Source of the DNA: Oceanisphaera profunda
Lineage (GTDB): Bacteria; Pseudomonadota; Gammaproteobacteria; Enterobacterales; Aeromonadaceae
Assembly: GCF_002157895.1 (NCBI RefSeq)
Contig: NZ_CP021377.1
Span: 1,922,001-1,986,000 of the forward strand
Direction of reading: 5' to 3'
Length of the DNA: 64,000 nucleotides
Each line of letters begins with the position of its first letter. Positions within the stretch are counted from its first letter, which is position 1. This document shows, one piece after another, positions 1-64,000 of the stretch. Below the pieces are notes generated by a model. That model was given only the letters and a program-made list of their open reading frames with translations. It ran no database searches and was not told the DNA's origin. Made by a program: the position numbers and the translations under genes.

Positions 1-539
1 TTCTAGATATTTTGCACTTGCTAACCGTTGATCAACTCAAGCCTCGCTTCAAATCTTGTCCGGCTGCAGGCACGGCACCAACCCGCAAGGCGGAACTGAT
101 CAGCGCAATACAGGTTTGGCTGTCTGGAGAGGGGCTGACATTGGTTTGGAATATGCTTTCGCCACTGGAGCAAGCCGCGGTGCGCATCAGCCTTTACTGT
201 AGCGATGGCTGGTTTGACGAGCGCCGTTTTGCGGCTGAGTTTGGTACTCTGCCAGCTTGGTTTACCGAGCGTTATGATTACTACCGCACACCGGCCGAGC
301 AGTATAAGTTAGGCTGGTTTTTCTATCCTCCGGGGCGCTATCAAACAGGGCAGCGTATTCCGGATTGGCTGCAGGAGCGGCTTAAGTCACTGATTGCACC
401 GGTGGCAGTAGCAGAGTTAGAGGCTTCGGAATTACCAACGCCGCTGCCTGATTATGCGGTGTTGTTAGAGCGAGATCCTGAAACGAGTTCAGGATGGCGG
501 CATAAAGATAAACATCAGGTCCGCTCTTTGTTTAACTAG
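1..539 (+). CDS. 3' part of an unidentified gene (SAP-like segment), C-terminus made by a repeat
   Basis: The reading frame is open from the left edge (codons start at base 3), so the true start lies outside the window; the first internal start-like codon is a TTG at 12. The first 40 residues (LLTVDQLKPRF ... TRKAELISAI) look like a SAP-type DNA-binding helix pair. They are followed by a segment rich in Trp and Tyr with no motif I recognise. The last roughly 25 codons are encoded by a dispersed palindromic repeat (469-501) and its AT-rich tail, so the natural C-terminus seems to have been replaced. The gene converges on a decayed SNF2 helicase, and the two may have been functionally linked. 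I do not assign a function. Confidence 0.5.
   Translation, partial: LDILHLLTVDQLKPRFKSCPAAGTAPTRKAELISAIQVWLSGEGLTLVWNMLSPLEQAAVRISLYCSDGWFDERRFAAEFGTLPAWFTERYDYYRTPAEQYKLGWFFYPPGRYQTGQRIPDWLQERLKSLIAPVAVAELEASELPTPLPDYAVLLERDPETSSGWRHKDKHQVRSLFN
469..501. repeat. Dispersed palindromic repeat, copy 1 (inside a reading frame)
   Basis: This is the GCGAGATCCTGA ... TCAGGA-type imperfect palindrome with loop AACGAGT, followed by the same AAAGATAAACA tail seen in other copies. Copies elsewhere in the window are intergenic; this one is read through by the upstream gene and supplies its C-terminal residues. Confidence 0.75.
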
Positions 540-611
540 GTGCTTAGCGCTGTCCTCACTATTTTTCCTGTTCTTGTCTGTGGCTTCTGTGGCCAATAAC
601 ATTAGCTCTGC

Positions 612-1956
612 TTATTGACTGAGCAGTGCCAATAAGCTTTCGGCGTTGGCGGGCAAACCGGCGCTACTGGTATCGCTGAACAGCGCATCGGCCAGCGCTT
701 GTTTTTGTTGCTGCATCTGCTGAATACGCTCTTCTACGGTATCGGCGGCCACTAACTTATAGACAAACACCGGCTTATCTTGGCCTATGCGGTGGGCGCG
801 ATCGGTGGCCTGATTTTCTACTGCGGGATTCCATCAAGGATCCACGTGTATTACCACGTCTGCTGCCGTTAAATTCAAGCCGCTGCCGCCGGCCTTAAGG
901 CTGATTAAAAATACTCGTGCCTCGCCTTGTTGAAAACGATCGATAGCTTCTTGACGTTTGCGGGTCTTACCGGTCAACTTGTTGCTATAAGCGATTTTTT
1001 GCCGCTTTAGATCGGCTTCTACTAAGTCTAATACTCCATTAAATTGCGAAAATATCAGTAAGTTACGGCCTTCTGTCACCATTGTAGCTGAACGCCGTTC
1101 ACGCCTGGCACCATGGTCAGCGTCAGGTGCGGTATGGGCGTCGATTCTTTGATTAATTGCGGATCTTCGGTCAGCGGCAGTTGCTTAGGCGTAAATACCC
1201 GTCGCAGCTGTGCGGCGGTAATGGCCATCTGTTTATTCGGCACCGGCGGCATGTTATATAAGTGAGTTAGCTGTGAGCCGCTAAGGGGCGTGGCTATTTC
1301 GCCCATGGCGGCGTTATCTCTGTCTAGGTAGTAGGGCGGCGTCACCGCAATTGGCTGCCAGTGAGTCAAGTCCCCCAGCTCGGCGATCAGGCGTTGCTCT
1401 GAGTTTGATGCTTGCCACTGCCAACTAAGTGCCCGCCGCTGGCCGGTTTGTAGTGTCCGATAGTCAGCTAAGATTAGGCGTTGGCTGAGCAGCATTTGCT
1501 CTAATATTTGTGCGCCTTCACTCCCTGCTAGCCGTAATCTTGTGGCGGCTTGTTGCCGTGATCCTTGTCGTTGTGATATTTGCAGTTTTTGTACAATATC
1601 TCTGTCTTGTGGCAGGTAAAAACTCGGCGCATTCCAAGTAGCATGGTCGGACGGGATACTTTGCTGCGTCTTTGATTGAGTCTTGGAATAAGTGCGTAAC
1701 CAGTGCAACCCCGCAGCTACCCCATGTTTGCAGTTGTATGCCACCGGACAACTGCAGTCAGACGTTAGCGCTTCGTCCTCCCAGAACAAAAAACTTCATA
1801 AGGCCGAGGCTCAGTGCCCTCAACCTCGGCCACAATCTGCTCATTCGCCGTATCCAGTTAGCTAAATATCACCTTTCGTTGCTCAAAATAGGCCTTACCT
1901 CGCGCGAAGGCAGCGGAGCTGGTCATCTGTTTGACATCGTCTAGGGTGAAGTGCAT
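612..1956 (-). pseudogene. SWIM zinc-finger SNF2-family helicase remnant
   Basis: Four recognisable blocks lie in order on the minus strand. An N-terminus starts at ATG 1956 and is cut by an in-frame TAA near 1860. The frame then continues, and changes at a T6 run near 1790. A SWIM zinc finger follows (CSCPVAYNCKH, about 1720-1760). At about 1080 the sequence jumps straight into the helicase C-terminal half ([15 protein letters not shown], then [13 protein letters not shown]), so the ATPase lobe with Walker A and the DEAD-like box is missing. A TGA at about 832 replaces one of the two Trp codons expected in the HVDPWWNP motif. After it the same frame gives [12 protein letters not shown] and runs to a stop at 612. 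Stop, frameshift, large deletion and nonsense change together show a dead gene. Confidence 0.85.
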
Positions 1957-2106
1957 GGAACTCTGCTCTGTTTTAGGATGAGATGTTTGAGATAAATGGC
2001 AGAGCATAAAGGATATGTAATAGAGGCCTAAGTTACTTTAAGACCATAATTGGCGGCATGAAAATGCACTCTGCCGCCTTAATTTATTACATACTGCTCA
2101 TGCCCA

Positions 2107-3987
2107 CTATTGGGTGATGTTTTTAGACAGTCGCTCTGCGAACTCGCTAGTTTTACCTTTAAATAACAAAGATTGCGTGTATCGCGTGTAGGCTCTGGCT
2201 CGTTCCAACATATTGTCATAATGAACATTGGCGCAACTTTTCGAGTTGAGTGCTAGGCCATTATCACTAATAAGGAAGCATTCGGCGTTGTCATTGGTGG
2301 TTACATCAAAGCGGACTAGTTGATTGCTCTCTACCCAGTTGACGCTTTGGCCATCGGAATAATGAGCAAAACCAGTGTACTGTTCAGCTAATAACGACTG
2401 ACCCGTAAACCAAGGTACATTACCGCCGAGCCAATCGACAATAGTGGGGGCTATATCTAACTGGCCGGCATTGACGGGCAAGGTTGTTAAAGGTAGAGAG
2501 CCATCGGTAGCAAACATTAAAAAGGGAATAGCGTTACGTTCTAGCCCCTCTGAGGCGGCGCGCGACGTGTGATCAGCGACTAATACTACTAACGTGGGTT
2601 TAGTAACTACCCTCGGTAGCTCATCAAGAAAACGCTGTAAGGCTGCATCGGCATGATGCAGTGCATTACGGCGCAGCGCGGCACGATCGTCTTTACCAAA
2701 AATGTAATCTGATTCTTGCGGTAAATACGTATCGTGAGTTGTGCCGGTATTTACTGTCATTAAGTAGGGTCCGTCGAGTGCTTCTAGCTTGTCTAAGGCA
2801 AAGCGATAAATATCATCATCCATATAGCCCCAATAATTTTTGGTGCCAGTAAACTCGTAATCTGTTTTGCCATAAGAATGGGTAAAGCCCAAGCTCTGTG
2901 CAAAAGCACCGACAATACCTTTGCCGCTGCCTTGAATAAAGTGGGTACTAAAACCTTGATCGTTCAGTATACGCGGCAAGCAGTGATAGTTAGCGCCTTG
3001 TAGCTGGGTTCCTGCCACGCCGCCGCCAATAGGATTAGGATAAGAGCAAAAGGTGGCAAAGGTGCCCTCTACGGTGCGATAGCCATCTGCATATAAGGCT
3101 TGGGTGGTAAGGCTGCTTTTGCGTAAACGGTCGAAATGGGGTGCTGCATCTACTTGCTGGCCATAGCTGTATAGATCTGCGGCTACCCAGCTTTCTAGTA
3201 ATACCACTACTACATTCGCTTGCTTAGTTACCGGTTGTAGTTGGGTATTTAAACGCTCGCGATACAGGCGTGCTAACAACGCTTTATCTTCTGTGCTGGG
3301 CTCCGCCGTTTGCTGCTGAGCAGCACGTTTTTTACCTTTAGCAAGATAATAGCTAATGGCGTACGGTGCATTCCAAGCTAGTGCGGCTTGACTGGGTTCA
3401 CCTATTTTATAGGCGCTCATGGGAGATTGTGGGGCGTCACTCCAACCACCGCGAATGGCAGTGGCGGCTAATAATCCCCAAATGACGAATAAGCTAAGTC
3501 CGTAAGGCCAAGCCAGCGCTGTAAAGGTGCTGTGATTAAGCGACATGCGCCAAATGATCAGAGTGAATAGTATTATTAATCCAAATCCTGCCAAAGTTTG
3601 TGGTAAATAAACGGTAATGGCGGTCGCGATTAAGCCTGCTTCTGAGCCATCGCCGGTAAATACCTCAAAGGTCAGGTGTCGGCCCGCCTCTAACCAATAA
3701 ATTGCATCTACTGTTGTCGTCAGCACAATCCAGACCATGGCGCACCATAATAATGGCCTAACTAATATTGGACCTTTACCTGCCATAGCCAGCTGTAAGA
3801 ATATAATTGGTGTGGCTAATGCTGTCACCGTTGTGAGATCGAGCTGCAGACCCCAGCCTAAGCTGTAGAGGCCATTGGCACTAAATAGCAGTGCGACTTG
3901 GTCGGAGTTTAAGGCGGTGAGTAGGATTTTGCTGAGCAGAGAGCTGGCCAGTAATAATAATAAGATGCGTAAGATATTGGTGAGCAC
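2107..3987 (-). CDS. Membrane sulfatase-fold protein, LTA synthase/phosphoglycerol transferase-like
   Basis: This is a 626-residue inner-membrane enzyme. About five hydrophobic segments fill residues 5-175. A periplasmic alkaline-phosphatase/sulfatase-type domain follows from about residue 257. The metal-binding start is VVVVLLESW (Glu265), the nucleophile is probably Thr309 in EGTFATFCSYPN, and the late metal motif is VADHTSR. Family members move phosphoglycerol or phosphoethanolamine onto envelope glycans or lipids; the substrate here cannot be read from the sequence. The start is GTG at 3987 with GGAA eight bases upstream. It is a lone gene with a second, divergent member of the same superfamily at 7955-9943. 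Confidence 0.8.
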   Translation of the reverse strand: MLTNILRILLLLLASSLLSKILLTALNSDQVALLFSANGLYSLGWGLQLDLTTVTALATPIIFLQLAMAGKGPILVRPLLWCAMVWIVLTTTVDAIYWLEAGRHLTFEVFTGDGSEAGLIATAITVYLPQTLAGFGLIILFTLIIWRMSLNHSTFTALAWPYGLSLFVIWGLLAATAIRGGWSDAPQSPMSAYKIGEPSQAALAWNAPYAISYYLAKGKKRAAQQQTAEPSTEDKALLARLYRERLNTQLQPVTKQANVVVVLLESWVAADLYSYGQQVDAAPHFDRLRKSSLTTQALYADGYRTVEGTFATFCSYPNPIGGGVAGTQLQGANYHCLPRILNDQGFSTHFIQGSGKGIVGAFAQSLGFTHSYGKTDYEFTGTKNYWGYMDDDIYRFALDKLEALDGPYLMTVNTGTTHDTYLPQESDYIFGKDDRAALRRNALHHADAALQRFLDELPRVVTKPTLVVLVADHTSRAASEGLERNAIPFLMFATDGSLPLTTLPVNAGQLDIAPTIVDWLGGNVPWFTGQSLLAEQYTGFAHYSDGQSVNWVESNQLVRFDVTTNDNAECFLISDNGLALNSKSCANVHYDNMLERARAYTRYTQSLLFKGKTSEFAERLSKNITQ

Positions 3988-4036
3988 AGTAAGTTCCGAA
4001 CTAAGGTGAAAGGCGTGGTGATAAAACAGATAAAAT

Positions 4037-4064
4037 AATAAGCCCCTGATAACAAGGGCTTATT
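4037..4064 (-). terminator. Hairpin downstream of yicC
   Basis: A 9-bp perfect stem (AATAAGCCC/GGGCTTATT) with a 10-base loop is followed, on the minus strand, by a T-rich stretch. It lies between yicC and the downstream sulfatase gene. Confidence 0.6.
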
Positions 4065-4098
4065 GAGAGTAAATAAATATTACAGCGATTTGAAATAA

Positions 4099-4962
4099 TT
4101 ATTCAATATTCTGGATCTGCTCGCGCATTTGCTCGATTAACACTTTCATTTCTACTGCGGAGTTAGTGATGTCGGTGCTGATCGACTTTGAGCCCAAGGT
4201 ATTGGACTCGCGGTTGAACTCTTGCATCATAAAGTCCAAGCGTCGACCACAAGCGCCGCCTTTTTTTAAGATTTTGCGGGTTTCACCAATGTGGGTCACT
4301 AAGCGGTCTAGCTCTTCAGCGACGTCCACTTTTTGTGCTAATAACACCATTTCTTGTTCTACACGCTGGGGGTCTAGCTCAATCTTAGCTTCTTCAAAGC
4401 GGTCTTGTAGGCGTTGACGCTGCCAAGCCATGATGGCGGGCATTTGGGTTTTAACTTTATCCACTTCTTGCTCGATGCCGCTCAAACGCAGTTCGATCAG
4501 ATCTTTCAGCTTATCGCCTTCGCTGGCGCGAGCGTCGAGAAAGTCATCGACCACTTTATCTAGGCAAGCAATTAATTCATTGCTCAGCGCGTCCATGTCT
4601 TGGGCTTGCGCTTCCATCACCCCAGGCCAGCGTAAGATATCGACTGGATTTAATGCGCCTTGGCTGGCTTCTTCCATTATCCAATCGGCACCTTCAATCA
4701 GCTGTTTGGCTAATGCTTTATTCATTTGCAGCTGGCCCTGATTAGCCAAGTTAGACTCAAAGCGTAGGCCGCATTCCACCTTGCCGCGCTGTAAACGGGC
4801 GCGCAGTTTTTCGCGCACTAGCGGCTCTAGGCTGCGAAACTGTTCGGGTAAGCGCGTGTAGGTTTCTAGGTAGCGCTGGTTAACGGAGCGGATTTCCCAA
4901 ACGGCGGTGCCCCAATCTTGTTTAAATTCTTGTCGCGCATAGGCGGTCATACTGTGGATCAT
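4099..4962 (-). CDS. yicC: YicC family endoribonuclease
   Basis: This 287-residue protein has the family N-terminus MIHSMTAYAR and the RSVNQRYLE segment, and the DUF1732 tail FMMQEFNRESNTLGSK with the closing EQMREQIQNIE. YicC-like proteins are RNases implicated in RNA decay, including sRNA turnover in E. coli. ATG 4962 is preferred over an upstream in-frame start 17 codons earlier, because it matches family starts and has a GAGAG ribosome-binding site. It is divergent from rph with about 165 bases between them, the usual arrangement in gammaproteobacteria. Confidence 0.93.
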   Translation of the reverse strand: MIHSMTAYARQEFKQDWGTAVWEIRSVNQRYLETYTRLPEQFRSLEPLVREKLRARLQRGKVECGLRFESNLANQGQLQMNKALAKQLIEGADWIMEEASQGALNPVDILRWPGVMEAQAQDMDALSNELIACLDKVVDDFLDARASEGDKLKDLIELRLSGIEQEVDKVKTQMPAIMAWQRQRLQDRFEEAKIELDPQRVEQEMVLLAQKVDVAEELDRLVTHIGETRKILKKGGACGRRLDFMMQEFNRESNTLGSKSISTDITNSAVEMKVLIEQMREQIQNIE

Positions 4963-5127
4963 GTGGCTCTCAATATTAGTTGCACGTGAAGCGCTTAAGT
5001 GTGACACCGCCACCGACTTGCGGCAATGGTGAGCACATGCAATGCGCCGGTAGTTTCTTTATAATGTCGTCTTTATAAGAATCGCTTAAGCCTCACGGCG
5101 CGCGATTTATCCTCATTGGAGAATACC

Positions 5128-5856
5128 ATGTCTACACGAGCCTGCGGCCGCGCGGTTGATGAAATGCGCGTCGTTACCATCACCTCTAATTATACCCGCC
5201 ATGCGGAAGGCTCTGTGTTGGTGGAGTTTGGTCATACCAAGGTGCTGTGCACCGCCTCGGTCGTAAAAGGCGTGCCGCGTTTCTTGCGAGGCAAAGGCCA
5301 AGGTTGGGTGACGGCGGAATATGGCATGTTGCCGCGTTCCACTCACAGCCGTATGAACCGCGAAGCTGCTAGTGGCAAGCAAGGCGGTCGTACCATGGAA
5401 ATTCAGCGCCTGATCGGTCGCTCACTGCGTGCAGCCATGGACTTAAATAAGTTAGGCGAATACACCATAGTGGTGGATTGCGATGTGATCCAAGCGGACG
5501 GCGGCACTCGCACCGCAGCGATTACCGGCGCTTGTGTGGCACTGGCCCAAGCACTGGCGTGGATGAAAGCGAAAGGCATGATCACCACAGACCCGATGAA
5601 AACATTAGTGGCGGCGATTTCGGTGGGCATGGTCGACGGCCAAGCGGTATCGGATTTGGAATATACTGAAGACTCTGCGGCCGAAACTGATATGAACGTA
5701 GTGATGACGGCCGAAGGCAACATGATTGAAGTGCAGGGCACTGCCGAAGGCGCCCCTTTTACTCATGAGCAGTTATTGGCCATGTTGGCCTTGGCGCGTA
5801 AGTCGATTGATGAGTTAGTGGTTCATCAACGCAAGGCGATTGCTAGTGTTGAGTGA
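5128..5856 (+). CDS. rph: Ribonuclease PH
   Basis: This 242-residue phosphorolytic 3'-5' exoribonuclease trims tRNA 3' ends using phosphate. The near-invariant signatures are present: [66 protein letters not shown] and [15 protein letters not shown] 5128 is chosen over an in-frame TTG four codons upstream, because a GGAG site sits just before it. It is followed by pyrE after about 250 bases holding a short repeat. Confidence 0.96.
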
Positions 5857-5900
5857 TAAATGTTGAGTGTTGAATGAACAGCAAAAACTAAAGATTTCTT

Positions 5901-5931
5901 CGCCACGGAATACACGGAATACACGGAAAAC
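5901..5931. repeat. CACGGAAT direct-repeat tract between rph and pyrE
   Basis: The tract CGCCACGGAATACACGGAAT continues with a third partial unit. A near-identical tract occurs at 57141-57171 in another intergenic space. It appears to be a short dispersed intergenic repeat; the small frame passing through it is not a credible gene. Confidence 0.6.
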
Positions 5932-6108
5932 TAACAGGCCAATATCTTGTGAAAGACTAAGACGAGGAGCTTATCCCCTTATCGTTTTTGCCAGTCTAGG
6001 TCGGTGTTGTTCCGTGCTTTTTGTAATAAAGAGCGTGGCAAAAAATGTTTAACGCACTTAATGGCTGTAGTGGCCGCGAGTCCAAATAAAACCTTGAGAG
6101 AAAAATTG

Positions 6109-6750
6109 ATGAAAGCCTATCAGCGTGAGTTTATTGAATTTGCCATGAGCAAAGATGTGCTTAAATTCGGCGAATTTACCCTAAAATCTGGTCGTATTAG
6201 CCCTTACTTCTTTAATGCGGGCTTGTTTAATAGCGGCCGAGACTTGGCCCGTTTAGGTCGCTTTTATGCGGCAGCCTTAATGGACGCTAATGTTCAATAT
6301 GATGTGCTGTTTGGCCCTGCGTACAAAGGTATTCCCATTGCCAGCGCTACCGCCGTACAGTTAGCAGAAATACACGACCAAGACGTGCCCTATTGCTTTA
6401 ACCGTAAAGAAGCCAAAACTCACGGCGAAGGCGGCAACTTAGTGGGCAGTCCGCTGCAAGGGCGCATCATGTTGGTGGACGACGTGATCACAGCAGGCAC
6501 TGCGATTCGTGAGTCGATGGACATCATAGCGGCGAGTGGCGCGAGTTTAGCCGGTGTGCTGATCGCCCTAGATCGCCAAGAAAAAGGCAAAGGCGAGTTA
6601 TCGGCCATTCAAGAAGTTGAGCGTGATTATAATGCAGAAGTCACCGCCATTATTTCGCTGGCCGACTTGGTGGAGTACTTGAGCGAACAGCCAGCCATGG
6701 CCGAGCATTTGGTACGCGTGAAAGCGTATCGTCAGCAGTACGGGATCTAA
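6109..6750 (+). CDS. pyrE: Orotate phosphoribosyltransferase
   Basis: At 213 residues it has the same length as the E. coli enzyme. It joins orotate to PRPP to give orotidine 5'-phosphate in de novo pyrimidine synthesis. It has the N-terminal orotate-binding segment [16 protein letters not shown], the catalytic loop [15 protein letters not shown] and the PRPP-binding motif [19 protein letters not shown] 6109 fits the family N-terminus and has GAGAG upstream; upstream in-frame codons come from the repeat-bearing spacer. A strong hairpin follows. Confidence 0.96.
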
Positions 6751-6825
6751 TGGTCGCTAACATCCGTTGCTTAGAGCGAACGAGTAAAGCTTGCCGTAAC
6801 AGCTGATGGATGGGTTCAGAACATG

Positions 6826-6855
6826 AAAAAGGGAAACTTAGCGTTTCCCTTTTTA
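6826..6855. terminator. Bidirectional intrinsic terminator pyrE/cheV
   Basis: Stem AAAAAGGGAAAC/GTTTCCCTTTTT with a five-base loop. It has T-runs on both strands and lies between convergent pyrE and cheV. Confidence 0.85.
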
Positions 6856-6880
6856 TTTAGCTATTTGTTTATGTAGCTGT

Positions 6881-7774
6881 CTAGTTGGCTTGGCGAACCG
6901 CGGCGGCACCTAGCATAGTGTGCAGCAGCTCGTGGGCATCAAATTTGGTCAAAGCTCTGTCGGCTCCGACTTGCTCCGCATAGCTCAGGCTCATCTCGCT
7001 GCTCAGCGAGGAGTGCAAAATAATCCAAGGCTGATGCAGGTTAGGGTTATTACGCACTTGAAAAGCCAACTCGTAACCGTCCAGCCCCGGCATCTCAATG
7101 TCGCTCACCAGAATGTCTATCGGCCTGCCGCTGGCTTGCGCTTCTAAGATGCGCGCCATGGCATCACTGCCATCAAAGGTCACTTGGTAGCCGATGTTTT
7201 TACGATCCAATACATCACTCAACTGCTTGCGGGCCACTATAGAGTCATCTACCAGTAAAATAGATAAGCCGCGCAGGGTCTCCACCTCCATATCGTTGAG
7301 CAGCACATCTTTGCTATTCAGCGATTCAGGGTAAACTTTGGCCAGCAGCAGCTCTAAATCCAGTAGCTGGATCAAGTCGCTATCTATGGTCACCAGCCCA
7401 GTAATAAAGGCGTTTTTGCCTAACGCCTTAGGTGGGGGCGACACATCTTTCCAGTCGGTTTCCACGATGCGCTGCACCTTGCGCACCATAAAGCCTATCT
7501 CTTTACGATTCACGTCGGTGACAATCACAGACGCGGTGGCGCGCTCTTCAACTGTTAACGGCGCATAGCCGATGGCTGCAGCCATATCTATCACCGGCAG
7601 GGCCGAGCCTCTAAAAGTAGCGGTACCAATCACGGTACTTTGGCTGCTGGGCAGTTTGGTCAAACGAGGCAGGGGCATGATTTCGCGAATTTTCAGCGTA
7701 CCTAAGCCAAATAAGCGCGTGCCAGCTAACTGAAACAGCAACAGTTTTTGCAGCTGCTTGGGATGTTTACTCAT
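6881..7774 (-). CDS. cheV: CheV-type chemotaxis coupling protein (CheW + receiver)
   Basis: This 297-residue protein has a CheW-like domain (about 10-155) fused to a response-regulator receiver (about 170-295). The receiver has Asp176/Asp177 in LLVDDS, the phospho-acceptor Asp225 in VSDIEMPGLDG and Lys277 in LTKFDA, so it should be phosphorylatable by CheA. CheV couples receptors to CheA and helps adaptation. No other chemotaxis gene is in the window, which is common for CheV. The start is ATG 7774, and it ends at the shared terminator. Confidence 0.9.
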   Translation of the reverse strand: MSKHPKQLQKLLLFQLAGTRLFGLGTLKIREIMPLPRLTKLPSSQSTVIGTATFRGSALPVIDMAAAIGYAPLTVEERATASVIVTDVNRKEIGFMVRKVQRIVETDWKDVSPPPKALGKNAFITGLVTIDSDLIQLLDLELLLAKVYPESLNSKDVLLNDMEVETLRGLSILLVDDSIVARKQLSDVLDRKNIGYQVTFDGSDAMARILEAQASGRPIDILVSDIEMPGLDGYELAFQVRNNPNLHQPWIILHSSLSSEMSLSYAEQVGADRALTKFDAHELLHTMLGAAAVRQAN

Positions 7775-7954
7775 ACATTCTCATACTCATTTAATTTGCA
7801 GAATGGACACCTGACAAGGAGTACGGGCGGTATTTGCAGGCGGAATTATATGAAACGCCAACTTGGTAAGTCCAGCCAAAAGGGTGAGCAAGCTAGCAGG
7901 AACCACAAATATTCGGCTGCTTATGGGGCGCTCACAAACTGCTTTTTAAATTAC

Positions 7955-9943
7955 TTAGGGCGCACTGCCTTTTATTTGCTGGTTAATATGCCAGCGTAAC
8001 AGCTTAGGATAAGCGGCTAATCGAGCTGCCTGAGCCTCCTTAACCGCTTGTCCTTTATTTTTATCTAATTGCAGCGACTGGTCGGTTTGCCAAGGATAAA
8101 AAACCGGCGGTTCGTTTAATACATACGCCCCTTGCTCATCAATCCATAGCAAAACGTTATAGCCAAAAGCGCGGCTTGGATCGTCTTTCGGGGCCAACAT
8201 ATTGCGTCCACCTAAGGTGAGATAAGGCTGCTGCGACAAACTGTAATGATACAAAGTGGGCATGATATCTTTATGAGAACCCACTCTTTCCTCATCAAAC
8301 TGCCATTGGGTATGTTTTAGGATGGGCTTTGGCACATATAGGTAGAAAGGCACGGCTCTATCTAGCACTTGTTCTTGAGGATAAAAAGCCTTAATACGGC
8401 GCATTTGGTGATCGCCCGTAGCAGCAATTACAGTACGCTCACCTAACTCTGAATCTTTTACATGATTGATAAAGCCGCCTAAGGCATCGGTGGCGTATTG
8501 GAAGGTCGTTAAAATATTGAGTTGTTCTATCGCGCCGTCTTCCGCATGTTTTTGATACTTCTCTGATACTGTAATTGGGCTTGGCTGATAGGTATCGGGT
8601 GTCACATAAGGCGGGTGATTAGTCACGCTTAAAATACTGATAAATAATGGTTGTTCTGACTCGGCGAGTAAGGTTTCCGCTAAACGGTAGGCATATTCAT
8701 CCGGCAGTCCCCAGGCGGTCAAATATTGTGCGGCCTCTGGATAGCGAGCTAATAAAGCATTTTGATCAAACACCTGATCTACTCCTTGCAGAGGCAAGTA
8801 GTTCACCAGGTTGCGCCACATCATATTACCGGGCGAGATAAAAATATTGCGATAACCGGCTTTTTTATAAATATCGAAAGGCGTATCAAGATCAATACCC
8901 TGCGCAGAAGAGTGGCTAATGCTTTGCACTGGGCTATTAAAAAATAGTGCTGCCAGTGAGGGGGCCGTGCCATTGTCTTGGGACAAGAAGCGCTTAAATA
9001 AGAAGTCTTGGGTGAAGTGCGGTCGGAGGCGGCCCAATAAATCATTATGATGTTGATCATCAAAAGCCAACATATTGGTGCCTAAGCTTTCCATTAACGC
9101 TAATACTACGTGCGGTGGATGCTCCGTTAAATAGTCATTGGGCAAGGTATGATCATCGAGCGAAGCAAAGTTTAAAGTCTGTAGTAATTGCTTACCTTGT
9201 TGCGAGCTAGCAGGAGTAAAGGCTACATCTAGCTTCCTATCTTTCGAAGCCCAGCTCAGTGCCATCACGGCATTAGGTGTCAGCTGATTGAGTACCGTAA
9301 GCTCTGAAACTTGGGCGTTCGCGCGGCGCAGAGGAAAAGTGCCGACACTGCCGCGAGCCAAGATAAATACCAAGCTGATGCAAATGAAGCTATACACCAC
9401 TAATGTCGGCCAGGGCCAAGGACGCATTACTTTAACCCTTCGCAGCTGAAGATACGCCAGCACACTGGGAATTATACTTAATAGTAAGGCCACTAAACTG
9501 GCTTTGATGACTGGGTAGTCTTGGTTCATATTGGCTAAAACGGCTTGGGTATCATCTTCAAATAAGCCGAAGGCAAATACGTTAAAATGCTGATGGTAAG
9601 TTTGGTAGTAGTAAAAGTTACCAATGGCAGCGCCAGCAGCGATCAAGCTAATTAAACCGATAAAAGAGGGCGCACAGCGCCGCCACCATTGCCAGCTTCC
9701 CTGCCAAGAGGCCAATAATAATCCGCTGAGTAGCAAAGGGGCTAATGCTATACCGGCGATACGTAAATCGTACCTAAGGCCGGTAAACCACATGCGTTGC
9801 ACGTCTTGACCGTAGTTGGCTAACGCGGCGGCCGTAGTGAACAGGCTGAACATAAAGTAGCGGGCACTTAAAAAAATAAGGGCCAGCCACAACATAGTGA
9901 GCCAAGTGAGACGAAAGACGAGACGAATGAGCGATGAAGTCAT
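7955..9943 (-). CDS. Membrane sulfatase-fold protein, LTA synthase-like
   Basis: This 662-residue protein has five or so membrane segments in residues 10-200 (for example LLSGLLLASW, SFIGLISLIAAGAAIGNF), then a periplasmic sulfatase-type domain. Metal and nucleophile candidates are Glu285 in VVLALMESLG and Thr326 in DNGTAPSLAALF, with the later motifs SVTNHPPY and AATGDHQMRRI. It is only distantly similar to the protein at 2107-3987, so this is not a recent duplication. It probably acts on an envelope phospho-group donor; the substrate is unknown. Confidence 0.8.
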   Translation of the reverse strand: MTSSLIRLVFRLTWLTMLWLALIFLSARYFMFSLFTTAAALANYGQDVQRMWFTGLRYDLRIAGIALAPLLLSGLLLASWQGSWQWWRRCAPSFIGLISLIAAGAAIGNFYYYQTYHQHFNVFAFGLFEDDTQAVLANMNQDYPVIKASLVALLLSIIPSVLAYLQLRRVKVMRPWPWPTLVVYSFICISLVFILARGSVGTFPLRRANAQVSELTVLNQLTPNAVMALSWASKDRKLDVAFTPASSQQGKQLLQTLNFASLDDHTLPNDYLTEHPPHVVLALMESLGTNMLAFDDQHHNDLLGRLRPHFTQDFLFKRFLSQDNGTAPSLAALFFNSPVQSISHSSAQGIDLDTPFDIYKKAGYRNIFISPGNMMWRNLVNYLPLQGVDQVFDQNALLARYPEAAQYLTAWGLPDEYAYRLAETLLAESEQPLFISILSVTNHPPYVTPDTYQPSPITVSEKYQKHAEDGAIEQLNILTTFQYATDALGGFINHVKDSELGERTVIAATGDHQMRRIKAFYPQEQVLDRAVPFYLYVPKPILKHTQWQFDEERVGSHKDIMPTLYHYSLSQQPYLTLGGRNMLAPKDDPSRAFGYNVLLWIDEQGAYVLNEPPVFYPWQTDQSLQLDKNKGQAVKEAQAARLAAYPKLLRWHINQQIKGSAP

Positions 9944-9991
9944 GAGGCACCTAGGCGATAAAATGTCGAGCAGTATAAAAGTAATGCGCGA

Positions 9992-10020
9992 AAAAAAAGC
10001 CGCTTTTTTTAGCGGCTTTA
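9992..10020 (-). terminator. Intrinsic terminator after mscS
   Basis: The hairpin AAAGCCGCT/AGCGGCTTT is flanked on the minus strand by a run of eight T. It lies directly past the mscS stop. Confidence 0.85.
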
Positions 10021-10035
10021 TCTCAGGGCTAAACC

Positions 10036-10890
10036 TTATGCGACGTCACTTTTGATCAGGTGTACGTCCATTTGCGGGAACGGAATGCCGATGTTATTGG
10101 CATCTAACTCGTTTTTAATTTTCTCGAGCAAATCGAATTTCAATGCCCAGTAATCTGTGGCATTCACCCAAGGGCGCACAATTATATCGACCGAAGAGGC
10201 GCCCAAGTTACTGACTGCAATACGCGGTGCGGGCTCTGGCAGTACCCGTGGGTCTTCGTTGATAATGCGCTCCAATACCTCTTTGGTTAACTTTAAATCG
10301 GCACTGTAAGACACGCCTATTTCTAAGTCGAGGCGGCGGGTTTTCTCTCTGGACACATTAATGATTTTATCATTTAAGATTTTAGCGTTGGGCACTACTA
10401 TCATGCGGTTATCGGCCGTCATCAAAATAGTGGTAAATATTTGTACCGAACGTACTGTCCCTGCAGTACCTGCCGCTTCTATGTAATCACCGGCTTTAAA
10501 AAACCGAAAACCAATCAGCATTACGCCGGCGGCAAAGTTGGATAAAGAGCCCTGTAAGGCCAAACCAACCGCTAAACCAGCGGCACCAATAATGGCCACA
10601 AAAGACGCAGTTTGTACGCCCACTCGGCCAAGGGCGGCGATGATCACAAATGCCAGCAAGGCATATTTGATCATGCTGGTAATAAAGTCAGAAATCGTAT
10701 TATCAACATTGCGTTTCTTCAGCAGTGAGTTGACGCCATTGGTCAGGGTTCTCACCAGCATAAAGCCGATCGTTAAGGTGATAATAGCGGCGACGATATT
10801 AACGCCGTAGCTAAGTAACAAGCTTTGGTTGTTGATTATCCAGCTTTGAGCTTGGTTAATGACTTCTGGGGTCAGGGTATTAGTGTCCAT
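10036..10890 (-). CDS. mscS: Small-conductance mechanosensitive channel
   Basis: At 284 residues it is close to E. coli MscS (286). Three membrane helices lie in residues 25-130, including the glycine/alanine-rich pore helix (VAIIGAAGLAVGLALQGSLSNFAAGVML). The beta domain (FRFFKAGDYIEAAGTAGTV, MIVVPNAKILNDKIIN) and the C-terminal domain follow. It opens under membrane tension to protect against osmotic downshock. ATG 10890 is preferred to an upstream start 12 codons earlier because AGAGAAAG precedes it. Confidence 0.93.
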   Translation of the reverse strand: MDTNTLTPEVINQAQSWIINNQSLLLSYGVNIVAAIITLTIGFMLVRTLTNGVNSLLKKRNVDNTISDFITSMIKYALLAFVIIAALGRVGVQTASFVAIIGAAGLAVGLALQGSLSNFAAGVMLIGFRFFKAGDYIEAAGTAGTVRSVQIFTTILMTADNRMIVVPNAKILNDKIINVSREKTRRLDLEIGVSYSADLKLTKEVLERIINEDPRVLPEPAPRIAVSNLGASSVDIIVRPWVNATDYWALKFDLLEKIKNELDANNIGIPFPQMDVHLIKSDVA

Positions 10891-10967
10891 GTGCTTTCTC
10901 TGCTTGGTGATGCCAGTCAATAACACTCGAGGTAAGTGATGAATGGCATCGCTTAATATATGTGGTG

Positions 10968-11573
10968 TTATTCAGCGGCGACGGGAGTGATCTGCATCAG
11001 TAGCAGTTGCCAATGATCCTCAAAGTAGAGCGTAGGCTTAGTGCGAAATTGGCTGCGCACATATTGATTAATGCGTCCCTCAAGATAAGCCAGCAGTAGG
11101 TTGGCTAATACTTTCTCATCGGCAGCAAACCCTTCTCCTTCGTATAACTTGCGCTCACGCATCACTTGCTTGAACTGGGTTTCAAGGCGCTCAAACAGTT
11201 GATTAATGCGGGCTAACAAACGCTCGTGCTCGCCTTGCAGGGCATCGCCATTGAGTAGGCGAGTAATACCTGGGTTACGCTCACAAAAGCCTAAAATCAA
11301 CTGCATGATGTAACGCAGTCGCAGAGCGCTGTCTTTTTCATCGTGCAAGATCAGGTTGACACGCGAGAACAGCGTTTCTTCGATAAAGTCGATTAGCCCC
11401 TCGAACATCCGTGCCTTGCTAGGAAAATGTCGATATAAGGCCGCCTCAGACACGCCCACTTCGGCAGCAAGTTTTGCCGTAGTGATGCGCTGTCCGGGGC
11501 TTGCTTCCAGCATATGAGCCAAAGCTTGGAGAATTTGCTCGCGGCGATTTACTTTTGGTTGAGGTGTGATCAT
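10968..11573 (-). CDS. slmA: Nucleoid occlusion factor SlmA (TetR family)
   Basis: This 201-residue TetR-family protein binds specific chromosomal sites and blocks FtsZ ring assembly over the nucleoid. The helix-turn-helix [20 protein letters not shown] and the following [17 protein letters not shown] match SlmA closely, as does the NPGITRLL segment. ATG 11573 ([14 protein letters not shown]) is chosen over earlier in-frame codons that run inside dut. It lies 16 bases downstream of dut, in a coaBC-dut-slmA operon. Confidence 0.93.
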
Positions 11574-11589
11574 AGCGGTGCTTACTCGA

Positions 11590-12045
11590 TTATTGGCGAC
11601 CAGAAGAGCCGAAACCGCCTTCTCCCCGTTCGCTTTGGTCAAACTCATTAACGAGTGTAAATTGGGCTTGCACCACCGGCAAAATAACCAGTTGAGCGAT
11701 GCGCTCACCGGGCTCTATGGTGAATGATGCGTTCCCTCTGTTCCAGCAAGATACCATTAACTGACCTTGATAGTCAGAGTCAATCAAGCCCACTAAATTA
11801 CCGAGCACTATGCCGTGTTTATGGCCCAATCCTGAGCGCGGTAAAATGGTGGCGCAGAGATTAGGGTCTTTAATATGAATCGCCATGCCGGTTGGCAATA
11901 ACTGCGTTTCACCGGGCGCGAGCGTGAGCGGTGCATCTAAACAGGCGCGCAAATCCAGCCCAGCAGAGCCAGGGGTGGCATAGGCGGGCAGGGGAAGGTC
12001 GGTGCCCACTCTAGGGTCAAGAATTTTCAGTTCAATGGGAGTCAT
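11590..12045 (-). CDS. dut: dUTP diphosphatase
   Basis: This 151-residue trimeric dUTPase hydrolyses dUTP to dUMP and PPi. Its five family motifs are visible in order: [46 protein letters not shown] and the C-terminal [10 protein letters not shown] that closes over the nucleotide. It overlaps the end of coaBC by 14 bases, so the two are translationally coupled. Confidence 0.96.
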
Positions 12046-13276
12046 AATATCGTTCTGCTATTAGGGTAAGAAGATGGTGTGCTAATTGAGTTTTATTGGT
12101 GAGCGGTAAATCCACGTGGCCGCTGGACCAGAATACGCTGAGCGCATTGTCATCACTATTAAAGCCTTGGCCAGCCAGCGCCACGTTATTGGCGGCTATC
12201 ATATCTAATTTTTTGCGGCTGAGCTTATCGCGCGCATAAGTTTCTACATCTTGGGTCTCGGCAGCAAACCCGACCGTAAAGGGCTTATCGGCCAAGGCCG
12301 CCACGCCCGCCACTATATCGGGGTTTTTGGTCAGTTCTATGACTAGCGTGTCATCGCTGGTTTTTTTAATCTTGTGGCTGGATACCGTTTTGGGCGCGTA
12401 ATCGGCCACGGCGGCGCAGGCGATAAAAATTTGCTGCTGCGCAATGTTCTGCATCACGGCGGCCTGCATTTGCACGGCACTTTCTACATCGATGCGGGTT
12501 ACGCCTGCAGGGGTAGCTAAGGCTACAGGGCCGGTCACTAAGGTGACTTCTGCACCCAGCGCATGGGCAGCGGCCGCCAGTGCGAAGCCCATTTTTCCTG
12601 AGCTGTGATTAGACAAAAAACGCACCGGATCTAATGCTTCGCGGGTGGGGCCTGCGGTAAGCATCAGCTTAAGGCCCGCTAGAAGTTGGCCGGTGGGCGG
12701 CAATAAATCTGCATGCAAAGAATCTGAGTGCAAAAAATGCTGCTCGATTAAAGCCACCAACTCCATGGGTTCTAACATGCGCCCTGGTCCCACATCGCCA
12801 CAGGCTTGTACACCTTGCGCAGGGCCCCAAATGTTCACGTGTCGCTCATGCAATACGCTCAGGTTGTGCTGAGTGGCCGCGTGGCGATACATCTGCTGAT
12901 TCATGGCGGGCGCCACCGCCAAGGGTGCCGGTGTAGCTAAGCACAAGGTGGTGAGTAAATCATCGGCCAGCCCTGCGGTCAGTCGCGCTAAGGTATTGGC
13001 GCTGGCTGGTGCGATCAGTATTAAGTTGGCCCATTTGGCCAACTCAATATGGCCCATGCCCGCTTCGGCGGCGGGGTCGAGCAAGGCATCAGACACCGGC
13101 TCGCCGGAGACGGCTTGCAGGGTGAGCGGCGTGATAAAGGCCTTGGCGGAGTCGGTCATGACCACTCTTACTTGGGCATGGCGCTCTTTAAGTCGGCGTA
13201 CCAGCTCGGCACTTTTATAGGCCGCAATACCGCCGCTCACGCCGATTAAAATACGTTTTCCTACTAATGACATCAC
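12032..13276 (-). CDS. coaBC: Bifunctional phosphopantothenoylcysteine synthetase/decarboxylase
   Basis: This 414-residue coenzyme A biosynthesis enzyme has two parts. The N-terminal flavoprotein decarboxylase (about 1-190) has [15 protein letters not shown], the [19 protein letters not shown] loop and the PAMN motif. The C-terminal CTP-dependent synthetase (about 195-414) has [20 protein letters not shown] and ELTKNPDI. It is first in the coaBC-dut-slmA operon and divergent from radC across a 160-base spacer. Confidence 0.95.
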
Positions 13277-13437
13277 TGTTTTTCCCCTGCTGACCGAGCG
13301 GCAAGATTATCATAAAAAATTGCCGGTGGCGGTCTCTCTCGGGCTTTAGGCTAGTCTTAGAGCTAATCGGCCCCGCGACCCTAAATCGATACTCCCAGCG
13401 TTTATAGCCGATGATTCATTACGACAAGGAGGTGGTG

Positions 13438-14112
13438 ATGAGCATTAAAAATTGGCCGTTAGGCGAGCGGCCCCGAGAAAAACTATTGAGCCGCGGGCCA
13501 AGCAGCTTATCCGATGCAGAATTATTGGCGATATTTTTACGTACCGGTACCAAAGGCATGGATGCGGTGAGCTTAGCGCGCGCCTTATTGGAGCAATTTG
13601 GTTCACTAAGACAACTACTGCTGGCCGATCAGCAAAGTTTTTGTGAAAAGCCTGGTTTGGGTTTAGCAAAATATGTGCAATTGCAGGCTAGCCAAGAGCT
13701 GATGCGCCGCTTTTTAGATGAAAAGCTGATGCGGGCTAACGCCCTTACCAACCCTGAGCTGACACGAATGTTTTTACAGTCGCGGTTGCGAGATCAGGCG
13801 CGAGAGGTATTCGCATTATTACTGCTTGATAATCAGCACCGGGTTATTGAGTTTAATGAGTTATTTTTCGGTACTTTGGACGCCGCGGCAGTTTATCCGC
13901 GAGAAATCGTCTCTCTAGTGCTGAAACGGGGTGCCGCGGCGGTGATTTTGGTGCATAATCATCCGTCCGGGGTCGCCGAGCCCAGTCATGCCGATCGTTT
14001 AATTACTGAACGTATTCAAGCCGCCCTAGGGTTGCTGGATATTCGCGTATTAGATCATTTAGTGGTGGGAGACGGCGAAACCGTCTCGTTTGCCGAGCGC
14101 GGTTGGCTATAA
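13438..14112 (+). CDS. radC: RadC family JAMM-domain protein
   Basis: This 224-residue protein has an N-terminal helix-hairpin-helix-like region ([16 protein letters not shown]) and a C-terminal JAB1/MPN/Mov34-type metal site: Glu in [11 protein letters not shown], and His173, His175 and Asp186 in [14 protein letters not shown]. The family's role is unresolved despite the radiation-resistance name. ATG 13438 is chosen for its AAGGAGG site five bases upstream. It stands between coaBC and rpmB, the standard gammaproteobacterial position. Confidence 0.93.
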
Positions 14113-14136
14113 ATTGCTGCATTTTTTGGCTTTTTG

Positions 14137-14165
14137 TTGATCTTGGGCTCGGTATACTGTATAAA
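14137..14165 (+). promoter_or_regulatory. Predicted sigma-70 promoter of rpmB-rpmG
   Basis: TTGATC and TATAAA are separated by 17 bases, about 82 bases before the rpmB start. This is inferred by eye; the leader also contains a CCCCG/CGGGG pairing. Confidence 0.5.
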
Positions 14166-14247
14166 TTGCCGCCTTATTTTGCCCCGATAGACGGCCAACG
14201 GGGTGATTAATTGCTCGAGCAAATAGTAAGATTTGGAGAAGACTGAC

Positions 14248-14484
14248 ATGTCTAAAGTATGCCAAGTAACTGGTAAGCGACCAGCTGTTGGTAACAACCG
14301 CTCGCACGCCAATAACGCTACCAAGCGTCGTTTCCTGCCTAACCTGCAAAGCCACCGCTTTTGGGTTGAGAGCGAGAAGCGTTTTGTAAAACTGCGCATT
14401 ACCACTAAAGGTATGCGTATTATCGACAAAAAAGGTATCGACAGCGTCTTAGCAGACCTGCGTGCCAATGGCGTAAAAGTTTAA
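14248..14484 (+). CDS. rpmB: 50S ribosomal protein bL28
   Basis: This 78-residue protein has the family sequence [26 protein letters not shown] and SHRFW. ATG 14248 is chosen over an in-frame ATG five codons upstream because GGAGAA precedes it at normal distance. It is followed by rpmG after 11 bases. Confidence 0.97.
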
Positions 14485-14495
14485 GGAGTTAACCG

Positions 14496-14663
14496 ATGGC
14501 TAAAGGTATTCGCGAGAAGATCCGCCTGAACTCAAGTGCTGGTACTGGTCATTTCTACACTACGACCAAGAACAAGCGCAACATGCCTGAAAAAATGGAA
14601 ATCAAGAAATTTGATCCCGTTGTTCGTCAGCATGTAATGTACAAAGAAGGCAAAATCAAATAG
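14496..14663 (+). CDS. rpmG: 50S ribosomal protein bL33
   Basis: A 55-residue protein read directly from the sequence: [17 protein letters not shown] ... [21 protein letters not shown] ... YKEGKIK. It has no CXXC pairs, so it is the zinc-independent (C-minus) form. AAGGAG precedes the ATG. It is co-transcribed with rpmB and ended by a strong terminator. Confidence 0.97.
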
Positions 14664-14684
14664 ATTTTGCTCTCTTTAAAAAAA

Positions 14685-14708
14685 ACCCAGCTTCGGCTGG
14701 GTTTTTTT
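14685..14708 (+). terminator. Intrinsic terminator after rpmG
   Basis: Stem AACCCAGC/GCTGGGTT with a TTCG tetraloop, followed by a run of T. Confidence 0.93.
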
Positions 14709-14758
14709 ATGTCCGTTATCTTAGATATACTGCGCTACAGCCGATAAGGAGAACTTGA

Positions 14759-15583
14759 ATGCCAGAGTTACCCGAAGTTGAAGTCAGCCGCCAAGGTATC
14801 ACTCCCTTTATGTTGGGCGAAACTGTGATGCGGATAGTGGTACGCAATCCGAGCTTACGTTGGCCGGTGCCCAGCGAGCTGCAAGAAATGGTGAGCTTAC
14901 CCATTACCGGCGTGCGCCGGCGTGCCAAGTATTTATTGCTGGAAACCGATTGGGGCACGGCCATCTTACACTTAGGCATGTCGGGTAATTTACGCATACT
15001 GGATCACGGCACCCCGCCCGGTAAGCACGACCATGTAGACATTGAGCTGAGTAATGGCAAGTTGCTGCGCTTTAATGATACGCGCCGTTTTGGCTGCGTG
15101 TTATGGACCCGAGAGCCCGCCGAACAGCATGCATTGCTGGCGAAATTAGGGCCTGAACCCCTGACTGATGACTTTCATGGGGATCATCTCTTTGAACGCA
15201 GCCTGAAACGGAAAATTGCCGTGAAGCAATTCATCATGGATAACCATGTGGTGGTGGGGGTCGGTAATATTTATGCTAACGAGTCCTTGTTTAGCGCCGG
15301 AATTCATCCGGAATTGCCTGCCAATCAAGTGACGCAGCAGCAATATGCGGCTTTGACTACCGAGATCAAGCTAGTATTAGCCCGCGCCATCACGCAGGGT
15401 GGCACCACGCTGAAAGACTTTACCGGCAGTGACGGCAAACCCGGCTATTTCGTGCAAGAATTACAAGTGTACGGCCGCGCTGAACAGCCCTGCGGCGCTT
15501 GTGGCGGCTTATTGCAAGAAATCCGCATGGGCGGGCGCAGCACTGTGTTCTGCCCGCGTTGTCAGCCGAGAAAGGGCGCGTGA
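14759..15583 (+). CDS. mutM: Formamidopyrimidine-DNA glycosylase
   Basis: This 274-residue base-excision repair enzyme removes 8-oxoguanine and formamidopyrimidines and nicks abasic sites. The catalytic Pro-Glu N-terminus (MPELPEVE) is intact. The helix-two-turn-helix region ([15 protein letters not shown]) and the C-terminal zinc finger (Cys245, Cys248, Cys265, Cys268) are complete. AAGGAGAA precedes ATG 14759. A GTGAAGG-like heptamer tract begins at its stop codon, and insertion sequences start 45 bases further on. Confidence 0.96.
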
Positions 15584-15653
15584 GGAGTAAAGTGTGAAGG
15601 GTAAAAGATAAACATAGCACGAACAAGCTAGGGTGCGTTCTCAATTATGCCAG

Positions 15654-16034
15654 CTAGATAACGGCTGACACGAGGCTCAACATTGACTCGTAATTTTTTG
15701 CCAGTCGTTCGTACCTAGTTGCTATACGACGAAATTGCTTCAACTTTTGGAAGAAACGCTCAACCAAGTTGCGATCATTATAAACATGACGATCCAACGG
15801 CCTTGGCTCCAATCGATTTTTTCTTGAGGGTATCACCGCTTCTGCTCCAACACTTTGAATACTTTCAACAAACGCATCTGAATCATAACCCTTGTCAGCC
15901 AAGACCTGGCTAGGCGTAAAACCATCCAACAATGCCTCTGCTTGATCATATTCTGAGGCCAGCCCTAGGGTTAACAGTAAGCGCACGGGGTTGCCTAAAG
16001 CGTCAACGGCAGCATGGGTTTTAGTCGTTAGTCC
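15654..16034 (-). pseudogene. IS5-type transposase, C-terminal part (copy A)
   Basis: This encodes the second half of the DDE domain: TKTHAAVDALGNPVRLLLTL, the second Asp in VLADKGYDSDAF and the Glu in LVERFFQKLKQFRRIATRY. The 5' part lies at 17302-17661 on the far side of the inserted IS4-type element. A Trp codon three from the end is TAG here. Confidence 0.85.
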
Positions 16035-17292
16035 CTTAGCCATCCCCTCATAAGAACTAGAGCTGGCGTGGCTTCGCGGGTAAAATACCTGCCTTGATAC
16101 CAAACTCGACAACACGGCAGCCCATTATTACCCGCGATACTATATCCGAACACCTCGATGACATCTTTGGCCAAGATATGCATGCAAAGTGGGTACTTTC
16201 ATTAGCTAATGCGACTCAAGGTGTTATTGAATCTAGCTCGTTGGCCATTCATGCAATCGGTAATGGTCTCGCACAAGCAAATGGGTTAGAGCGTAAATAT
16301 GCCATCAAACAAGTTGACCGCTTATTGAGTAACAGCAAACTCAACGTGTGGTCATTATTCGATGATTGGGTGCCTTATGTGGTGGCCGAGCGTAAAGAAA
16401 TCGTGGTCTCCATGGACTGGACGGAGTTCGATGCCGATGATCATAGCAGCATCGTTATCAGCATGCAGACTAACCATGGTCGCAACACGCCACTGCTCTG
16501 GAAAACCCATCAGAAATTACAGCTAAAAGGTTAACGTAATGCCCATGAAGATGAGCTGTTGCTGAAGCTAAAAAATAGCATGCCAGACGATGTTTCTGTT
16601 ACCGTCGTTGCCGACCGCGGTTTTGGAGATACGGCGTTGTTCGCCCTACTGGAAGATGCGTTAGGATTCAGCTACCTCATTCGTTTTAAAGGAAATATTT
16701 TGCTCTGCCCTGTCGGCGAAAAGCTAACCCCAGCGAAGCAGTGGCTCACACCGAGTGGCCGTGTTCGTACACTGAAAGACATAGAGCTGACCACTCACCG
16801 CCAACCGGTTGCGCGGGTATTTTGCTGTAAGAAAGCAGGTATGAAAGAAGCGTGGTTTTTAGCAAGTAATCGCCGAGACCTAAGTGCTGCCAATGCCCTC
16901 AAACTCTATGGTAAACGCTGGGGGATTGAGTGCAGCTTTCGTGACATAAAGGACTATAAATTCGGCATGGGAATGTCCGATACGCACATTAGGTCAACCA
17001 CGCGACGCGACCGTTTATTCTTGTTCAGCGCCTTAACGATTGTGTTGCTGACTTTCCTAGGTAAAGCCGGTGACGCTGCTGGATTGGAGAAGACAATTAA
17101 AGCCAATACCAGCAAAACACGCACCTACTCTTTCTTTCGGCAAGGGTGCATTTATTATCAAATGCTACCGAAGATGAAAGAGGAGAATGCCATCAAGTTA
17201 ATGAAGAAATTCTCCTACTACTTGTCTCAATATCGATTATACAAGCGGATCTTCGGTGTTATTTAAGCAATAAAAATGAGGGAATCTCTAAG
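16035..17292 (+). mobile_element. IS4-type insertion sequence with 9-bp target duplication
   Basis: A 1258-bp element. Its ends are imperfect inverted repeats (CTTAGCCATCCCCTCAT and, reversed, CTTAGAGATTCCCTCAT). It is flanked by the identical 9-mer CGTTAGTCC at 16026-16034 and 17293-17301. Removing the element and one 9-mer restores the copy B sequence, proving where and into what it inserted. Confidence 0.92.
16094..17266 (+). pseudogene. IS4-family transposase with internal stop
   Basis: One continuous frame encodes the DDE transposase: the first Asp in VSMDWTEFD, the second in VVADRGFGDTALF, and the IS4 signature R-W-G-I-E ... K in KRWGIECSFRDIKDYKFG. An in-frame TAA at about 16532 (probably AAA to TAA) splits it after the KLQLKG segment, and the frame then continues RNAHEDELL. 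The assumed start is TTG 16094. The element is therefore probably immobile unless helped in trans. Confidence 0.87.
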
Positions 17293-17301
17293 CGTTAGTC
17301 C

Positions 17302-17661
17302 ACCTCTAGACTTCCCCATGGCTTCTGCATCTTGCTCTTTTTTTAGCCGCCCCATGTTGATGGACACGAACGATACTACCGTCGATCATTAGTTGCTCAA
17401 AATCAGCTTCCTTGGATAACTCCTCCATTATCGTGAGCCAGACGCCTTTGTGAGACCAACGACTATATCGGACGTAAACGCGGTGCCAATGCCCATAAAA
17501 ATCAGGTAAATCCCGCCAAGGTGCGCCAGTTCGAGCAATCCAAAGTACCGCTTCAACAAATTTGCGATTATCAAGTGCTGTCACGCCTCTATCGCTAGCT
17601 TACCCGGGAGCAGTTCTTCGATGCGCTCCCATTGATCATCTCGTAGCAAGTAATGCATCAT
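17302..17661 (-). pseudogene. IS5-type transposase, N-terminal part (copy A)
   Basis: It matches copy B's first frame (DNRKFVEAVLWIARTG, WRDLPDFYGHWHRVYVRYS, first Asp in LMIDGSIVRVHQHG). One base is missing near 17601 after MMHYLLRDDQWE, and the slippery A run at 17338-17344 is one base short, so the downstream frame closes. Confidence 0.85.
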
Positions 17662-17730
17662 AAGTCGTTACCTCACAAGTAGTTACTTCAAATACTATAA
17701 AGGTAGCTAATGCCTAGGGTGCGTTCTCAA

Positions 17731-18138
17731 TTATGCCAGCCAGATAACGGCTGACACGAGGCTCAACATTGACTGGTAATTTTTTGCCAGTCGTTCGTAC
17801 CTAGTTGCTATACGACGAAATTGCTTCAACTTTTGGAAGAAACGCTCAACCAAGTTGCGATCTTTATAAACATGACGATCCAACGGCCTTGGCTCCAATC
17901 GATTTTTTCTTGAGGGTATAACCGCTTCTGCTCCAACACTTTGAATACTTTCAACAAACGCATCTGAATCATAACCCTTGTCAGCCAAGACCTGGCTAGG
18001 CGTAAAACCATCCAACAATGCCTCTGCTTGATCATATTCTGAGGCCTGCCCTAGGGTTAACAGTAAGCGCACGGGGTTGCCTAAAGCGTCAACGGCAGCA
18101 TGGATTTTAGTCGTTAGTCCACCTCTAGACTTCCCCAT
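17731..18138 (-). CDS. IS5-family transposase, second frame (OrfB)
   Basis: About 135 residues with the second catalytic Asp (VLADKGYDSDAF) and the Glu (NLVERFFQKLKQFRR) of a DDE transposase. It is expected to be made as a fusion with the first frame by -1 slippage on A8 (18157-18164), giving the complete enzyme over 17731-18482. Confidence 0.85.
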   Translation of the reverse strand: MGKSRGGLTTKIHAAVDALGNPVRLLLTLGQASEYDQAEALLDGFTPSQVLADKGYDSDAFVESIQSVGAEAVIPSRKNRLEPRPLDRHVYKDRNLVERFFQKLKQFRRIATRYERLAKNYQSMLSLVSAVIWLA

Positions 18139-18482
18139 GGCTTCTGCATCTTGCTCTTTTTTTTAGCCGCCCCATGTTGATGGACACGAACGATACTACC
18201 GTCGATCATGAGTTGCTCAAAATCAGCTTCTTTGGATAACTCCTCCATTATCGTGAGCCAGACGCCTTTGTGAGACCAACGACTATATCGGACGTAAACG
18301 CGGTGCCAATGCCCATAAAAATCAGGTAAATCCCGCCAAGGTGCGCCAGTTCGAGCAATCCAAAGTACCGCTTCAACAAATTTGCGATTATCGAGTGCTG
18401 TCACGCCTCTATCGCTAGCTTTACCCGGGAGCAGTTCTTCGATGCACTCCCATTGATCATCTCGTAGCAAGTAATGCCTCAT
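18114..18482 (-). CDS. IS5-family transposase, first frame (OrfA)
   Basis: A 122-residue N-terminal part with MRHYLLRDDQWECIEELLPG, WRDLPDFYGHWHRVY and the first catalytic Asp in LMIDGSIVRVHQH. The frame runs past the A8 stretch and stops at 18114. A -1 shift on A8 enters the second frame. Confidence 0.87.
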   Translation of the reverse strand: MRHYLLRDDQWECIEELLPGKASDRGVTALDNRKFVEAVLWIARTGAPWRDLPDFYGHWHRVYVRYSRWSHKGVWLTIMEELSKEADFEQLMIDGSIVRVHQHGAAKKKSKMQKPWGSLEVD

Positions 18483-18565
18483 AAGTCGTTACCTCACAAG
18501 TAGTTACTTCAAATACTATAAAGGTAGCTAATGCAGCCGAAGCGTCAAATGAGAACGCGCCCTAG

Positions 18566-18599
18566 TCATCTGGCTGGCATAATTGAGGGCGCACCCTAG
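18566..18599. repeat. Orphan IS5-type end in inverted orientation
   Basis: 34 bases ending in CTAG. On the minus strand they read GGGTGCGCCCTCAATTATGC and onward, matching the left terminus of copies A and B apart from two bases. No transposase belongs to it. It is the scar of a third element, or of a rearrangement, and touches the jetD 3' end. Confidence 0.75.
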
Positions 18600-18603
18600 T
18601 TTT

Positions 18604-19790
18604 TCAAGGTAAGTGAGCCAGTGCGGCTTGTAGTAACGAGAAAGGGATTCTCTCTTGTTCTAGGCGCAGGTTAGGTTGCCAGTGATGTTGTTTGAGTTGT
18701 TGATAGAGCTGCTGTTCAGTTTCGTTTAGGTGCGGTAGCTGCATTGCAGAGTGAGGTTTGGTCTCACTCCCCATAGTGGGCGACAGTGCGCTAGAGTATC
18801 GTTGTCCATCAGTAGTGATTGTGTGTGCGGAAAATAGCTACGTAACTGCGAGAGCATGGCAAAGCCATGGCTGTCGATATCTCCCCAATAATGAATACGA
18901 CAATTTGCCAACCAAGGCAGGTGCTGCAGCATTTGCACGCCATAACCTAGGCCGTAGATCACTAAGGCGTTGCGCACGCCCGGAAAGGCCAAGCCGTTCA
19001 CTTTATTTTCGGTAATAAATACCCGGTCGAGTAATAGATCTAACTTGCTAAAGGCGCTCAGCGGAATACTCAGCTCATCAAGGCCACCTAGCTCGGCCGC
19101 AAGAGCGGGATCGAGCAGGCGAAAACTGACTGTGGGCTGCTCGTAATTAAGGCCGTAGCGTTTCTCGAAACCGTGCTCTCTCAGGCCATTAACGCCTTCA
19201 TCAATCGCTGTGGCGGGCAGCAGTTGGTCGAGTAACACTTTAAGAATGGCTTTGTGGGCTTCAATAAATTTGCTGTCCACACCTGAGATATCGAGTTGGC
19301 GGATATAAAGGCCTGGCCGTGGCTGGTTTACCAGATAACGACACACTGCCAGTAGTTGTGGCCAACGACCAGCGTATTTGCCAATGGTAGCCGTTGCTTG
19401 CGCTAACCATGGCGTGAGTTGCGGGAAACCGTCGCCGATCAGTTTGCAGTCGGCAACGAAGTGTCGCCAAGGTTGCAGTTGACCGACAAAACGCGCCAGT
19501 GCCTCCATGTTGGCGAACTCGATGGCCACCGGTAAGCGCTGGCGGCCCATGGTCGAGAATTGAAACTCTTGCTCAATGAGCGCCACCTCTTTAGCTGTGC
19601 TGAGCTCATTACGCAATTGCAACAATTGGCGCTGATATAAGGCAAAGTCATGCAGCAACTGCTTGTCGCTGAGGCGAGGGAGCTTAATCTGGTAGGGAAA
19701 GCTCAGCGTCTCCTCCAGCCAAGCTTGGTGCCAACCTAAGCGCTGCCATTGTTTACTTAGCTTGTGGCGAATGGCCTTAACATCCAACAT
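18604..19790 (-). pseudogene. jetD: Wadjet JetD (Toprim nuclease subunit), frameshifted near the 3' end
   Basis: JetD is the DNA-cleaving partner of the Wadjet SMC complex, which destroys incoming plasmids. The N-terminal DUF3322 part (1-about 190) and the Toprim-like DUF2220 part follow the family plan, with Glu261 in FITENKVNGLAFPG and Asp304/Asp306 in YWGDIDSHGF. After LWG (residue 341, about 18770) one base is missing, and the frame ends 13 codons later at 18726. Restoring the base continues the protein as SETKPHSAMQLPHLNETEQ ... NLRLEQERIPFSLLQAAL to a stop at 18604, about 395 residues. The lost tail contains the conserved LEQERI motif. It starts 4 bases after jetC. A sequencing error is the main alternative. 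Confidence 0.85.
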
Positions 19791-19794
19791 AGAG

Positions 19795-22700
19795 CTAGCT
19801 TATCTCCCGGGTCATCTGGTTGTAAGGTTGTAATTGCTGCTGATGCTGATCTAGCTGTTGGCGGTATTCTGCTATGGTCATGTTGAGCACGATAGAGCGA
19901 TTTTGCTGCTGATCGACGAAGTGCACATGTTGCACATAGTGTTCGATAATATCGAGTTTCTGTAATGGCGTAACCAGCAGCAGTTGCAGACCCAGTTTTT
20001 TAAATAACTCTAGGCCAAAACGGGTGCTGTCTTTCGAGCCACGAGCGAAGGCTTCGTCGATAACCACCAAGTTAAAGCGGCGCTGCTGTTGACCTGCTGA
20101 TGTTTGTTGAGCCTCTTGGCCAACCAATCGGTATTGCAGCAAGATGGCGGCGGCCAGAATGGAGTAGGCGAGCTTTTCTTTTTGGCCACCAGACTTACCC
20201 CCAGAATCTGAGTAGCATTCTTTTTCACTATTATCTTCACGAAAGCGTTCAATCACGTTAAATAGCTGCCAATAGCGTACATCTACTACTTTTTTGGTCC
20301 ATTTTGGATCGTTGCGCATTTGCTCAATCAAGCTTTTAACCTGCTCAAATTTCTGTTCCGAATACAGGTTGTCGTCGGTGGCATATTCCACGCATTGCTT
20401 CAGTCGTTGCTTAAATTCGCGGATCTCTACATCCGGTGAGGTCACGCCATCCACTTCGATATAGGTTCCATCTTGATAGTCCAGCTCGTGTAGTGACTGG
20501 TTGATGAGGCGAATGCGCGCGGCAATGTCTTCTTCTTGGCGGTCGAGCTGACTGCGAAACAGTGCCATGGCGCGAATGGTGTCTTGGTTGAGCATCTTCT
20601 TAAAACGGGCTTCGTGACGCGGCAAGTCTTCTTGTTGCAACTGGCTTAATAACGCCTGATATTCCGCTAATGCGGCCAGGCTTTGATCGAGCTCGGTGAC
20701 ATCATTAGGGAAGGCGTGACCAAACTGGGCCATGGCTGCGATCATCTGGCTTTCTTTGTTGTTACGCTTTTTCTCTAGACTCTGAATTCTGTCATTTAAC
20801 TTAGTGCGCAGCAGGCTGCCTTGGTTAGCCAGCATGTCGATGCGCAGGTTGTCGTGGGCACCATATTGGCGAAATAAGGCGCTCAAACTCGGGAAGTACT
20901 GCTCTTTGGCTGTATCGGATAAGGCGTGCAGCTGAGCTTCATGCTCGGCTAACACTTTGCTGAGCGATTCAATTTCATTGCTGAGTTTACCGCATTCGGT
21001 TAATCGCTCATCTCGTTGCTCTTGCAGTGCGACGAGGCTGGTTTTGGCCGCTTGCAGGTTTTTCTGCAGAGTTTGCAATTGGTCTGACGATTGTTCGAGC
21101 AGCCGATATTCCTGCTCTAGTTGCTCAATTTGTTGCGCTAATTGCGGCCAGTTAAGTTGTTCGAAGTCGAGATCAAACTCCGCCAGATTTAAAGCTTGGC
21201 GGCGTAACTCGTCGAGCTGCTCGCGCTGCTGTTGATGTTGGCTCAGTTGGGTATCTAATGCGGCTATGGCCTGCTGAAGTTGCTGCAATTGGCTGCTTAA
21301 TAGCTGGATCTTTTGCTTGTTGCTCCAGCCCAGTACATAACGGCTTTGGTCGTTAATGGCGTAGCGGTCGTCTTTTTCATGCCGAGAAGGGCCCGATTTT
21401 ATTTGACCCTGAGTGGTCAGGCCTTTGTGGCTGCGACGAAAGTCTGCCACATTGGCACAACACTGATAATTAAAGCGCTCGCTCAGCTCTTTATCTAACC
21501 AAGCGTAGAGCGGGCTATCGGGTTTAATTTCAACCTTGCTGGGTAGTTGATCTGGCTCGGATTGCACGGGCAAATGAGAGTTAAGCGTTTTGACTCTGTG
21601 ATAGACCAAGCGTGAACCCAGTTTAGTTTGTTCAATAAAATCACTGACCGACACATACAAATGCTCGGGCACTAACAGGCTGAGCGCAAAGTTATGTAAC
21701 ACGCGCTCTATGGCGCCTTGCCAGACTTGTTCATTCGGCTTGATTTGCAGCAACTCACCAACAAAAGGCAGCTCAGTTTCGGCGATATTTAGCGCAGTGC
21801 AGAGTTGTTCGCGGATCCTTAACTGGCGTAGTGGCAGATTGGATTGCCGCTTTTTCAGTGCGGTGAGCTCGTCATTGAGCGCGCCTTGTTGCAACTGCTG
21901 CTGATTAATCGTTTGTTTTAGCTCATCTCTTTGTTGTTCTGCTTGATCTTGCTGCTGACCTATCTGCTCCACATGCGCTTTAGCTTGGGCCATATTGGTG
22001 ACGAAGGTGTCACTCTCTAGCAATTCAGTTAAGCCTAAGGCGCGCACCAACAGTTGGTAGCGGTCGTGATTGCTTTTACGTTGATTGCGCTCTTTGCCGA
22101 GGCGTTGGATGTCGGTGGTTAATTGTTGTAATCGGCCGCCGCCTTGGCTGCGCACATCTTCGGTTAACTGTTCAATTTGTAACTGATGTTGGCTTAATTG
22201 TTCGCCAAGTTGTTGCCGTTTGAGCAGGGCTTTGTCTTGGTCGAGCCGTTTTTGCTGGAGCCGTTTCTGATACAAGGGCACCGCTAGGCTGGCCATAAAC
22301 ACCTCGCTGAGCTCGCGGCTTTGATTGAAGTGCTCTTTTTCTTGTGCTGCACTTAGCGAGTCATTACCCAGTAGGCTAACCGGTTCCAGTAAACTGACTT
22401 TTTGTCGCGCCGCCACTACCGCATCGTGCACCCGTTTTAGGGCATCATAGTTGCTTTCTAGCTCAACGATTTGTTTTTCTATCTCGGGGGCGGTGAGCAT
22501 ATTTTGCCGCACAAAATCCGTTACCGAACCCACCGATTTCATGGAAATCGTTTGGTTAAACAGCTCCAGTGCGCGGCCATCGGCGCCTAAGCCTAGTAGC
22601 TTGCTAAAACATTGTCGGTAGGGTGCAAAGCTATCAAAAATCTCGATGCCAGCCTGTTTACGCAAGTTCTTTTTGAGATCGACGATCTTGCTGCCAAAGT

Positions 22701-23217
22701 TGGCGAAGTGACTGGCCAGCCTTAGTGTAGAGGGTGCCACCACGAAGAAGCGCTCTACTTTACGCTCACCGGGCTTTAACCAAAACACCTGTGCTAGGGT
22801 CACATCTTGCGCTAATGCCGTGGAGTGAAACCGTGCCACTAATACGCTGTAATGATCTGAACCGCGCAAACCCACGGCTTTGGCTTTGCCGTAATCATCT
22901 TGCTGGGAGGTGTAATAGCCGTGAAAGTAAGACTCAAGAGAGCGCTCTTTATTCTCGGCACCGGCGGCTTTATTAAACGCCAAACTACGGGGTGGCACTA
23001 GCAATGTGGTGAGGCCATCGACCAGTGTGGACTTGCCGCTGCCAATGTTGCCGGTGAGTAGGCTGTTATGGCCGGCCAAGTTAAGCTGCCAAATTTTTTG
23101 ATCGAAAGTGCCCCAATTTAACACTTCAAATTGCTGCAATCGAAAACCCGTTAAGGCACCGATATGCGTATCAACATCGGTATCTGCGCTGGCATGAGTC
23201 AGTTGGGTATCAGTCAT
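19795..23217 (-). CDS. jetC: Wadjet JetC, SMC/MukB-like ATPase
   Basis: This 1140-residue SMC protein has Walker A GNIGSGKST at 56-64, long Gln/Leu-rich coiled coils (about 260-480 and 620-900) around a hinge (about 490-610), the ABC signature SGGKSGGQKEKLAY near 1010 and Walker B FNLVVIDEAF near 1050 followed by the VTPLQKLDIIEHYV switch. In Wadjet, JetA, JetB and JetC form a condensin-like machine that extrudes loops on small circular DNA and presents it to JetD. It overlaps jetB by 8 bases. Confidence 0.95.
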   Translation of the reverse strand: MTDTQLTHASADTDVDTHIGALTGFRLQQFEVLNWGTFDQKIWQLNLAGHNSLLTGNIGSGKSTLVDGLTTLLVPPRSLAFNKAAGAENKERSLESYFHGYYTSQQDDYGKAKAVGLRGSDHYSVLVARFHSTALAQDVTLAQVFWLKPGERKVERFFVVAPSTLRLASHFANFGSKIVDLKKNLRKQAGIEIFDSFAPYRQCFSKLLGLGADGRALELFNQTISMKSVGSVTDFVRQNMLTAPEIEKQIVELESNYDALKRVHDAVVAARQKVSLLEPVSLLGNDSLSAAQEKEHFNQSRELSEVFMASLAVPLYQKRLQQKRLDQDKALLKRQQLGEQLSQHQLQIEQLTEDVRSQGGGRLQQLTTDIQRLGKERNQRKSNHDRYQLLVRALGLTELLESDTFVTNMAQAKAHVEQIGQQQDQAEQQRDELKQTINQQQLQQGALNDELTALKKRQSNLPLRQLRIREQLCTALNIAETELPFVGELLQIKPNEQVWQGAIERVLHNFALSLLVPEHLYVSVSDFIEQTKLGSRLVYHRVKTLNSHLPVQSEPDQLPSKVEIKPDSPLYAWLDKELSERFNYQCCANVADFRRSHKGLTTQGQIKSGPSRHEKDDRYAINDQSRYVLGWSNKQKIQLLSSQLQQLQQAIAALDTQLSQHQQQREQLDELRRQALNLAEFDLDFEQLNWPQLAQQIEQLEQEYRLLEQSSDQLQTLQKNLQAAKTSLVALQEQRDERLTECGKLSNEIESLSKVLAEHEAQLHALSDTAKEQYFPSLSALFRQYGAHDNLRIDMLANQGSLLRTKLNDRIQSLEKKRNNKESQMIAAMAQFGHAFPNDVTELDQSLAALAEYQALLSQLQQEDLPRHEARFKKMLNQDTIRAMALFRSQLDRQEEDIAARIRLINQSLHELDYQDGTYIEVDGVTSPDVEIREFKQRLKQCVEYATDDNLYSEQKFEQVKSLIEQMRNDPKWTKKVVDVRYWQLFNVIERFREDNSEKECYSDSGGKSGGQKEKLAYSILAAAILLQYRLVGQEAQQTSAGQQQRRFNLVVIDEAFARGSKDSTRFGLELFKKLGLQLLLVTPLQKLDIIEHYVQHVHFVDQQQNRSIVLNMTIAEYRQQLDQHQQQLQPYNQMTREIS

Positions 23218-23815
23218 CTTTTTGCTCCTGCGCTGGCGTTAGTAAGACTGTAAATTCGGCAATTTGTTCGGCATTAACAAAGGCTTTGATGATGCGTTGC
23301 ACTTCGAAGTCGTCGGGCAGATTGGCGATGCTGCTTAAAAAGCCCATCTCGGCGACTTTTTTGATCAAGGCATCGTATTCGCGTTGTTGTTTTAGCTCGT
23401 TGCTGACCTCTGGGCTGTAAGGCTGCAGCCACTGGTAAATTTCTTGGCGGCTTACGATAAGCCGGGGTGCGCTTTCTTCATCGTCGTGCTCGGCCAACCG
23501 TTTACGCAGCGCCACTAACAACAGGGTTTGTATAAAAGTCAGGCTGCGCCGAGTGATCAGCCGCGGTAGCTCAGAGTCTTCACTCTCAAACTGCAGTTGC
23601 GCTAAAAAAGCATAGCCTTCGCTATTATCCAGCGTTAGCCCTAAGCCAAGATGCTGAAAGTAGTCGCGGATCACTTGTTGGTCGCGCAATAACTGCTCCC
23701 ACAAGTCGCGATGACGAGATCTATATACCGGGCCTTTCAGTAAGCGGATCAACAAGGTCGACTGGTCGAGTTGGGCTTGTTCAGAAAAAGCATGGCTGGC
23801 TAAAATATCTGACAT
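23210..23815 (-). CDS. jetB: Wadjet JetB, MukE-like (DUF4194)
   Basis: A 201-residue tandem winged-helix protein that bridges the kleisin JetA and the SMC heads. It has LIRLLKGPVYRSRHRDLWEQ, GYAFLAQ and the RRSLTFIQTLLLVALRKRL segment, with an acidic linker. ATG 23815 starts one base after the jetA stop. A longer in-frame version beginning inside jetA would duplicate jetA coding sequence and is not credible. Confidence 0.92.
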   Translation of the reverse strand: MSDILASHAFSEQAQLDQSTLLIRLLKGPVYRSRHRDLWEQLLRDQQVIRDYFQHLGLGLTLDNSEGYAFLAQLQFESEDSELPRLITRRSLTFIQTLLLVALRKRLAEHDDEESAPRLIVSRQEIYQWLQPYSPEVSNELKQQREYDALIKKVAEMGFLSSIANLPDDFEVQRIIKAFVNAEQIAEFTVLLTPAQEQKDD

Positions 23816-23816
23816 C

Positions 23817-25304
23817 TCAACGACTCCGAATAAAAGTAATGGTAGGAATATGTAGGGTGCGTGTGAGCCCAGGCTCTGGCTGCCAGCTAATGGCTTGCTC
23901 TTGTTGTTCGTCGATATGAGCCGGCAATACTTGCTCGCAGGCGAGCTTAAGATAGGTAAGGAGTTCATCTAGCCCATAGCGCAACGGATGGCGGGCTATC
24001 ACTTGGGCCAAAGTTGTTTGGCCGCCGTTATCGAGTAAGCATTGGCTGATTTGACGTTGTAGCTGCCACTCATCAATGTGACTGATGGCGAGCAATGGCG
24101 TCAGATCAACCTGCTCGCTGGCGTCGCCTAATTCTGGCTGGGAGTTAATGTGCTCACTGCCTTTATCTTGATAAAGCTGGCGGCTAAAAATAGGATTAAT
24201 GGCCGCTTGGTTGCCCGCTATGCAGGCCAGATCGGCTTTAAGGTCGATGAGCTGTTGGTCACTCTCTTGATGTGAAAGACGTTGATGGGCGAGGGCTTCA
24301 AAGTCGTGGATCAGCTCGATAATGCGGCGGTTATCTTGAGATTGCTCCTGAATATAGCGGCGCAGCTGGTCGGTAATTTGTTGGCGAGTACCGTGAACCT
24401 TGGCACCGGCCTCCAGCAGATAACTATAAAGGTGACTCAGCAGCGAGTCTTGCTGCACTAATATCCGGCCTTGTTCTTGGCTAAGCAGCTGTTGTAGGTT
24501 GTGGCGCATACTATCGCGCAACTGCGGGGTCATGAGTAACTCAAAAAACGCACTAAAGGATTGCCCTTCGTCGGAGTCATCAATTACATCTTGATGGCTA
24601 AAGATATGATCCAACACCTCGCCTTTATGGCCACCGCGTAGGCTAATGGTTTTACGGGTTTCTTTGTCTAGGCTGCGAAAGTTGGCTTCTACTTGGCGAA
24701 AATCTCCCAGCAGTTGTCGTGACATATTAGCGAGTAGAAATAGCCGCTCGCGCACCTGAGTGTCGGAGAAGCCGCTGTCTTGGCCCAGTTCAACGGCGAT
24801 AATCTCTTGTTCTAACTCCGCCTTACGCGCTTGCAAGGTGTGCAGTTTGGCTGCGCTGTCTTCGCTGGTGCCTTGTACTAAGTCGCCTATTAGCTCGAGC
24901 AGCATCTTCAGCCGCGATTCGGTACCCACAAACTGTCGACCTTGAATTTCTTCTAGCCAGCGCAGTACTTTTTCAACCTCTGGCAACAGGTCACACTCTG
25001 GCTCGTCGGTCTGCTGCGGTAAGTATTTACGCAGATAGCCGCCTTTGACGTTAATCCAATCATCAATATAAGCCCGCGCCGACTTGGGAAATTTTTCTTC
25101 GCCGTAGCTGTCGGTAATATTAAATAGATGCTGCTCTAGCAAGGCCACCAGCTCTAAATAAGGAATACTGCGGCGATTGGTGGCAATAAAGGCATGATGA
25201 AAGAAGCTGGCCAGCAAGGCGAAATGCTGGGAACGCAATAACCGTAACGCTAGGCTGTGCTCTTTAAATTGCTCGAGCTGATCGTAATTTAAGGCGGTGT
25301 TCAT
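23817..25304 (-). CDS. jetA: Wadjet JetA, kleisin-like (DUF3375)
   Basis: This 495-residue protein is the kleisin-type subunit that clamps the JetC heads. The family features are the N-terminal SLALRLLRSQHFALLASFFH, YIDDWINVKGGYLRKY and FVGTESRLKMLLELI, a helical middle, and a C-terminal winged-helix-type region. It overlaps the upstream WYL gene by ATGA, so the regulator and defence genes form one translationally coupled unit. Confidence 0.93.
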   Translation of the reverse strand: MNTALNYDQLEQFKEHSLALRLLRSQHFALLASFFHHAFIATNRRSIPYLELVALLEQHLFNITDSYGEEKFPKSARAYIDDWINVKGGYLRKYLPQQTDEPECDLLPEVEKVLRWLEEIQGRQFVGTESRLKMLLELIGDLVQGTSEDSAAKLHTLQARKAELEQEIIAVELGQDSGFSDTQVRERLFLLANMSRQLLGDFRQVEANFRSLDKETRKTISLRGGHKGEVLDHIFSHQDVIDDSDEGQSFSAFFELLMTPQLRDSMRHNLQQLLSQEQGRILVQQDSLLSHLYSYLLEAGAKVHGTRQQITDQLRRYIQEQSQDNRRIIELIHDFEALAHQRLSHQESDQQLIDLKADLACIAGNQAAINPIFSRQLYQDKGSEHINSQPELGDASEQVDLTPLLAISHIDEWQLQRQISQCLLDNGGQTTLAQVIARHPLRYGLDELLTYLKLACEQVLPAHIDEQQEQAISWQPEPGLTRTLHIPTITFIRSR

Positions 25305-26245
25305 AGGCTGGCTCCGGGGAATAGGGCCTTATTAGTGATGGCTTCTAGCTGGCGATGATCTGCGAGTGCTAGCGGGTATTGCGCCGGATTGAGTTGATAG
25401 TTGGGCGAGCAGTCGACCAGCCATTGTTGCATCACATAACCGAGCAAGGCTTCGCGCACTGCTAGCGTGAGCCGTGCCGTGCCTTTTTCTCTCTCCATGC
25501 CGCTCTCTACCTCCATGCCGCTCTCTACCTCCATGCCATAATCGAGCTCGATGGCTTGCGGATACGGCAATTTAGGATGCGCCATTAAGGTGAGCGGCAA
25601 AATATGGTGCCAACTGGTGTCTTGTGCCTGTTGCTCGCATTCAGTTACTGCTTGGTCTAGCGGTTGAATGCGAGTAAAGCGGGTGAGTACGAAGTCACGA
25701 AAGCTCTGGCTGCGCCGATCGAAGGCGCGCACGTGCCAGCGCCGGCCGTTGTTCACCAAGGTATGCGGCACTAACTCGCGGCTTTGTTGGCCAGAAGACA
25801 AAGAAACATAATCACAGCTAATGGCTTGGCGTTGGCTAATGGCCAGCAGCAGCGGTGCTAATAGCCGCTCGGCGGGCATGGTGATGGGCACAGCCGCTAC
25901 ACAAATCCCATTCAGACTCGGGCCCATGGTGAGATCTTGCCAAGCATGCTTGCTGAGTTGGTCGAGCAGCAACTGCGGATCATGGTCGAACAATGGAGCA
26001 AAAGCGGCGGTGCGGTAATACAACTTGGTATCGTGGCGCAGTGTTAGGTTGCTAGGAGCCAGTTCTCGATAGAGGGCTAAGTCACGAGTGCCCGATGCCA
26101 GGCCGGTTTTAAAGGTGTGCAGCAAGTCGGCGCGCGCCACCTGGCCAAAATAATGCAAACAGCAGTCGATAAAACGCAGCCGCTCACGCTGGGCATGGGG
26201 GTAAGCAGTAAGGTCCAGTGTCTGAGATGCAGAAACTTGAGTCAT
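25301..26245 (-). CDS. WYL-domain transcriptional regulator heading the Wadjet operon
   Basis: This 314-residue protein has an N-terminal winged-helix region (about 15-75: RLRFIDCCLHYFGQVARADLL) and a WYL-type ligand-sensing domain (about 120-220: AISCDYVSLSSGQQSRELVPHTLV, RWHVRAFDRRSQSFRDFVL). A C-terminal extension follows that resembles the dimerising tail of defence regulators such as BrxR and CapW. Residues about 235-253 contain an in-frame 18-bp tandem repeat. The gene is first in the jet operon and overlaps jetA by four bases. Two palindromes overlapping its promoter suggest autorepression. The regulatory role is inferred; the fold assignment is good. Confidence 0.85.
   Translation of the reverse strand: MTQVSASQTLDLTAYPHAQRERLRFIDCCLHYFGQVARADLLHTFKTGLASGTRDLALYRELAPSNLTLRHDTKLYYRTAAFAPLFDHDPQLLLDQLSKHAWQDLTMGPSLNGICVAAVPITMPAERLLAPLLLAISQRQAISCDYVSLSSGQQSRELVPHTLVNNGRRWHVRAFDRRSQSFRDFVLTRFTRIQPLDQAVTECEQQAQDTSWHHILPLTLMAHPKLPYPQAIELDYGMEVESGMEVESGMEREKGTARLTLAVREALLGYVMQQWLVDCSPNYQLNPAQYPLALADHRQLEAITNKALFPGASL
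25493..25537. repeat. 18-bp in-frame tandem repeat in the WYL gene
   Basis: Two identical 18-bp units (25493-25510, 25511-25528) and a 9-base partial third encode GMEVES twice, then GMEREKG. Because the unit is a multiple of three, copy-number change would alter length but not frame. Confidence 0.85.
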
Positions 26246-26272
26246 AGCAGGCAGCCAATAATGAACATGACT

Positions 26273-26314
26273 AAATCATAATGATTTCATCTTAATGGTG
26301 CAATCATTATGATT
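26273..26314 (-). promoter_or_regulatory. Twin palindromic operators over the predicted wyl-jetABCD promoter
   Basis: Perfect palindromes AAATCATAATGATTT (26273-26287) and AATCATTATGATT (26302-26314) share the half-site AATCAT and have centres 28 bases apart. On the minus strand a TATGAT -10 box lies inside the first (26275-26280). A weak TTGCAC -35 (26298-26303) overlaps the second, with exactly 17 bases between them. The start codon of the WYL gene is 28 bases past the nearer palindrome. A dimeric repressor bound here would block RNA polymerase. Confidence 0.75.
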
Positions 26315-26344
26315 AGATGTGGTCGATTCGGCTCCAACGCTAAA

Positions 26345-26375
26345 GCGAGATCCTGACCTGCGTCAGGAGGACGGC
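26345..26375. repeat. Dispersed palindromic repeat, copy 2
   Basis: GCGAGATCCTGAC/GTCAGGAGGACGGC with a short loop. It lies in the divergent-side spacer between the jet operon promoter and the end of the LysR gene. Confidence 0.75.
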
Positions 26376-26443
26376 TTAAATACAGTGCCAACAACAAAAC
26401 ACCGTATCATGTGAACGGCACTGACTTTATTTGGGCACAAGAG

Positions 26444-27313
26444 TCACTGCCGACAAATCTCATCACAAGCGTTGATCAGCTGCTCGGCGAGAATCTTGCT
26501 GTGGGCCGAGAGTTTGTCTTGGGCGTGTAGGGTGAGCTCTAAATCTGGCACCTGCGGCAGGCCGTCTTGCTCGGTTAAAATACGATGTTCAGCCGTGACT
26601 AAGCGCCGTGGCAGTAACGAGATACCAAAGCCGGCTTCTACCGCGCAACATACGCCAGACAAACTGGTGCTCACATACGCCAGTCGCCAGCTGCGGCCGA
26701 GGCGGTCGAAGGTGTGGGCCATTTCGCTGCGATATAAGCCGCCGATGGGGAAGGTCACCAGCGGAATGGGTTGGCTGTCGAGGTTATTGCTGTGCAGGCT
26801 ATCAATCCAGCATAAGGGCTCGGGCCAACTCACTAAACCGGGCACGCTGCCTTGGCGCTGCTTCACTAAGGCAAGGTCCATATCACCACGCTGAAATTCT
26901 CGCCAAATATCGCTGCATAAGCCGCTTTTTACTTCTAACCGTATGCCAGGATATTCATTAGAGAAGGCGGCGAGGGTGGGCATAATAGCGTGGGTGGCGA
27001 AATCTTCGGGTACGCCTAAACGAATTTTTTGTTGCTCGGCGCTGACGCTGGTTTGGGCCACGGCTTCGTTCATCATCTGCAAGATACGCCGTGCATAGCT
27101 GAGCACGCGCTCGCCCTCAAGGGTGGGCGTTATGTAGCGACCTTTACGGTGCAATAACTCGCAGCCAAATTGTGCTTCTAGCTTGCGCACCTGTTGGCTG
27201 ACCGTTGATTGGGTGAGGTGTGTGCTTTCTGCGGCACGGGTAAAACTGCCGGTATCGGCCACGGCAATAAAACTGCGCAGCAAGATCGGATCTAGGGTGA
27301 TGTTTAAATTCAT
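26444..27313 (-). CDS. LysR-family transcriptional regulator
   Basis: A 289-residue protein with the LysR winged helix at residues 8-66 (LRSFIAVADTGSFTRAAE, LTQSTVSQQVRKLE) and a periplasmic-binding-type effector domain from about 93. Its target is not obvious. Ignoring the IS3-type element, the next gene on the other strand is allE, which would make the pair divergent, a common LysR arrangement. The effector is unknown. Confidence 0.85.
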   Translation of the reverse strand: MNLNITLDPILLRSFIAVADTGSFTRAAESTHLTQSTVSQQVRKLEAQFGCELLHRKGRYITPTLEGERVLSYARRILQMMNEAVAQTSVSAEQQKIRLGVPEDFATHAIMPTLAAFSNEYPGIRLEVKSGLCSDIWREFQRGDMDLALVKQRQGSVPGLVSWPEPLCWIDSLHSNNLDSQPIPLVTFPIGGLYRSEMAHTFDRLGRSWRLAYVSTSLSGVCCAVEAGFGISLLPRRLVTAEHRILTEQDGLPQVPDLELTLHAQDKLSAHSKILAEQLINACDEICRQ

Positions 27314-27652
27314 GGATTCCTCGAAGTGCTGCTATGGATGAAGCGTGAAGGGTGAAGTGAAAAATAAAGCGCCGAGCTTTACAAAGGGCGATGTCTGTCC
27401 TTAGCTTTGTAGCAGCCGCTTCTTTTACATAGAGAGTATTCGGCTGGCCAGCTTCTCGCATCCATGCTCCGCGTGGATGTGTGCTGGTCGGTCGACGTTC
27501 CGCGGTCGGTTTGTATTTTGCGTGTTCTGACGCCCTTTGCCGCAGAGCGGCCAGATCTGGATTCCCACGCAGAGTATGGGAACGAGAACAATATCGGTGT
27601 TATCTTGGAATGGCCCCGAATAAGTAGACACTTCTTCAGAGTGAGGAAGTGT

Positions 27653-27976
27653 ATGCAATACCGAACCAAACGTAAATTTAGTAATGAATTTAAGCGGGAA
27701 GCCGTTAAACTCTCTGTTTCATCACCTAAAACATTAGCTGAAATCTCCAGTGAGCTGGGGGTGCATCCGAACGTATTAAGCCGTTGGCGTCGAGAGTGGA
27801 TAATGGACAAACCAGATTCGAAACAGGATAAGCCCGTTAAAAATGAAGGGCCAGATAAAAGCCTGCGTCAGTTAGAGCAAGAGAATAAGCGTCTTAAGAA
27901 AAAGCTAGAGCGCGCTGAACTGGAGCTCGATATCTTAAAAAAGCTGGAAGAGTACGCTACCAAGACACGGCGATAA
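27653..27976 (+). CDS. IS3-family transposase OrfA
   Basis: A 107-residue DNA-binding protein with the helix-turn-helix FSNEFKREAVKLSV ... LAEISSELGVHPNVLSRWRR and a C-terminal leucine-zipper-like coiled coil (LEQENKRLKKKLERAELEL). ATG 27653 is the start; the frame is open further upstream only by chance. -1 slippage at A6 (27937-27942) would fuse it to OrfB. Confidence 0.9.
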   Translation: MQYRTKRKFSNEFKREAVKLSVSSPKTLAEISSELGVHPNVLSRWRREWIMDKPDSKQDKPVKNEGPDKSLRQLEQENKRLKKKLERAELELDILKKLEEYATKTRR

Positions 27977-28005
27977 AATTTGCCTTCATCGACCGGTATC
28001 GCAGC

Positions 28006-28845
28006 ATGAGCTGGACGGTACTGGTGATGTGTCGCGTACTCCAGGTATCTCGTGCGGGTTTTTATTGTTGGAAGCAGCGCCAACGAGAGCCTTCGGTTCA
28101 GGCGGAGCGTCATCGCAGTCTGCTCGCCTTTTTATTGGCTGAAGCTGAACAGCAACATGGTATTGCGGGTTATCGGAAATTGTGGCGCGAAGCGGTTGAC
28201 CAAGGCTTTGCTTGTGGTAAGAATCAAGTGCAACGCCTATTACAGAGTGTGGGCTATCGTTCTTGTGTCGCGCCTAAGCCTGGGCATCGTAAACATAAGC
28301 CAGGCATCGCTGCGACGCCGAATCTGTTAAACCGGCAGTTTACGGTTGCAGAAGAGAACCGTGTTTGGGTGTCAGATATAACTCAAATACGCTGTGAAGA
28401 AGGCTGGCTCTATCTGGCGGTAATAATCGATCTTGCTACCAGACAGATAGTGGGCAAGGCTCAAGGGCCGGTTAATAGTGCTGAATTAGTGATTAAGGCC
28501 TTAAAGCAGGCTTGGAAGAAGCAGAAGCCTGATGGCCGTGAGCTGATGTTCCACTCAGACCAGGGCAGCCAATATCATTGTATGGCGACCATGACGTGGT
28601 TGAATAAACGTAAAGTGACTATCAGCATGTCTCGCCGGGGAAACTGCTGGGATAATGCGTGTTCAGAAAGCTTTTTTGCTTTACTGAAAAAGGAATGGAC
28701 CCGCCGTTTAGGGCTGTTAACTCGTAAAGAGATGGCAGAAGAAATACACTTCTACATCACGCAGTATTACCACAAAGTAAGACAACACACTGCGCTGGGA
28801 GGATTAACCCCCAACGCATATGCGCAGCAACTTAATGCGGCTTAA
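28006..28845 (+). CDS. IS3-family transposase OrfB (integrase core)
   Basis: A 279-residue rve-fold integrase: first Asp in VWVSDITQIRCEEGW, second in MFHSDQGSQY, Glu in WDNACSESFFALLKKE, and the tail YYHKVRQHTALGGLTPNAY. It is normally made as an OrfAB fusion that enters this frame near 27945. Confidence 0.92.
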   Translation: MSWTVLVMCRVLQVSRAGFYCWKQRQREPSVQAERHRSLLAFLLAEAEQQHGIAGYRKLWREAVDQGFACGKNQVQRLLQSVGYRSCVAPKPGHRKHKPGIAATPNLLNRQFTVAEENRVWVSDITQIRCEEGWLYLAVIIDLATRQIVGKAQGPVNSAELVIKALKQAWKKQKPDGRELMFHSDQGSQYHCMATMTWLNKRKVTISMSRRGNCWDNACSESFFALLKKEWTRRLGLLTRKEMAEEIHFYITQYYHKVRQHTALGGLTPNAYAQQLNAA

Positions 28846-29077
28846 ACTGGTGTCTACTTTAGTCGGGCCATTCCATCTCGTCCTCTTCACTCTTTACCCA
28901 TAACTCTTCACTCACTAGCCGGTCAGTGGCTTATCCACTAGTGGCCATTAAATTATTTAATTTATAAATCAAACAACTTTGTTCTACAATAGCCAAGTTC
29001 ACAATTTAGACAGCCATGCCGTTTAGCGTGGCTTTTGTTGGCATTAAGCCGACTTTCTCGTATTAAAGGACAGTATC

Positions 29078-29923
29078 ATGGCCCGTAATACCTATTATGC
29101 TCCTAAGGGTGGCTTGCCACCTCAGACTCAGCTGATCCACGATCGCGCTATCTTTACCGAAGCCTATGTCGTTATTCCTAAAGGTGTAATGAGCGACATC
29201 GTGACTAGCTTCCTGCCTTTCTGGGATGAAACTCGTCTGTGGGTTATCGCACGTCCGTTAAGCGGCTTCGCTGAGACTTTCTCACACTACATCATGGAAG
29301 TTTCTCCAAAAGGTGGTAGTGACAAGCCTGAACTGGACAAGGGCGCCGAAGGCGTATTGTTCGTTGTTGAAGGCGAAATGACCCTGACTCTGGAAGGTAA
29401 AGAGCACCAGATGGACTTAGGCGGTTACGCTTTCCTGCCAGCCGGTGCTAACTGGAGTGTGCGCAACAACAGCGACGCGCCAGTACGTTTCCATTGGGTA
29501 CGTAAAGCATACCAATTTGTTGATGGTATCGATGCTCCAGAAGCTTTCGTTACTAACGAAAATGACATTGCGCCTACAGCAATGCCAAACACTAACGATG
29601 CATGGGCAACCACTCGCTTCACAGATCCAACCGATCTGCGTCACGACATGCATGTAAACATCGTTACGTTCCAGCCAGGCGGCGTTATTCCATTCGACGA
29701 AACTCACGTTATGGAGCACGGTCTGTATGTATTGGAAGGTAAAGCTGTTTACCACCTGAACCAAGACTGGGTTGAAGTAGAAGCCGGCGACTACATGTGG
29801 TTGCGCGCATTCTGCCCACAAGCTTGCTACGCTTCAGGCCCAACTCGCTTCCGTTACTTGCTGTACAAAGACGTTAACCGCCACATGCTGTTAGATTCTT
29901 CTACTGCTTACCGCGGTCGTTAG
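29078..29923 (+). CDS. allE: (S)-ureidoglycine aminohydrolase
   Basis: This 281-residue bicupin enzyme releases ammonia from (S)-ureidoglycine to give (S)-ureidoglycolate in allantoin breakdown. It has two cupin halves, with metal-site residues in EGVLFVVEGEMTLTL (first) and EHGLYVLEGKAVYHLN (second, active), and the family start YYAPKGGLPPQTQL. ATG 29078 follows AAAGGACAG. No other allantoin or purine-degradation gene is in the window. The CTG- and GTT-rich codon use suggests a well-expressed gene. A strong terminator follows. Confidence 0.92.
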   Translation: MARNTYYAPKGGLPPQTQLIHDRAIFTEAYVVIPKGVMSDIVTSFLPFWDETRLWVIARPLSGFAETFSHYIMEVSPKGGSDKPELDKGAEGVLFVVEGEMTLTLEGKEHQMDLGGYAFLPAGANWSVRNNSDAPVRFHWVRKAYQFVDGIDAPEAFVTNENDIAPTAMPNTNDAWATTRFTDPTDLRHDMHVNIVTFQPGGVIPFDETHVMEHGLYVLEGKAVYHLNQDWVEVEAGDYMWLRAFCPQACYASGPTRFRYLLYKDVNRHMLLDSSTAYRGR

Positions 29924-29967
29924 ATTGTAAGTAAGTTGCAGCGCTTAAGCAGCAATAAGTAATGTAA

Positions 29968-29994
29968 AAGGGCAGCCTACGGGCTGCCCTTTTT
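29968..29994 (+). terminator. Intrinsic terminator after allE
   Basis: Stem AAGGGCAGCC/GGGCTGCCCTT with a TAC loop, then T residues. Confidence 0.92.
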
Positions 29995-30116
29995 AATGCG
30001 TGTGAGGCGTGAATAGTGAGGCGAGAGGAGAAATGACAGCGCCGAGCGGCAAGCACTGCTCTATGCGGTTTTACATCGGGCCCGACCCGGTATCTTGTAC
30101 TTCTTTGGCTCTAAAA

Positions 30117-30645
30117 CTTAAAGCGAGATCCTGACGTGCGTCAGGAAGACGGCAAAAAATAAACAACAATGCCCTGGTAGCCGCCAATTTATTCGGCGGG
30201 CCAGCGTGGCTGGATATTAATTTCTAAAGTAAAAGCCCAAAGTCCTCTTCATCGGCCCCCTACAAAGTAATAGAGCAAGAGCGAGATCCTGACGTGCGTC
30301 AGGAAGACGGCAAAAAATAAACATCAATGCCCTGGTAGCCGCCAATTTATTCGGCGGGCCAGCGTAGCTGGATGTCAATTTCTAAAGCAAAAGGCCGACG
30401 TCCTCTTCACCAAAGAGCCGGATCCCTACAAAGTAATAGAGCAAGAGCGAGATCCTGACGTGCGTCAGGAAGACTGCAAAAAATAAACATCAATGCCTTG
30501 TAGCCGCCAATTTATTCGGCGGGCCAGCGTAGCTGGATGTTAATTTCTAAAGCAAAAGGCCGACGCCCTCTTTGCCAAAGAGCCGGATCCCTACAAAGTA
30601 ATAGAGCAAGTGCGAGATCCTGACTTTCGTCAGGAAGACGGCTTA
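30117..30645. repeat. Tandem array of a 158-166 bp compound repeat
   Basis: The core GCGAGATCCTGAC ... GTCAGGAAGACGGC starts at 30123, 30281, 30447 and 30612. Between cores come an AAAAAATAAACA tail, a GCCGCCAATTTATTCGGCGG hairpin, a CCAGCGTAGCTGG-like palindrome and a CTACAAAGTAATAGAGCAAG end, in the same order in three units. The fourth is only the core. There is no gene across 29924-30898. It is not CRISPR: the period is too long and the units are alike throughout. Confidence 0.9.
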
Positions 30646-30749
30646 AAGAGTTTCGCCTACGGCAAAATGCGAGAGCAAGCGAATACCGCTCCTTCGTTGT
30701 TTTGGTGCGGGAAGCCGAGCGCTGGGCGCTTACTTCACGCTCAACATTC

Positions 30750-30841
30750 AAGAATGGATTGCCGCGTCGCTACGCTCCTCGCAAAGACGAGCAAGTGTGC
30801 TCTTATCCGTCTTTGCGAACGCAGTGAAGCAATCCATTCTT
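30750..30841. repeat. Long imperfect inverted repeat
   Basis: Arms AAGAATGGATTGC ... CGCAAAGACG and CGTCTTTGCG ... GCAATCCATTCTT form a roughly 40-base stem with mismatches around a loop rich in GTGTGCTC. Its symmetry suggests a non-autonomous palindromic element. Confidence 0.75.
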
Positions 30842-30898
30842 AGCTTTAAGCTTTTTGACCTTATTCACTGATTTGGCCCATCCCCTTGACCCCTCACA

Positions 30899-31573
30899 TC
30901 ACCCCAGCAACAACTTATGTAATTGCTGTAGTGAGCTGACTTCATAGTGGGGGCGTATGCCCTCAGGTGTGGCGCGGCCGGTGCTGTTGAGCCAGCAGGT
31001 GTCTATGCCGGCGTTGAGTCCACCTAAAATATCCGAATGCGGGTTATCGCCCACCATCAAGATTTGCTCTTTGGGCGGGTGGCCCATGAGCTCGAAGGCA
31101 TGTTCAAAAATGCCGGCGGCGGGCTTGGCGATGCCCACTTGTTCAGACACCACTAGCGTATCGAAGGCTTGTTGCCAGCCGGCTTTGGCAAGACGAGTGT
31201 GCTGCATGGCGCTAAAGCCGTTGGTAATAATCCCCAATTTGGCTTTGCCTTGCAGTGCTGAAATCAGCTCAGGCGCGCCCGAAAGTGGTGGCGATACTTG
31301 GGCCATGGCCACTAAATAATCACGGTTTAAGATCTCAGTAGCAACACCTAATCGCTCGGACCAAGCTTGAAAACGAGTGTGCTGCAGTTGCGCTGCACTA
31401 ATGGCGCCGTCTTGATAATCCACCCACAGCGGCGCACTTAAGGTGTGGTACTGACGATAGTCTTCGGCGGTGAAATTTACGCCAAAAGTAGCGAACATCA
31501 GCTTTAAGCCGGCAAAAGCATCGAAATGGAATAATGTTTCGTCCGCGTCAAATAAAATCCAAGAATAACGCAT
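30899..31573 (-). CDS. yjjG: HAD-superfamily pyrimidine 5'-nucleotidase, YjjG-like
   Basis: A 224-residue HAD phosphatase with motif I LFDADETLFHFD (the nucleophile is the first Asp), motif II GIITNGF, motif III Lys in VGIAKPAAGIF and motif IV MVGDNPHSDILGG. The YjjG subgroup dephosphorylates dUMP, UMP and modified pyrimidine nucleotides (house-cleaning). ATG 31573 with GGAG upstream is preferred to an earlier in-frame codon. The gene-symbol assignment rests on overall resemblance. Confidence 0.82.
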   Translation of the reverse strand: MRYSWILFDADETLFHFDAFAGLKLMFATFGVNFTAEDYRQYHTLSAPLWVDYQDGAISAAQLQHTRFQAWSERLGVATEILNRDYLVAMAQVSPPLSGAPELISALQGKAKLGIITNGFSAMQHTRLAKAGWQQAFDTLVVSEQVGIAKPAAGIFEHAFELMGHPPKEQILMVGDNPHSDILGGLNAGIDTCWLNSTGRATPEGIRPHYEVSSLQQLHKLLLG

Positions 31574-31806
31574 GGGGATAGCTCCAAGTAATGGGCGGTA
31601 TTTTTGCCACATGTTGGCAGAAAAGAATAAGTGTAGATGCTGGGGCCGAGCAAAAGCCAGACTAAATCAATCTAAACCGAGGTTTCTGCTGTCAACTCTT
31701 AATGTTAGCGGCACTTTACTTTAAAATAAGTATTTTATAGTGAGCACTTTACAGTAAACCCTGACTATTAACTCGGTGACGAGTCACGCCATCATGAGAC
31801 ACATTT

Positions 31807-32412
31807 ATGGAATTTTCTAGCTGGTTGGCCTTAGTGGCCATTTGCGTGGTGGGCGCTATGAGCCCTGGCCCAAGCTTAGCTGTGGTGATGCGCAATACCA
31901 TAAGAGGGGGCCGAAGCCACGGTGTACTGACCGCCATTGGCCATGGCGCGGGTGTAGGGTTATATGCATTACTTACCGCACTCGGCTTGGCGCTGATTAT
32001 TGCCAACAATCCGCTGCTGTTTAATGTGATCCGCTACGGTGGTGCCGCATTTTTAGCGTGGCTAGGCGTGAAAGCCTTGTTGGCCAAGCCTCAGAGTGCA
32101 GCCGCCGCAGAGACGAATGAAATTGCCGGTCGCCAAGGTGCCTTTGAGGGCTTTATGGTGGCGTTCTTAAATCCGCAGCTGGCCATTTTTTTCGTGGCGC
32201 TGTTTAGCCAGTTTGTACATGCAGATACCGACTGGCAGCAAAGCATGATCATGATGCTGACCGCCGGTGGCATAGACGGTGCTTGGTATGTGTTGGTGGC
32301 GTTAATTTTATCGCGCGGGCCGGTATTGGCTTGGTTAAATGCGAAGTCGGTGTGGCTGGATAGGCTTAGCGGCGTAGTGCTATTAGGGCTGGCTGCCAAG
32401 GTGGTGCTCTAA
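31807..32412 (+). CDS. LysE/RhtB-family exporter
   Basis: A 201-residue inner-membrane protein with six hydrophobic helices. The family signature GAMSPGPSLAVVMRNTIRGGRSHG is near residue 18, with FLNPQLAIFFVALFSQF in the middle. Such proteins export amino acids or related compounds; the substrate cannot be told. Confidence 0.87.
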   Translation: MEFSSWLALVAICVVGAMSPGPSLAVVMRNTIRGGRSHGVLTAIGHGAGVGLYALLTALGLALIIANNPLLFNVIRYGGAAFLAWLGVKALLAKPQSAAAAETNEIAGRQGAFEGFMVAFLNPQLAIFFVALFSQFVHADTDWQQSMIMMLTAGGIDGAWYVLVALILSRGPVLAWLNAKSVWLDRLSGVVLLGLAAKVVL

Positions 32413-32734
32413 TCGTGGTAAGCTGAAAGCCGGAAGAATGGGCGTTAAAAACTGCGCTAAAAAAGCCGATTTTTTGCGATTAGGATTAGCTCAATCGCGG
32501 TAGGTCGGTTGTGCGCTAGATCAAGTTTTGTTAGGATAATCAGGCAAATTAATGCGATTTGCCTGATTTAACCGACAAGATCTAAGCAATAACTTAAAAG
32601 TAACAAAACAGCTTACGTGCAATAAAAAAGCTTAAACAGAGCTTATTACAACGCAATAAAATTATAACAACTATACAAGAAAGCCCATTTAGGGCCGTTC
32701 GTTTCTCATCATTATTATCCACCGGACCTAGCCG
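32413..32734. other. Intergenic spacer with a 12-bp perfect palindrome
   Basis: No gene seen. AATCAGGCAAAT/ATTTGCCTGATT with a 7-base loop (32538-32568) lacks a T-run and may be an operator or mRNA structure rather than a terminator. Confidence 0.6.
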
Positions 32735-33148
32735 TTGAACCCTACACCTTTGCTTACGCTGACAGATAGATGGCACGACTTAGCGTCGTTGTCACAAATC
32801 GGTGTGGATGGCGTAGGTGTGGTCAGTTTGGTGATGATGTTAGAAGTGATCAGTGAATGGTTATTATCCTGGACCGGTTTGTCTGGTGATGTGTTTGAAT
32901 ATCAAGCCCAGCTCAGTGACTTACTGCCCGTAGAAACCATCAAATCTATTATTCTTACTAGCTTGCTCGTTTTTGTGCCCTTATTACTGCAGTGGTTATT
33001 GCTGCTGTTGTACTTGCTGCTGCAAACGCTGCATTGGCCGCGCTTAACCTCCGTTAAGGCTAATTTTGACTCTCCACTCCCGCAATACTGTGTACTGCGC
33101 ACCGCTCACGGTTGCCGCGCTCCCCCTTTGGCCCGCTCTGGGTTCTAA
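32735..33148 (+). CDS. Hypothetical small membrane protein
   Basis: A 137-residue frame from TTG 32735 with two strongly hydrophobic stretches (VGVVSLVMMLEVISEWLL and LLVFVPLLLQWLLLLLYLLLQ). The C-terminus has no motif I know. It precedes the cyo operon by about 250 bases. The lack of a good ribosome-binding site and the TTG start make it uncertain; it could be a spurious frame or a fragment. Another frame with a membrane-like stretch lies at about 33250-33370. Confidence 0.35.
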   Translation: MNPTPLLTLTDRWHDLASLSQIGVDGVGVVSLVMMLEVISEWLLSWTGLSGDVFEYQAQLSDLLPVETIKSIILTSLLVFVPLLLQWLLLLLYLLLQTLHWPRLTSVKANFDSPLPQYCVLRTAHGCRAPPLARSGF

Positions 33149-33406
33149 CACTCTTTAGGCTCAAATAAGTACTGTTGCTGATGGTTGCTAGTGATTTTTC
33201 AGCTAGTTAACGCAGTAAAGCCTTGTTGACGTCCGCATTCGAGTGTTTGCCCCATATTGGGTCTCCGTGTTGTTAGTGACTGCGCATTTGCTTTTTTTGG
33301 CTTATGCCCCGCGAATGTTGCTCATTAATCTGCACGGTTACCCCTCATGGTCTTGTCGCTTGGCGATAAGGTAATTCCTTAAGGAATAGGGGAAGGGTTC
33401 TTGTTT

Positions 33407-34375
33407 ATGCAAAACCTAGTTATTCGAAATTCATTATTTCGACATCTCAAAACCGCACTGTTTGCTGGTGTAAGCGCCCTGCTGTTGGCCGGTTGCCAAG
33501 GCGGCGTACTTGATCCTAAGGGCCAAGTGGGCGTCGATGAAAAGCACCTGATCGTGGTTGCCACGCTCTTGATGCTAATTGTGGTGGTGCCGGTTATTTT
33601 TATGACGCTGTTTTTCGCGTGGAAATATCGCGAAGGTCGCACTCAGGAAATCTATGCACCTAAGTGGTCGCACTCCACCAAAATCGAGTTAGTGGTGTGG
33701 ATTATTCCCATCATTATTGTGGCGATTTTGGGCACCATAACTTGGCGCTCTACTCATGCTCTCGACCCTTACAAGCCGCTAGTGCATGAGAAAGATCACA
33801 TAGTAGTAGAAGTCGTGTCACTGAACTGGAAGTGGTTGTTTATCTATCCAGAGCAGGGTGTGGCATCTATCAATGAGTTGGCATTTCCGACCGATGTACC
33901 GGTGGAATTTAAGATAACGTCTGACACCACCATGAACTCGTTTTTCATTCCGCAACTCGGTGGCCAAATCTACTCCATGGCTGGCATGGAAACCCAATTG
34001 CACTTAATTGCCAATGAAGCCGGCACCTACGACGGCTACTCCGCCAACTACAGCGGCGAAGGCTTTACTGGCATGCAGTTTAAAGCCATCGCTACACCTG
34101 ATGAAGCTGGTTTTGATGCTTGGGTTAATAAGCTCAAACAGTCATCCGACACCTTAAGTCCTGCCACTTATGCAGAGCTGGCTAAGCCGAGTGAAAATAA
34201 TCCGGTGCAATATTTCGCACATGTGAGCTCGGGTATGTTCCACCACATCTTGCATCAATTTATGCACGGCAGTATGCCTGACATGCAGCACGGCGAAAAA
34301 GCAGTTGTCGATGCGCACCGTCAGCACGACATGCACGCCATGAGCGATGAGATGACCATGGAGACTGAAAAATAA
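33407..34375 (+). CDS. cyoA: Cytochrome bo3 ubiquinol oxidase subunit II
   Basis: A 322-residue lipoprotein subunit: signal peptide with lipobox LLAGC, two transmembrane helices ([36 protein letters not shown]) and a periplasmic cupredoxin domain. The CuA cysteines of cytochrome c oxidases are absent ([12 protein letters not shown]), which marks a quinol oxidase. ATG 33407 is chosen over TTG 33401 for better spacing from GGAAGGG. It overlaps cyoB by one base. Confidence 0.93.
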
Positions 34376-36357
34376 TGTCCTTACTAGGAAAACTCACATT
34401 AGACGCCGTGCCGTATCATGAGCCCATTATCATGATTACGCTGGGCGTGGTGGCAATCGCCGCCTTAGTGATTGCTTTTTTGATCACCAAATATAAGAAA
34501 TGGACCGTGTTGTGGCGCGACTGGATCACCTCGGTGGACCATAAGCATTTAGGTATTATGTATATCGTGCTGGCGTTCGTGATGTTGGTACGCGGCTTTG
34601 CCGATGCCCTTATGATGCGGGCTCAATTAGCGCTATCGACCAATGGTGCCGATGGCTACTTGCCGCCGGAGCATTACGACCAAATCTTCACCGCCCACGG
34701 TGTCATCATGATTATCTTTATGGCCATGCCATTTATGATTGGTTTGATGAACATAGTGGTGCCGTTGCAGATTGGTGCTCGCGATGTAGCCTTTCCGTTC
34801 TTGAACAACCTCAGCTTTTGGCTGGCGGTGTCGGGCGCGGTATTGGTGAACATCTCATTAGGTCTGGGCGAATTCGCCAAAACCGGCTGGGTGGCGTATC
34901 CGCCGTTATCCGAGATGGACTTTAGTCCGGGTGTGGGGGTGGATTACTACCTCTGGGCCTTACAGATCTCGGGGATAGGTACCTTGCTGACCGGTGTGAA
35001 CTTCTTGGTGACTGTATTCAAGATGCGCACGCCTGGCATGAAGCTGATGCAAATGCCGATTTTCACTTGGACCTGTACTTGGGCCAATATCCTGATAGTG
35101 GCGTCTTTCCCTATCTTGACCGCCGTGCTGGGTATGTTGACGCTAGACCGTTATTTGGACTTCCACTTCTTCACCAATGAAGGCGGTGGTAATGCCATGA
35201 TGTACATCAACCTGTTCTGGGCTTGGGGTCATCCCGAGGTGTATATCTTAGTGCTGCCCGCATTCGGTATTTTCTCAGAAATCATCTCTACCTTTACCGG
35301 TAAGCGTTTGTTTGGTTACACCTCCATGGTTTATGCCAGCGGCGCCATTTCTATTTTGGGCTTTGTGGTGTGGCTACATCACTTCTTTACCATGGGCTCC
35401 AGCGCCAACGTTAATGCCTTCTTTGGCGTAATGACCATGATTATCGCGGTGCCCACCGGGGTTAAGCTGTTTAACTGGTTGTTCACTATTTATCGTGGCC
35501 GGTTGCGCATGACGGTGCCTGTGTTATGGACCTTGGGCTTTATGACCACCTTTACTATTGGTGGTATGACCGGCGTATTGCTGGCCTTGCCCGGTGCCGA
35601 CTTTGTGCTGCACAACAGTCTGTTTTTGATTGCTCACTTCCATAACACCATTATTGGTGGTGCCGTGTTTGGCTATTTAGCCGGTTTTGCCTTCTGGTTC
35701 CCGAAAGCCATGGGTTTCCACTTGGATGAAAAGCTGGGCAAAATCTCCTTCTGGTGCTGGCAGATTGGTTTCTATGTGGCCTTTATGCCGCTCTATGTGT
35801 TGGGCTTTTTAGGCATGACGCGTCGTATCAATCACACCGACAATCCTGTTTGGAACTTCTGGCTCTATCTGGCCGCCGTGGGTGCGGTGTTTATTCTGGT
35901 GGGTATAGCCGTGCAGTTCTATCAGCTGTACAAAGCCTTCCGTGATCGCGAGCTGAACCCTGATGTGACGGGCGATCCTTGGAATGGTCATACCCTGGAA
36001 TGGTCTACCTCTTCACCGCCGCAGTTTTATAACTTTGCCGAGCTGCCAATGGTGGAAGACATAGACGCCTTCACCGATATGAAAGAAAAGGGCACCGCCT
36101 ATCAGGCACAAGCTCACTATCAACCGATCCATATGCCGAAAAACACCAGTACCGGTGTGCTGATTGCTGCAGCGATAACCGCTGCTGGCTTTGGCGCTAT
36201 TTGGCATATTTGGTGGTTAGTGATTGCGAGTTTGGTGGCCAGTTTCGTGATTTTCTTATGCCGCGCCTATGACAATGACACCGATTATTACGTACAGCCC
36301 GATGAGGTTAACGCCATCGAGTCTGCGCATATACGTAGCCAAATCAAGGAGGCCTGA
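34375..36357 (+). CDS. cyoB: Cytochrome bo3 ubiquinol oxidase subunit I
   Basis: A 660-residue, 15-helix heme-copper oxidase core that reduces O2 and pumps protons. It has low-spin heme His in AHGVIMIIF, the CuB His-Tyr pair in [15 protein letters not shown], two His in [11 protein letters not shown], and heme His in [10 protein letters not shown]. It overlaps cyoA and cyoC by one base each. Confidence 0.96.
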
Positions 36358-36986
36358 TGCAAGCCGTAGCGATTGATCACAACCAAGTGCAGCAACAAGA
36401 GCACTCACATGAACATGAGCATCACGACACCAGCGGCAATACGCTGTTTGGTTTCTGGCTCTATTTAATGACCGACTGTTTGCTGTTTGCTTCGGTGTTT
36501 GCCACTTATGCGGTGTTGTATATGAACACCGCTGGCGGCCCCGCTGGCAAAGACTTGTTCGACTTAAACTTCGTGCTGGTGGAAACCGGTGTCTTGTTGG
36601 TCAGCAGTATTACCTATGGCTTTGCCATGCTGGCCGGTCATCACCATAAGCGCGGCTTAACGCTGTTGTGGTTATTGGTGACCTTCGCGCTAGGAGCCAC
36701 CTTTATCGCCATGGAGGTGTATGAGTTTCAACACCTGATCGCCGAAGGTGCGGGCCCAAGCCGCAGTGCCTTCTTGAGTGCTTTCTTTACCTTAGTTGGT
36801 ATGCACGGCTTGCACGTGACTGCCGGTTTGGTGTGGATGGCCATCTTGATGATAGAGCTGATTGCTAAAGGCACTACGCCACGCACCTTGACGCGTTTAA
36901 GCTGCCTGAGCATGTTCTGGCATTTTCTTGATGTGGTGTGGATTTGTGTATTTACCGTGGTCTATTTACTGGGGGCAATGGCATGA
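36357..36986 (+). CDS. cyoC: Cytochrome bo3 ubiquinol oxidase subunit III
   Basis: A 209-residue, five-helix membrane subunit with a His-rich cytoplasmic N-terminus (HSHEHEHHD). Typical motifs are [24 protein letters not shown] and [19 protein letters not shown]. It stabilises the oxidase. Its stop overlaps the cyoD start as ATGA. Confidence 0.95.
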
Positions 36987-37312
36987 GCAATCACATGAGC
37001 AGTCACGATACAGCAGCCGATCACGGCAGTGTGTCTTCTTATCTCAAAGGCTTTGTGCTGTCGATTCTGTTAACCGCCATTCCGTTTTGGGCGGTAATGA
37101 CCGGACAGATGAGCAAAGGCCAAACGCTATTCGTGGTGGTGGGTTTGGCGATAGTACAAATCTTTGTCCACCTTAAGTACTTCTTGCACCTGAGCTTTAA
37201 GCCCAACAGCCGCGCCAATACGGTGGCGTTCGTGTTCTCCGCCTTGATTATTATCATGGTGGTGGGGTTGTCGGTGTGGATCATCATTAGCTCTAACGAA
37301 ATGATGATGTAA
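36983..37312 (+). CDS. cyoD: Cytochrome bo3 ubiquinol oxidase subunit IV
   Basis: A 109-residue, three-helix subunit with [32 protein letters not shown] and a hydrophobic C-terminal helix. ATG 36983 is used; an earlier in-frame start lies inside cyoC and is ignored. Confidence 0.94.
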
Positions 37313-37336
37313 CGCAAACAACACAAGTAAAGTCGG

Positions 37337-37434
37337 CCAAAGGGTTCACTCCTCCGACACGCCGTAAATCCATCCATGGAGGCTCGGACATGCCATCCTT
37401 GGCATGTCACGGTCAGCGGAGTAAATCCCTTTGG
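37337..37434. repeat. Nested palindromic element between cyoD and cyoE
   Basis: Outer arms CCAAAGGG/CCCTTTGG enclose ACTCC/GGAGT and an inner perfect hairpin GACATGCC/GGCATGTC (37387-37408). The roughly 98-bp symmetrical unit is unlike the flanking genes and looks like a small mobile or repeat element placed inside the operon. Confidence 0.7.
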
Positions 37435-37514
37435 CTTCCTTGCTGAACTTGGTGTCGTTTGTATCGTCACTGAGGGGAAAATACATAACGGGATATGCAT
37501 CCCGAGGGGATTTT

Positions 37515-38402
37515 ATGATCCGACCTTATTTAAAGGTAACCAAGCCCGGCATTATTATGGGCAATCTTATTTCTGTGGCGGGGGGCTTTTTTCTGGCCGC
37601 CCGTGGCGATATCGACTGGTCGCTAATGTGGGCCACGGTGCTGGGGTTATCGCTGGTGGTGGCCTCTGGCTGCGCCATTAATAACTGCATTGACCGAGAT
37701 ATAGACGCGCGCATGCAGCGTACGCGTAATCGAGTCACGGTTACCGGCGAATTATCGGGCCGCGCCGCTTTTATCTACGGCGTTGTGTTGGGCGTAATCG
37801 GTTTTGCCATCTTGGCAATATTCACTAACACGGTGGCGCTGAGCTTTGGCGTGTTGGGTTATGTGGTGTATGTGGGCGTATACAGCCTCTATATGAAGCG
37901 AAAATCCGTGTATGGCACGCTGGTTGGCAGCTTGTCGGGTGCGGTGCCGCCGGTAGTGGGCTATTGCGCCGTTACCGGCCAGTTCGATGCGGGTGCCGCC
38001 ATCTTGTTGCTGATGTTTAGCTTATGGCAAATGCCCCATTCTTACGCCATCGCCATTTTTCGCTACAACGATTACGCGGCGGCCAATATTCCGGTGCTGC
38101 CGGTGGCCGAAAGCATTGCCAAGGCCAAGCGCCAAATCGTGCTGTATATCGCGGTGTTTTGCTTAGTCACCACCTTATTGCCGCTCAGCGGTTATACGGG
38201 TCTTACCTTTATGGCGGTGTCTTGCGCCACCAGTTTATGGTGGTTGGTGATGGCTTTTAACGGCTTTTATCGCGGTGCGGAAGAGAAAGGCTGGGCACGC
38301 CGAGTGTTTGTGTTGTCCATTATCACCATTACCGCTATTAGCGTGACCATGGCGTTGGATTTTAAGGCGCTGCCCGATGCTTTGCTGGTGTTGAACGGCT
38401 AA
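37515..38402 (+). CDS. cyoE: Protoheme IX farnesyltransferase (heme o synthase)
   Basis: A 295-residue UbiA-family prenyltransferase that makes heme o for the bo3 oxidase. The allylic-diphosphate motif [15 protein letters not shown], the second motif [13 protein letters not shown] and several membrane helices are present. ATG 37515 follows GAGGGGA. It is last in the cyo operon. Confidence 0.95.
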
Positions 38403-38510
38403 AGAGTTGAACGGCTAAGTAGTTGAGTAGCCAAAGAGTTAAATAGTTAAGTAATCGAATCGCTAAACAGCGGTTTAGTTACTTAGCTAGGTAACGAAGT
38501 AGTTGAGTTT
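38398..38510. repeat. Degenerate octamer tract after cyoE
   Basis: Loosely repeated units such as GAGTTGAACGGCTAAGTAG and GTTAAGTAATCG fill the stretch from the cyoE stop to the terminator. No coding sense. Confidence 0.5.
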
Positions 38511-38531
38511 TTTTTCATGTTTCTCCCTTTT

Positions 38532-38568
38532 GACCAAAGCCGTTCATCCAACAGCTTTGGTCTTTTTT
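38532..38568 (+). terminator. Intrinsic terminator of the cyo operon
   Basis: Stem GACCAAAGC/GCTTTGGTC with a 13-base loop, followed by six T. Confidence 0.88.
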
Positions 38569-38595
38569 ATGCTTTTTTGCACCGTGAGTCTAGCG

Positions 38596-38976
38596 TTAGC
38601 GCATAGAGTGCAAGCCTATCATATTGCCCTCGGTATCCGTTGCCAGCGCGATAAAACCGTAGGGGCCAATGGCAAACTTCTCGCGCATCACTTGGCCGCC
38701 GTTGGCCAATACGCGACCTGCCTGCTCCGCGCAGTCCTCACAGCTAAAATACACCAAAGTACCGCCACCGCCTGGTGATACGCCGTCCATTTTTACCAGT
38801 GCACCGCTGGCACCACAGGCGTTGTCTTCGCCTGGAAACATCCACATCTCGGGCCAATCTTCAGCCATTTTGTCTGCGGGCTCTAGGGTCACGCCCAGCA
38901 CCGCCTCGTAGAATTTACGCGCCCGCGCCATCTCGGCCACATAAATTTCAAACCACACTACTGAGTTCGTTTTCAT
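38596..38976 (-). CDS. VOC-family (glyoxalase-like) protein
   Basis: A 126-residue vicinal-oxygen-chelate fold protein: VVWFEIYVAEMARARKFYEAVLG at the start, and VYFSCEDCAEQAGRVLANGG and GYGFIALATDTEGNMIGLH-like segments at the end. The family includes dioxygenases, resistance proteins and glyoxalases; the substrate is not predictable. Confidence 0.82.
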   Translation of the reverse strand: MKTNSVVWFEIYVAEMARARKFYEAVLGVTLEPADKMAEDWPEMWMFPGEDNACGASGALVKMDGVSPGGGGTLVYFSCEDCAEQAGRVLANGGQVMREKFAIGPYGFIALATDTEGNMIGLHSMR

Positions 38977-39091
38977 GATGCTTGCTCCTTGGTTGCAGCT
39001 GAAAGGTGGCTGCTACTCATTCTGGATCAACAGGCCATAACTATAGTTGGGTAAATGTTTTGACAGTTGAGTAAACATTTTGGCCAATAAA

Positions 39092-39120
39092 AAACGCCGC
39101 AGCGGTTAGGCTGCGGCGTT
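39092..39120 (-). terminator. Intrinsic terminator after the BCCT gene
   Basis: Stem AACGCCGCAGC/GCTGCGGCGTT with a 6-base loop, and a T-run on the minus strand. Confidence 0.88.
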
Positions 39121-39184
39121 GTAGTTAGTGCCCTGTTTTAGGCAAAAGTTTTAAGCGTGCTTATTTAAGCAGTGGATTGCTCCG

Positions 39185-40762
39185 TTACGGTAGCTTGGCA
39201 TCACCGGCGGGATCGTCGGTTTCACTATGACGCTCTTTATGCGGCACTATACCTTGCTCATAAGCCATAATGTGCGCCACTTTCGGCCCAGTCCATAACA
39301 CCGGCAGCAAGAGTAACGACACGGGCGCGGCGGTGATCACAATAAAGGATTGCAGCGCGTTAATGCCCCCTTCGCCCATGCGCAGTAACACGGCGGCCAC
39401 CAAGCCCATGGTCAGAGCCCAAAAAATACGGTCACGGGTGCGCGGTGTGTGGCTACCACTAATGGCCATGGCAATGGCGTAGGCCATAGAGTCACCAGTC
39501 GTGGCCACAAAGACCACGGTGAGCACTAAGAAAGCAGGTACCATAAATTCGGCAAACGGCAGTTGTTGGGTAATGCCCAATAAGGCGGCGGGTAAACCAC
39601 CGGCGTTTAGCGGCTCAGAAATCAAACCCGCTACGCTTTCTTCATAGAAGATACCGGCGCCACCTAAGGCAGCAAACCAGAAGTTAGTCACTAACGGCGC
39701 CATAATCGCCACTGCCACTACCAGCTCGCGCAGGGTACGACCACGAGAAATTCGGGCAATAAACAGTGCCATCATAGGGCCATAACCAATAAACCAACCC
39801 CAGAAGAACAGCGTCCACCAACCCATCCATTCGTTATCGTGGCGAGTGAGTGCCATTGGCATAAAGTCTTGTAAATAAAGACCCATGGCATTCAGGAAGG
39901 AGTCGATAATAAAACCGCCTGGGCCGAACACTAAGATGATGGCCAGCAACACCAGCGCCAATACTACGTTAGCGCTGGATAACCACTGAATGCCTTTTTC
40001 AATGCCGGTAGAAGCGGAAATGGTATAGATCAATACCAAGCCACCGAGAATAGCTAACTGCAGGGTATAGTTATTTTCCCAGCCCAACAGCGCTTCAAAA
40101 CTAAAGCCCAGCTGAGTGGCCAAGAAGCCAATCGGACCTATGGTACCGGCGGCCACTGCAATAATAGACACCACATCGGCGACCGTACCCAACCAGTGGG
40201 TCTCTATTTTTTTACCAAAAATAGGATACAGCAGGGTGCGCGGACGCATCGCTAAACCTCGGTCGTAGTGCGCGTGCACCACCACTAATGCGGACAGCGT
40301 GCCCAATGCGGCCCAAGCCAAAAAGCCCCAGTGCATAAAGCTTTGTGCAAGTCCGGCAGAGATAGCAGAAATGCCCGCAGGTGCCTCTTCAAATACCGGT
40401 GGGGTACTTAAGTAGTGATACATAGGCTCGGCTGCGGACCAAAACACACCGCCGCCCGCCAGTAAGGTACACATAATGACCGCAAGCCAGCGAAAGGTTG
40501 AGCTATCGGGGGTAACGTGTCCGCCTAGGCGAATATCGCCGTAACGGGTAAAGCCCAGTACTAGGGCAATCACTAAGTTAGCCAGCATCCAGACTTGCCA
40601 TAGGGGGCCAAAAAAACCGATCACCCAAGAAAAACTGACGTTTATCCATTGGGTCATCTGTTCTAAGTCAATCAGGGCGAGTATTACGAAAAGCAGGAGG
40701 AAGCCGCCGCTAAGGCTGGCCACGAGACGTTTGTCATTCGTTCGGGGTTCTGAAGATTTCAT
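39185..40762 (-). CDS. BCCT-family betaine/carnitine/choline transporter
   Basis: A 525-residue, 12-helix secondary transporter. The family signature around WGWFIGYGPMMALFIARIS with its Trp box is present, as is the LeuT-fold layout; a charged hydrophilic tail follows residue 500. Such proteins import compatible solutes such as glycine betaine, fitting a saline habitat. Exact substrate unknown. It is a lone gene with its own terminator. Confidence 0.92.
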   Translation of the reverse strand: MKSSEPRTNDKRLVASLSGGFLLLFVILALIDLEQMTQWINVSFSWVIGFFGPLWQVWMLANLVIALVLGFTRYGDIRLGGHVTPDSSTFRWLAVIMCTLLAGGGVFWSAAEPMYHYLSTPPVFEEAPAGISAISAGLAQSFMHWGFLAWAALGTLSALVVVHAHYDRGLAMRPRTLLYPIFGKKIETHWLGTVADVVSIIAVAAGTIGPIGFLATQLGFSFEALLGWENNYTLQLAILGGLVLIYTISASTGIEKGIQWLSSANVVLALVLLAIILVFGPGGFIIDSFLNAMGLYLQDFMPMALTRHDNEWMGWWTLFFWGWFIGYGPMMALFIARISRGRTLRELVVAVAIMAPLVTNFWFAALGGAGIFYEESVAGLISEPLNAGGLPAALLGITQQLPFAEFMVPAFLVLTVVFVATTGDSMAYAIAMAISGSHTPRTRDRIFWALTMGLVAAVLLRMGEGGINALQSFIVITAAPVSLLLLPVLWTGPKVAHIMAYEQGIVPHKERHSETDDPAGDAKLP

Positions 40763-40938
40763 CTGTTCACTTTATTCAATGCATGAACGCACCAAGTGTA
40801 CATAATTAGCACTAAAATGTGAAGTTAATGGCTTTTTTAGCCGTAAGTAGCGCTCACTTCGCAAAAGTTGGCGAGAAGCGCGGCCGTGGCTTCTGTTAAG
40901 ATAGCGGTATCTTTGTTGCTAAGGCAGGACAGTCATTT

Positions 40939-41673
40939 ATGCTTCGCCCTCGAATAACGCCCCACCAGTTAGTGCACCAGCATCAGCCGTTGGATGATAA
41001 CGAGCTGGGCATTATGTGCTGGAACACCCAAAAACTGACCTTAAGCCCAGAGTTTCAGCTGTGTTTAACGCAACTGTTAGCGCAATTTCCTACTCGGTTA
41101 TTATTACTGCAAGAGGCCAAGCTGGCGCTCAGTCAACGGCTGCAGTTAGACGGCTGGTCTTATGCGGTGTCGCCGAATATTCAAACCCCCACTCATTTAT
41201 TTGGCGTGCTTACCGCCGGCCAATGCGCCTTCGATGATATTACCACCGTGCTCAGCCAAGGCCGCGAGCTGACTTTTGCCACCCACAAGAGCCAAGTGAT
41301 TACCCATCACTCGTTAAAAAGCGGGGATACCTTATTAGTGGCTAACATTCATGCCATTAACTTTGTGCGCCACGGCCAATTTCACCATGAAATTGCGGTA
41401 TTGCGCCAAGTGCTGCTGCAACATAAAGGGCCGTTAATTGTGGCCGGAGATTTTAACGTTTGGAGCCGTTCACGACGTTTATATTTGGCACAGTTTTGCC
41501 GCGCCATGGGCTTAAAAAAAGCGGTCATGGAAGATGCGAAATACATTAAAACCTATCGTAAACAGCCGTTAGATTTTATTTTTTATCGGGATTTAAAACT
41601 GCGCTCGGCCATCGCCATCAACACCCCCACCGTTTCGGATCATAACCCCATTTACGCGCAGTTTACGCGCTAG
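40939..41673 (+). CDS. Endonuclease/exonuclease/phosphatase-family protein
   Basis: A 244-residue EEP-fold hydrolase. Metal and catalytic motifs: IMCWNTQKL, Glu in LLLQEAKL, NIHAINF, Asp/Asn in VAGDFNVWS, DFIFYRDL and the closing SDHNPI. It resembles the YafD group. Substrate (nucleic acid, phospholipid or inositol phosphate) unknown. Confidence 0.85.
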   Translation: MLRPRITPHQLVHQHQPLDDNELGIMCWNTQKLTLSPEFQLCLTQLLAQFPTRLLLLQEAKLALSQRLQLDGWSYAVSPNIQTPTHLFGVLTAGQCAFDDITTVLSQGRELTFATHKSQVITHHSLKSGDTLLVANIHAINFVRHGQFHHEIAVLRQVLLQHKGPLIVAGDFNVWSRSRRLYLAQFCRAMGLKKAVMEDAKYIKTYRKQPLDFIFYRDLKLRSAIAINTPTVSDHNPIYAQFTR

Positions 41674-41781
41674 CCCTACGGGCCGTCGTACGCTATACGC
41701 CATGCGTCAACCAAGCTGTTATGCCGGTGCCGGGTCGTGGCTCGGCATGACGGGCCCGGCATCTGCTTTACAATCTTAAGG

Positions 41782-41812
41782 GCGAGATCCTGACGTGCGT
41801 CAGGAAGACGGC
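41782..41812. repeat. Dispersed palindromic repeat, copy in the 41.7 kb spacer
   Basis: GCGAGATCCTGACGTGCGTC and AGGAAGACGGC follow a GCCGGG-rich palindromic stretch (41721-41760). It is the same pairing of elements as at 57.4 kb and 63.9 kb. Confidence 0.75.
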
Positions 41813-41859
41813 TTTAAACCCAGTGCTGCGGCGCGGTTTTCCGCCTCACACCTAACGCT

Positions 41860-42969
41860 TCACTCCTCACATGTATTTATCTCTGCCACCTGCTTGGCCA
41901 GTGCTACTAACTCTTCGCTATTGGCTAAGCCGTCAATAAAGCGCTGGGGGATCCCCGATAAGCCTACTTGTGCTCCCACCAGAGCGCCGGTGAGCATGGC
42001 GCGGGCCATGTTGTGGCCGCCGCCATTAATGGCGTGTAATACTGCTGACTCAAAATCATTGCTAAAGCGTGCTGCTAAATAATAGGCTGCCGGCACTAGC
42101 TGATAAATAGAGCAGGCCATGCCATAAGCTTCTGATACCCGCCAAGCGGGCTCAATGTGCGTCTCTGAACTCGCTGCCAAATTAGCCATGTAAGCTGGCG
42201 TAAGCAGGGCATCGGCACAACTTAAGTTAGTGTCTGACAAATCGTCTAGGTCGAGCGCTTGGGCAGCGTTGCTGGTGGACGATAAACAAAAGGGCAGCTC
42301 ACCTTGATCCACTTGTGCCAGTAATTTATCGCTAAGGGTGGCATCTAACGCGTGACCTTCAATAAGCAAGCCCAACACCCCGTTAAACGCCAAGGTGTGC
42401 GCTAATACCATCTCATCATCTTGCGTTAGTCGGGTATTAGCGCAGACGGCTGCGCTTAATGACTTAGGCTGTCCCGCATAACAGGCGGCAATCCCTAGGG
42501 TGCGCTCTAGTGCTTCTGTGTTGTCGGCAGGGCCGGCACATTTTTCCCACGGTAATTGCAGTTGCACCCGCTTATGCCAAGTTTCGCGTATCGATTGGCT
42601 GGTATAACCGCCTGGGCCTTGTTTGGCGCTGCTATCAAGCTTGGTAAACTCTAGCTGCGTAAACAAGTCTTGCTCTAAGCGTTGGCAAAAATCAGCTTGT
42701 TTATAACCTTGGTGCGAAATCAGCGACGCTAAGGTTAAGCGCAAAATAACCCCTGATTGCGACGGCTCACCGGCCTTCACGCCTTCATGATAATGGCCAG
42801 GCAGTGGCGTGGTGTAATCATCAATCCAGTCGCCATATGCACGGCGCAGCTCGGCTAAGTCGTAATACCAATGCGGGCCCACGCCTAAGGCATCACCAAT
42901 AAAGGCGCCCATAATGGCACCGGCTGCTCGGTCAGTTTGTGTCGTAGGTGATGCATGATACTTAGGCAT
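41860..42969 (-). CDS. ADP-ribosylglycohydrolase-family protein
   Basis: A 369-residue DraG-like all-helical hydrolase. The N-terminal metal motif GAFIGDALGVGPHWYYD and the C-terminal INGGGHNMARAMLTGALVGA supply the two-metal site. Family members remove ADP-ribose from proteins or small molecules. The downstream end lies in a heptamer-rich tract. Confidence 0.88.
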   Translation of the reverse strand: MPKYHASPTTQTDRAAGAIMGAFIGDALGVGPHWYYDLAELRRAYGDWIDDYTTPLPGHYHEGVKAGEPSQSGVILRLTLASLISHQGYKQADFCQRLEQDLFTQLEFTKLDSSAKQGPGGYTSQSIRETWHKRVQLQLPWEKCAGPADNTEALERTLGIAACYAGQPKSLSAAVCANTRLTQDDEMVLAHTLAFNGVLGLLIEGHALDATLSDKLLAQVDQGELPFCLSSTSNAAQALDLDDLSDTNLSCADALLTPAYMANLAASSETHIEPAWRVSEAYGMACSIYQLVPAAYYLAARFSNDFESAVLHAINGGGHNMARAMLTGALVGAQVGLSGIPQRFIDGLANSEELVALAKQVAEINTCEE

Positions 42970-43359
42970 GGGTGGCTCCTAGCTTAGGGAATAGGGAAGT
43001 TTAATTATTATTATATTGCTCAGCTTATAACGCCATTAATATGGCTAAACCGACCAGTATAATCACAGCGATAAATAATAATAAACGGTGAGCCTACTTT
43101 AATTGCTTGAATTACTGAGTTTTTATGCTACAAACAATGACCAGTAAGAGCCAAACGTAACCGATTGCGAATGTAACGGCGCGGGTATGGCTGAGTGCAT
43201 AGCCGAGTAACTTGGTTGTTTTTAGAGAGCTAATGCTATTAACGATGTGGCACTGACGTGAGAGTCGTATTCACTTAGGAACCGTTGTCGAATAAACTCG
43301 TTATTTACGTTTAACTCTGATTTTCGCACTGAACGTTCAGGATAAAGGGACTTATACTG
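42970..43359. other. 390-base intergenic spacer
   Basis: AT-rich divergent promoter space between the ADP-ribosylglycohydrolase and the first cyclic-di-GMP gene. No gene, repeat or clear operator seen. A short hydrophobic minus-strand stretch near 43030-43090 lacks a start codon. Confidence 0.5.
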
Positions 43360-45639
43360 TTGATTATCCATTTAGTGGAACACTCTGCTTTGTTGCTCGC
43401 CTTGTGCTGGCTGATGACGCTGAATTCTCGTTACTGGGAGCACCATGATAATGCTGCAAAGCTGGTCAGTGGTGTGCTGCTCGGTATTGCTTGCGTAGTG
43501 GGCATGAGCATCGCCATTGAGCTGGAGGCGGGCTGGGTATTTGATGCGCGCAGTGTGATCTTGAGCGTTGCCGCTTTTGTGGGTGGTCCCTTAGTGGCCG
43601 GTATTGCCGGAGTGATTGCCGCAGGCTATCGCATTTGGTTGGGCGGTGCTGGCATGGGCGGCGGCCTAGCAGTAATCGCTTTTTCTGTGTTATTTGGTTT
43701 GGCTTATCGCTATTTACAACAGCGCGATCAAGTCGGTAAAGGCATAGTTTCACTGTTTTGCTTTGGCTTTCTGGTACACACAGCCCTGTTATTGCACTTT
43801 TCTTTGTTGCCCATTCCCAATCGCCCCTCCCTTGCGTTAGAAATAGGTCTGCCCATGTTACTGGTGATGCCGCTGGCCACCGTGTGTCTCGGCTGGATGC
43901 TCGAAGATATTAAGCGCCGTATTCAAGATGAACGAGAACTGCGTATTGCCGCTACGGCATTTGAAGTTCGCCAAGGCTTATTAGTCGCAGATGCGCACAA
44001 TCGTATTCTTAGAATTAATCAGACCTTTACAGATATTACAGGCTACAAATCAGCTGAAGTGGTGGGCAGAGAAGCCAGTCTGTTGAGATCTGGGCGTCAT
44101 GAAGCGTCTTTCTATCAAGCCATGTGGCAGCAGCTAGTGGAAGCCGGGCGTTGGCAAGGTGAAATCTGGAGCCGCCGTAAAAATGGTGATGTTTATCCTG
44201 GGTGGCTGTCGATCAGCGCAGTACGTAGCCCTCAAGGCCAGATCACCCATTATGTGTCCTCAATGGAAGATCTGAGTGAGCGTAAGGCCTCAGAGGAGCG
44301 TATTCGAGACTTGGCTTTTTTTGATGCATTAACCGGTTTACCTAATCGTAGTTTGCTGCTGGAACGCATACAGCGTGTGATGGATACAGCAAGTCGCAGC
44401 GGGCGCTACGGGGCAGTACTGTTTCTTGATTTAAACAGTTTCAAAAGCATTAACGACCTGCATGGCCATCACACCGGTGATCAGTTGTTGTGTCTGGTCG
44501 CCAAGCGTTTGAATGATGCCATGTATACCAGTGATACGGTGGCCCGTTTGAGTGCCGATGAGTTTGTGATCGTGATTGAAAACCTCAGCACCGATCATCA
44601 GCATGCTGCCGACCGAGCCGAACAATATGCAAGGCGCATCCATCAGCTACTGAGCAAGCCTTATACCATAGGATTACTGGAGTTACGCCGAGGTGCCAGC
44701 CTGGGTATTACCTTATTTAAAGACGGCGCTTATTCGGTGGATGAGCTGATTCAGCATGCCGAGCTGGCGATGCAGCAGAGCAAATCCTCATTTGAGGAGA
44801 AAATACGCTTTTTTGACCCCACTATGCAGGAGGCGGTGAGCAAGCGTTTGTTACTTGAAGAAGATATTCGCCGCGGTTTGCAGGCCGAAGAATTTATTCC
44901 CTATTTTCAACCCCAGCTTAATGACATTGGTCAAGCGACGGGTGCCGAAGTGCTGGCCCGCTGGGCGCACCCTCAGCATGGTGTGTTGGCGCCCGGTGTC
45001 TTTATTGAAGTGGCTGAGCAGGCGGGGTTAATTGAGCAGATTGACTTACAGATGTTACGCCAAGCTTGCCAACAGCTGGCAGCGTGGCAGCGAGAGCCGG
45101 ATACCGCTGCACTTACCTTGGCTGTTAACCTCAGTGCTCGGTTGCTGTATCTGCCTAATTTTGTGGCCACTTTGCTTGAGTTTTTAACGCAGTCGGGGGC
45201 AGATCCGTATCGGCTAAAACTCGAGCTGACAGAAACCATGTTACTCGATGATATGTCGGCGGCCATTGCTCGTATGCACGAGCTTAGAGAGCATGGCATT
45301 CGTTTTTCGATTGATGATTTTGGTACCGGTTATTCATCATTATCTTACTTACAGAAGCTGCCACTGGATCAGTTAAAAATAGACCAATCTTTTGTGCGTG
45401 AGCTGCCAGAAAACAGCAGCAGCCTCGCGATTATCAAGGCCATTTGTGCGTTGGCCGACAGCTTGCAGCTAGAAGTGATTGCCGAAGGTGTAGAAACCGA
45501 ACAGCAATATCATGAGTTATTGGACTTAGACTGTCGGTACTTTCAAGGCTATTTATTTGGCCGCCCCATGCCATTGGCTGAGTTCTCACACTGGCTAAGA
45601 GCCAACCAAACGACCCGTCCATTTCGCTTCCCTCTGTAA
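43360..45639 (+). CDS. 5TM-PAS-GGDEF(degenerate)-EAL cyclic-di-GMP phosphodiesterase
   Basis: A 759-residue membrane protein: a LytS-type five-helix sensor (about 1-185, with ELEAGWVFDARSVILS and GGPLVAGIAGVIAAGYR), PAS (about 195-305), a GGDEF domain whose signature is LSADEF and so should not make c-di-GMP, and an EAL domain (about 500-745). The EAL metal and catalytic residues are kept: EVLARW, NLSARLL, LELTETMLLDD, IDDFGTGYSSLSYL, LKIDQ and IAEGVE. It probably degrades c-di-GMP in response to a membrane or PAS signal. The TTG start has AAGGGA upstream. It is paralogous to the next gene. Confidence 0.9.
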   Translation: MIIHLVEHSALLLALCWLMTLNSRYWEHHDNAAKLVSGVLLGIACVVGMSIAIELEAGWVFDARSVILSVAAFVGGPLVAGIAGVIAAGYRIWLGGAGMGGGLAVIAFSVLFGLAYRYLQQRDQVGKGIVSLFCFGFLVHTALLLHFSLLPIPNRPSLALEIGLPMLLVMPLATVCLGWMLEDIKRRIQDERELRIAATAFEVRQGLLVADAHNRILRINQTFTDITGYKSAEVVGREASLLRSGRHEASFYQAMWQQLVEAGRWQGEIWSRRKNGDVYPGWLSISAVRSPQGQITHYVSSMEDLSERKASEERIRDLAFFDALTGLPNRSLLLERIQRVMDTASRSGRYGAVLFLDLNSFKSINDLHGHHTGDQLLCLVAKRLNDAMYTSDTVARLSADEFVIVIENLSTDHQHAADRAEQYARRIHQLLSKPYTIGLLELRRGASLGITLFKDGAYSVDELIQHAELAMQQSKSSFEEKIRFFDPTMQEAVSKRLLLEEDIRRGLQAEEFIPYFQPQLNDIGQATGAEVLARWAHPQHGVLAPGVFIEVAEQAGLIEQIDLQMLRQACQQLAAWQREPDTAALTLAVNLSARLLYLPNFVATLLEFLTQSGADPYRLKLELTETMLLDDMSAAIARMHELREHGIRFSIDDFGTGYSSLSYLQKLPLDQLKIDQSFVRELPENSSSLAIIKAICALADSLQLEVIAEGVETEQQYHELLDLDCRYFQGYLFGRPMPLAEFSHWLRANQTTRPFRFPL

Positions 45640-45847
45640 GTTAGAGGAATCTTCGAGCCTCGGTTTTGCCTTGATCTAAAACTTCTCGCTATGCCTGCCC
45701 CAAAGTCCTCTTAAGAGGCGGCCGGCTACTAGGCCGTCTGAACTCTCTGTCTAACAAACGTGGCGGCTAAAAGCGCCTTGGCTGCTTGCGATGTTTGCAT
45801 GGCGGCGAGAGCGTTGACCTGTGGGATGCAAATGAAATTTTATTTTC

Positions 45848-45964
45848 TTGATCTAGGTCAATAGTGAAAATCTGAAAGTGTGTTGAGATGCGCGGCCGCA
45901 TGTATGCATAATCGTCATAGTTCCGCATTTTATATCGTTCAGGACCCAGGGGGCCCTTTTTTTT
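45848..45964 (+). promoter_or_regulatory. FNR/Anr-like box, promoter and terminator-like leader of the second c-di-GMP operon
   Basis: TTGATCTAGGTCAA (45848-45861) differs from the FNR consensus TTGATnnnnATCAA at one base. TTGAGA (45883-45888) and CATAAT (45907-45912) with 18 bases between form a plausible promoter, putting the box near -64, close to a class I activator position. A GC hairpin (45942-45956) followed by eight T ends exactly at the TTG start codon and could act as an attenuator. AGGGGG within it is also the only ribosome-binding candidate. Confidence 0.55.
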
Positions 45965-48302
45965 GATACTCCATCTTATTCAAAACGCCGCCTTGCTGCT
46001 GTCGCTGTGTTGTCTGCAATCGATCAATAACCGTTTCTTGGGCAGCAATGGCAATGCGGGCACTTTTATATCGGGCTTGTTGTACGGTCTTACCTGCGTG
46101 ATTGGCATGATGAGTGCTATTGAACTCGAGGGAGGCTGGATATTCGATGCCCGCAGCGTGGTGTTGAGCATGGCCGCGATATTTGGTGGCCCTCTAGTCG
46201 CCGTTATCGCGGGTTTTATTGCGGCCATTTATCGATTCTGGCTGGGTGGAGCGGGTATGTGGGGTGGCATGAGCGTTATCGTGCTAGCCGTGCTGCTGGG
46301 GTGGGCGTATCGTTATTTTCACGGTCGCAACAAGGTTGAGCTGGGGCTCTGGTCGCTGCTGCTTTTCGGTCTGCTGCTGCATATTTTGATGCTGATAAAT
46401 CTTCTACTGCAGTCTACGGCTCATACGACCGGCATGGTTATGCAGGCGGGGGTGGCTACGCTGCTGGTCATGCCTATTGCCACTGTGTGGCTGGGCTGGA
46501 TGCTCATAAATATCGCAAGGTTGGCTCGCGATGAGCAAGAGCTGCGGATTGCGGCCACCGCCTTCGAGATCCGTCAAGGGCTGCTGATAACCGATCCCGA
46601 CAGTTATATTCTGCGCGTCAATCGGGCGTTTAGCGCCATCACCGGTTACCAGGCTAATGAAGTCATAGGGCAAAAAAGTAGCATACTTAGCTCAGGCCGT
46701 CATGACGCGGCTTTTTACCGAAATATGTGGCAGCAGCTGACGGCGACGGATCGATGGCAGGGCGAAATATGGAACCAACGCAAGAACGGTGAGATATACC
46801 CTGAATGGCTGTCGATCGTCGGGGTACGCAATACCGAGGGGCAACTTACTCATTATGTGGCCTCGATGGATGATGTCACTAAGCGCAAAGCCGCCGAGGC
46901 GCGTATCCGGCACCTCGCTCTCTTCGATACGCTGACCGATCTACCCAATCGTAATCTGCTGCTGGAGCGGGTGCAGTATGCCACGGACACCGGTGCGCGC
47001 AGCAAGCGATATGCCGCGCTGCTGTTTCTCAATTTTGACGGCTTCAAGAGTATTAATGACCTACATGGACGTCAGTTTGGCGACCAGCTGCTGTGTCGGA
47101 TCGCCACCCGCCTTAGTAATGCTCTGCGTTCCAGTGATACGTTGGCGCGGCTTGGCGCCGACGAATTTGTGGTCATGGTCGAGAGCCTGGACGACGATCG
47201 CCAAGAGGCCGCCAGCAAGGCTGAGCAGTGTGCGCTCCATCTGAAGCGGGTATTGGGCAAGCTGTACCGGTTCAATGAACTCGAACTGCACAGCCGTGTC
47301 AGCATTGGTATTACCCTGTTCAATGACGCCGAGCATACGGGGGACGAGCTGATACAGCAGGCCGAGCTGGCCATGCATCAGGCCAAGGCGGCAGGCAAGG
47401 ACACAATACGTTTCTTTGATCCGGCCATGCAAGAGGCGGTCAGTGCGCAATTGCGCCTAGAGGAAGACATTCGCCGCGGGTTGCAGGCTGAAGAATTTAT
47501 GCCCTACCTACAGCCACAGCTGGATGCGCGCGGTCGGGTGCTTGGCGCCGAAGTGCTGGCTCGCTGGCAGCATCCCCAACGGGGCCTGCTCACTCCGGGA
47601 GTTTTTATCGAGGTGGCCGAACAGGCAGGTATGGTGGAGCAGATAGATCTGCAGATGCTGTATCAGGCTTGTCATCAGCTGGCATTGTGGCGACGAGAAC
47701 CGGCCACCGCTTCACTGAGCTTGGCCGTCAATCTCAGTGCTCGGCTGCTGTATCAACCGGATTTCATTGATCAACTGCTCCATATTCTGGCCCAGAGCGG
47801 TGCTAATCCGCAGCGGCTGAAGCTGGAGCTAACAGAAACCATACTGATCGACGACATGTCGGTTGCCATTGCCCGCATGCACCAGCTCAGAGAGCATGGT
47901 ATTCGCTTCTCGATTGACGATTTTGGCACCGGCTATTCGTCACTGGCCTACCTGCAGAAATTGCCGCTGGATCAGTTGAAAATCGACCAATCCTTCGTGC
48001 GCGACATGATAGAAGATGAACACAGCTTGGCGATTATTCGCGCCATCTGTGCCTTGGCCGATAGCTTACAGCTGGAGGTGATTGCTGAGGGCGTGGAGAC
48101 AGAAGCGCAACACGCCATGCTGCAGGATATCGGCTGCGGCTATTTTCAGGGCTACCTGTTTGGCCGACCCATGCCGCTGGACGAGTTTGAACGGCTGCTA
48201 ATGGCTAACCAGCCAAAATCGCCGTTGAAGATATCGTCAGATCAAAGCAAATCAGAGCAGAATACAGATAACGAGATGATCACTGTCCGAGCGAGACGTT
48301 AA
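45963..48302 (+). CDS. 5TM-PAS-GGDEF(degenerate)-EAL cyclic-di-GMP phosphodiesterase, paralogue
   Basis: A 779-residue protein with the same architecture as its upstream neighbour: LytS-type membrane sensor (ELEGGWIFDARSVVLS), PAS, GGDEF with signature LGADEF, and a complete EAL set (EVLARW, NLSARLL, LELTETILIDD, IDDFGTGYSSLAYL, LKIDQ, IAEGVE). It retains an RxxD inhibitory-site motif (RSSD) five residues before the degenerate signature, so it may still bind c-di-GMP there. Codons are clearly richer in G+C (CTG for Leu) than in the first paralogue. The start is a TTG inside a T-run. It lies 3 bases before the cyclase gene. Confidence 0.88.
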   Translation: MILHLIQNAALLLSLCCLQSINNRFLGSNGNAGTFISGLLYGLTCVIGMMSAIELEGGWIFDARSVVLSMAAIFGGPLVAVIAGFIAAIYRFWLGGAGMWGGMSVIVLAVLLGWAYRYFHGRNKVELGLWSLLLFGLLLHILMLINLLLQSTAHTTGMVMQAGVATLLVMPIATVWLGWMLINIARLARDEQELRIAATAFEIRQGLLITDPDSYILRVNRAFSAITGYQANEVIGQKSSILSSGRHDAAFYRNMWQQLTATDRWQGEIWNQRKNGEIYPEWLSIVGVRNTEGQLTHYVASMDDVTKRKAAEARIRHLALFDTLTDLPNRNLLLERVQYATDTGARSKRYAALLFLNFDGFKSINDLHGRQFGDQLLCRIATRLSNALRSSDTLARLGADEFVVMVESLDDDRQEAASKAEQCALHLKRVLGKLYRFNELELHSRVSIGITLFNDAEHTGDELIQQAELAMHQAKAAGKDTIRFFDPAMQEAVSAQLRLEEDIRRGLQAEEFMPYLQPQLDARGRVLGAEVLARWQHPQRGLLTPGVFIEVAEQAGMVEQIDLQMLYQACHQLALWRREPATASLSLAVNLSARLLYQPDFIDQLLHILAQSGANPQRLKLELTETILIDDMSVAIARMHQLREHGIRFSIDDFGTGYSSLAYLQKLPLDQLKIDQSFVRDMIEDEHSLAIIRAICALADSLQLEVIAEGVETEAQHAMLQDIGCGYFQGYLFGRPMPLDEFERLLMANQPKSPLKISSDQSKSEQNTDNEMITVRARR

Positions 48303-48305
48303 GCC

Positions 48306-50303
48306 ATGTTGTTGAAGCACAGAAGGGTGTTGTTGCCTTTTATGGCGAGCATGGTGCTGGCCGAGTTTGCGATCATGCTGATGATGAAATGGCTCGGGCT
48401 GGACATTCTGGGGTTTTGGCTGGTTGCACTGTTTGATGCCACGGCTGTGTCACTGACGGCCATTATACTGCTCTGGGGGCTGACGAGCCGTGCCGGCGGG
48501 CTAAGTACGGATGCCCAATTGAAGACTGGAGCCATAGTATTTGTGACCGAGCTGCTGGTCATGCTGCTGTTACCTATGGACGGCGATGGATGGCTGTTTT
48601 TCTTGCTCGATGCGCTCTTGTTGTCTGTGATAAGCGGTTTACTTATTTACTGGCAGGTCTTGCTGCCTTTGCAGCGCGGCAAGAAGACTCGGGCAACTGC
48701 GATTACCACTTCCACGGTTTGGGGCTGCCTATTCACTTATCTGAGTTTGATGACGTGTGCCGGCATCATACTGCTCTCGGTTTATCAGCAACAACAGCAG
48801 CAACGATATGAAGAAGTCAGTGCGGCTGAAATGTCCCATCTCGACACTATCCGGCAGGAATTGCTGGCCAATCTGCACGAGGCGGCCCTCGATCTCACCC
48901 TGCTTGCCGGCCAGGCGGAACGTCTTGTCAGTCAAACCGGGCTCGACGTCGGCGAACCGCAGTTGGCGGCCGATTACATGACGTATTTAAAGGTGAGGCG
49001 CGATTATGCCATGTTGCGCTTGATTGATAGCCAAGGCGAGGAGCGGGTCCGCGTGGAGCGGGCGCGAGGCCAAGAAGCGGTTAACATTCCTGCAGGGCAA
49101 CGGCAGAACAAGTGGCAGCATGACTATTTCGACAAGGCCATGCAGTTGGCAAAGGGAGAAATTTACATCTCTGAGCTGGAGTTGAATATCGAGCATGGTC
49201 AGATAGAAATTCCCTACAATCCGGTTATCCGCTTGGCGACGCCCTTTTTTGATGAGGCAGGCAACAAGCGGGGCATAGTTATTATCAATCTGATGGCCGA
49301 GCGTTTGCTACAGGGCTTGTCCCGCCCGCGACAACCTCTACTGGGGCAGCTGATACTGCTGCATAAAGATGCAGGTTGGCTGTATGGTGTTGAGGAAGCG
49401 CGGCTCTGGGGCTCGGTGCTTGACGAGCGACGCCAGTACCGCTTTGCCAGCAGTCATCCCGAGGTCTGGGAGCAGATGCAGGGAGGTAGCGAAGGAATGA
49501 CTCGGGCCCCAGAAGGGCTTTATGTCTACCAGAAACTGACTGCGCGCGATCATCCGGTGCTCGGTACCATGACGGTCGACGAGAGCGGGTTGCAACCGCC
49601 CCAATGGTGGCTTATTTCCGTTGTTAAGCGCGCTGTATTCGAACAAGGCATGGTCAAAATTCGTAACTTGCTGCTAACGGTGTCGCTGTTCTTTGCGGTG
49701 CTTACCGCGATTGGCATTTTGTTGTTCAGCCACACCTTGAAAAAGCGAATCGAGGCAGAGCGAAAACTGCATCACTTGGCGCATTTCGACTTTCTCACTG
49801 GGCTGGCAAACCGTGCCTTGTTTAGCTGCACCCTAGAGCGAGAGCTACAGCATAGCCGACGCAGCAACGTCGACTCGGCACTGTTTTATATGGATCTAGA
49901 TAACTTTAAGCCCATTAATGACAGGCTCGGCCATAACGCCGGTGATGCTGCACTGAAGGAGGTGGCGCGACGGTTACAGCACTGTGTGCGACCTTACGAT
50001 ACGGTGGCCCGCATGGGCGGTGATGAGTTTGCCATCCTGATGACTGGGCCTATTAGGCCGGAAGATATCGACACTCTGGCCAAGCGGATTCTTAACGCCT
50101 TTGACTCGCCCGTTGAGGTGGCCGGGCAGCCGTTCCAGCTGGGCGTTAGTATCGGTGTTACCCTGTTGCACCAGAGTTTCGCTAGCCACGAACAGGCCTT
50201 GGCAGTGGCAGATCAAGCCATGTATAACGCCAAGAAAACCGGTAAGCACTGCTTCTTCTTGGCGCCGACATCCAAGATGTCGAAAGATACCTATGATAGG
50301 TGA
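48306..50303 (+). CDS. Membrane diguanylate cyclase with periplasmic sensor
   Basis: A 665-residue protein with four to five N-terminal membrane helices (1-150), a periplasmic Cache-like sensor (about 165-440, starting QQQQQQRYEEV), one more helix (LLLTVSLFFAVLTAIGILLF) and a GGDEF domain with intact MGGDEF and an RPYD inhibitory site five residues upstream. It makes c-di-GMP and should be product-inhibited. It follows the phosphodiesterase-type gene by 3 bases and shares its G+C-rich codon use, so a cyclase and a hydrolase are made together. Confidence 0.9.
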   Translation: MLLKHRRVLLPFMASMVLAEFAIMLMMKWLGLDILGFWLVALFDATAVSLTAIILLWGLTSRAGGLSTDAQLKTGAIVFVTELLVMLLLPMDGDGWLFFLLDALLLSVISGLLIYWQVLLPLQRGKKTRATAITTSTVWGCLFTYLSLMTCAGIILLSVYQQQQQQRYEEVSAAEMSHLDTIRQELLANLHEAALDLTLLAGQAERLVSQTGLDVGEPQLAADYMTYLKVRRDYAMLRLIDSQGEERVRVERARGQEAVNIPAGQRQNKWQHDYFDKAMQLAKGEIYISELELNIEHGQIEIPYNPVIRLATPFFDEAGNKRGIVIINLMAERLLQGLSRPRQPLLGQLILLHKDAGWLYGVEEARLWGSVLDERRQYRFASSHPEVWEQMQGGSEGMTRAPEGLYVYQKLTARDHPVLGTMTVDESGLQPPQWWLISVVKRAVFEQGMVKIRNLLLTVSLFFAVLTAIGILLFSHTLKKRIEAERKLHHLAHFDFLTGLANRALFSCTLERELQHSRRSNVDSALFYMDLDNFKPINDRLGHNAGDAALKEVARRLQHCVRPYDTVARMGGDEFAILMTGPIRPEDIDTLAKRILNAFDSPVEVAGQPFQLGVSIGVTLLHQSFASHEQALAVADQAMYNAKKTGKHCFFLAPTSKMSKDTYDR

Positions 50304-50337
50304 TGAGAAGGTCTGAACGGGTCTAACCGAAATGGGT

Positions 50338-51590
50338 TCAGTCTTTGGGGGCGCCCGCGTTCTTGGCGGTTATCCACTGGGACATATACTTGGTGCTCAT
50401 CATGCTGTGATGACGCAGCATACTGCCGGTAAAGTTCGCTAAGCGATGCGCATCAAGTTGGCTGGCTAGCTCCGTAATACGGCTAATTAACTGCTCGCCT
50501 AATGGCTCACTATCATAACGTTGTTTTAAAAGTGCCGTGCCTTGTAGCTGCGCCTGCTGCCAGCGCACTTCATCTTGATACAAAGCCACTGCCGCATCGG
50601 CAAACGCTTGTGCGCCTTCTGCACCCATGCCAATTTCTACTATGGCGCCCGGCCACGGTCGCTCACCGTGCATGCCCTCGCTGCCAATGGCGGTGGTGAT
50701 ATTGGGCGTTTGCATGATCATGGCATCCAGCAGCTTGCCTTTAATGCCGGCACCAAAGCGCAAGGGGCTAAGCACACTCGGGCTTGCTCCATCACCACGA
50801 AGGCATCATCTGCCCAGCCTTTAATTAAAAACCCTGCTTTAGGATTGTGTAAAGCGGTGGCTTTGGGTGGCGGGTAAGAGCCATAAATATGCAATTCGGC
50901 TTGGGGTAGTTGTTGGCGGATCAGCGGCCAAATTTGCTGTAAATACAGCACTGCATCCCAGTTGGGGGCGTGGCGAAAATTGCCGATAGTCATAAAATGC
51001 TGACGCTCATTAAAGCCCAGCGTTTGCACCGGCAATTGGCTTAAATCCACCATAAACGGCAGATGCTGCAGCAAGTGCTTGTCTACCTTGAAGGTGTCTT
51101 GCAGCAGCTGCATTTCAAAGTCGGAGATAATCAGCGACAGATCGCAGCGTAAAATGGCGGCAATTTCACGCTTGGCAATATCACTAAATAAGTCGGCAGT
51201 GGTCATCGCACGATTGGCTTTATGGGCCAGATGGCGCGCTTGGCGCAAGCACTGTAAGTCTTCGGTATCAAGCACACGTAGTGCATCAGGGCAGTGCTTT
51301 TCTACCCGCCAGCCAAATTGCTCTTCCATCATAAAGCGGTCAAACATGACGACATCAGGCGCGTACTGGGCGATATAAGCGTCGAAGCTGTCGCAATTCA
51401 AGACTATGCTTTGGCTGCTAATATCTTCTGCGGCCAGATCTATCATATGCTCGGTACGCTGGGCCGGTGTAGCAAACTCCACCTGCCAGCCCTGGCGTTT
51501 ATACAGCCGCAGTATCGACAACATATGGCTGCCCGCCGCCGACGAGTTAGGCTCTGGCCACACATAGCCAATCACCAATACTTTTTTCAT
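50338..51590 (-). pseudogene. Glycosyltransferase (GT4-like), frameshifted
   Basis: The N-terminal part from ATG 51590 (MKKVLVIGYVWPEPNSSAAG) carries a GT-B fold pattern through FMTIGNFRHAPNWDAVLYL and EQARVCLAP. At about 50768 one base is missing from a C-run, and that frame stops at 50718. The other frame continues the protein as PLRFGAGIKGKLLDAMIMQTPNITT to 50338; the glycine-rich segment and following acidic residues form the donor-nucleotide site. A full-length protein would be about 417 residues. It is next to manC, so the pair may be the rest of a surface-polysaccharide locus. Confidence 0.82.
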
Positions 51591-51690
51591 GAATAACCTT
51601 TTGTATTTTTTGTAAAGAGTGAAGTGTAAAGAGGACAAGATAACAGCAAGACTACAGAAAATGCATCGTATCTAAAGACAAATGCTTACT

Positions 51691-51718
51691 CCTTCACCCT
51701 TCACCCTTCACCCTTCAC
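51691..51718. repeat. Heptamer tandem repeat (CCTTCAC)x4 at the end of manC
   Basis: Four perfect 7-mers. On the minus strand (GTGAAGG) they encode the last residues of ManC (VKGEG) and its TGA stop, so the array has rewritten the end of the gene. Related looser tracts lie near 15585, 27345, 28885, 30005, 41850, 51605, 53215 and 57465. Confidence 0.8.
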
Positions 51719-53191
51719 GCATTCTGTTCTGCCGTAACTATCACTAAAGCGCACTATGTCGTCTTCGCCTAAATACGCGCCCGACTGCACTTCTATTAGC
51801 TCTAAGGGCAGCTTGCCTGGGTTTTCTAGTGCGTGCAGCTGACCTACGGGAATATACACCGACTGATTTTCACTCACCAAACGTACCTCATCACCCAGAG
51901 TGACGCGGGCCGTGCCGCTCACCACCACCCAATGCTCGGCTCGGTGATGATGTAATTGCAGTGACAAACGCGCCCCCGGATTAACGGTAATGCGCTTTAC
52001 CTGATAGCGATCGCCACTGTCGATGGCATCAAACTTACCCCAAGGGCGATGGCATTCGCGATGCACTATGTGCTCGGTTCGGCCAGCTGCTGCCAGCCGT
52101 GCCACCAGTTGTTTAACCTCTTGCTCACGATCTTTATGAGCCACTAGCACCGCATCTTTGGTTTCTATAACCACTAAGTCTTGCACGCCTAACGCCGCCA
52201 CTAAACGATGCTCGGCCATGATCAAGCTGTTACTAACCTGTTCGGTTAATACATCGCCACGCACGGTATTACCTTGTGCATCGGGAGTGAGCTGCGCTGC
52301 CAAGGCCGACCAAGAACCCACATCGCTCCAGCCGGCGGCTAACGCTACCATGGCTGCCTCTGAGGTGTGCTCCATTACGCCGTAATCGACCGAAATATCA
52401 GGGCTGGCAGCAAAAGAGGTTGCATCTAAACGGATAAAATCCAAGTCGCGTTCACTCTTGGCCAGTGCCGCCCGGCAAGCGGCCAGCACCTCTGGCTGCC
52501 AGCGGGCTAATTCGCCCAGATAACGGCTGGCCTGCATCATAAAAATACCGCTATTCCAGTCATAGTTGCCGTTCGCTAAATAGCCATCGGCGGTGGCTTG
52601 GTCTGGTTTTTCCACAAATTTATCCACTACAAAACCAGTAGTGTTGGCAATGGGCGCGCCGCGACGCAGATAACCATAACCGGTTTCGGCGTGGGTAGGT
52701 GTAATACCAAAGGTGACCAGCTTACCTGCTTGCGCCAAGGGCAAGGCGGCCTTAATTGCCGCCTGAAAGGCGCGCACATCAGAGATGGCATGGTCGGCGG
52801 GCAGCGCCAATATGATGGCCTCTGTGTCAGTCACCGTAGGGCTAGCGCCAGTTTCATTCAGCATAGCGGCCGCGGTTTGTTCGGCATATAAGGCGGCCAC
52901 GGCCAGCGCGGGTGCGGTATTGCGTCCCATAGGTTCGAGCATAATTTGTGCGGCTGTGAGCGATTGCGATTGGGCTAGCTGGCGCAACTGCTCTGCGGCT
53001 AAAAAGCGGTGATCTTCATGGCAAATGACCAAGGGCTGTTGTGTGACTAACCCCTGTAAGCGCAGCAGTGTGGCTTGCAACAAGGACCAATCTGTATCAA
53101 GCAGCGCTAAAAACTGCTTGGGATGTTGCTGGCGCGACAGGGGCCACAGGCGAGAGCCATGGCCGCCCGCCATGATAATCGGAAATAACAT
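51701..53191 (-). CDS. manC: Mannose-1-phosphate guanylyltransferase/mannose-6-phosphate isomerase
   Basis: This 496-residue bifunctional enzyme makes GDP-mannose for surface polysaccharide. N-terminal nucleotidyltransferase motifs: MAGGHGSRLWPLSR, HPKQFL and FVEKPD. The C-terminal cupin isomerase domain has HRECHRPWGKFD, LQLHHHRAEHWVVVSG and YIPVGQLHALENPG. ATG 53191 is chosen over GTG 53197, giving MLFPIIMAGG. The C-terminus is encoded by a heptamer repeat. It lies upstream of the broken glycosyltransferase. Confidence 0.93.
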   Translation of the reverse strand: MLFPIIMAGGHGSRLWPLSRQQHPKQFLALLDTDWSLLQATLLRLQGLVTQQPLVICHEDHRFLAAEQLRQLAQSQSLTAAQIMLEPMGRNTAPALAVAALYAEQTAAAMLNETGASPTVTDTEAIILALPADHAISDVRAFQAAIKAALPLAQAGKLVTFGITPTHAETGYGYLRRGAPIANTTGFVVDKFVEKPDQATADGYLANGNYDWNSGIFMMQASRYLGELARWQPEVLAACRAALAKSERDLDFIRLDATSFAASPDISVDYGVMEHTSEAAMVALAAGWSDVGSWSALAAQLTPDAQGNTVRGDVLTEQVSNSLIMAEHRLVAALGVQDLVVIETKDAVLVAHKDREQEVKQLVARLAAAGRTEHIVHRECHRPWGKFDAIDSGDRYQVKRITVNPGARLSLQLHHHRAEHWVVVSGTARVTLGDEVRLVSENQSVYIPVGQLHALENPGKLPLELIEVQSGAYLGEDDIVRFSDSYGRTECVKGEG

Positions 53192-53299
53192 ACACACTCT
53201 TTGTAAAATAGTGAGGGGTGAGGCGTAAAGCGTGAGGAGAGCCTTTATCCTTAACCCTTGTCTTTGGATGTTTCTTGGCGTTAACAGCTCGCTAATAGC

Positions 53300-53995
53300 C
53301 TACGGCTGGCCGCTAGTACTCATCACTTCCTGTGCCGTTAAATGCCGCCACTCGCCTACCGGTACATCTAACTGTATGCCGCCTATTTGATCCCTATGTA
53401 AGGCCACCACTTTATTACCCACGGCGGCAAACATACGTTTCACTTGATGAAAGCGGCCCTCAACAATGGTGAGCAGCACCTCGGTGGCCGTTACCGACTC
53501 TAATTGAGCCGGCAAGGTGAGCTTAGCTTCACCTTGTAAGCGAATGCCTTGGTTAAACAGCTGGGCGGTGCCAGTGGACAGTGGGTCTCTGAGTGTCACC
53601 CGATACACCTTATTACAGCCGCTATTCGGGTGCGTAATGTGATAAGACCAGCGCCCATCGTCCGTAAGTAGCACTAAGCCGGTGGTATCCGCGTCTAAGC
53701 GGCCGACCAAGTGCAGGTCTTCGGCTTTATTAAGGGTTAGCCCACGAAACAGAGACGGATAAGCGCCATCTGCATGGGAGCAGAGCGTACTCGCCGGTTT
53801 ATGCAGCATGATATAGCGAGGCGCTCTTGGCGTAAGTACTTGACCTAACAGCGTAATATGATTGTTTTCATGTACCTGCTTGGCTTCATCTTGGCAAATT
53901 TCACCGTTGACGGACACGGCGCTTGCCCAAATATTGGCTCTCGCTTGCGCTCGGTCGAGCTCGGTGCTGTAGCAGATAAACTTATCCAGACGCAT
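53300..53995 (-). CDS. rsuA: 16S rRNA pseudouridine(516) synthase
   Basis: At 231 residues it matches the E. coli enzyme in length. It has an S4 RNA-binding domain (1-60, MRLDKFI ... VSVNGEICQ) and a catalytic domain with Asp101 in GRLDADTTGL, plus the closing motif EGRFHQVKRMFAAVG. It converts U516 in 16S rRNA to pseudouridine. Confidence 0.92.
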   Translation of the reverse strand: MRLDKFICYSTELDRAQARANIWASAVSVNGEICQDEAKQVHENNHITLLGQVLTPRAPRYIMLHKPASTLCSHADGAYPSLFRGLTLNKAEDLHLVGRLDADTTGLVLLTDDGRWSYHITHPNSGCNKVYRVTLRDPLSTGTAQLFNQGIRLQGEAKLTLPAQLESVTATEVLLTIVEGRFHQVKRMFAAVGNKVVALHRDQIGGIQLDVPVGEWRHLTAQEVMSTSGQP

Positions 53996-54681
53996 GTTCT
54001 ACCCAAGGCAAAAGAGACATTATCGCACAGACTGACGCTCAGCAGCACAATGGCAGCTGAGCTAAAACTAGTGCTGCCAAAGGATGGCCATAGGTTGATG
54101 AGCGTGAGGTGAGAAAGCTGCGGATTACTGCTGGGTTAAGCAGAGAGGCTGGTTTAGCCTTAGTCGCTCTACTGGCCTTCATCTGAAATAAAAGTTTGAG
54201 AAATAGATATTAGCAGGATAAGTAACTTAATCTACTTTCACGTGAAGAGTTAGTGTAAAGCAACTAATCTTAGTGATAGTTTAGTGATAACCACCACTTA
54301 TAGAGGCTAAGCAGGTGTTTTTTAGCACAAAAAACAACCTGTGATAGGTTAATAAAGTTAAATCTACACATTGTTTTCATGTTTTTTAGAGAAAGTGATT
54401 CAGCATAATCCACTTTCTTGTCTTTTTGGTCAGGTTTTTTGTGCTGCTTGGTCGCCTTTGGGACCCATTTAAGCTCTGTGAGGCCGCTTAATGTCGCGAA
54501 GTCTGATTATTTTTACAGTTTGTATACAAACAAATAAATTATTGTGTGCATTAAAATCGAGGAGTAAGCTTTATTTCGTTCCAGCGGCTTGATGAATTAT
54601 TAAGCCCTAGAACAAGCCAACGATTTACTTAATATAAATAATCGTTGTGCCCTCATAAAAAATATAAAAAGGAAAATAATA
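53996..54681. other. 686-base AT-rich intergenic region with hairpins
   Basis: No protein gene seen on either strand. A hairpin GAAAGTG/CACTTTC (54391-54417) followed by TTGTCTTTTT looks terminator-like with no gene ending there, so a small RNA upstream of it is possible. CAACGATT/AATCGTTG (54618-54647) is an 8-bp inverted repeat in the leader of the next gene. Confidence 0.45.
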
Positions 54682-54987
54682 ATGAACAAATCTAAATGGG
54701 TTATTTCTGCAGCTGCTCTTGTTCTTGCCGCTTCTGCTAATGCAGGCTTTGGTGGCAATCATTCTTATAACCACAGCTACAACAATGGCTATACCAATGT
54801 TGAAGTCAGCAAAGATGTGACGACTGGCCCTAATGGCAGCGTATCTTTCGACAAGACCATCACTAAAGCCAATGGTGAAATCGTGACCATTAGCAAAGAC
54901 ATTCAACGTGGCCAGAATGGCAGCGTTACCGTTAACAAAAACGTTAATGGTCGTCAGCACTCTTACACTAAAAACTTTAATCGTTAA
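54682..54987 (+). CDS. Small secreted protein with two degenerate 27-residue repeats
   Basis: A 101-residue product with a clear signal peptide (MNKSKWVISAAALVLAASANA, cut after ANA). The mature part has a Gly/Asn/His/Tyr-rich start (GGNHSYNHSYNNGY). Two copies of the pattern [V/I]xSKDxxxGxNGSV[S/T]xxKxxxxxNG follow. It is polar, with no Cys. I recognise no family; the repeat style is like that of matrix or amyloid-like proteins, but that is only a resemblance. AAAGGA precedes the ATG, and a strong terminator follows, so it is a genuine lone transcript. Confidence 0.75.
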   Translation: MNKSKWVISAAALVLAASANAGFGGNHSYNHSYNNGYTNVEVSKDVTTGPNGSVSFDKTITKANGEIVTISKDIQRGQNGSVTVNKNVNGRQHSYTKNFNR

Positions 54988-55016
54988 TATTTAATTAATA
55001 TAATTTACGGTTAATG

Positions 55017-55045
55017 AAAAGGGCGCTATTTTAGCGCCCTTTTTT
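55017..55045 (+). terminator. Intrinsic terminator after the small secreted protein gene
   Basis: Stem AAAAGGGCGCT/AGCGCCCTTTT with a short loop, then T. Confidence 0.92.
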
Positions 55046-55086
55046 ATGGTTGATATTTATACTGCGAAGTTAAGAAGATCTCAGAT

Positions 55087-56058
55087 ATGAAAGTATTCAT
55101 AATAGGTGCTTTGTTAATCACCAGCCCAGTGATGGCCTTAACATTTAGTTCGGCAGATCAAAATGATACCTTGGCAGTCAATGGTAAGTTTAAGTACCAG
55201 TTTGGTGCACTGGGTTATCAATGGCGTGCACCCAACGAAGCGCAAGCCGTGGGCGGTGCAGATCAGTTTTCGCTGAACTTGAATGGCAGCAGTAAGCTCA
55301 ATGATACGATAACCTTAATTGGTGAAATGAGCTGGGACTTACTGACCGACTCACAATTTGGTGACCAACTGTATGTGGATCAAGCTTGGCTGGGCGCGCG
55401 CTTTAACGACACCTTAGAGTTAACCGTGGGCCGCAGCGAAACCCCCTTCACCCAAGTTATAGACTTAACCGATGTGTTCAATATCTTTGGCGGCCAAGGC
55501 TATCGCTATCAAGCGGCCAGCTTAGACGATCAATTTAAGGCCAGCTATTATCGTGACAATCTCGATATTAGAGTCGCCTATGCGAAACATGATCAAGATC
55601 AGCAAGATGCTAACTTTAATACTAAGGAGCAATACGGAGCTTCAATCGGTTATCGAGCCAACAATGGCTTAGGCATGGTAGTGGCATTGGATAATAAAGT
55701 ATCTAACGATCAAGATAGCGATATTAACTCATTAGCAGTGGGCCTCAGTTATACCAACAACCATGGCTTATATGCCGCGGTCACTCATGGGGTTAGTCAG
55801 TTTGAAAGAGCCTGGGATGTGCGCGAATTAGCGTATTGGGAGTCGGTATTATCATACTCCTTTAAACAGTTTGCCTTGGGTGTGGGTTACAACCGTTTAA
55901 GCCTACAAGAGCCTGAGTCTGAAACTTGGACCAGTGAAATAATAGTGGCCGGTGAATACTACCTAATACCGCAAGCCAAAATCTATGCCGAAGTATTATT
56001 GAATCAAATAGCAGATAAAGACCCTTTATACGGCATTGGTATGCAGTATTATTTTTAA
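55087..56058 (+). CDS. Outer-membrane porin
   Basis: A 323-residue protein with a signal peptide (MKVFIIGALLITSPVMA), alternating beta-strand pattern throughout, the porin-like segments LNLNGSSKLNDTITLIGEMSWDL and DQAWLGARFNDTLELTVGR, and a C-terminal Phe (GIGMQYYF) needed for outer-membrane insertion. It is a general gram-negative trimeric porin type; substrate preference unknown. Confidence 0.87.
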   Translation: MKVFIIGALLITSPVMALTFSSADQNDTLAVNGKFKYQFGALGYQWRAPNEAQAVGGADQFSLNLNGSSKLNDTITLIGEMSWDLLTDSQFGDQLYVDQAWLGARFNDTLELTVGRSETPFTQVIDLTDVFNIFGGQGYRYQAASLDDQFKASYYRDNLDIRVAYAKHDQDQQDANFNTKEQYGASIGYRANNGLGMVVALDNKVSNDQDSDINSLAVGLSYTNNHGLYAAVTHGVSQFERAWDVRELAYWESVLSYSFKQFALGVGYNRLSLQEPESETWTSEIIVAGEYYLIPQAKIYAEVLLNQIADKDPLYGIGMQYYF

Positions 56059-56060
56059 AC

Positions 56061-56088
56061 AAGCGGAGCCAGAGTTATGCTCCGCTTT
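56061..56088. terminator. Hairpin between porin and GFA gene
   Basis: Stem AAGCGGAGC/GCTCCGCTT between convergent genes. The T-run is weak. Confidence 0.55.
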
Positions 56089-56102
56089 AGCGAGCCTAAT
56101 GG

Positions 56103-56666
56103 TTACTGCACGCGGGTTGTCTCGAATTGCTCTAGTTGGTCATTAATCTCATGCCAAGGCGCTTTAGAACCAACAAAAATATGAAAGCTGGGCTGCTGGC
56201 TGGGCTTTGAATTCAACATTCCTAAGCGGAGGTTGTGTTTGCCGGCGGTGAGTTTGCGCGAATACAGGCTGGAGCCACAATGCTTACAAAATGCCAGCTC
56301 GGTTTCGGCACTTTTACGGTAGTGAGTCACATCTTCCTCCCCGGCGATAAAGCGAAACTTGGCTGAGCTGATCCCACCTACCGAAGAATAATCCGCACCG
56401 GTAAATTTACGACACTCGGAGCAATGGCAATTGCCCATATACTCAAATTCGTTCGGCACCTGAATTTTTACTTTACCGCACAGGCAGGAGCCCTCCAGCA
56501 TTGTCGTCCCGGCCTCCAGATTGGCTACAGGACTAGGTTTTGATTTTTTTGCTCTTGGGCGGCCGTCATAATTTTTGATGTACCACATGCCGCCAAGCAA
56601 GGTCACGACGGTCAGCAGCACAAATATCGATCCAACAATCTGCGTTGTATTTAACTCAAGCATCAC
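56103..56666 (-). CDS. GFA/CENP-V-domain protein with N-terminal membrane anchor
   Basis: A 187-residue protein with one membrane helix (about 8-28, TQIVGSIFVLLTVVTLLGGM) and a glutathione-dependent formaldehyde-activating-type zinc domain (about 52-150): GSCLCGKVKI, CHCSECRKFTG and FCKHCGSSLYSR supply the Cys clusters. The membrane anchor is unusual for the family. Reaction unknown. It lies 11 bases after the GNAT gene and is probably co-transcribed with it. Confidence 0.82.
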   Translation of the reverse strand: MMLELNTTQIVGSIFVLLTVVTLLGGMWYIKNYDGRPRAKKSKPSPVANLEAGTTMLEGSCLCGKVKIQVPNEFEYMGNCHCSECRKFTGADYSSVGGISSAKFRFIAGEEDVTHYRKSAETELAFCKHCGSSLYSRKLTAGKHNLRLGMLNSKPSQQPSFHIFVGSKAPWHEINDQLEQFETTRVQ

Positions 56667-56677
56667 TATCTCCGCTT

Positions 56678-57100
56678 TTAGATTAATGATTGTTCCATGG
56701 AAAGGTGCGGGATGCCGGCATCCATAAATTCACTGCCATACGGCGTAAAGCCAAGCTTGGCATAAAAGCCCAGCGCCTGAGTTTGTGCTCCTAAGTACAC
56801 CCGCGGATAACCCAAACGCACCGCCTCATCAACCAATGCCTGCACCATTTTGGCCCCCAGCCCTAAGCCTCTACACTCTTTTAAAATCGCGATCCGACCA
56901 ATATGGCCATCGTCTAACATGCGACCCGTGCCTACATATTGGCCGTCTACGGCTACTAACAGCTGCAGCGCGACGTCATCTAAGCCATCAAACTCCAGTT
57001 CAACGGGCACCTGTTGTTCTGCGATAAATACCGCCTCGCGAATGGCGCGGATATGCGGGCTATGAGCGGCGTCGTAAGCCACTAGGTGTATGTCTGACAT
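56678..57100 (-). CDS. GNAT-family N-acetyltransferase
   Basis: A 140-residue acetyltransferase. The acetyl-CoA loop is ECRGLGLGAKMVQALVDEA, the core strand HIGRIAIL comes before it and the C-terminal YLGAQTQALGFYAKLGF after it. Substrate unknown. Confidence 0.87.
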   Translation of the reverse strand: MSDIHLVAYDAAHSPHIRAIREAVFIAEQQVPVELEFDGLDDVALQLLVAVDGQYVGTGRMLDDGHIGRIAILKECRGLGLGAKMVQALVDEAVRLGYPRVYLGAQTQALGFYAKLGFTPYGSEFMDAGIPHLSMEQSLI

Positions 57101-57494
57101 GGTGGTTCCTTGGTTAAATAATTAAAGATTAAAGACTTTTTCGCCACGGAATCCACGGAATCCACAGAAAAATTAAGCTGAGATTAGACCGACCAGTGAT
57201 AAGTTCTATTTATTGGCAAGAGCTCGGTCTCCGATGGTCCGGTGTTTGGCTCTTAACATTAATAAGCATTTTCAGATCTGATCACTATTTTTCCGTGGTT
57301 TCTGTGACTCTCGTAGCAAACAAGCGTTGCTAATAGGTTTTAGCCTTTAAAGACTTAGAGCGAGATCCTGAAGCTTTGTCATGCCGGACTTGATCCGGTA
57401 TCCGGATGAGGGCGCAAAGATAAACACGCCCTTGTTCAGCTCGACACTATTTGGGCTCGTCCTCTTCACCCTTCACCCTTCACGCTATTCGAGC
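57101..57494. other. Intergenic region with a MITE-like inverted element and two repeat families
   Basis: No gene. Bases 57137-57319 form an element with inverted ends (CCACGGAATCCACAGAAAAA against CACAGAAACCACGGAAAAA read in reverse). It is followed at 57359 by half of the GCGAGATCCTGA repeat, an ATGCCGGA/TCCGGTAT palindrome and a CCTTCAC heptamer tract that ends 11 bases from tex. Confidence 0.65.
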
Positions 57495-59846
57495 TTACTT
57501 TTTCTTCTGTAAAGCCGCCGCCAGTGCCGCGCCCATGGCGCCTTGCGGGGCGGCGGGTGCTTGCCGGGCAGGGCGCTGCTGGCTTTGTGAGCTTTTCTCT
57601 TGCTGATAACTTTTCTCGCGCTGAGGGCTCGGCTTGCGGTCATTGCTGCGATCGGTGCGCACATTGCCACTGCCGTGATCGGCGGCGGTTTGTTCTAGGC
57701 GCATGGTGAGCGCGATGCGCTTGCGCTGCAGATCCACTTCCATCACTTTTACTTTCACGATATCGCCGGCTTTGACCACTTCGCGCGGGTCTTTAATAAA
57801 GCGATCCGTAAGGGCAGAAATATGCACCAGTCCGTCTTGATGCACGCCAATATCCACGAAAGCACCGAAGTTAGTGACATTGGTCACCACACCTTCTAAC
57901 ACCATATCGAGCTGCAGGTCGCTGGGCTTTTCGACGCCTTCCATAAAGCGCGCCGCTTTAAACTCGGGGCGCGGATCTCGGCCGGGTTTATCCAGCTCTT
58001 TTAATATGTCTTGTACCGTCGGTAAACCAAAAGCCGCATCGGTGTAGTTTTGCGGGCTAAGTTTGCGCAGCAATTCGCTGTTACCAATAATGGCCTGCAC
58101 CGGCTGCTTTAAATCTGCGGCAATGCGGTTTACTACCGGATAAGCTTCTGGGTGCACGGCGGAGGCATCGAGTGGGTTTTTGCCATCACGAATGCGTAAG
58201 AAACCAGCACATTGCTCGTAGGCTTTAGGCCCTAAGCGCGGCACTTTTAATAACTGTTTACGCTCGGTAAACACCCCTTGTTCATCACGATAAGCCACGA
58301 TGTTTTGCGCCAAGGTGGGCGTTAAACCAGATACGCGGATCAGTAAAGGTGCTGAGGCCATGTTTACATCTACGCCCACGGCGTTTACGCAGTCTTCGAC
58401 CACGGCATCCAGATTACGAGCCAATTGAGTTTGCGACACATCGTGCTGATATTGGCCCACCCCGATGCTTTTCGGGTCGATTTTTACTAACTCGGCCAGC
58501 GGGTCTTGCAGGCGACGCGCAATAGACACGGCCCCGCGCAGCGATACATCTAAGTCAGGGAATTCATTAGCGGCGAGTTCAGAAGCGGAATACACAGAGG
58601 CACCGGCTTCGCTGACTACCACTTTTTGTAGCTTTAGCTCTGGGCTTTGCTTTATTAGCTGCTCCACCAAGCGCTCGGTTTCCCGCGAGGCGGTGCCGTT
58701 ACCTATGCTGACCAAGCTAACGTTATGGGCGCGGCACAAACTCTCTAAGGAGCGTAAGCTTTGCTCTACCTTATTAAAGGGAGCAAACGGATAAACCGTA
58801 TCTTGCGCCAACAGCTTGCCGGTGCCATCTACCACTACTACTTTAACGCCGGTTCGAATGCCCGGATCCAAGCCCATGGTCACGCGCGCGCCTGCGGGGG
58901 CGGCCATCAGCAAGTCTTGCATATTCAGCGCGAATACCTTGATGGCTTCTACTTCTGCCAGCTCGCGGGCTTGGCCTAATAGCTCGGTTTCCATTTGTAG
59001 CGACAACTTCACGCGCCACGTCCAGCTGACTACGCCAGCCAGCCAGGTATCGGCAGCGCGCCCTTGGGCTTGCCAGCCAATAAAGCGGGCGATAATACCT
59101 TCGCAGGGGTGGGTTTTAGCTTCGGTGTCTACTACTAAATTTAAGCTAAGCACGCCTTCGTTACGGCCACGCAGCATGGCTAATAAGCGGTGCGATGGCA
59201 CGCGACTAATGGGCTCTTGATGCTCAAAGTAGTCTTTAAACTTGGCACCGGTTTGCTCTTGGCCAGCGGTCACGCGGGCTTGTAATTGGCCGTGTTGCTG
59301 TAAATATTGGCGCACTGCTTCTAGCAAGTCGGCTTGCTCGGCAAAGCGCTCCATTAAAATATATTTAGCGCCATCGAGGGCGGCTTTTTCATCCGCTACG
59401 CCTGCGTCCCCATTAATAAAGCGGGCGGCCATCGTTTGCGGATCTTGCGTGGGGTCGTTAAATAAGCCATCAGCGAGGGGCTGCAAGCCCGCTTCAATGG
59501 CTATTTGACCTTTGGTGCGACGCTTAGGTTTATAAGGCAGATATAAGTCTTCGAGACGGGTCTTGGTATCGGCGTTAAGCAGCTCTTTTTTCAGTGCCTC
59601 GCTTAGTTTGCCTTGCTCACTAATGGAGTTAAGGATCACGGCGCGTCTGTCTTCTAACTCGCGCAAATAATGCAGCCGACTGTCGAGGTTACGCAGCTGG
59701 GTATCATCCAAGCCGCCAGTGGCCTCTTTTCGATAACGGGAAATAAAAGGCACGGTGGAGCCTTCGTCCAGCAGTCGCACGGCGGCGTCCACCTGCTGTT
59801 GCGAGACGGCCAGCTCGGTGGCCAAGGCTTGATTGATATTCGACAT
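57495..59846 (-). CDS. tex: Tex-family RNA-binding transcription accessory protein
   Basis: A 783-residue protein (YhgF in E. coli). Domains in order: Tex N-terminal helical region ([21 protein letters not shown]), a YqgF-like RNase H fold ([22 protein letters not shown]), helix-hairpin-helix ([21 protein letters not shown]) and S1 RNA-binding domain ([22 protein letters not shown]), then a basic, Gln-rich tail. ATG 59846 with GGAG is preferred to a start seven codons upstream. Confidence 0.95.
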
Positions 59847-60297
59847 CTTTAATACTCCAGACCGCATTGGTTCACGCAGCCAATAATGAAAGGCGATGTG
59901 CTTAGCGCCAGCCCTCGTAGTGCAGATATAGTGCCTGGACTGGCTGAATGAAAGTGCGTTCGGCTCAAGACTTGAGAAGTAGCTTGTAGGTGAGTGAGCC
60001 GAGAGTGCCCATTATGAAGCAGATAAGGGCAGTAATGAAAGTAAGGCTGCGGATTGCGTTAAGCCATCGGCCATAACTTGTCTGTTAACAGTTGTCGGTT
60101 CACCGCTTTCGGTTAACAGTAAGTATTTCACCTGTAGCGGGTGCTGCGCAGCTGAATATTTTAGAAGTGGGTTTTGTAGCTTACCGCTGGGCAGAAGAGG
60201 GGAAGCAAAAAAAAGGGACCCTAAGGTCCCTTTGCGTAAACTAGTTTAATCCGGCTGTTTTTTGTGTAACTGATGTGCGTATTACTTATGTTAGAGA
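59847..60297. other. 451-base spacer upstream of tex
   Basis: No gene seen. It holds the tex promoter side, the palindrome CTGTTAACAG at 60082-60091 with a second GGTTAACAG 30 bases later, and the terminator of the DUF4168 gene. Confidence 0.5.
60211..60233 (-). terminator. Intrinsic terminator after the DUF4168 gene
   Basis: Stem AAAGGGACC/GGTCCCTTT with a run of eight T on the minus strand. Confidence 0.87.
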
Positions 60298-60729
60298 TTA
60301 CTGGAGTGCGGTTACGCGCTCTTGTAGCTCGGTGTCGGTTTGGATGCGAGCGGCAATGGCATTATAGGTAAGCGCATCCAGTTCGTTATCTTTGACTGCC
60401 TCTAGCATTTTTTCTTGAGCTTGCATTTGCAGCTGCTGGGCTTTTTGTTGGTCACTTTCTTCGTTCAACTTCTGGGTGAATTCGTCACGCACTTTGGCGA
60501 CATCTTCGTTCGCTTTCACAAAGTTCTTCAGATCACCGTCTGAAACTGGGCCCGCTTGCTGACCTGCCTCAAATTGCTGGCTAGGCGCCGCAGCTTGTGA
60601 GGCCTGAGCTGCCGCTTGTTGTTGCTGTGGTGCAGTCGCAGCCTCGGGAGCTTGAGCCATGGCAGCAGAAGCGCCTAAACCAAAAGTAGCGAAGGTGATA
60701 GCAGCGGTCAGTGTCTTGAGCTTATTCAT
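60298..60729 (-). CDS. Secreted DUF4168 protein
   Basis: A 143-residue protein with a signal peptide (LTAAITFATFGLGASAAMA), a Gln/Ala-rich linker (APQQQQAAAQASQAAAP) and a helical DUF4168-type domain (DLKNFVKANEDVAKVRDEF to the end). Probably periplasmic; function unknown. It is divergent from the two-component genes with a 164-base spacer. Confidence 0.83.
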   Translation of the reverse strand: MNKLKTLTAAITFATFGLGASAAMAQAPEAATAPQQQQAAAQASQAAAPSQQFEAGQQAGPVSDGDLKNFVKANEDVAKVRDEFTQKLNEESDQQKAQQLQMQAQEKMLEAVKDNELDALTYNAIAARIQTDTELQERVTALQ

Positions 60730-60893
60730 AAAGGAAACTCCTTTGGTTGAAAGTACTAAGACTATTGCAGGGCGCGTGCCAAGTTTTAATAAAAACTATA
60801 AGTATTTGATAATTATATTGTTATTAATTTAAAGCAGAAAATTATGCCAGAGCAGGCTGTTTTTTAAATTCAATTTATGTATACATATTACAC

Positions 60894-62399
60894 ATGAGAA
60901 AAAAATACTCGTTCAAAAACAACACACATCCCCGTTCATGGGGCCTTAATGGACTACAGCGCACCTTATTGCTGTTTGTGGTGCTGCCTTTAGTGCTGCT
61001 GACAGGCCTGGGTATTCGCTTTGGCTTAGACCAAGCCAATCAATACCAAGAACAGCGGCTTAAAAATGAACTCGAGCTGCTGGGGCGCGCAGTGAGCATT
61101 CCGATTGGTAATGCGGTGAATAATGGCGACCGAGAAGCGGTAGAGTCAGCACTGCGCTCGGTGTTTGTGCTGGGTGAAGTGTACGGCGCTTCTGTGTTTG
61201 ATGTGGACGGCAATCGTATCGCCTCGGCGGGCATTACCGTAAAAGACTTAACTGCCACTACTATTCCGGCTCGCATTCGTTTTACCGGCGAGGGCCAAGA
61301 GGCCTATAGCCAGATTGCAGGGTATCGCTTCTTTTCTCACTTCTTACCTGTGTTTGATACCGCAGGGCAAATTCGCGGTTTAATCCAAATTAGTCGCCGC
61401 GCCAGTGACTTTGATCGGGCCCTTGGCCAATTTACACTGATTGCTTGGCTGAGCTGGGGCTTATTTAGTCTCGCCATTTTGGCCAGCGTCTTGCTGGGCC
61501 ATTACGGGGGCGTGGGGCGTTATGTGGATAAGCTGTTGGCGCACATGCACCGCGTGGCCGCGGGTGATTTATCGCATCGCGCCCTGCTAGAAGGGCCGCA
61601 AGAAGTGGCAAGCCTGGCACAGGGCTTAAATCAGATGCTCGACAGCATAGAGCAGGCGCACCGTGAGTTAGACGCGCATCGTGCGGCAGAAACTCAGTTG
61701 GTGGCTCGGCTCAAAGATAATGAAAAAATGGTCGCCATCGGCAGCATGGCCCAAGGTATTGCTCATGAGCTGGGCGCTCCCTTGAGTGTGATTGATGGCC
61801 GAGCGCGCCGCCTTGAGCGGGTTGGCAGCTTAAACGAACAGCAACAGCGTAACCTAAGCGGCATTCGCACTCAGGTACATCGGCTAACGCGCACCGTGCG
61901 CCAGTTACTCGACTATTGTCGGCCCGCCGCCACTCAGCCCCGTATGTTGACTGTTAGCGTGTTAATAGCAGATGCGTTAGAAGCCATCGCCCCAGAGCTT
62001 GAAGCTAAAGGATGCCAGTTAACCACTCAGTTACCACCTGGTTTACCCGCCTTTTTAGCCGATGCGGGGCGCTTAGAGTTAGCGCTGCTGAACTTGTTGC
62101 GCAATGCGTTGCAGGCAGCAGAGAATGGCATTGGTATTTACGTGGCGGCGAATAGTCGCTGGCTGGTGATCCGCGTTATCGATGATGGCCAAGGTTTACC
62201 AGAAAATTGCTCTCCAGCTAGACTTACGGAGCCGTTTTTTACCACCAAGTCACCCGGAGAAGGCACCGGGCTGGGGCTGGCCATTGTACAAGCCGTGGCG
62301 GAAGAGCAGGGCGGTTACTTTACCTTAAGCAATCACGTAGACGGCGGTTGTGAAGCTTGTTTAATGCTGTCACTCGCATTACCTAAGAAGGAAGCATAA
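60894..62399 (+). CDS. Sensor histidine kinase
   Basis: A 501-residue inner-membrane kinase: helices at about 23-45 and 180-202 flank a periplasmic sensor (about 46-178) with a GASVFDVDGNRIASAG stretch. HAMP (about 205-258), dimerisation with phospho-acceptor His291 in IAHELGAPLSVI, and an ATPase domain with LLNLLRNALQAAENG, VIDDGQGLP and GTGLGLAIVQ follow. The partner regulator starts 2 bases after its stop. Confidence 0.92.
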   Translation: MRKKYSFKNNTHPRSWGLNGLQRTLLLFVVLPLVLLTGLGIRFGLDQANQYQEQRLKNELELLGRAVSIPIGNAVNNGDREAVESALRSVFVLGEVYGASVFDVDGNRIASAGITVKDLTATTIPARIRFTGEGQEAYSQIAGYRFFSHFLPVFDTAGQIRGLIQISRRASDFDRALGQFTLIAWLSWGLFSLAILASVLLGHYGGVGRYVDKLLAHMHRVAAGDLSHRALLEGPQEVASLAQGLNQMLDSIEQAHRELDAHRAAETQLVARLKDNEKMVAIGSMAQGIAHELGAPLSVIDGRARRLERVGSLNEQQQRNLSGIRTQVHRLTRTVRQLLDYCRPAATQPRMLTVSVLIADALEAIAPELEAKGCQLTTQLPPGLPAFLADAGRLELALLNLLRNALQAAENGIGIYVAANSRWLVIRVIDDGQGLPENCSPARLTEPFFTTKSPGEGTGLGLAIVQAVAEEQGGYFTLSNHVDGGCEACLMLSLALPKKEA

Positions 62400-62401
62400 G
62401 C

Positions 62402-63832
62402 ATGGCGCAGCACCAACATATTTTGCTGGTCGAGGACGACAGTGGCTTGCGTGAGCTACTGCAAGAAGAGCTGGAAGCAGAAGGCTATAGTGTGACCGCT
62501 TGTGGTGATGCCGAGCAAGGTCTGAAACTGCTGCAAACTAGCCCGCCCGACTTGCTGATCAGCGACTTACGTTTACCAGGCGCTAATGGCCTGAGTTTGT
62601 TACCGGCACTGAGCGCCAATGAGATACCGCCAGCCGTGTTAATTATTACCGCATTTGGCTCGGTACAGCAGGCAGTAAAGGCGCTACAGGCGGGGGCGGA
62701 TGACTTTTTAACTAAGCCATTAGAAATGGACCACTTTTTATTAACGGTGGCGCGATTACTGGAGAATCGCCGACTGCGCAGCGAAGTGCAGCATTATCGT
62801 AGTCTGCTTGGCGTCGAGCAATTTAACGGCATTATTGGCCAAAGTCCGGCCATGGCGCAGCTGTTTCATCAAATTCGCCAAATTGCCTCCGCCGATGGCC
62901 CAGTATTAGTGCAAGGCGAAAGTGGCACCGGTAAAGAGCTAGTAGCCCGCGCCCTACACGATCAAAGTAACCGTAAACATGGCCCCTACATGGTGGTGAA
63001 CTGTGGTGGTATTCCCAGTGAGCTAATGGAAAGCGAGTTTTTTGGCCATGCGGCGGGTGCCTTTACTGGGGCGCGAACGCAGCGCGCGGGGCTATTTCAG
63101 CAAGCCGACGGCGGCACTTTATTGCTTGATGAACTGGGCGAAATGCCGCTCACCTTGCAGGCCAAATTGCTGCGGGTATTACAAGATGGCAAAGTGCGGC
63201 CGGTGGGTAGCGACCACGAAATTCAGCTGGATGTGCGCATTATTGGTGCCACCAACCGTAATCTCACCGAGGCGGTGAGCGACGGTAGTTTTCGGGAAGA
63301 CTTATTTTATCGGTTAGAAACTTTTGCCTTGCAGATACCGCCACTGCGCGCTCGTGGCGATGACCTGCAGCGTTTAATCAGTTTCTTTCTCACCCGTTTT
63401 AATGCGCGCCAGCAGCGCAACGTAAAAGGCTTTACGGACGAAGCACAACTGGTGCTGCAGCGTTATAGTTTTCCGGGTAACGTGCGTGAATTACAAAACG
63501 CCGTAGAGCGCGCCGCCACCTTTTGTGAAGGAGCGTTTATTGAAGTACAGCATCTGCCGCAACGTATTTTGGATCAACCAGAGCCTGATTTAACCAGCGA
63601 TTTTACGTCCAGCGCCCAGCTTAATGCCAGTAGCGAGTCCGAAAGCGAAACGGGTAGCCTAGCGCTTAAGACAGATAATAGTGCGAATGACGATGCCCAA
63701 AACATGCCAACCCTAGAAGCCGTACAGCGCCAATATATTCACCAAGTGCTGGCTGCCACTGGCAATAACAAACGCCGCGCCGCCGATATCCTCGGCATCA
63801 CCCGCCGCACCCTCTACCGCTGGATTGAATAA
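62402..63832 (+). CDS. Sigma-54-dependent response regulator (NtrC family)
   Basis: A 476-residue protein. Receiver: Asp55 in LLISDLRLPG, Lys105 in DFLTKPLEMD. AAA+ domain: Walker A GESGTGKE (172-179), the sigma-54 contact GAFTGA at 219-224, Walker B LLLDELGEM. C-terminal Fis-type helix-turn-helix NKRRAADILGITRRTLYRWIE. It is co-transcribed with the kinase and activates unknown sigma-54 promoters. Confidence 0.94.
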   Translation: MAQHQHILLVEDDSGLRELLQEELEAEGYSVTACGDAEQGLKLLQTSPPDLLISDLRLPGANGLSLLPALSANEIPPAVLIITAFGSVQQAVKALQAGADDFLTKPLEMDHFLLTVARLLENRRLRSEVQHYRSLLGVEQFNGIIGQSPAMAQLFHQIRQIASADGPVLVQGESGTGKELVARALHDQSNRKHGPYMVVNCGGIPSELMESEFFGHAAGAFTGARTQRAGLFQQADGGTLLLDELGEMPLTLQAKLLRVLQDGKVRPVGSDHEIQLDVRIIGATNRNLTEAVSDGSFREDLFYRLETFALQIPPLRARGDDLQRLISFFLTRFNARQQRNVKGFTDEAQLVLQRYSFPGNVRELQNAVERAATFCEGAFIEVQHLPQRILDQPEPDLTSDFTSSAQLNASSESESETGSLALKTDNSANDDAQNMPTLEAVQRQYIHQVLAATGNNKRRAADILGITRRTLYRWIE

Positions 63833-63908
63833 AAGCCGCAGTACGTTTTACGCCGTACGCTGTCAGTTAAAGACAAGTTCAACAGATTTTTTTAGGTACT
63901 ATGCCGTC

Positions 63909-63993
63909 ATACCGGGCGTGCCCCGGTATCTCGCACTTGTGTGTTTATTGCTAAATCTAAATCGAGATCCTGAAACGAGTTCAGGAAGACGGC
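63909..63993. repeat. Paired dispersed repeats at the right edge
   Basis: Perfect palindrome ATACCGGG/CCCGGTAT (63909-63929), then TCGAGATCCTGAAACGAGTT and CAGGAAGACGGC (63962-63993). It has the same two-part arrangement as near 41.7 kb and 57.4 kb, and the same AACGAGT loop as the copy at 469-501. Confidence 0.75.
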
Positions 63994-64000
63994 AAAAACA

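Follow-up and report, generated by a model that had tools for sequence, protein, structure and literature searches.

Twin palindromes as probable operators of a BrxR-family WYL regulator before a type I Wadjet operon in Oceanisphaera profunda

How might an operon for Wadjet, an anti-plasmid defence system, be kept silent and then released? The question is raised by a locus in a 64-kb window of the Oceanisphaera profunda genome (the window being the whole stretch of DNA that was analysed), where two palindromes lie upstream of a WYL regulator gene followed by jetABCD. An account of how a Wadjet operon switches on was not found in the literature searched. Passages on regulation in a Wadjet review (PMC10586767) name no Wadjet regulator, and titles and abstract openings, mostly outside the subscription literature, name no Wadjet operator or repressor. 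From the sequence and by analogy with characterised relatives, we consider it very likely that the palindromes are the operators of the operon's own BrxR-family WYL repressor, whose dimers would block the promoter until an inducer releases them. For Wadjet, the locus supplies two compact candidate operators that lend themselves to testing, together with a defined candidate repressor.

The regulator and its Wadjet operon

The first gene of the operon (25301–26245, minus strand) is brxR-like and encodes a protein of 314 residues with a wHTH–WYL–WCX architecture and a Pfam WYL match of 1.6e-13. The original prediction described a WYL-type regulator overlapping jetA by ATGA, and this overlap is present, with the stop of the regulator gene running into the jetA start at 25304 on the minus strand. 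jetA (DUF3375, 23817–25304, minus strand) matches the PADLOC model JetA1 at 5.6e-142. The jetB open reading frame (DUF4194, MukE-like, 23210–23968, minus strand) matches JetB1 at 1.2e-63; the profile match begins at residue 63, so the true start is probably internal, near 23815. Then come jetC (SMC-like ATPase, 19795–23217, minus strand; JetC1, E 0, 1275.6 bits) and jetD (nuclease subunit, 18726–19790, minus strand), which carries both Pfam JetD domains, DUF3322 and JetD_C. Together, the PADLOC models JetA1, JetB1, and JetC1 and the Pfam assignment of JetD give the gene set of a type I Wadjet.

JetD is not intact in this copy. The JetD_C match covers positions 1–132 of 179, and the protein has 354 residues versus open frames of 403, 395, and 411 residues in three relatives. 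The shortened jetD may leave the nuclease inactive, or it may reflect a sequencing error. The end residues of JetD are unlike those of the relatives, and the missing part seems to lie in another frame, with IS sequences nearby. Directly downstream of jetD, at 15600–18620, we observe near-identical IS4/IS5-type transposase stretches, with self-matches of ~98% over 407–423 bp; IS transposase genes flank the locus on both sides. Within the regulator gene, an 18-bp tandem repeat of 2.5 copies (25493–25537) gives extra VESGME units in the C-terminal domain; it is not present in the closest relative (L114). Given this repeat and the shortened jetD, the locus may be in decay, and the argument on regulation leans on relatives as much as on the window copy. 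Among close relatives, Oceanisphaera pacifica and an Aeromonadales MAG were located by name.

By homology and predicted fold, the window protein is a BrxR-family regulator. It is 36% identical over its full length to Escherichia fergusonii BrxR (115/317), whose structure, 7qfz, is its best solved relative (phmmer 7.7e-57). An AlphaFold model built from a 37-row alignment has a mean pLDDT of 90.4, and Foldseek with this model places 7qfz at the top (E 3e-30), followed by the DNA-bound Acinetobacter BrxR (7t8k) and CapW. The protein shares with the BrxR/CapW family its architecture, full-length homology, a place before a defence operon, and a palindrome on its own promoter. In the model, the recognition helix corresponds to approximately residues 49–62. 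Arg156, Arg169, Arg173, and Arg189 of the WYL region are invariant across the 37-row alignment, which is consistent with a ligand pocket, although short of proof.

Two palindromes over one promoter

Two perfect palindromes sharing an AATCAT half-site had been noted upstream of the regulator gene, and both are present, with starts 28 bp apart. Candidate operator 1, the upstream one on the −35 side, is a 13-bp perfect palindrome at 26302–26314 (minus strand). It reads AATCATTATGATT on the plus strand and AATCATAATGATTGCACC on the transcribed strand, where its final TT is the start of the −35 hexamer. Candidate operator 2, downstream at 26274–26286 (minus strand), is the 13-bp perfect palindrome AATCATAATGATT and contains the −10 hexamer; when 26273 and 26287 are counted, it becomes a 15-bp palindrome, AAATCATAATGATTT (26273–26287). 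The regulator gene starts 28 bp downstream of this second site.

The pattern AATCATNATGATT has two exact matches in the window, both at the twin sites, and these are also its only exact matches in the whole genome of 3,508,860 bp. With up to two mismatches, there are 6 matches in the window versus 2.29 (sd 1.29) in shuffles. Fourteen further genomic places match with one mismatch; a reversed control pattern gives 4 in all. The exact sequence AATCAWWWTGATT occurs in this genome at the two candidate operators and nowhere else. Fur and ArgR boxes, scored against consensus motifs, fit poorly (12/19 and 13/18, respectively), and neither falls on a palindrome.

On the minus strand, supported by comparative alignment, we read a −35 hexamer TTGCAC (26298–26303) and, 17 bp from it, a −10 hexamer TATGAT (26275–26280). 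TTGCAC agrees with TTGACA at 3/6 positions. A consensus promoter and terminator scan of 26100–26500 listed nothing, the TTGCAC/TATGAT pair included, and the case for the promoter therefore rests on comparison among loci. For this comparison, loci were aligned by the palindrome alone after removal of near-duplicates (n = 41), and TAnnnT was not a selection criterion. TAnnnT is found at offset +34 in 27 of the 41 deduplicated loci, with 6/41 at the next best offset and a mean of 0.89 elsewhere; offset +34 lies 17 bp after the −35 whose TT ends the palindrome. The promoter was originally read by eye, with the −10 within one palindrome and the −35 overlapped by the other. The aligned loci uphold this reading, since their −10 sits 17 bp after the palindrome-borne −35. 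The palindrome core of the sequence logo is circular, because the sites were chosen by it, and the −10 signal escapes this circularity. On its right side, the logo has an extension that is mostly GC (G 68%, C 63%); in some loci the extension is symmetrical, as in AAAGGTGTAATCATTATGATTGCACCTTT at L141. By analogy with the Acinetobacter BrxR, the extended site suggests half-sites of ~10 bp with a short spacer.

Conservation of the site with BrxR-family genes

Homologues of the window protein were drawn from 149 relatives (31/149 genomes with a match) and from 394 genomes of the order (69/394), sets that overlap and include the own genome, and two named loci (L035 and L036) were added. The scored set comprises 93 loci. 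The window, L205, L206, and L058 are omitted from it, five further homologue matches lie outside it (G043:C75, G700:C2, G782:C5, G601:C10, and G752:C98), and L033/L034, which are the same loci as G010/G011, are counted once. Each locus is scored by its match to AATCAnnnTGATT, out of 10, in the 250 nt preceding the gene. Sites of 10/10 occur at 28/93 homologues versus 0/434 control upstream regions and 1/1860 random windows, and sites of at least 9/10 at 48/93, 7/434, and 33/1860, respectively; some of the 93 loci are near-copies of one another, and the controls are upstream regions of other ORFs at the same loci, some of them mechanical and perhaps not genes. Conservation upstream of orthologous WYL genes, which the original prediction named as a check, is borne out overall, with L036 as an exception.

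Sites of at least 9/10 become scarcer as protein identity falls, from 14/17 at 45–60% to 1/9 at 25–35%. No such site is found upstream of 45/93 homologues, most of them outside the 45-row clade of the window protein and 10 within it. The two WYL paralogues of the own genome (L205 and L206), 27–28% identical, have best sites of 8/10 and 7/10 and no clear operator. Three of six plasmid WYL loci (Aeromonas media, Shewanella aestuarii, and Burkholderia pyrrocinia) have a site of at least 9/10, the six having been hand-picked from a list of 40, out of 290 plasmid records that match WYL. A site of at least 9/10 accompanies 34/47 proteins with the recognition-helix class GLA[AS]xTRD and 15/47 of the others (window included), a link between helix class and operator that is suggestive only, since the classes were drawn post hoc and the sequences are related. 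Other BrxR-family clades (L164, L170, L175, and L176; L161, L165, and L172; L167, L171, and L173) have palindrome-like sequences of their own in similar placement, such as CCTAATAAAATTAATTAGG, TATCAAAATGATA, and ATTCAATGTGATT, and their recognition helices differ. A specificity code, formed by clade-specific palindromes and differing helices, is possible.

Across the window, G010 (L114), and G011 (L115), no palindrome position varies (26/26 conserved), as against 18/63 conserved in the flanks (Fisher 5e-11, with positions treated as independent), and each palindrome retains its own centre base across the three. The twin arrangement is limited to these three closest loci. In the deduplicated set of 41 loci, a second site of at least 9/10 at +28 is found in the window and L115 only; L114, which nearly duplicates the window, shares its site pair. 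Second sites at other spacings occur in three of the 41 (+14 in two and +23 in one). G042 has operator 1 alone, and exact AATCAWWWTGATT occurs in that genome at its WYL-jet locus only. An extra AATCAWWWTGATT in G010, away from the WYL-jet locus and by eye within coding sequence, was put down to chance.

The palindromes could also be promoter sequence with a chance symmetry. The promoter itself constrains part of the sequence, because the −10 lies inside one copy and the −35 is touched by the other, and the logo cannot settle the matter, its sites having been chosen for matching both halves. However, the left half of operator 1 lies outside both hexamers and is still invariant in the window, G010, and G011, and 10/10 sites are absent from all 434 control upstream regions. 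We find chance symmetry barely credible and continue to read the palindromes as operators.

The WYL-jet arrangement is also found in L036, from an Osedax symbiont, with a WYL protein of the same clade, yet the best site there is 7/10. In a loose inverted-repeat scan of this locus no operator stood out, and the recognition helix of its WYL protein begins differently (ASASSTRD). The WYL proteins of the window, G010, G011, G042, and L036 form one clade (support 99/95), so WYL and jet were likely joined in one event.

A WYL gene accompanies a close Wadjet in G010, G011, G042, and the Osedax symbiont and is absent at the locus in G006 and G091, whose JetA proteins are 90% (G006, same genus) and 62% identical to that of the window. 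In the 4.4 kb covered at each of these two Wadjet loci, including 1.5 kb upstream of jetA, there is neither a WYL gene nor a site of at least 9/10, and the G006 genome has no WYL match and no AATCAWWWTGATT anywhere. At L075 (G006), an apparent LysR fragment, identified by eye, and a short ORF stand directly before jetA, in the place of WYL. Besides that of the window, 2/40 JetA loci have a BrxR-type WYL gene in their flanks (20 loci from a class search and 20 from an order search; flanks of up to 1.5 kb, some reaching contig ends), and the WYL searches contributed two further WYL-jet loci, G011/L115 and L036. On plasmids, JetA retrieved five records, 30–35% identical. At L199 (G037), a distant Wadjet (JetA 27% identical) is divergent from a WYL gene, with the 9/10 site GATCATTATGATT between them. 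At L186 (G692), the WYL gene is followed by HmaA, and upstream of it, in divergent orientation, is a weak JetA match (26% identity) close to the edge of the locus; the best site is 8/10.

A LysR gene (26444–27313) lies just upstream of the window operon in the same orientation, and AT-rich palindromes are common as regulator sites. The palindromes might on these grounds serve another regulator (this LysR, Fur, or ArgR), unrelated to the WYL protein. This is highly improbable: the site follows BrxR-family genes across many genera with differing neighbours, and in G006 the LysR fragment (by eye) persists while WYL and the site are both gone. The comparison of loci thus sustains the view of the sites as putative operators, conserved, tied to the cis-encoded WYL gene, and covering the −35 and −10 of its promoter.

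The same operator is found before other systems. At 19 chosen loci, one or two ORFs behind WYL were scanned against PADLOC; 14/19 have a match and L119, L160, L141, L131, and L125 have none. Behind WYL genes with a site of at least 9/10 we observe BREX genes (L128, L192, L195, and L179), methyltransferases of type IIG (L118) and type I (L035, L148, and L166), Hma (L127), C3a139 (L194, L174, and L171), and a DrmD-like helicase (L162). By Pfam, further ORFs are of no defence type: FKBP (L141), cation efflux (L121), TerB (L146), esterase (L130), flavin oxidoreductase (L117), and LysR (L123). L117, L121, L130, L141, and L146 have a 10/10 AATCAnnnTGATT despite the non-defence ORF behind, with one or two ORFs per locus considered. 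Part of the BrxR family may consist of orphan chromosomal autoregulators. One operator code is thus found with BREX, type I and type IIG restriction, Hma, DrmD-like, and Wadjet genes, as well as with WYL genes backed by non-defence ORFs. Because the operator is common to WYL genes before such varied systems, the regulator–operator pair has the character of a portable module.

The original prediction also raised the possibility of an undescribed Wadjet subtype, which we do not retain. JetA, JetB, and JetC match type I models, and the WYL gene is not constant in the Wadjet lineage: G006 and G091 have none at the jet locus, and other close Wadjets do have one. Moreover, Wadjet is among the systems reported up to 50 kb downstream of BrxR homologues, as given in passages of Picton 2022 (PMC9122601). 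The repressor–operator pair is best read as a portable module joined to Wadjet rather than as a new Wadjet subtype. With the nearness of BrxR homologues to Wadjet known already from that report, the useful wider result is the shared operator code, which makes cross-regulation between defence islands testable with one probe.

Proposed mechanism and known systems

Binding by the WYL protein, repression rather than activation, an inducer, and two dimers are what we infer; the sites, their geometry, conservation, and genomic uniqueness, their absence together with WYL at two loci, the protein family, and the operon are observed. A WYL homodimer would bind each palindrome through its wHTH domains, with dimer 1 over the −35 and dimer 2 over the −10. 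The 28-bp centre-to-centre spacing would leave room for two ~25-bp footprints side by side. With dimers on both promoter elements, RNA polymerase would be shut out, so that expression of wyl-jetABCD would stay low and the repressor would be negatively autoregulated. A ligand of the WYL domain would release the dimers and turn Wadjet on; single-stranded DNA, reportedly an inducer for CapW and BrxR, is the likeliest candidate.

The WYL protein could instead bind the palindromes as an activator that aids a promoter with a weak −35. The −35 is indeed poor (TTGCAC, 3/6) and was missed by the consensus scan, and excerpts of the literature describe activators among WYL proteins (DriD, PafBC, and SiwR). 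However, a site on the −10 itself has the geometry of steric repression. In passages of the respective reports, BrxR-Efer (36% identical) and CapW, which are the nearest characterised relatives, act as repressors, and the fold match to DriD/PafBC is far weaker (E ~1e-7 to 1e-10 versus 3e-30). We therefore judge activation improbable and favour repression.

A possible, if doubtful, extension of the repressor model is that Wadjet is inducible, with the WYL protein sensing single-stranded DNA from conjugation or rolling-circle replication and freeing jetABCD for expression at such times only, and that the shared operator acts as an exchangeable plug silencing newly acquired operons. Given that BREX, restriction, and orphan loci have the AATCAnnnTGATT code in common, an incoming WYL-controlled defence operon could be silenced by the WYL protein already resident.

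The window regulator resembles BrxR-Efer (pEFER, 7qfz) in its wHTH–WYL–WCX architecture, its place before a defence operon, and the inverted repeats at its own promoter. According to passages of Picton 2022 (PMC9122601), BrxR-Efer represses its own promoter, and inverted repeats lie upstream of 193/347 BrxR homologues. In contrast to the window regulator, BrxR-Efer controls BREX and type IV restriction rather than Wadjet, and its R-BOX core, CCTACTG-AAAAA-CAGTAGG, has a different sequence and lies downstream of the −10 (same passages). The recognition helix is APSVATQD in BrxR-Efer and GLASGTRD in the window protein.

BrxR of Acinetobacter sp. NEB394 (7t8k, 7t8l), 24–25% identical to the window protein in the fold alignment, likewise has an operator overlapping its own −35, as described in passages of Luyten 2022 (PMC9122589). 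The site consists of two 10-bp half-sites with a 5-bp spacer; unlike the window, this system has a single operator, ATACCGTAAAAATAATTTACTGTAT, the recognition motif SRQQ, and a BREX operon. In the same passages, deletion of brxR raises BrxC expression, and a stop codon or a mutation blocking DNA binding has little effect on restriction.

CapW, 26–28% identical in the fold alignment, is a homodimer bound to a palindrome over the −10, a placement also seen at the window locus, and represses in uninfected cells, according to passages of Blankenchip 2022 (PMC9122588). It differs in controlling a CBASS operon and in having single, imperfect palindromes of 19–24 bp. Compared with type I Wadjet, the window operon has the same four subunits in the same order, plus a regulator gene in cis.
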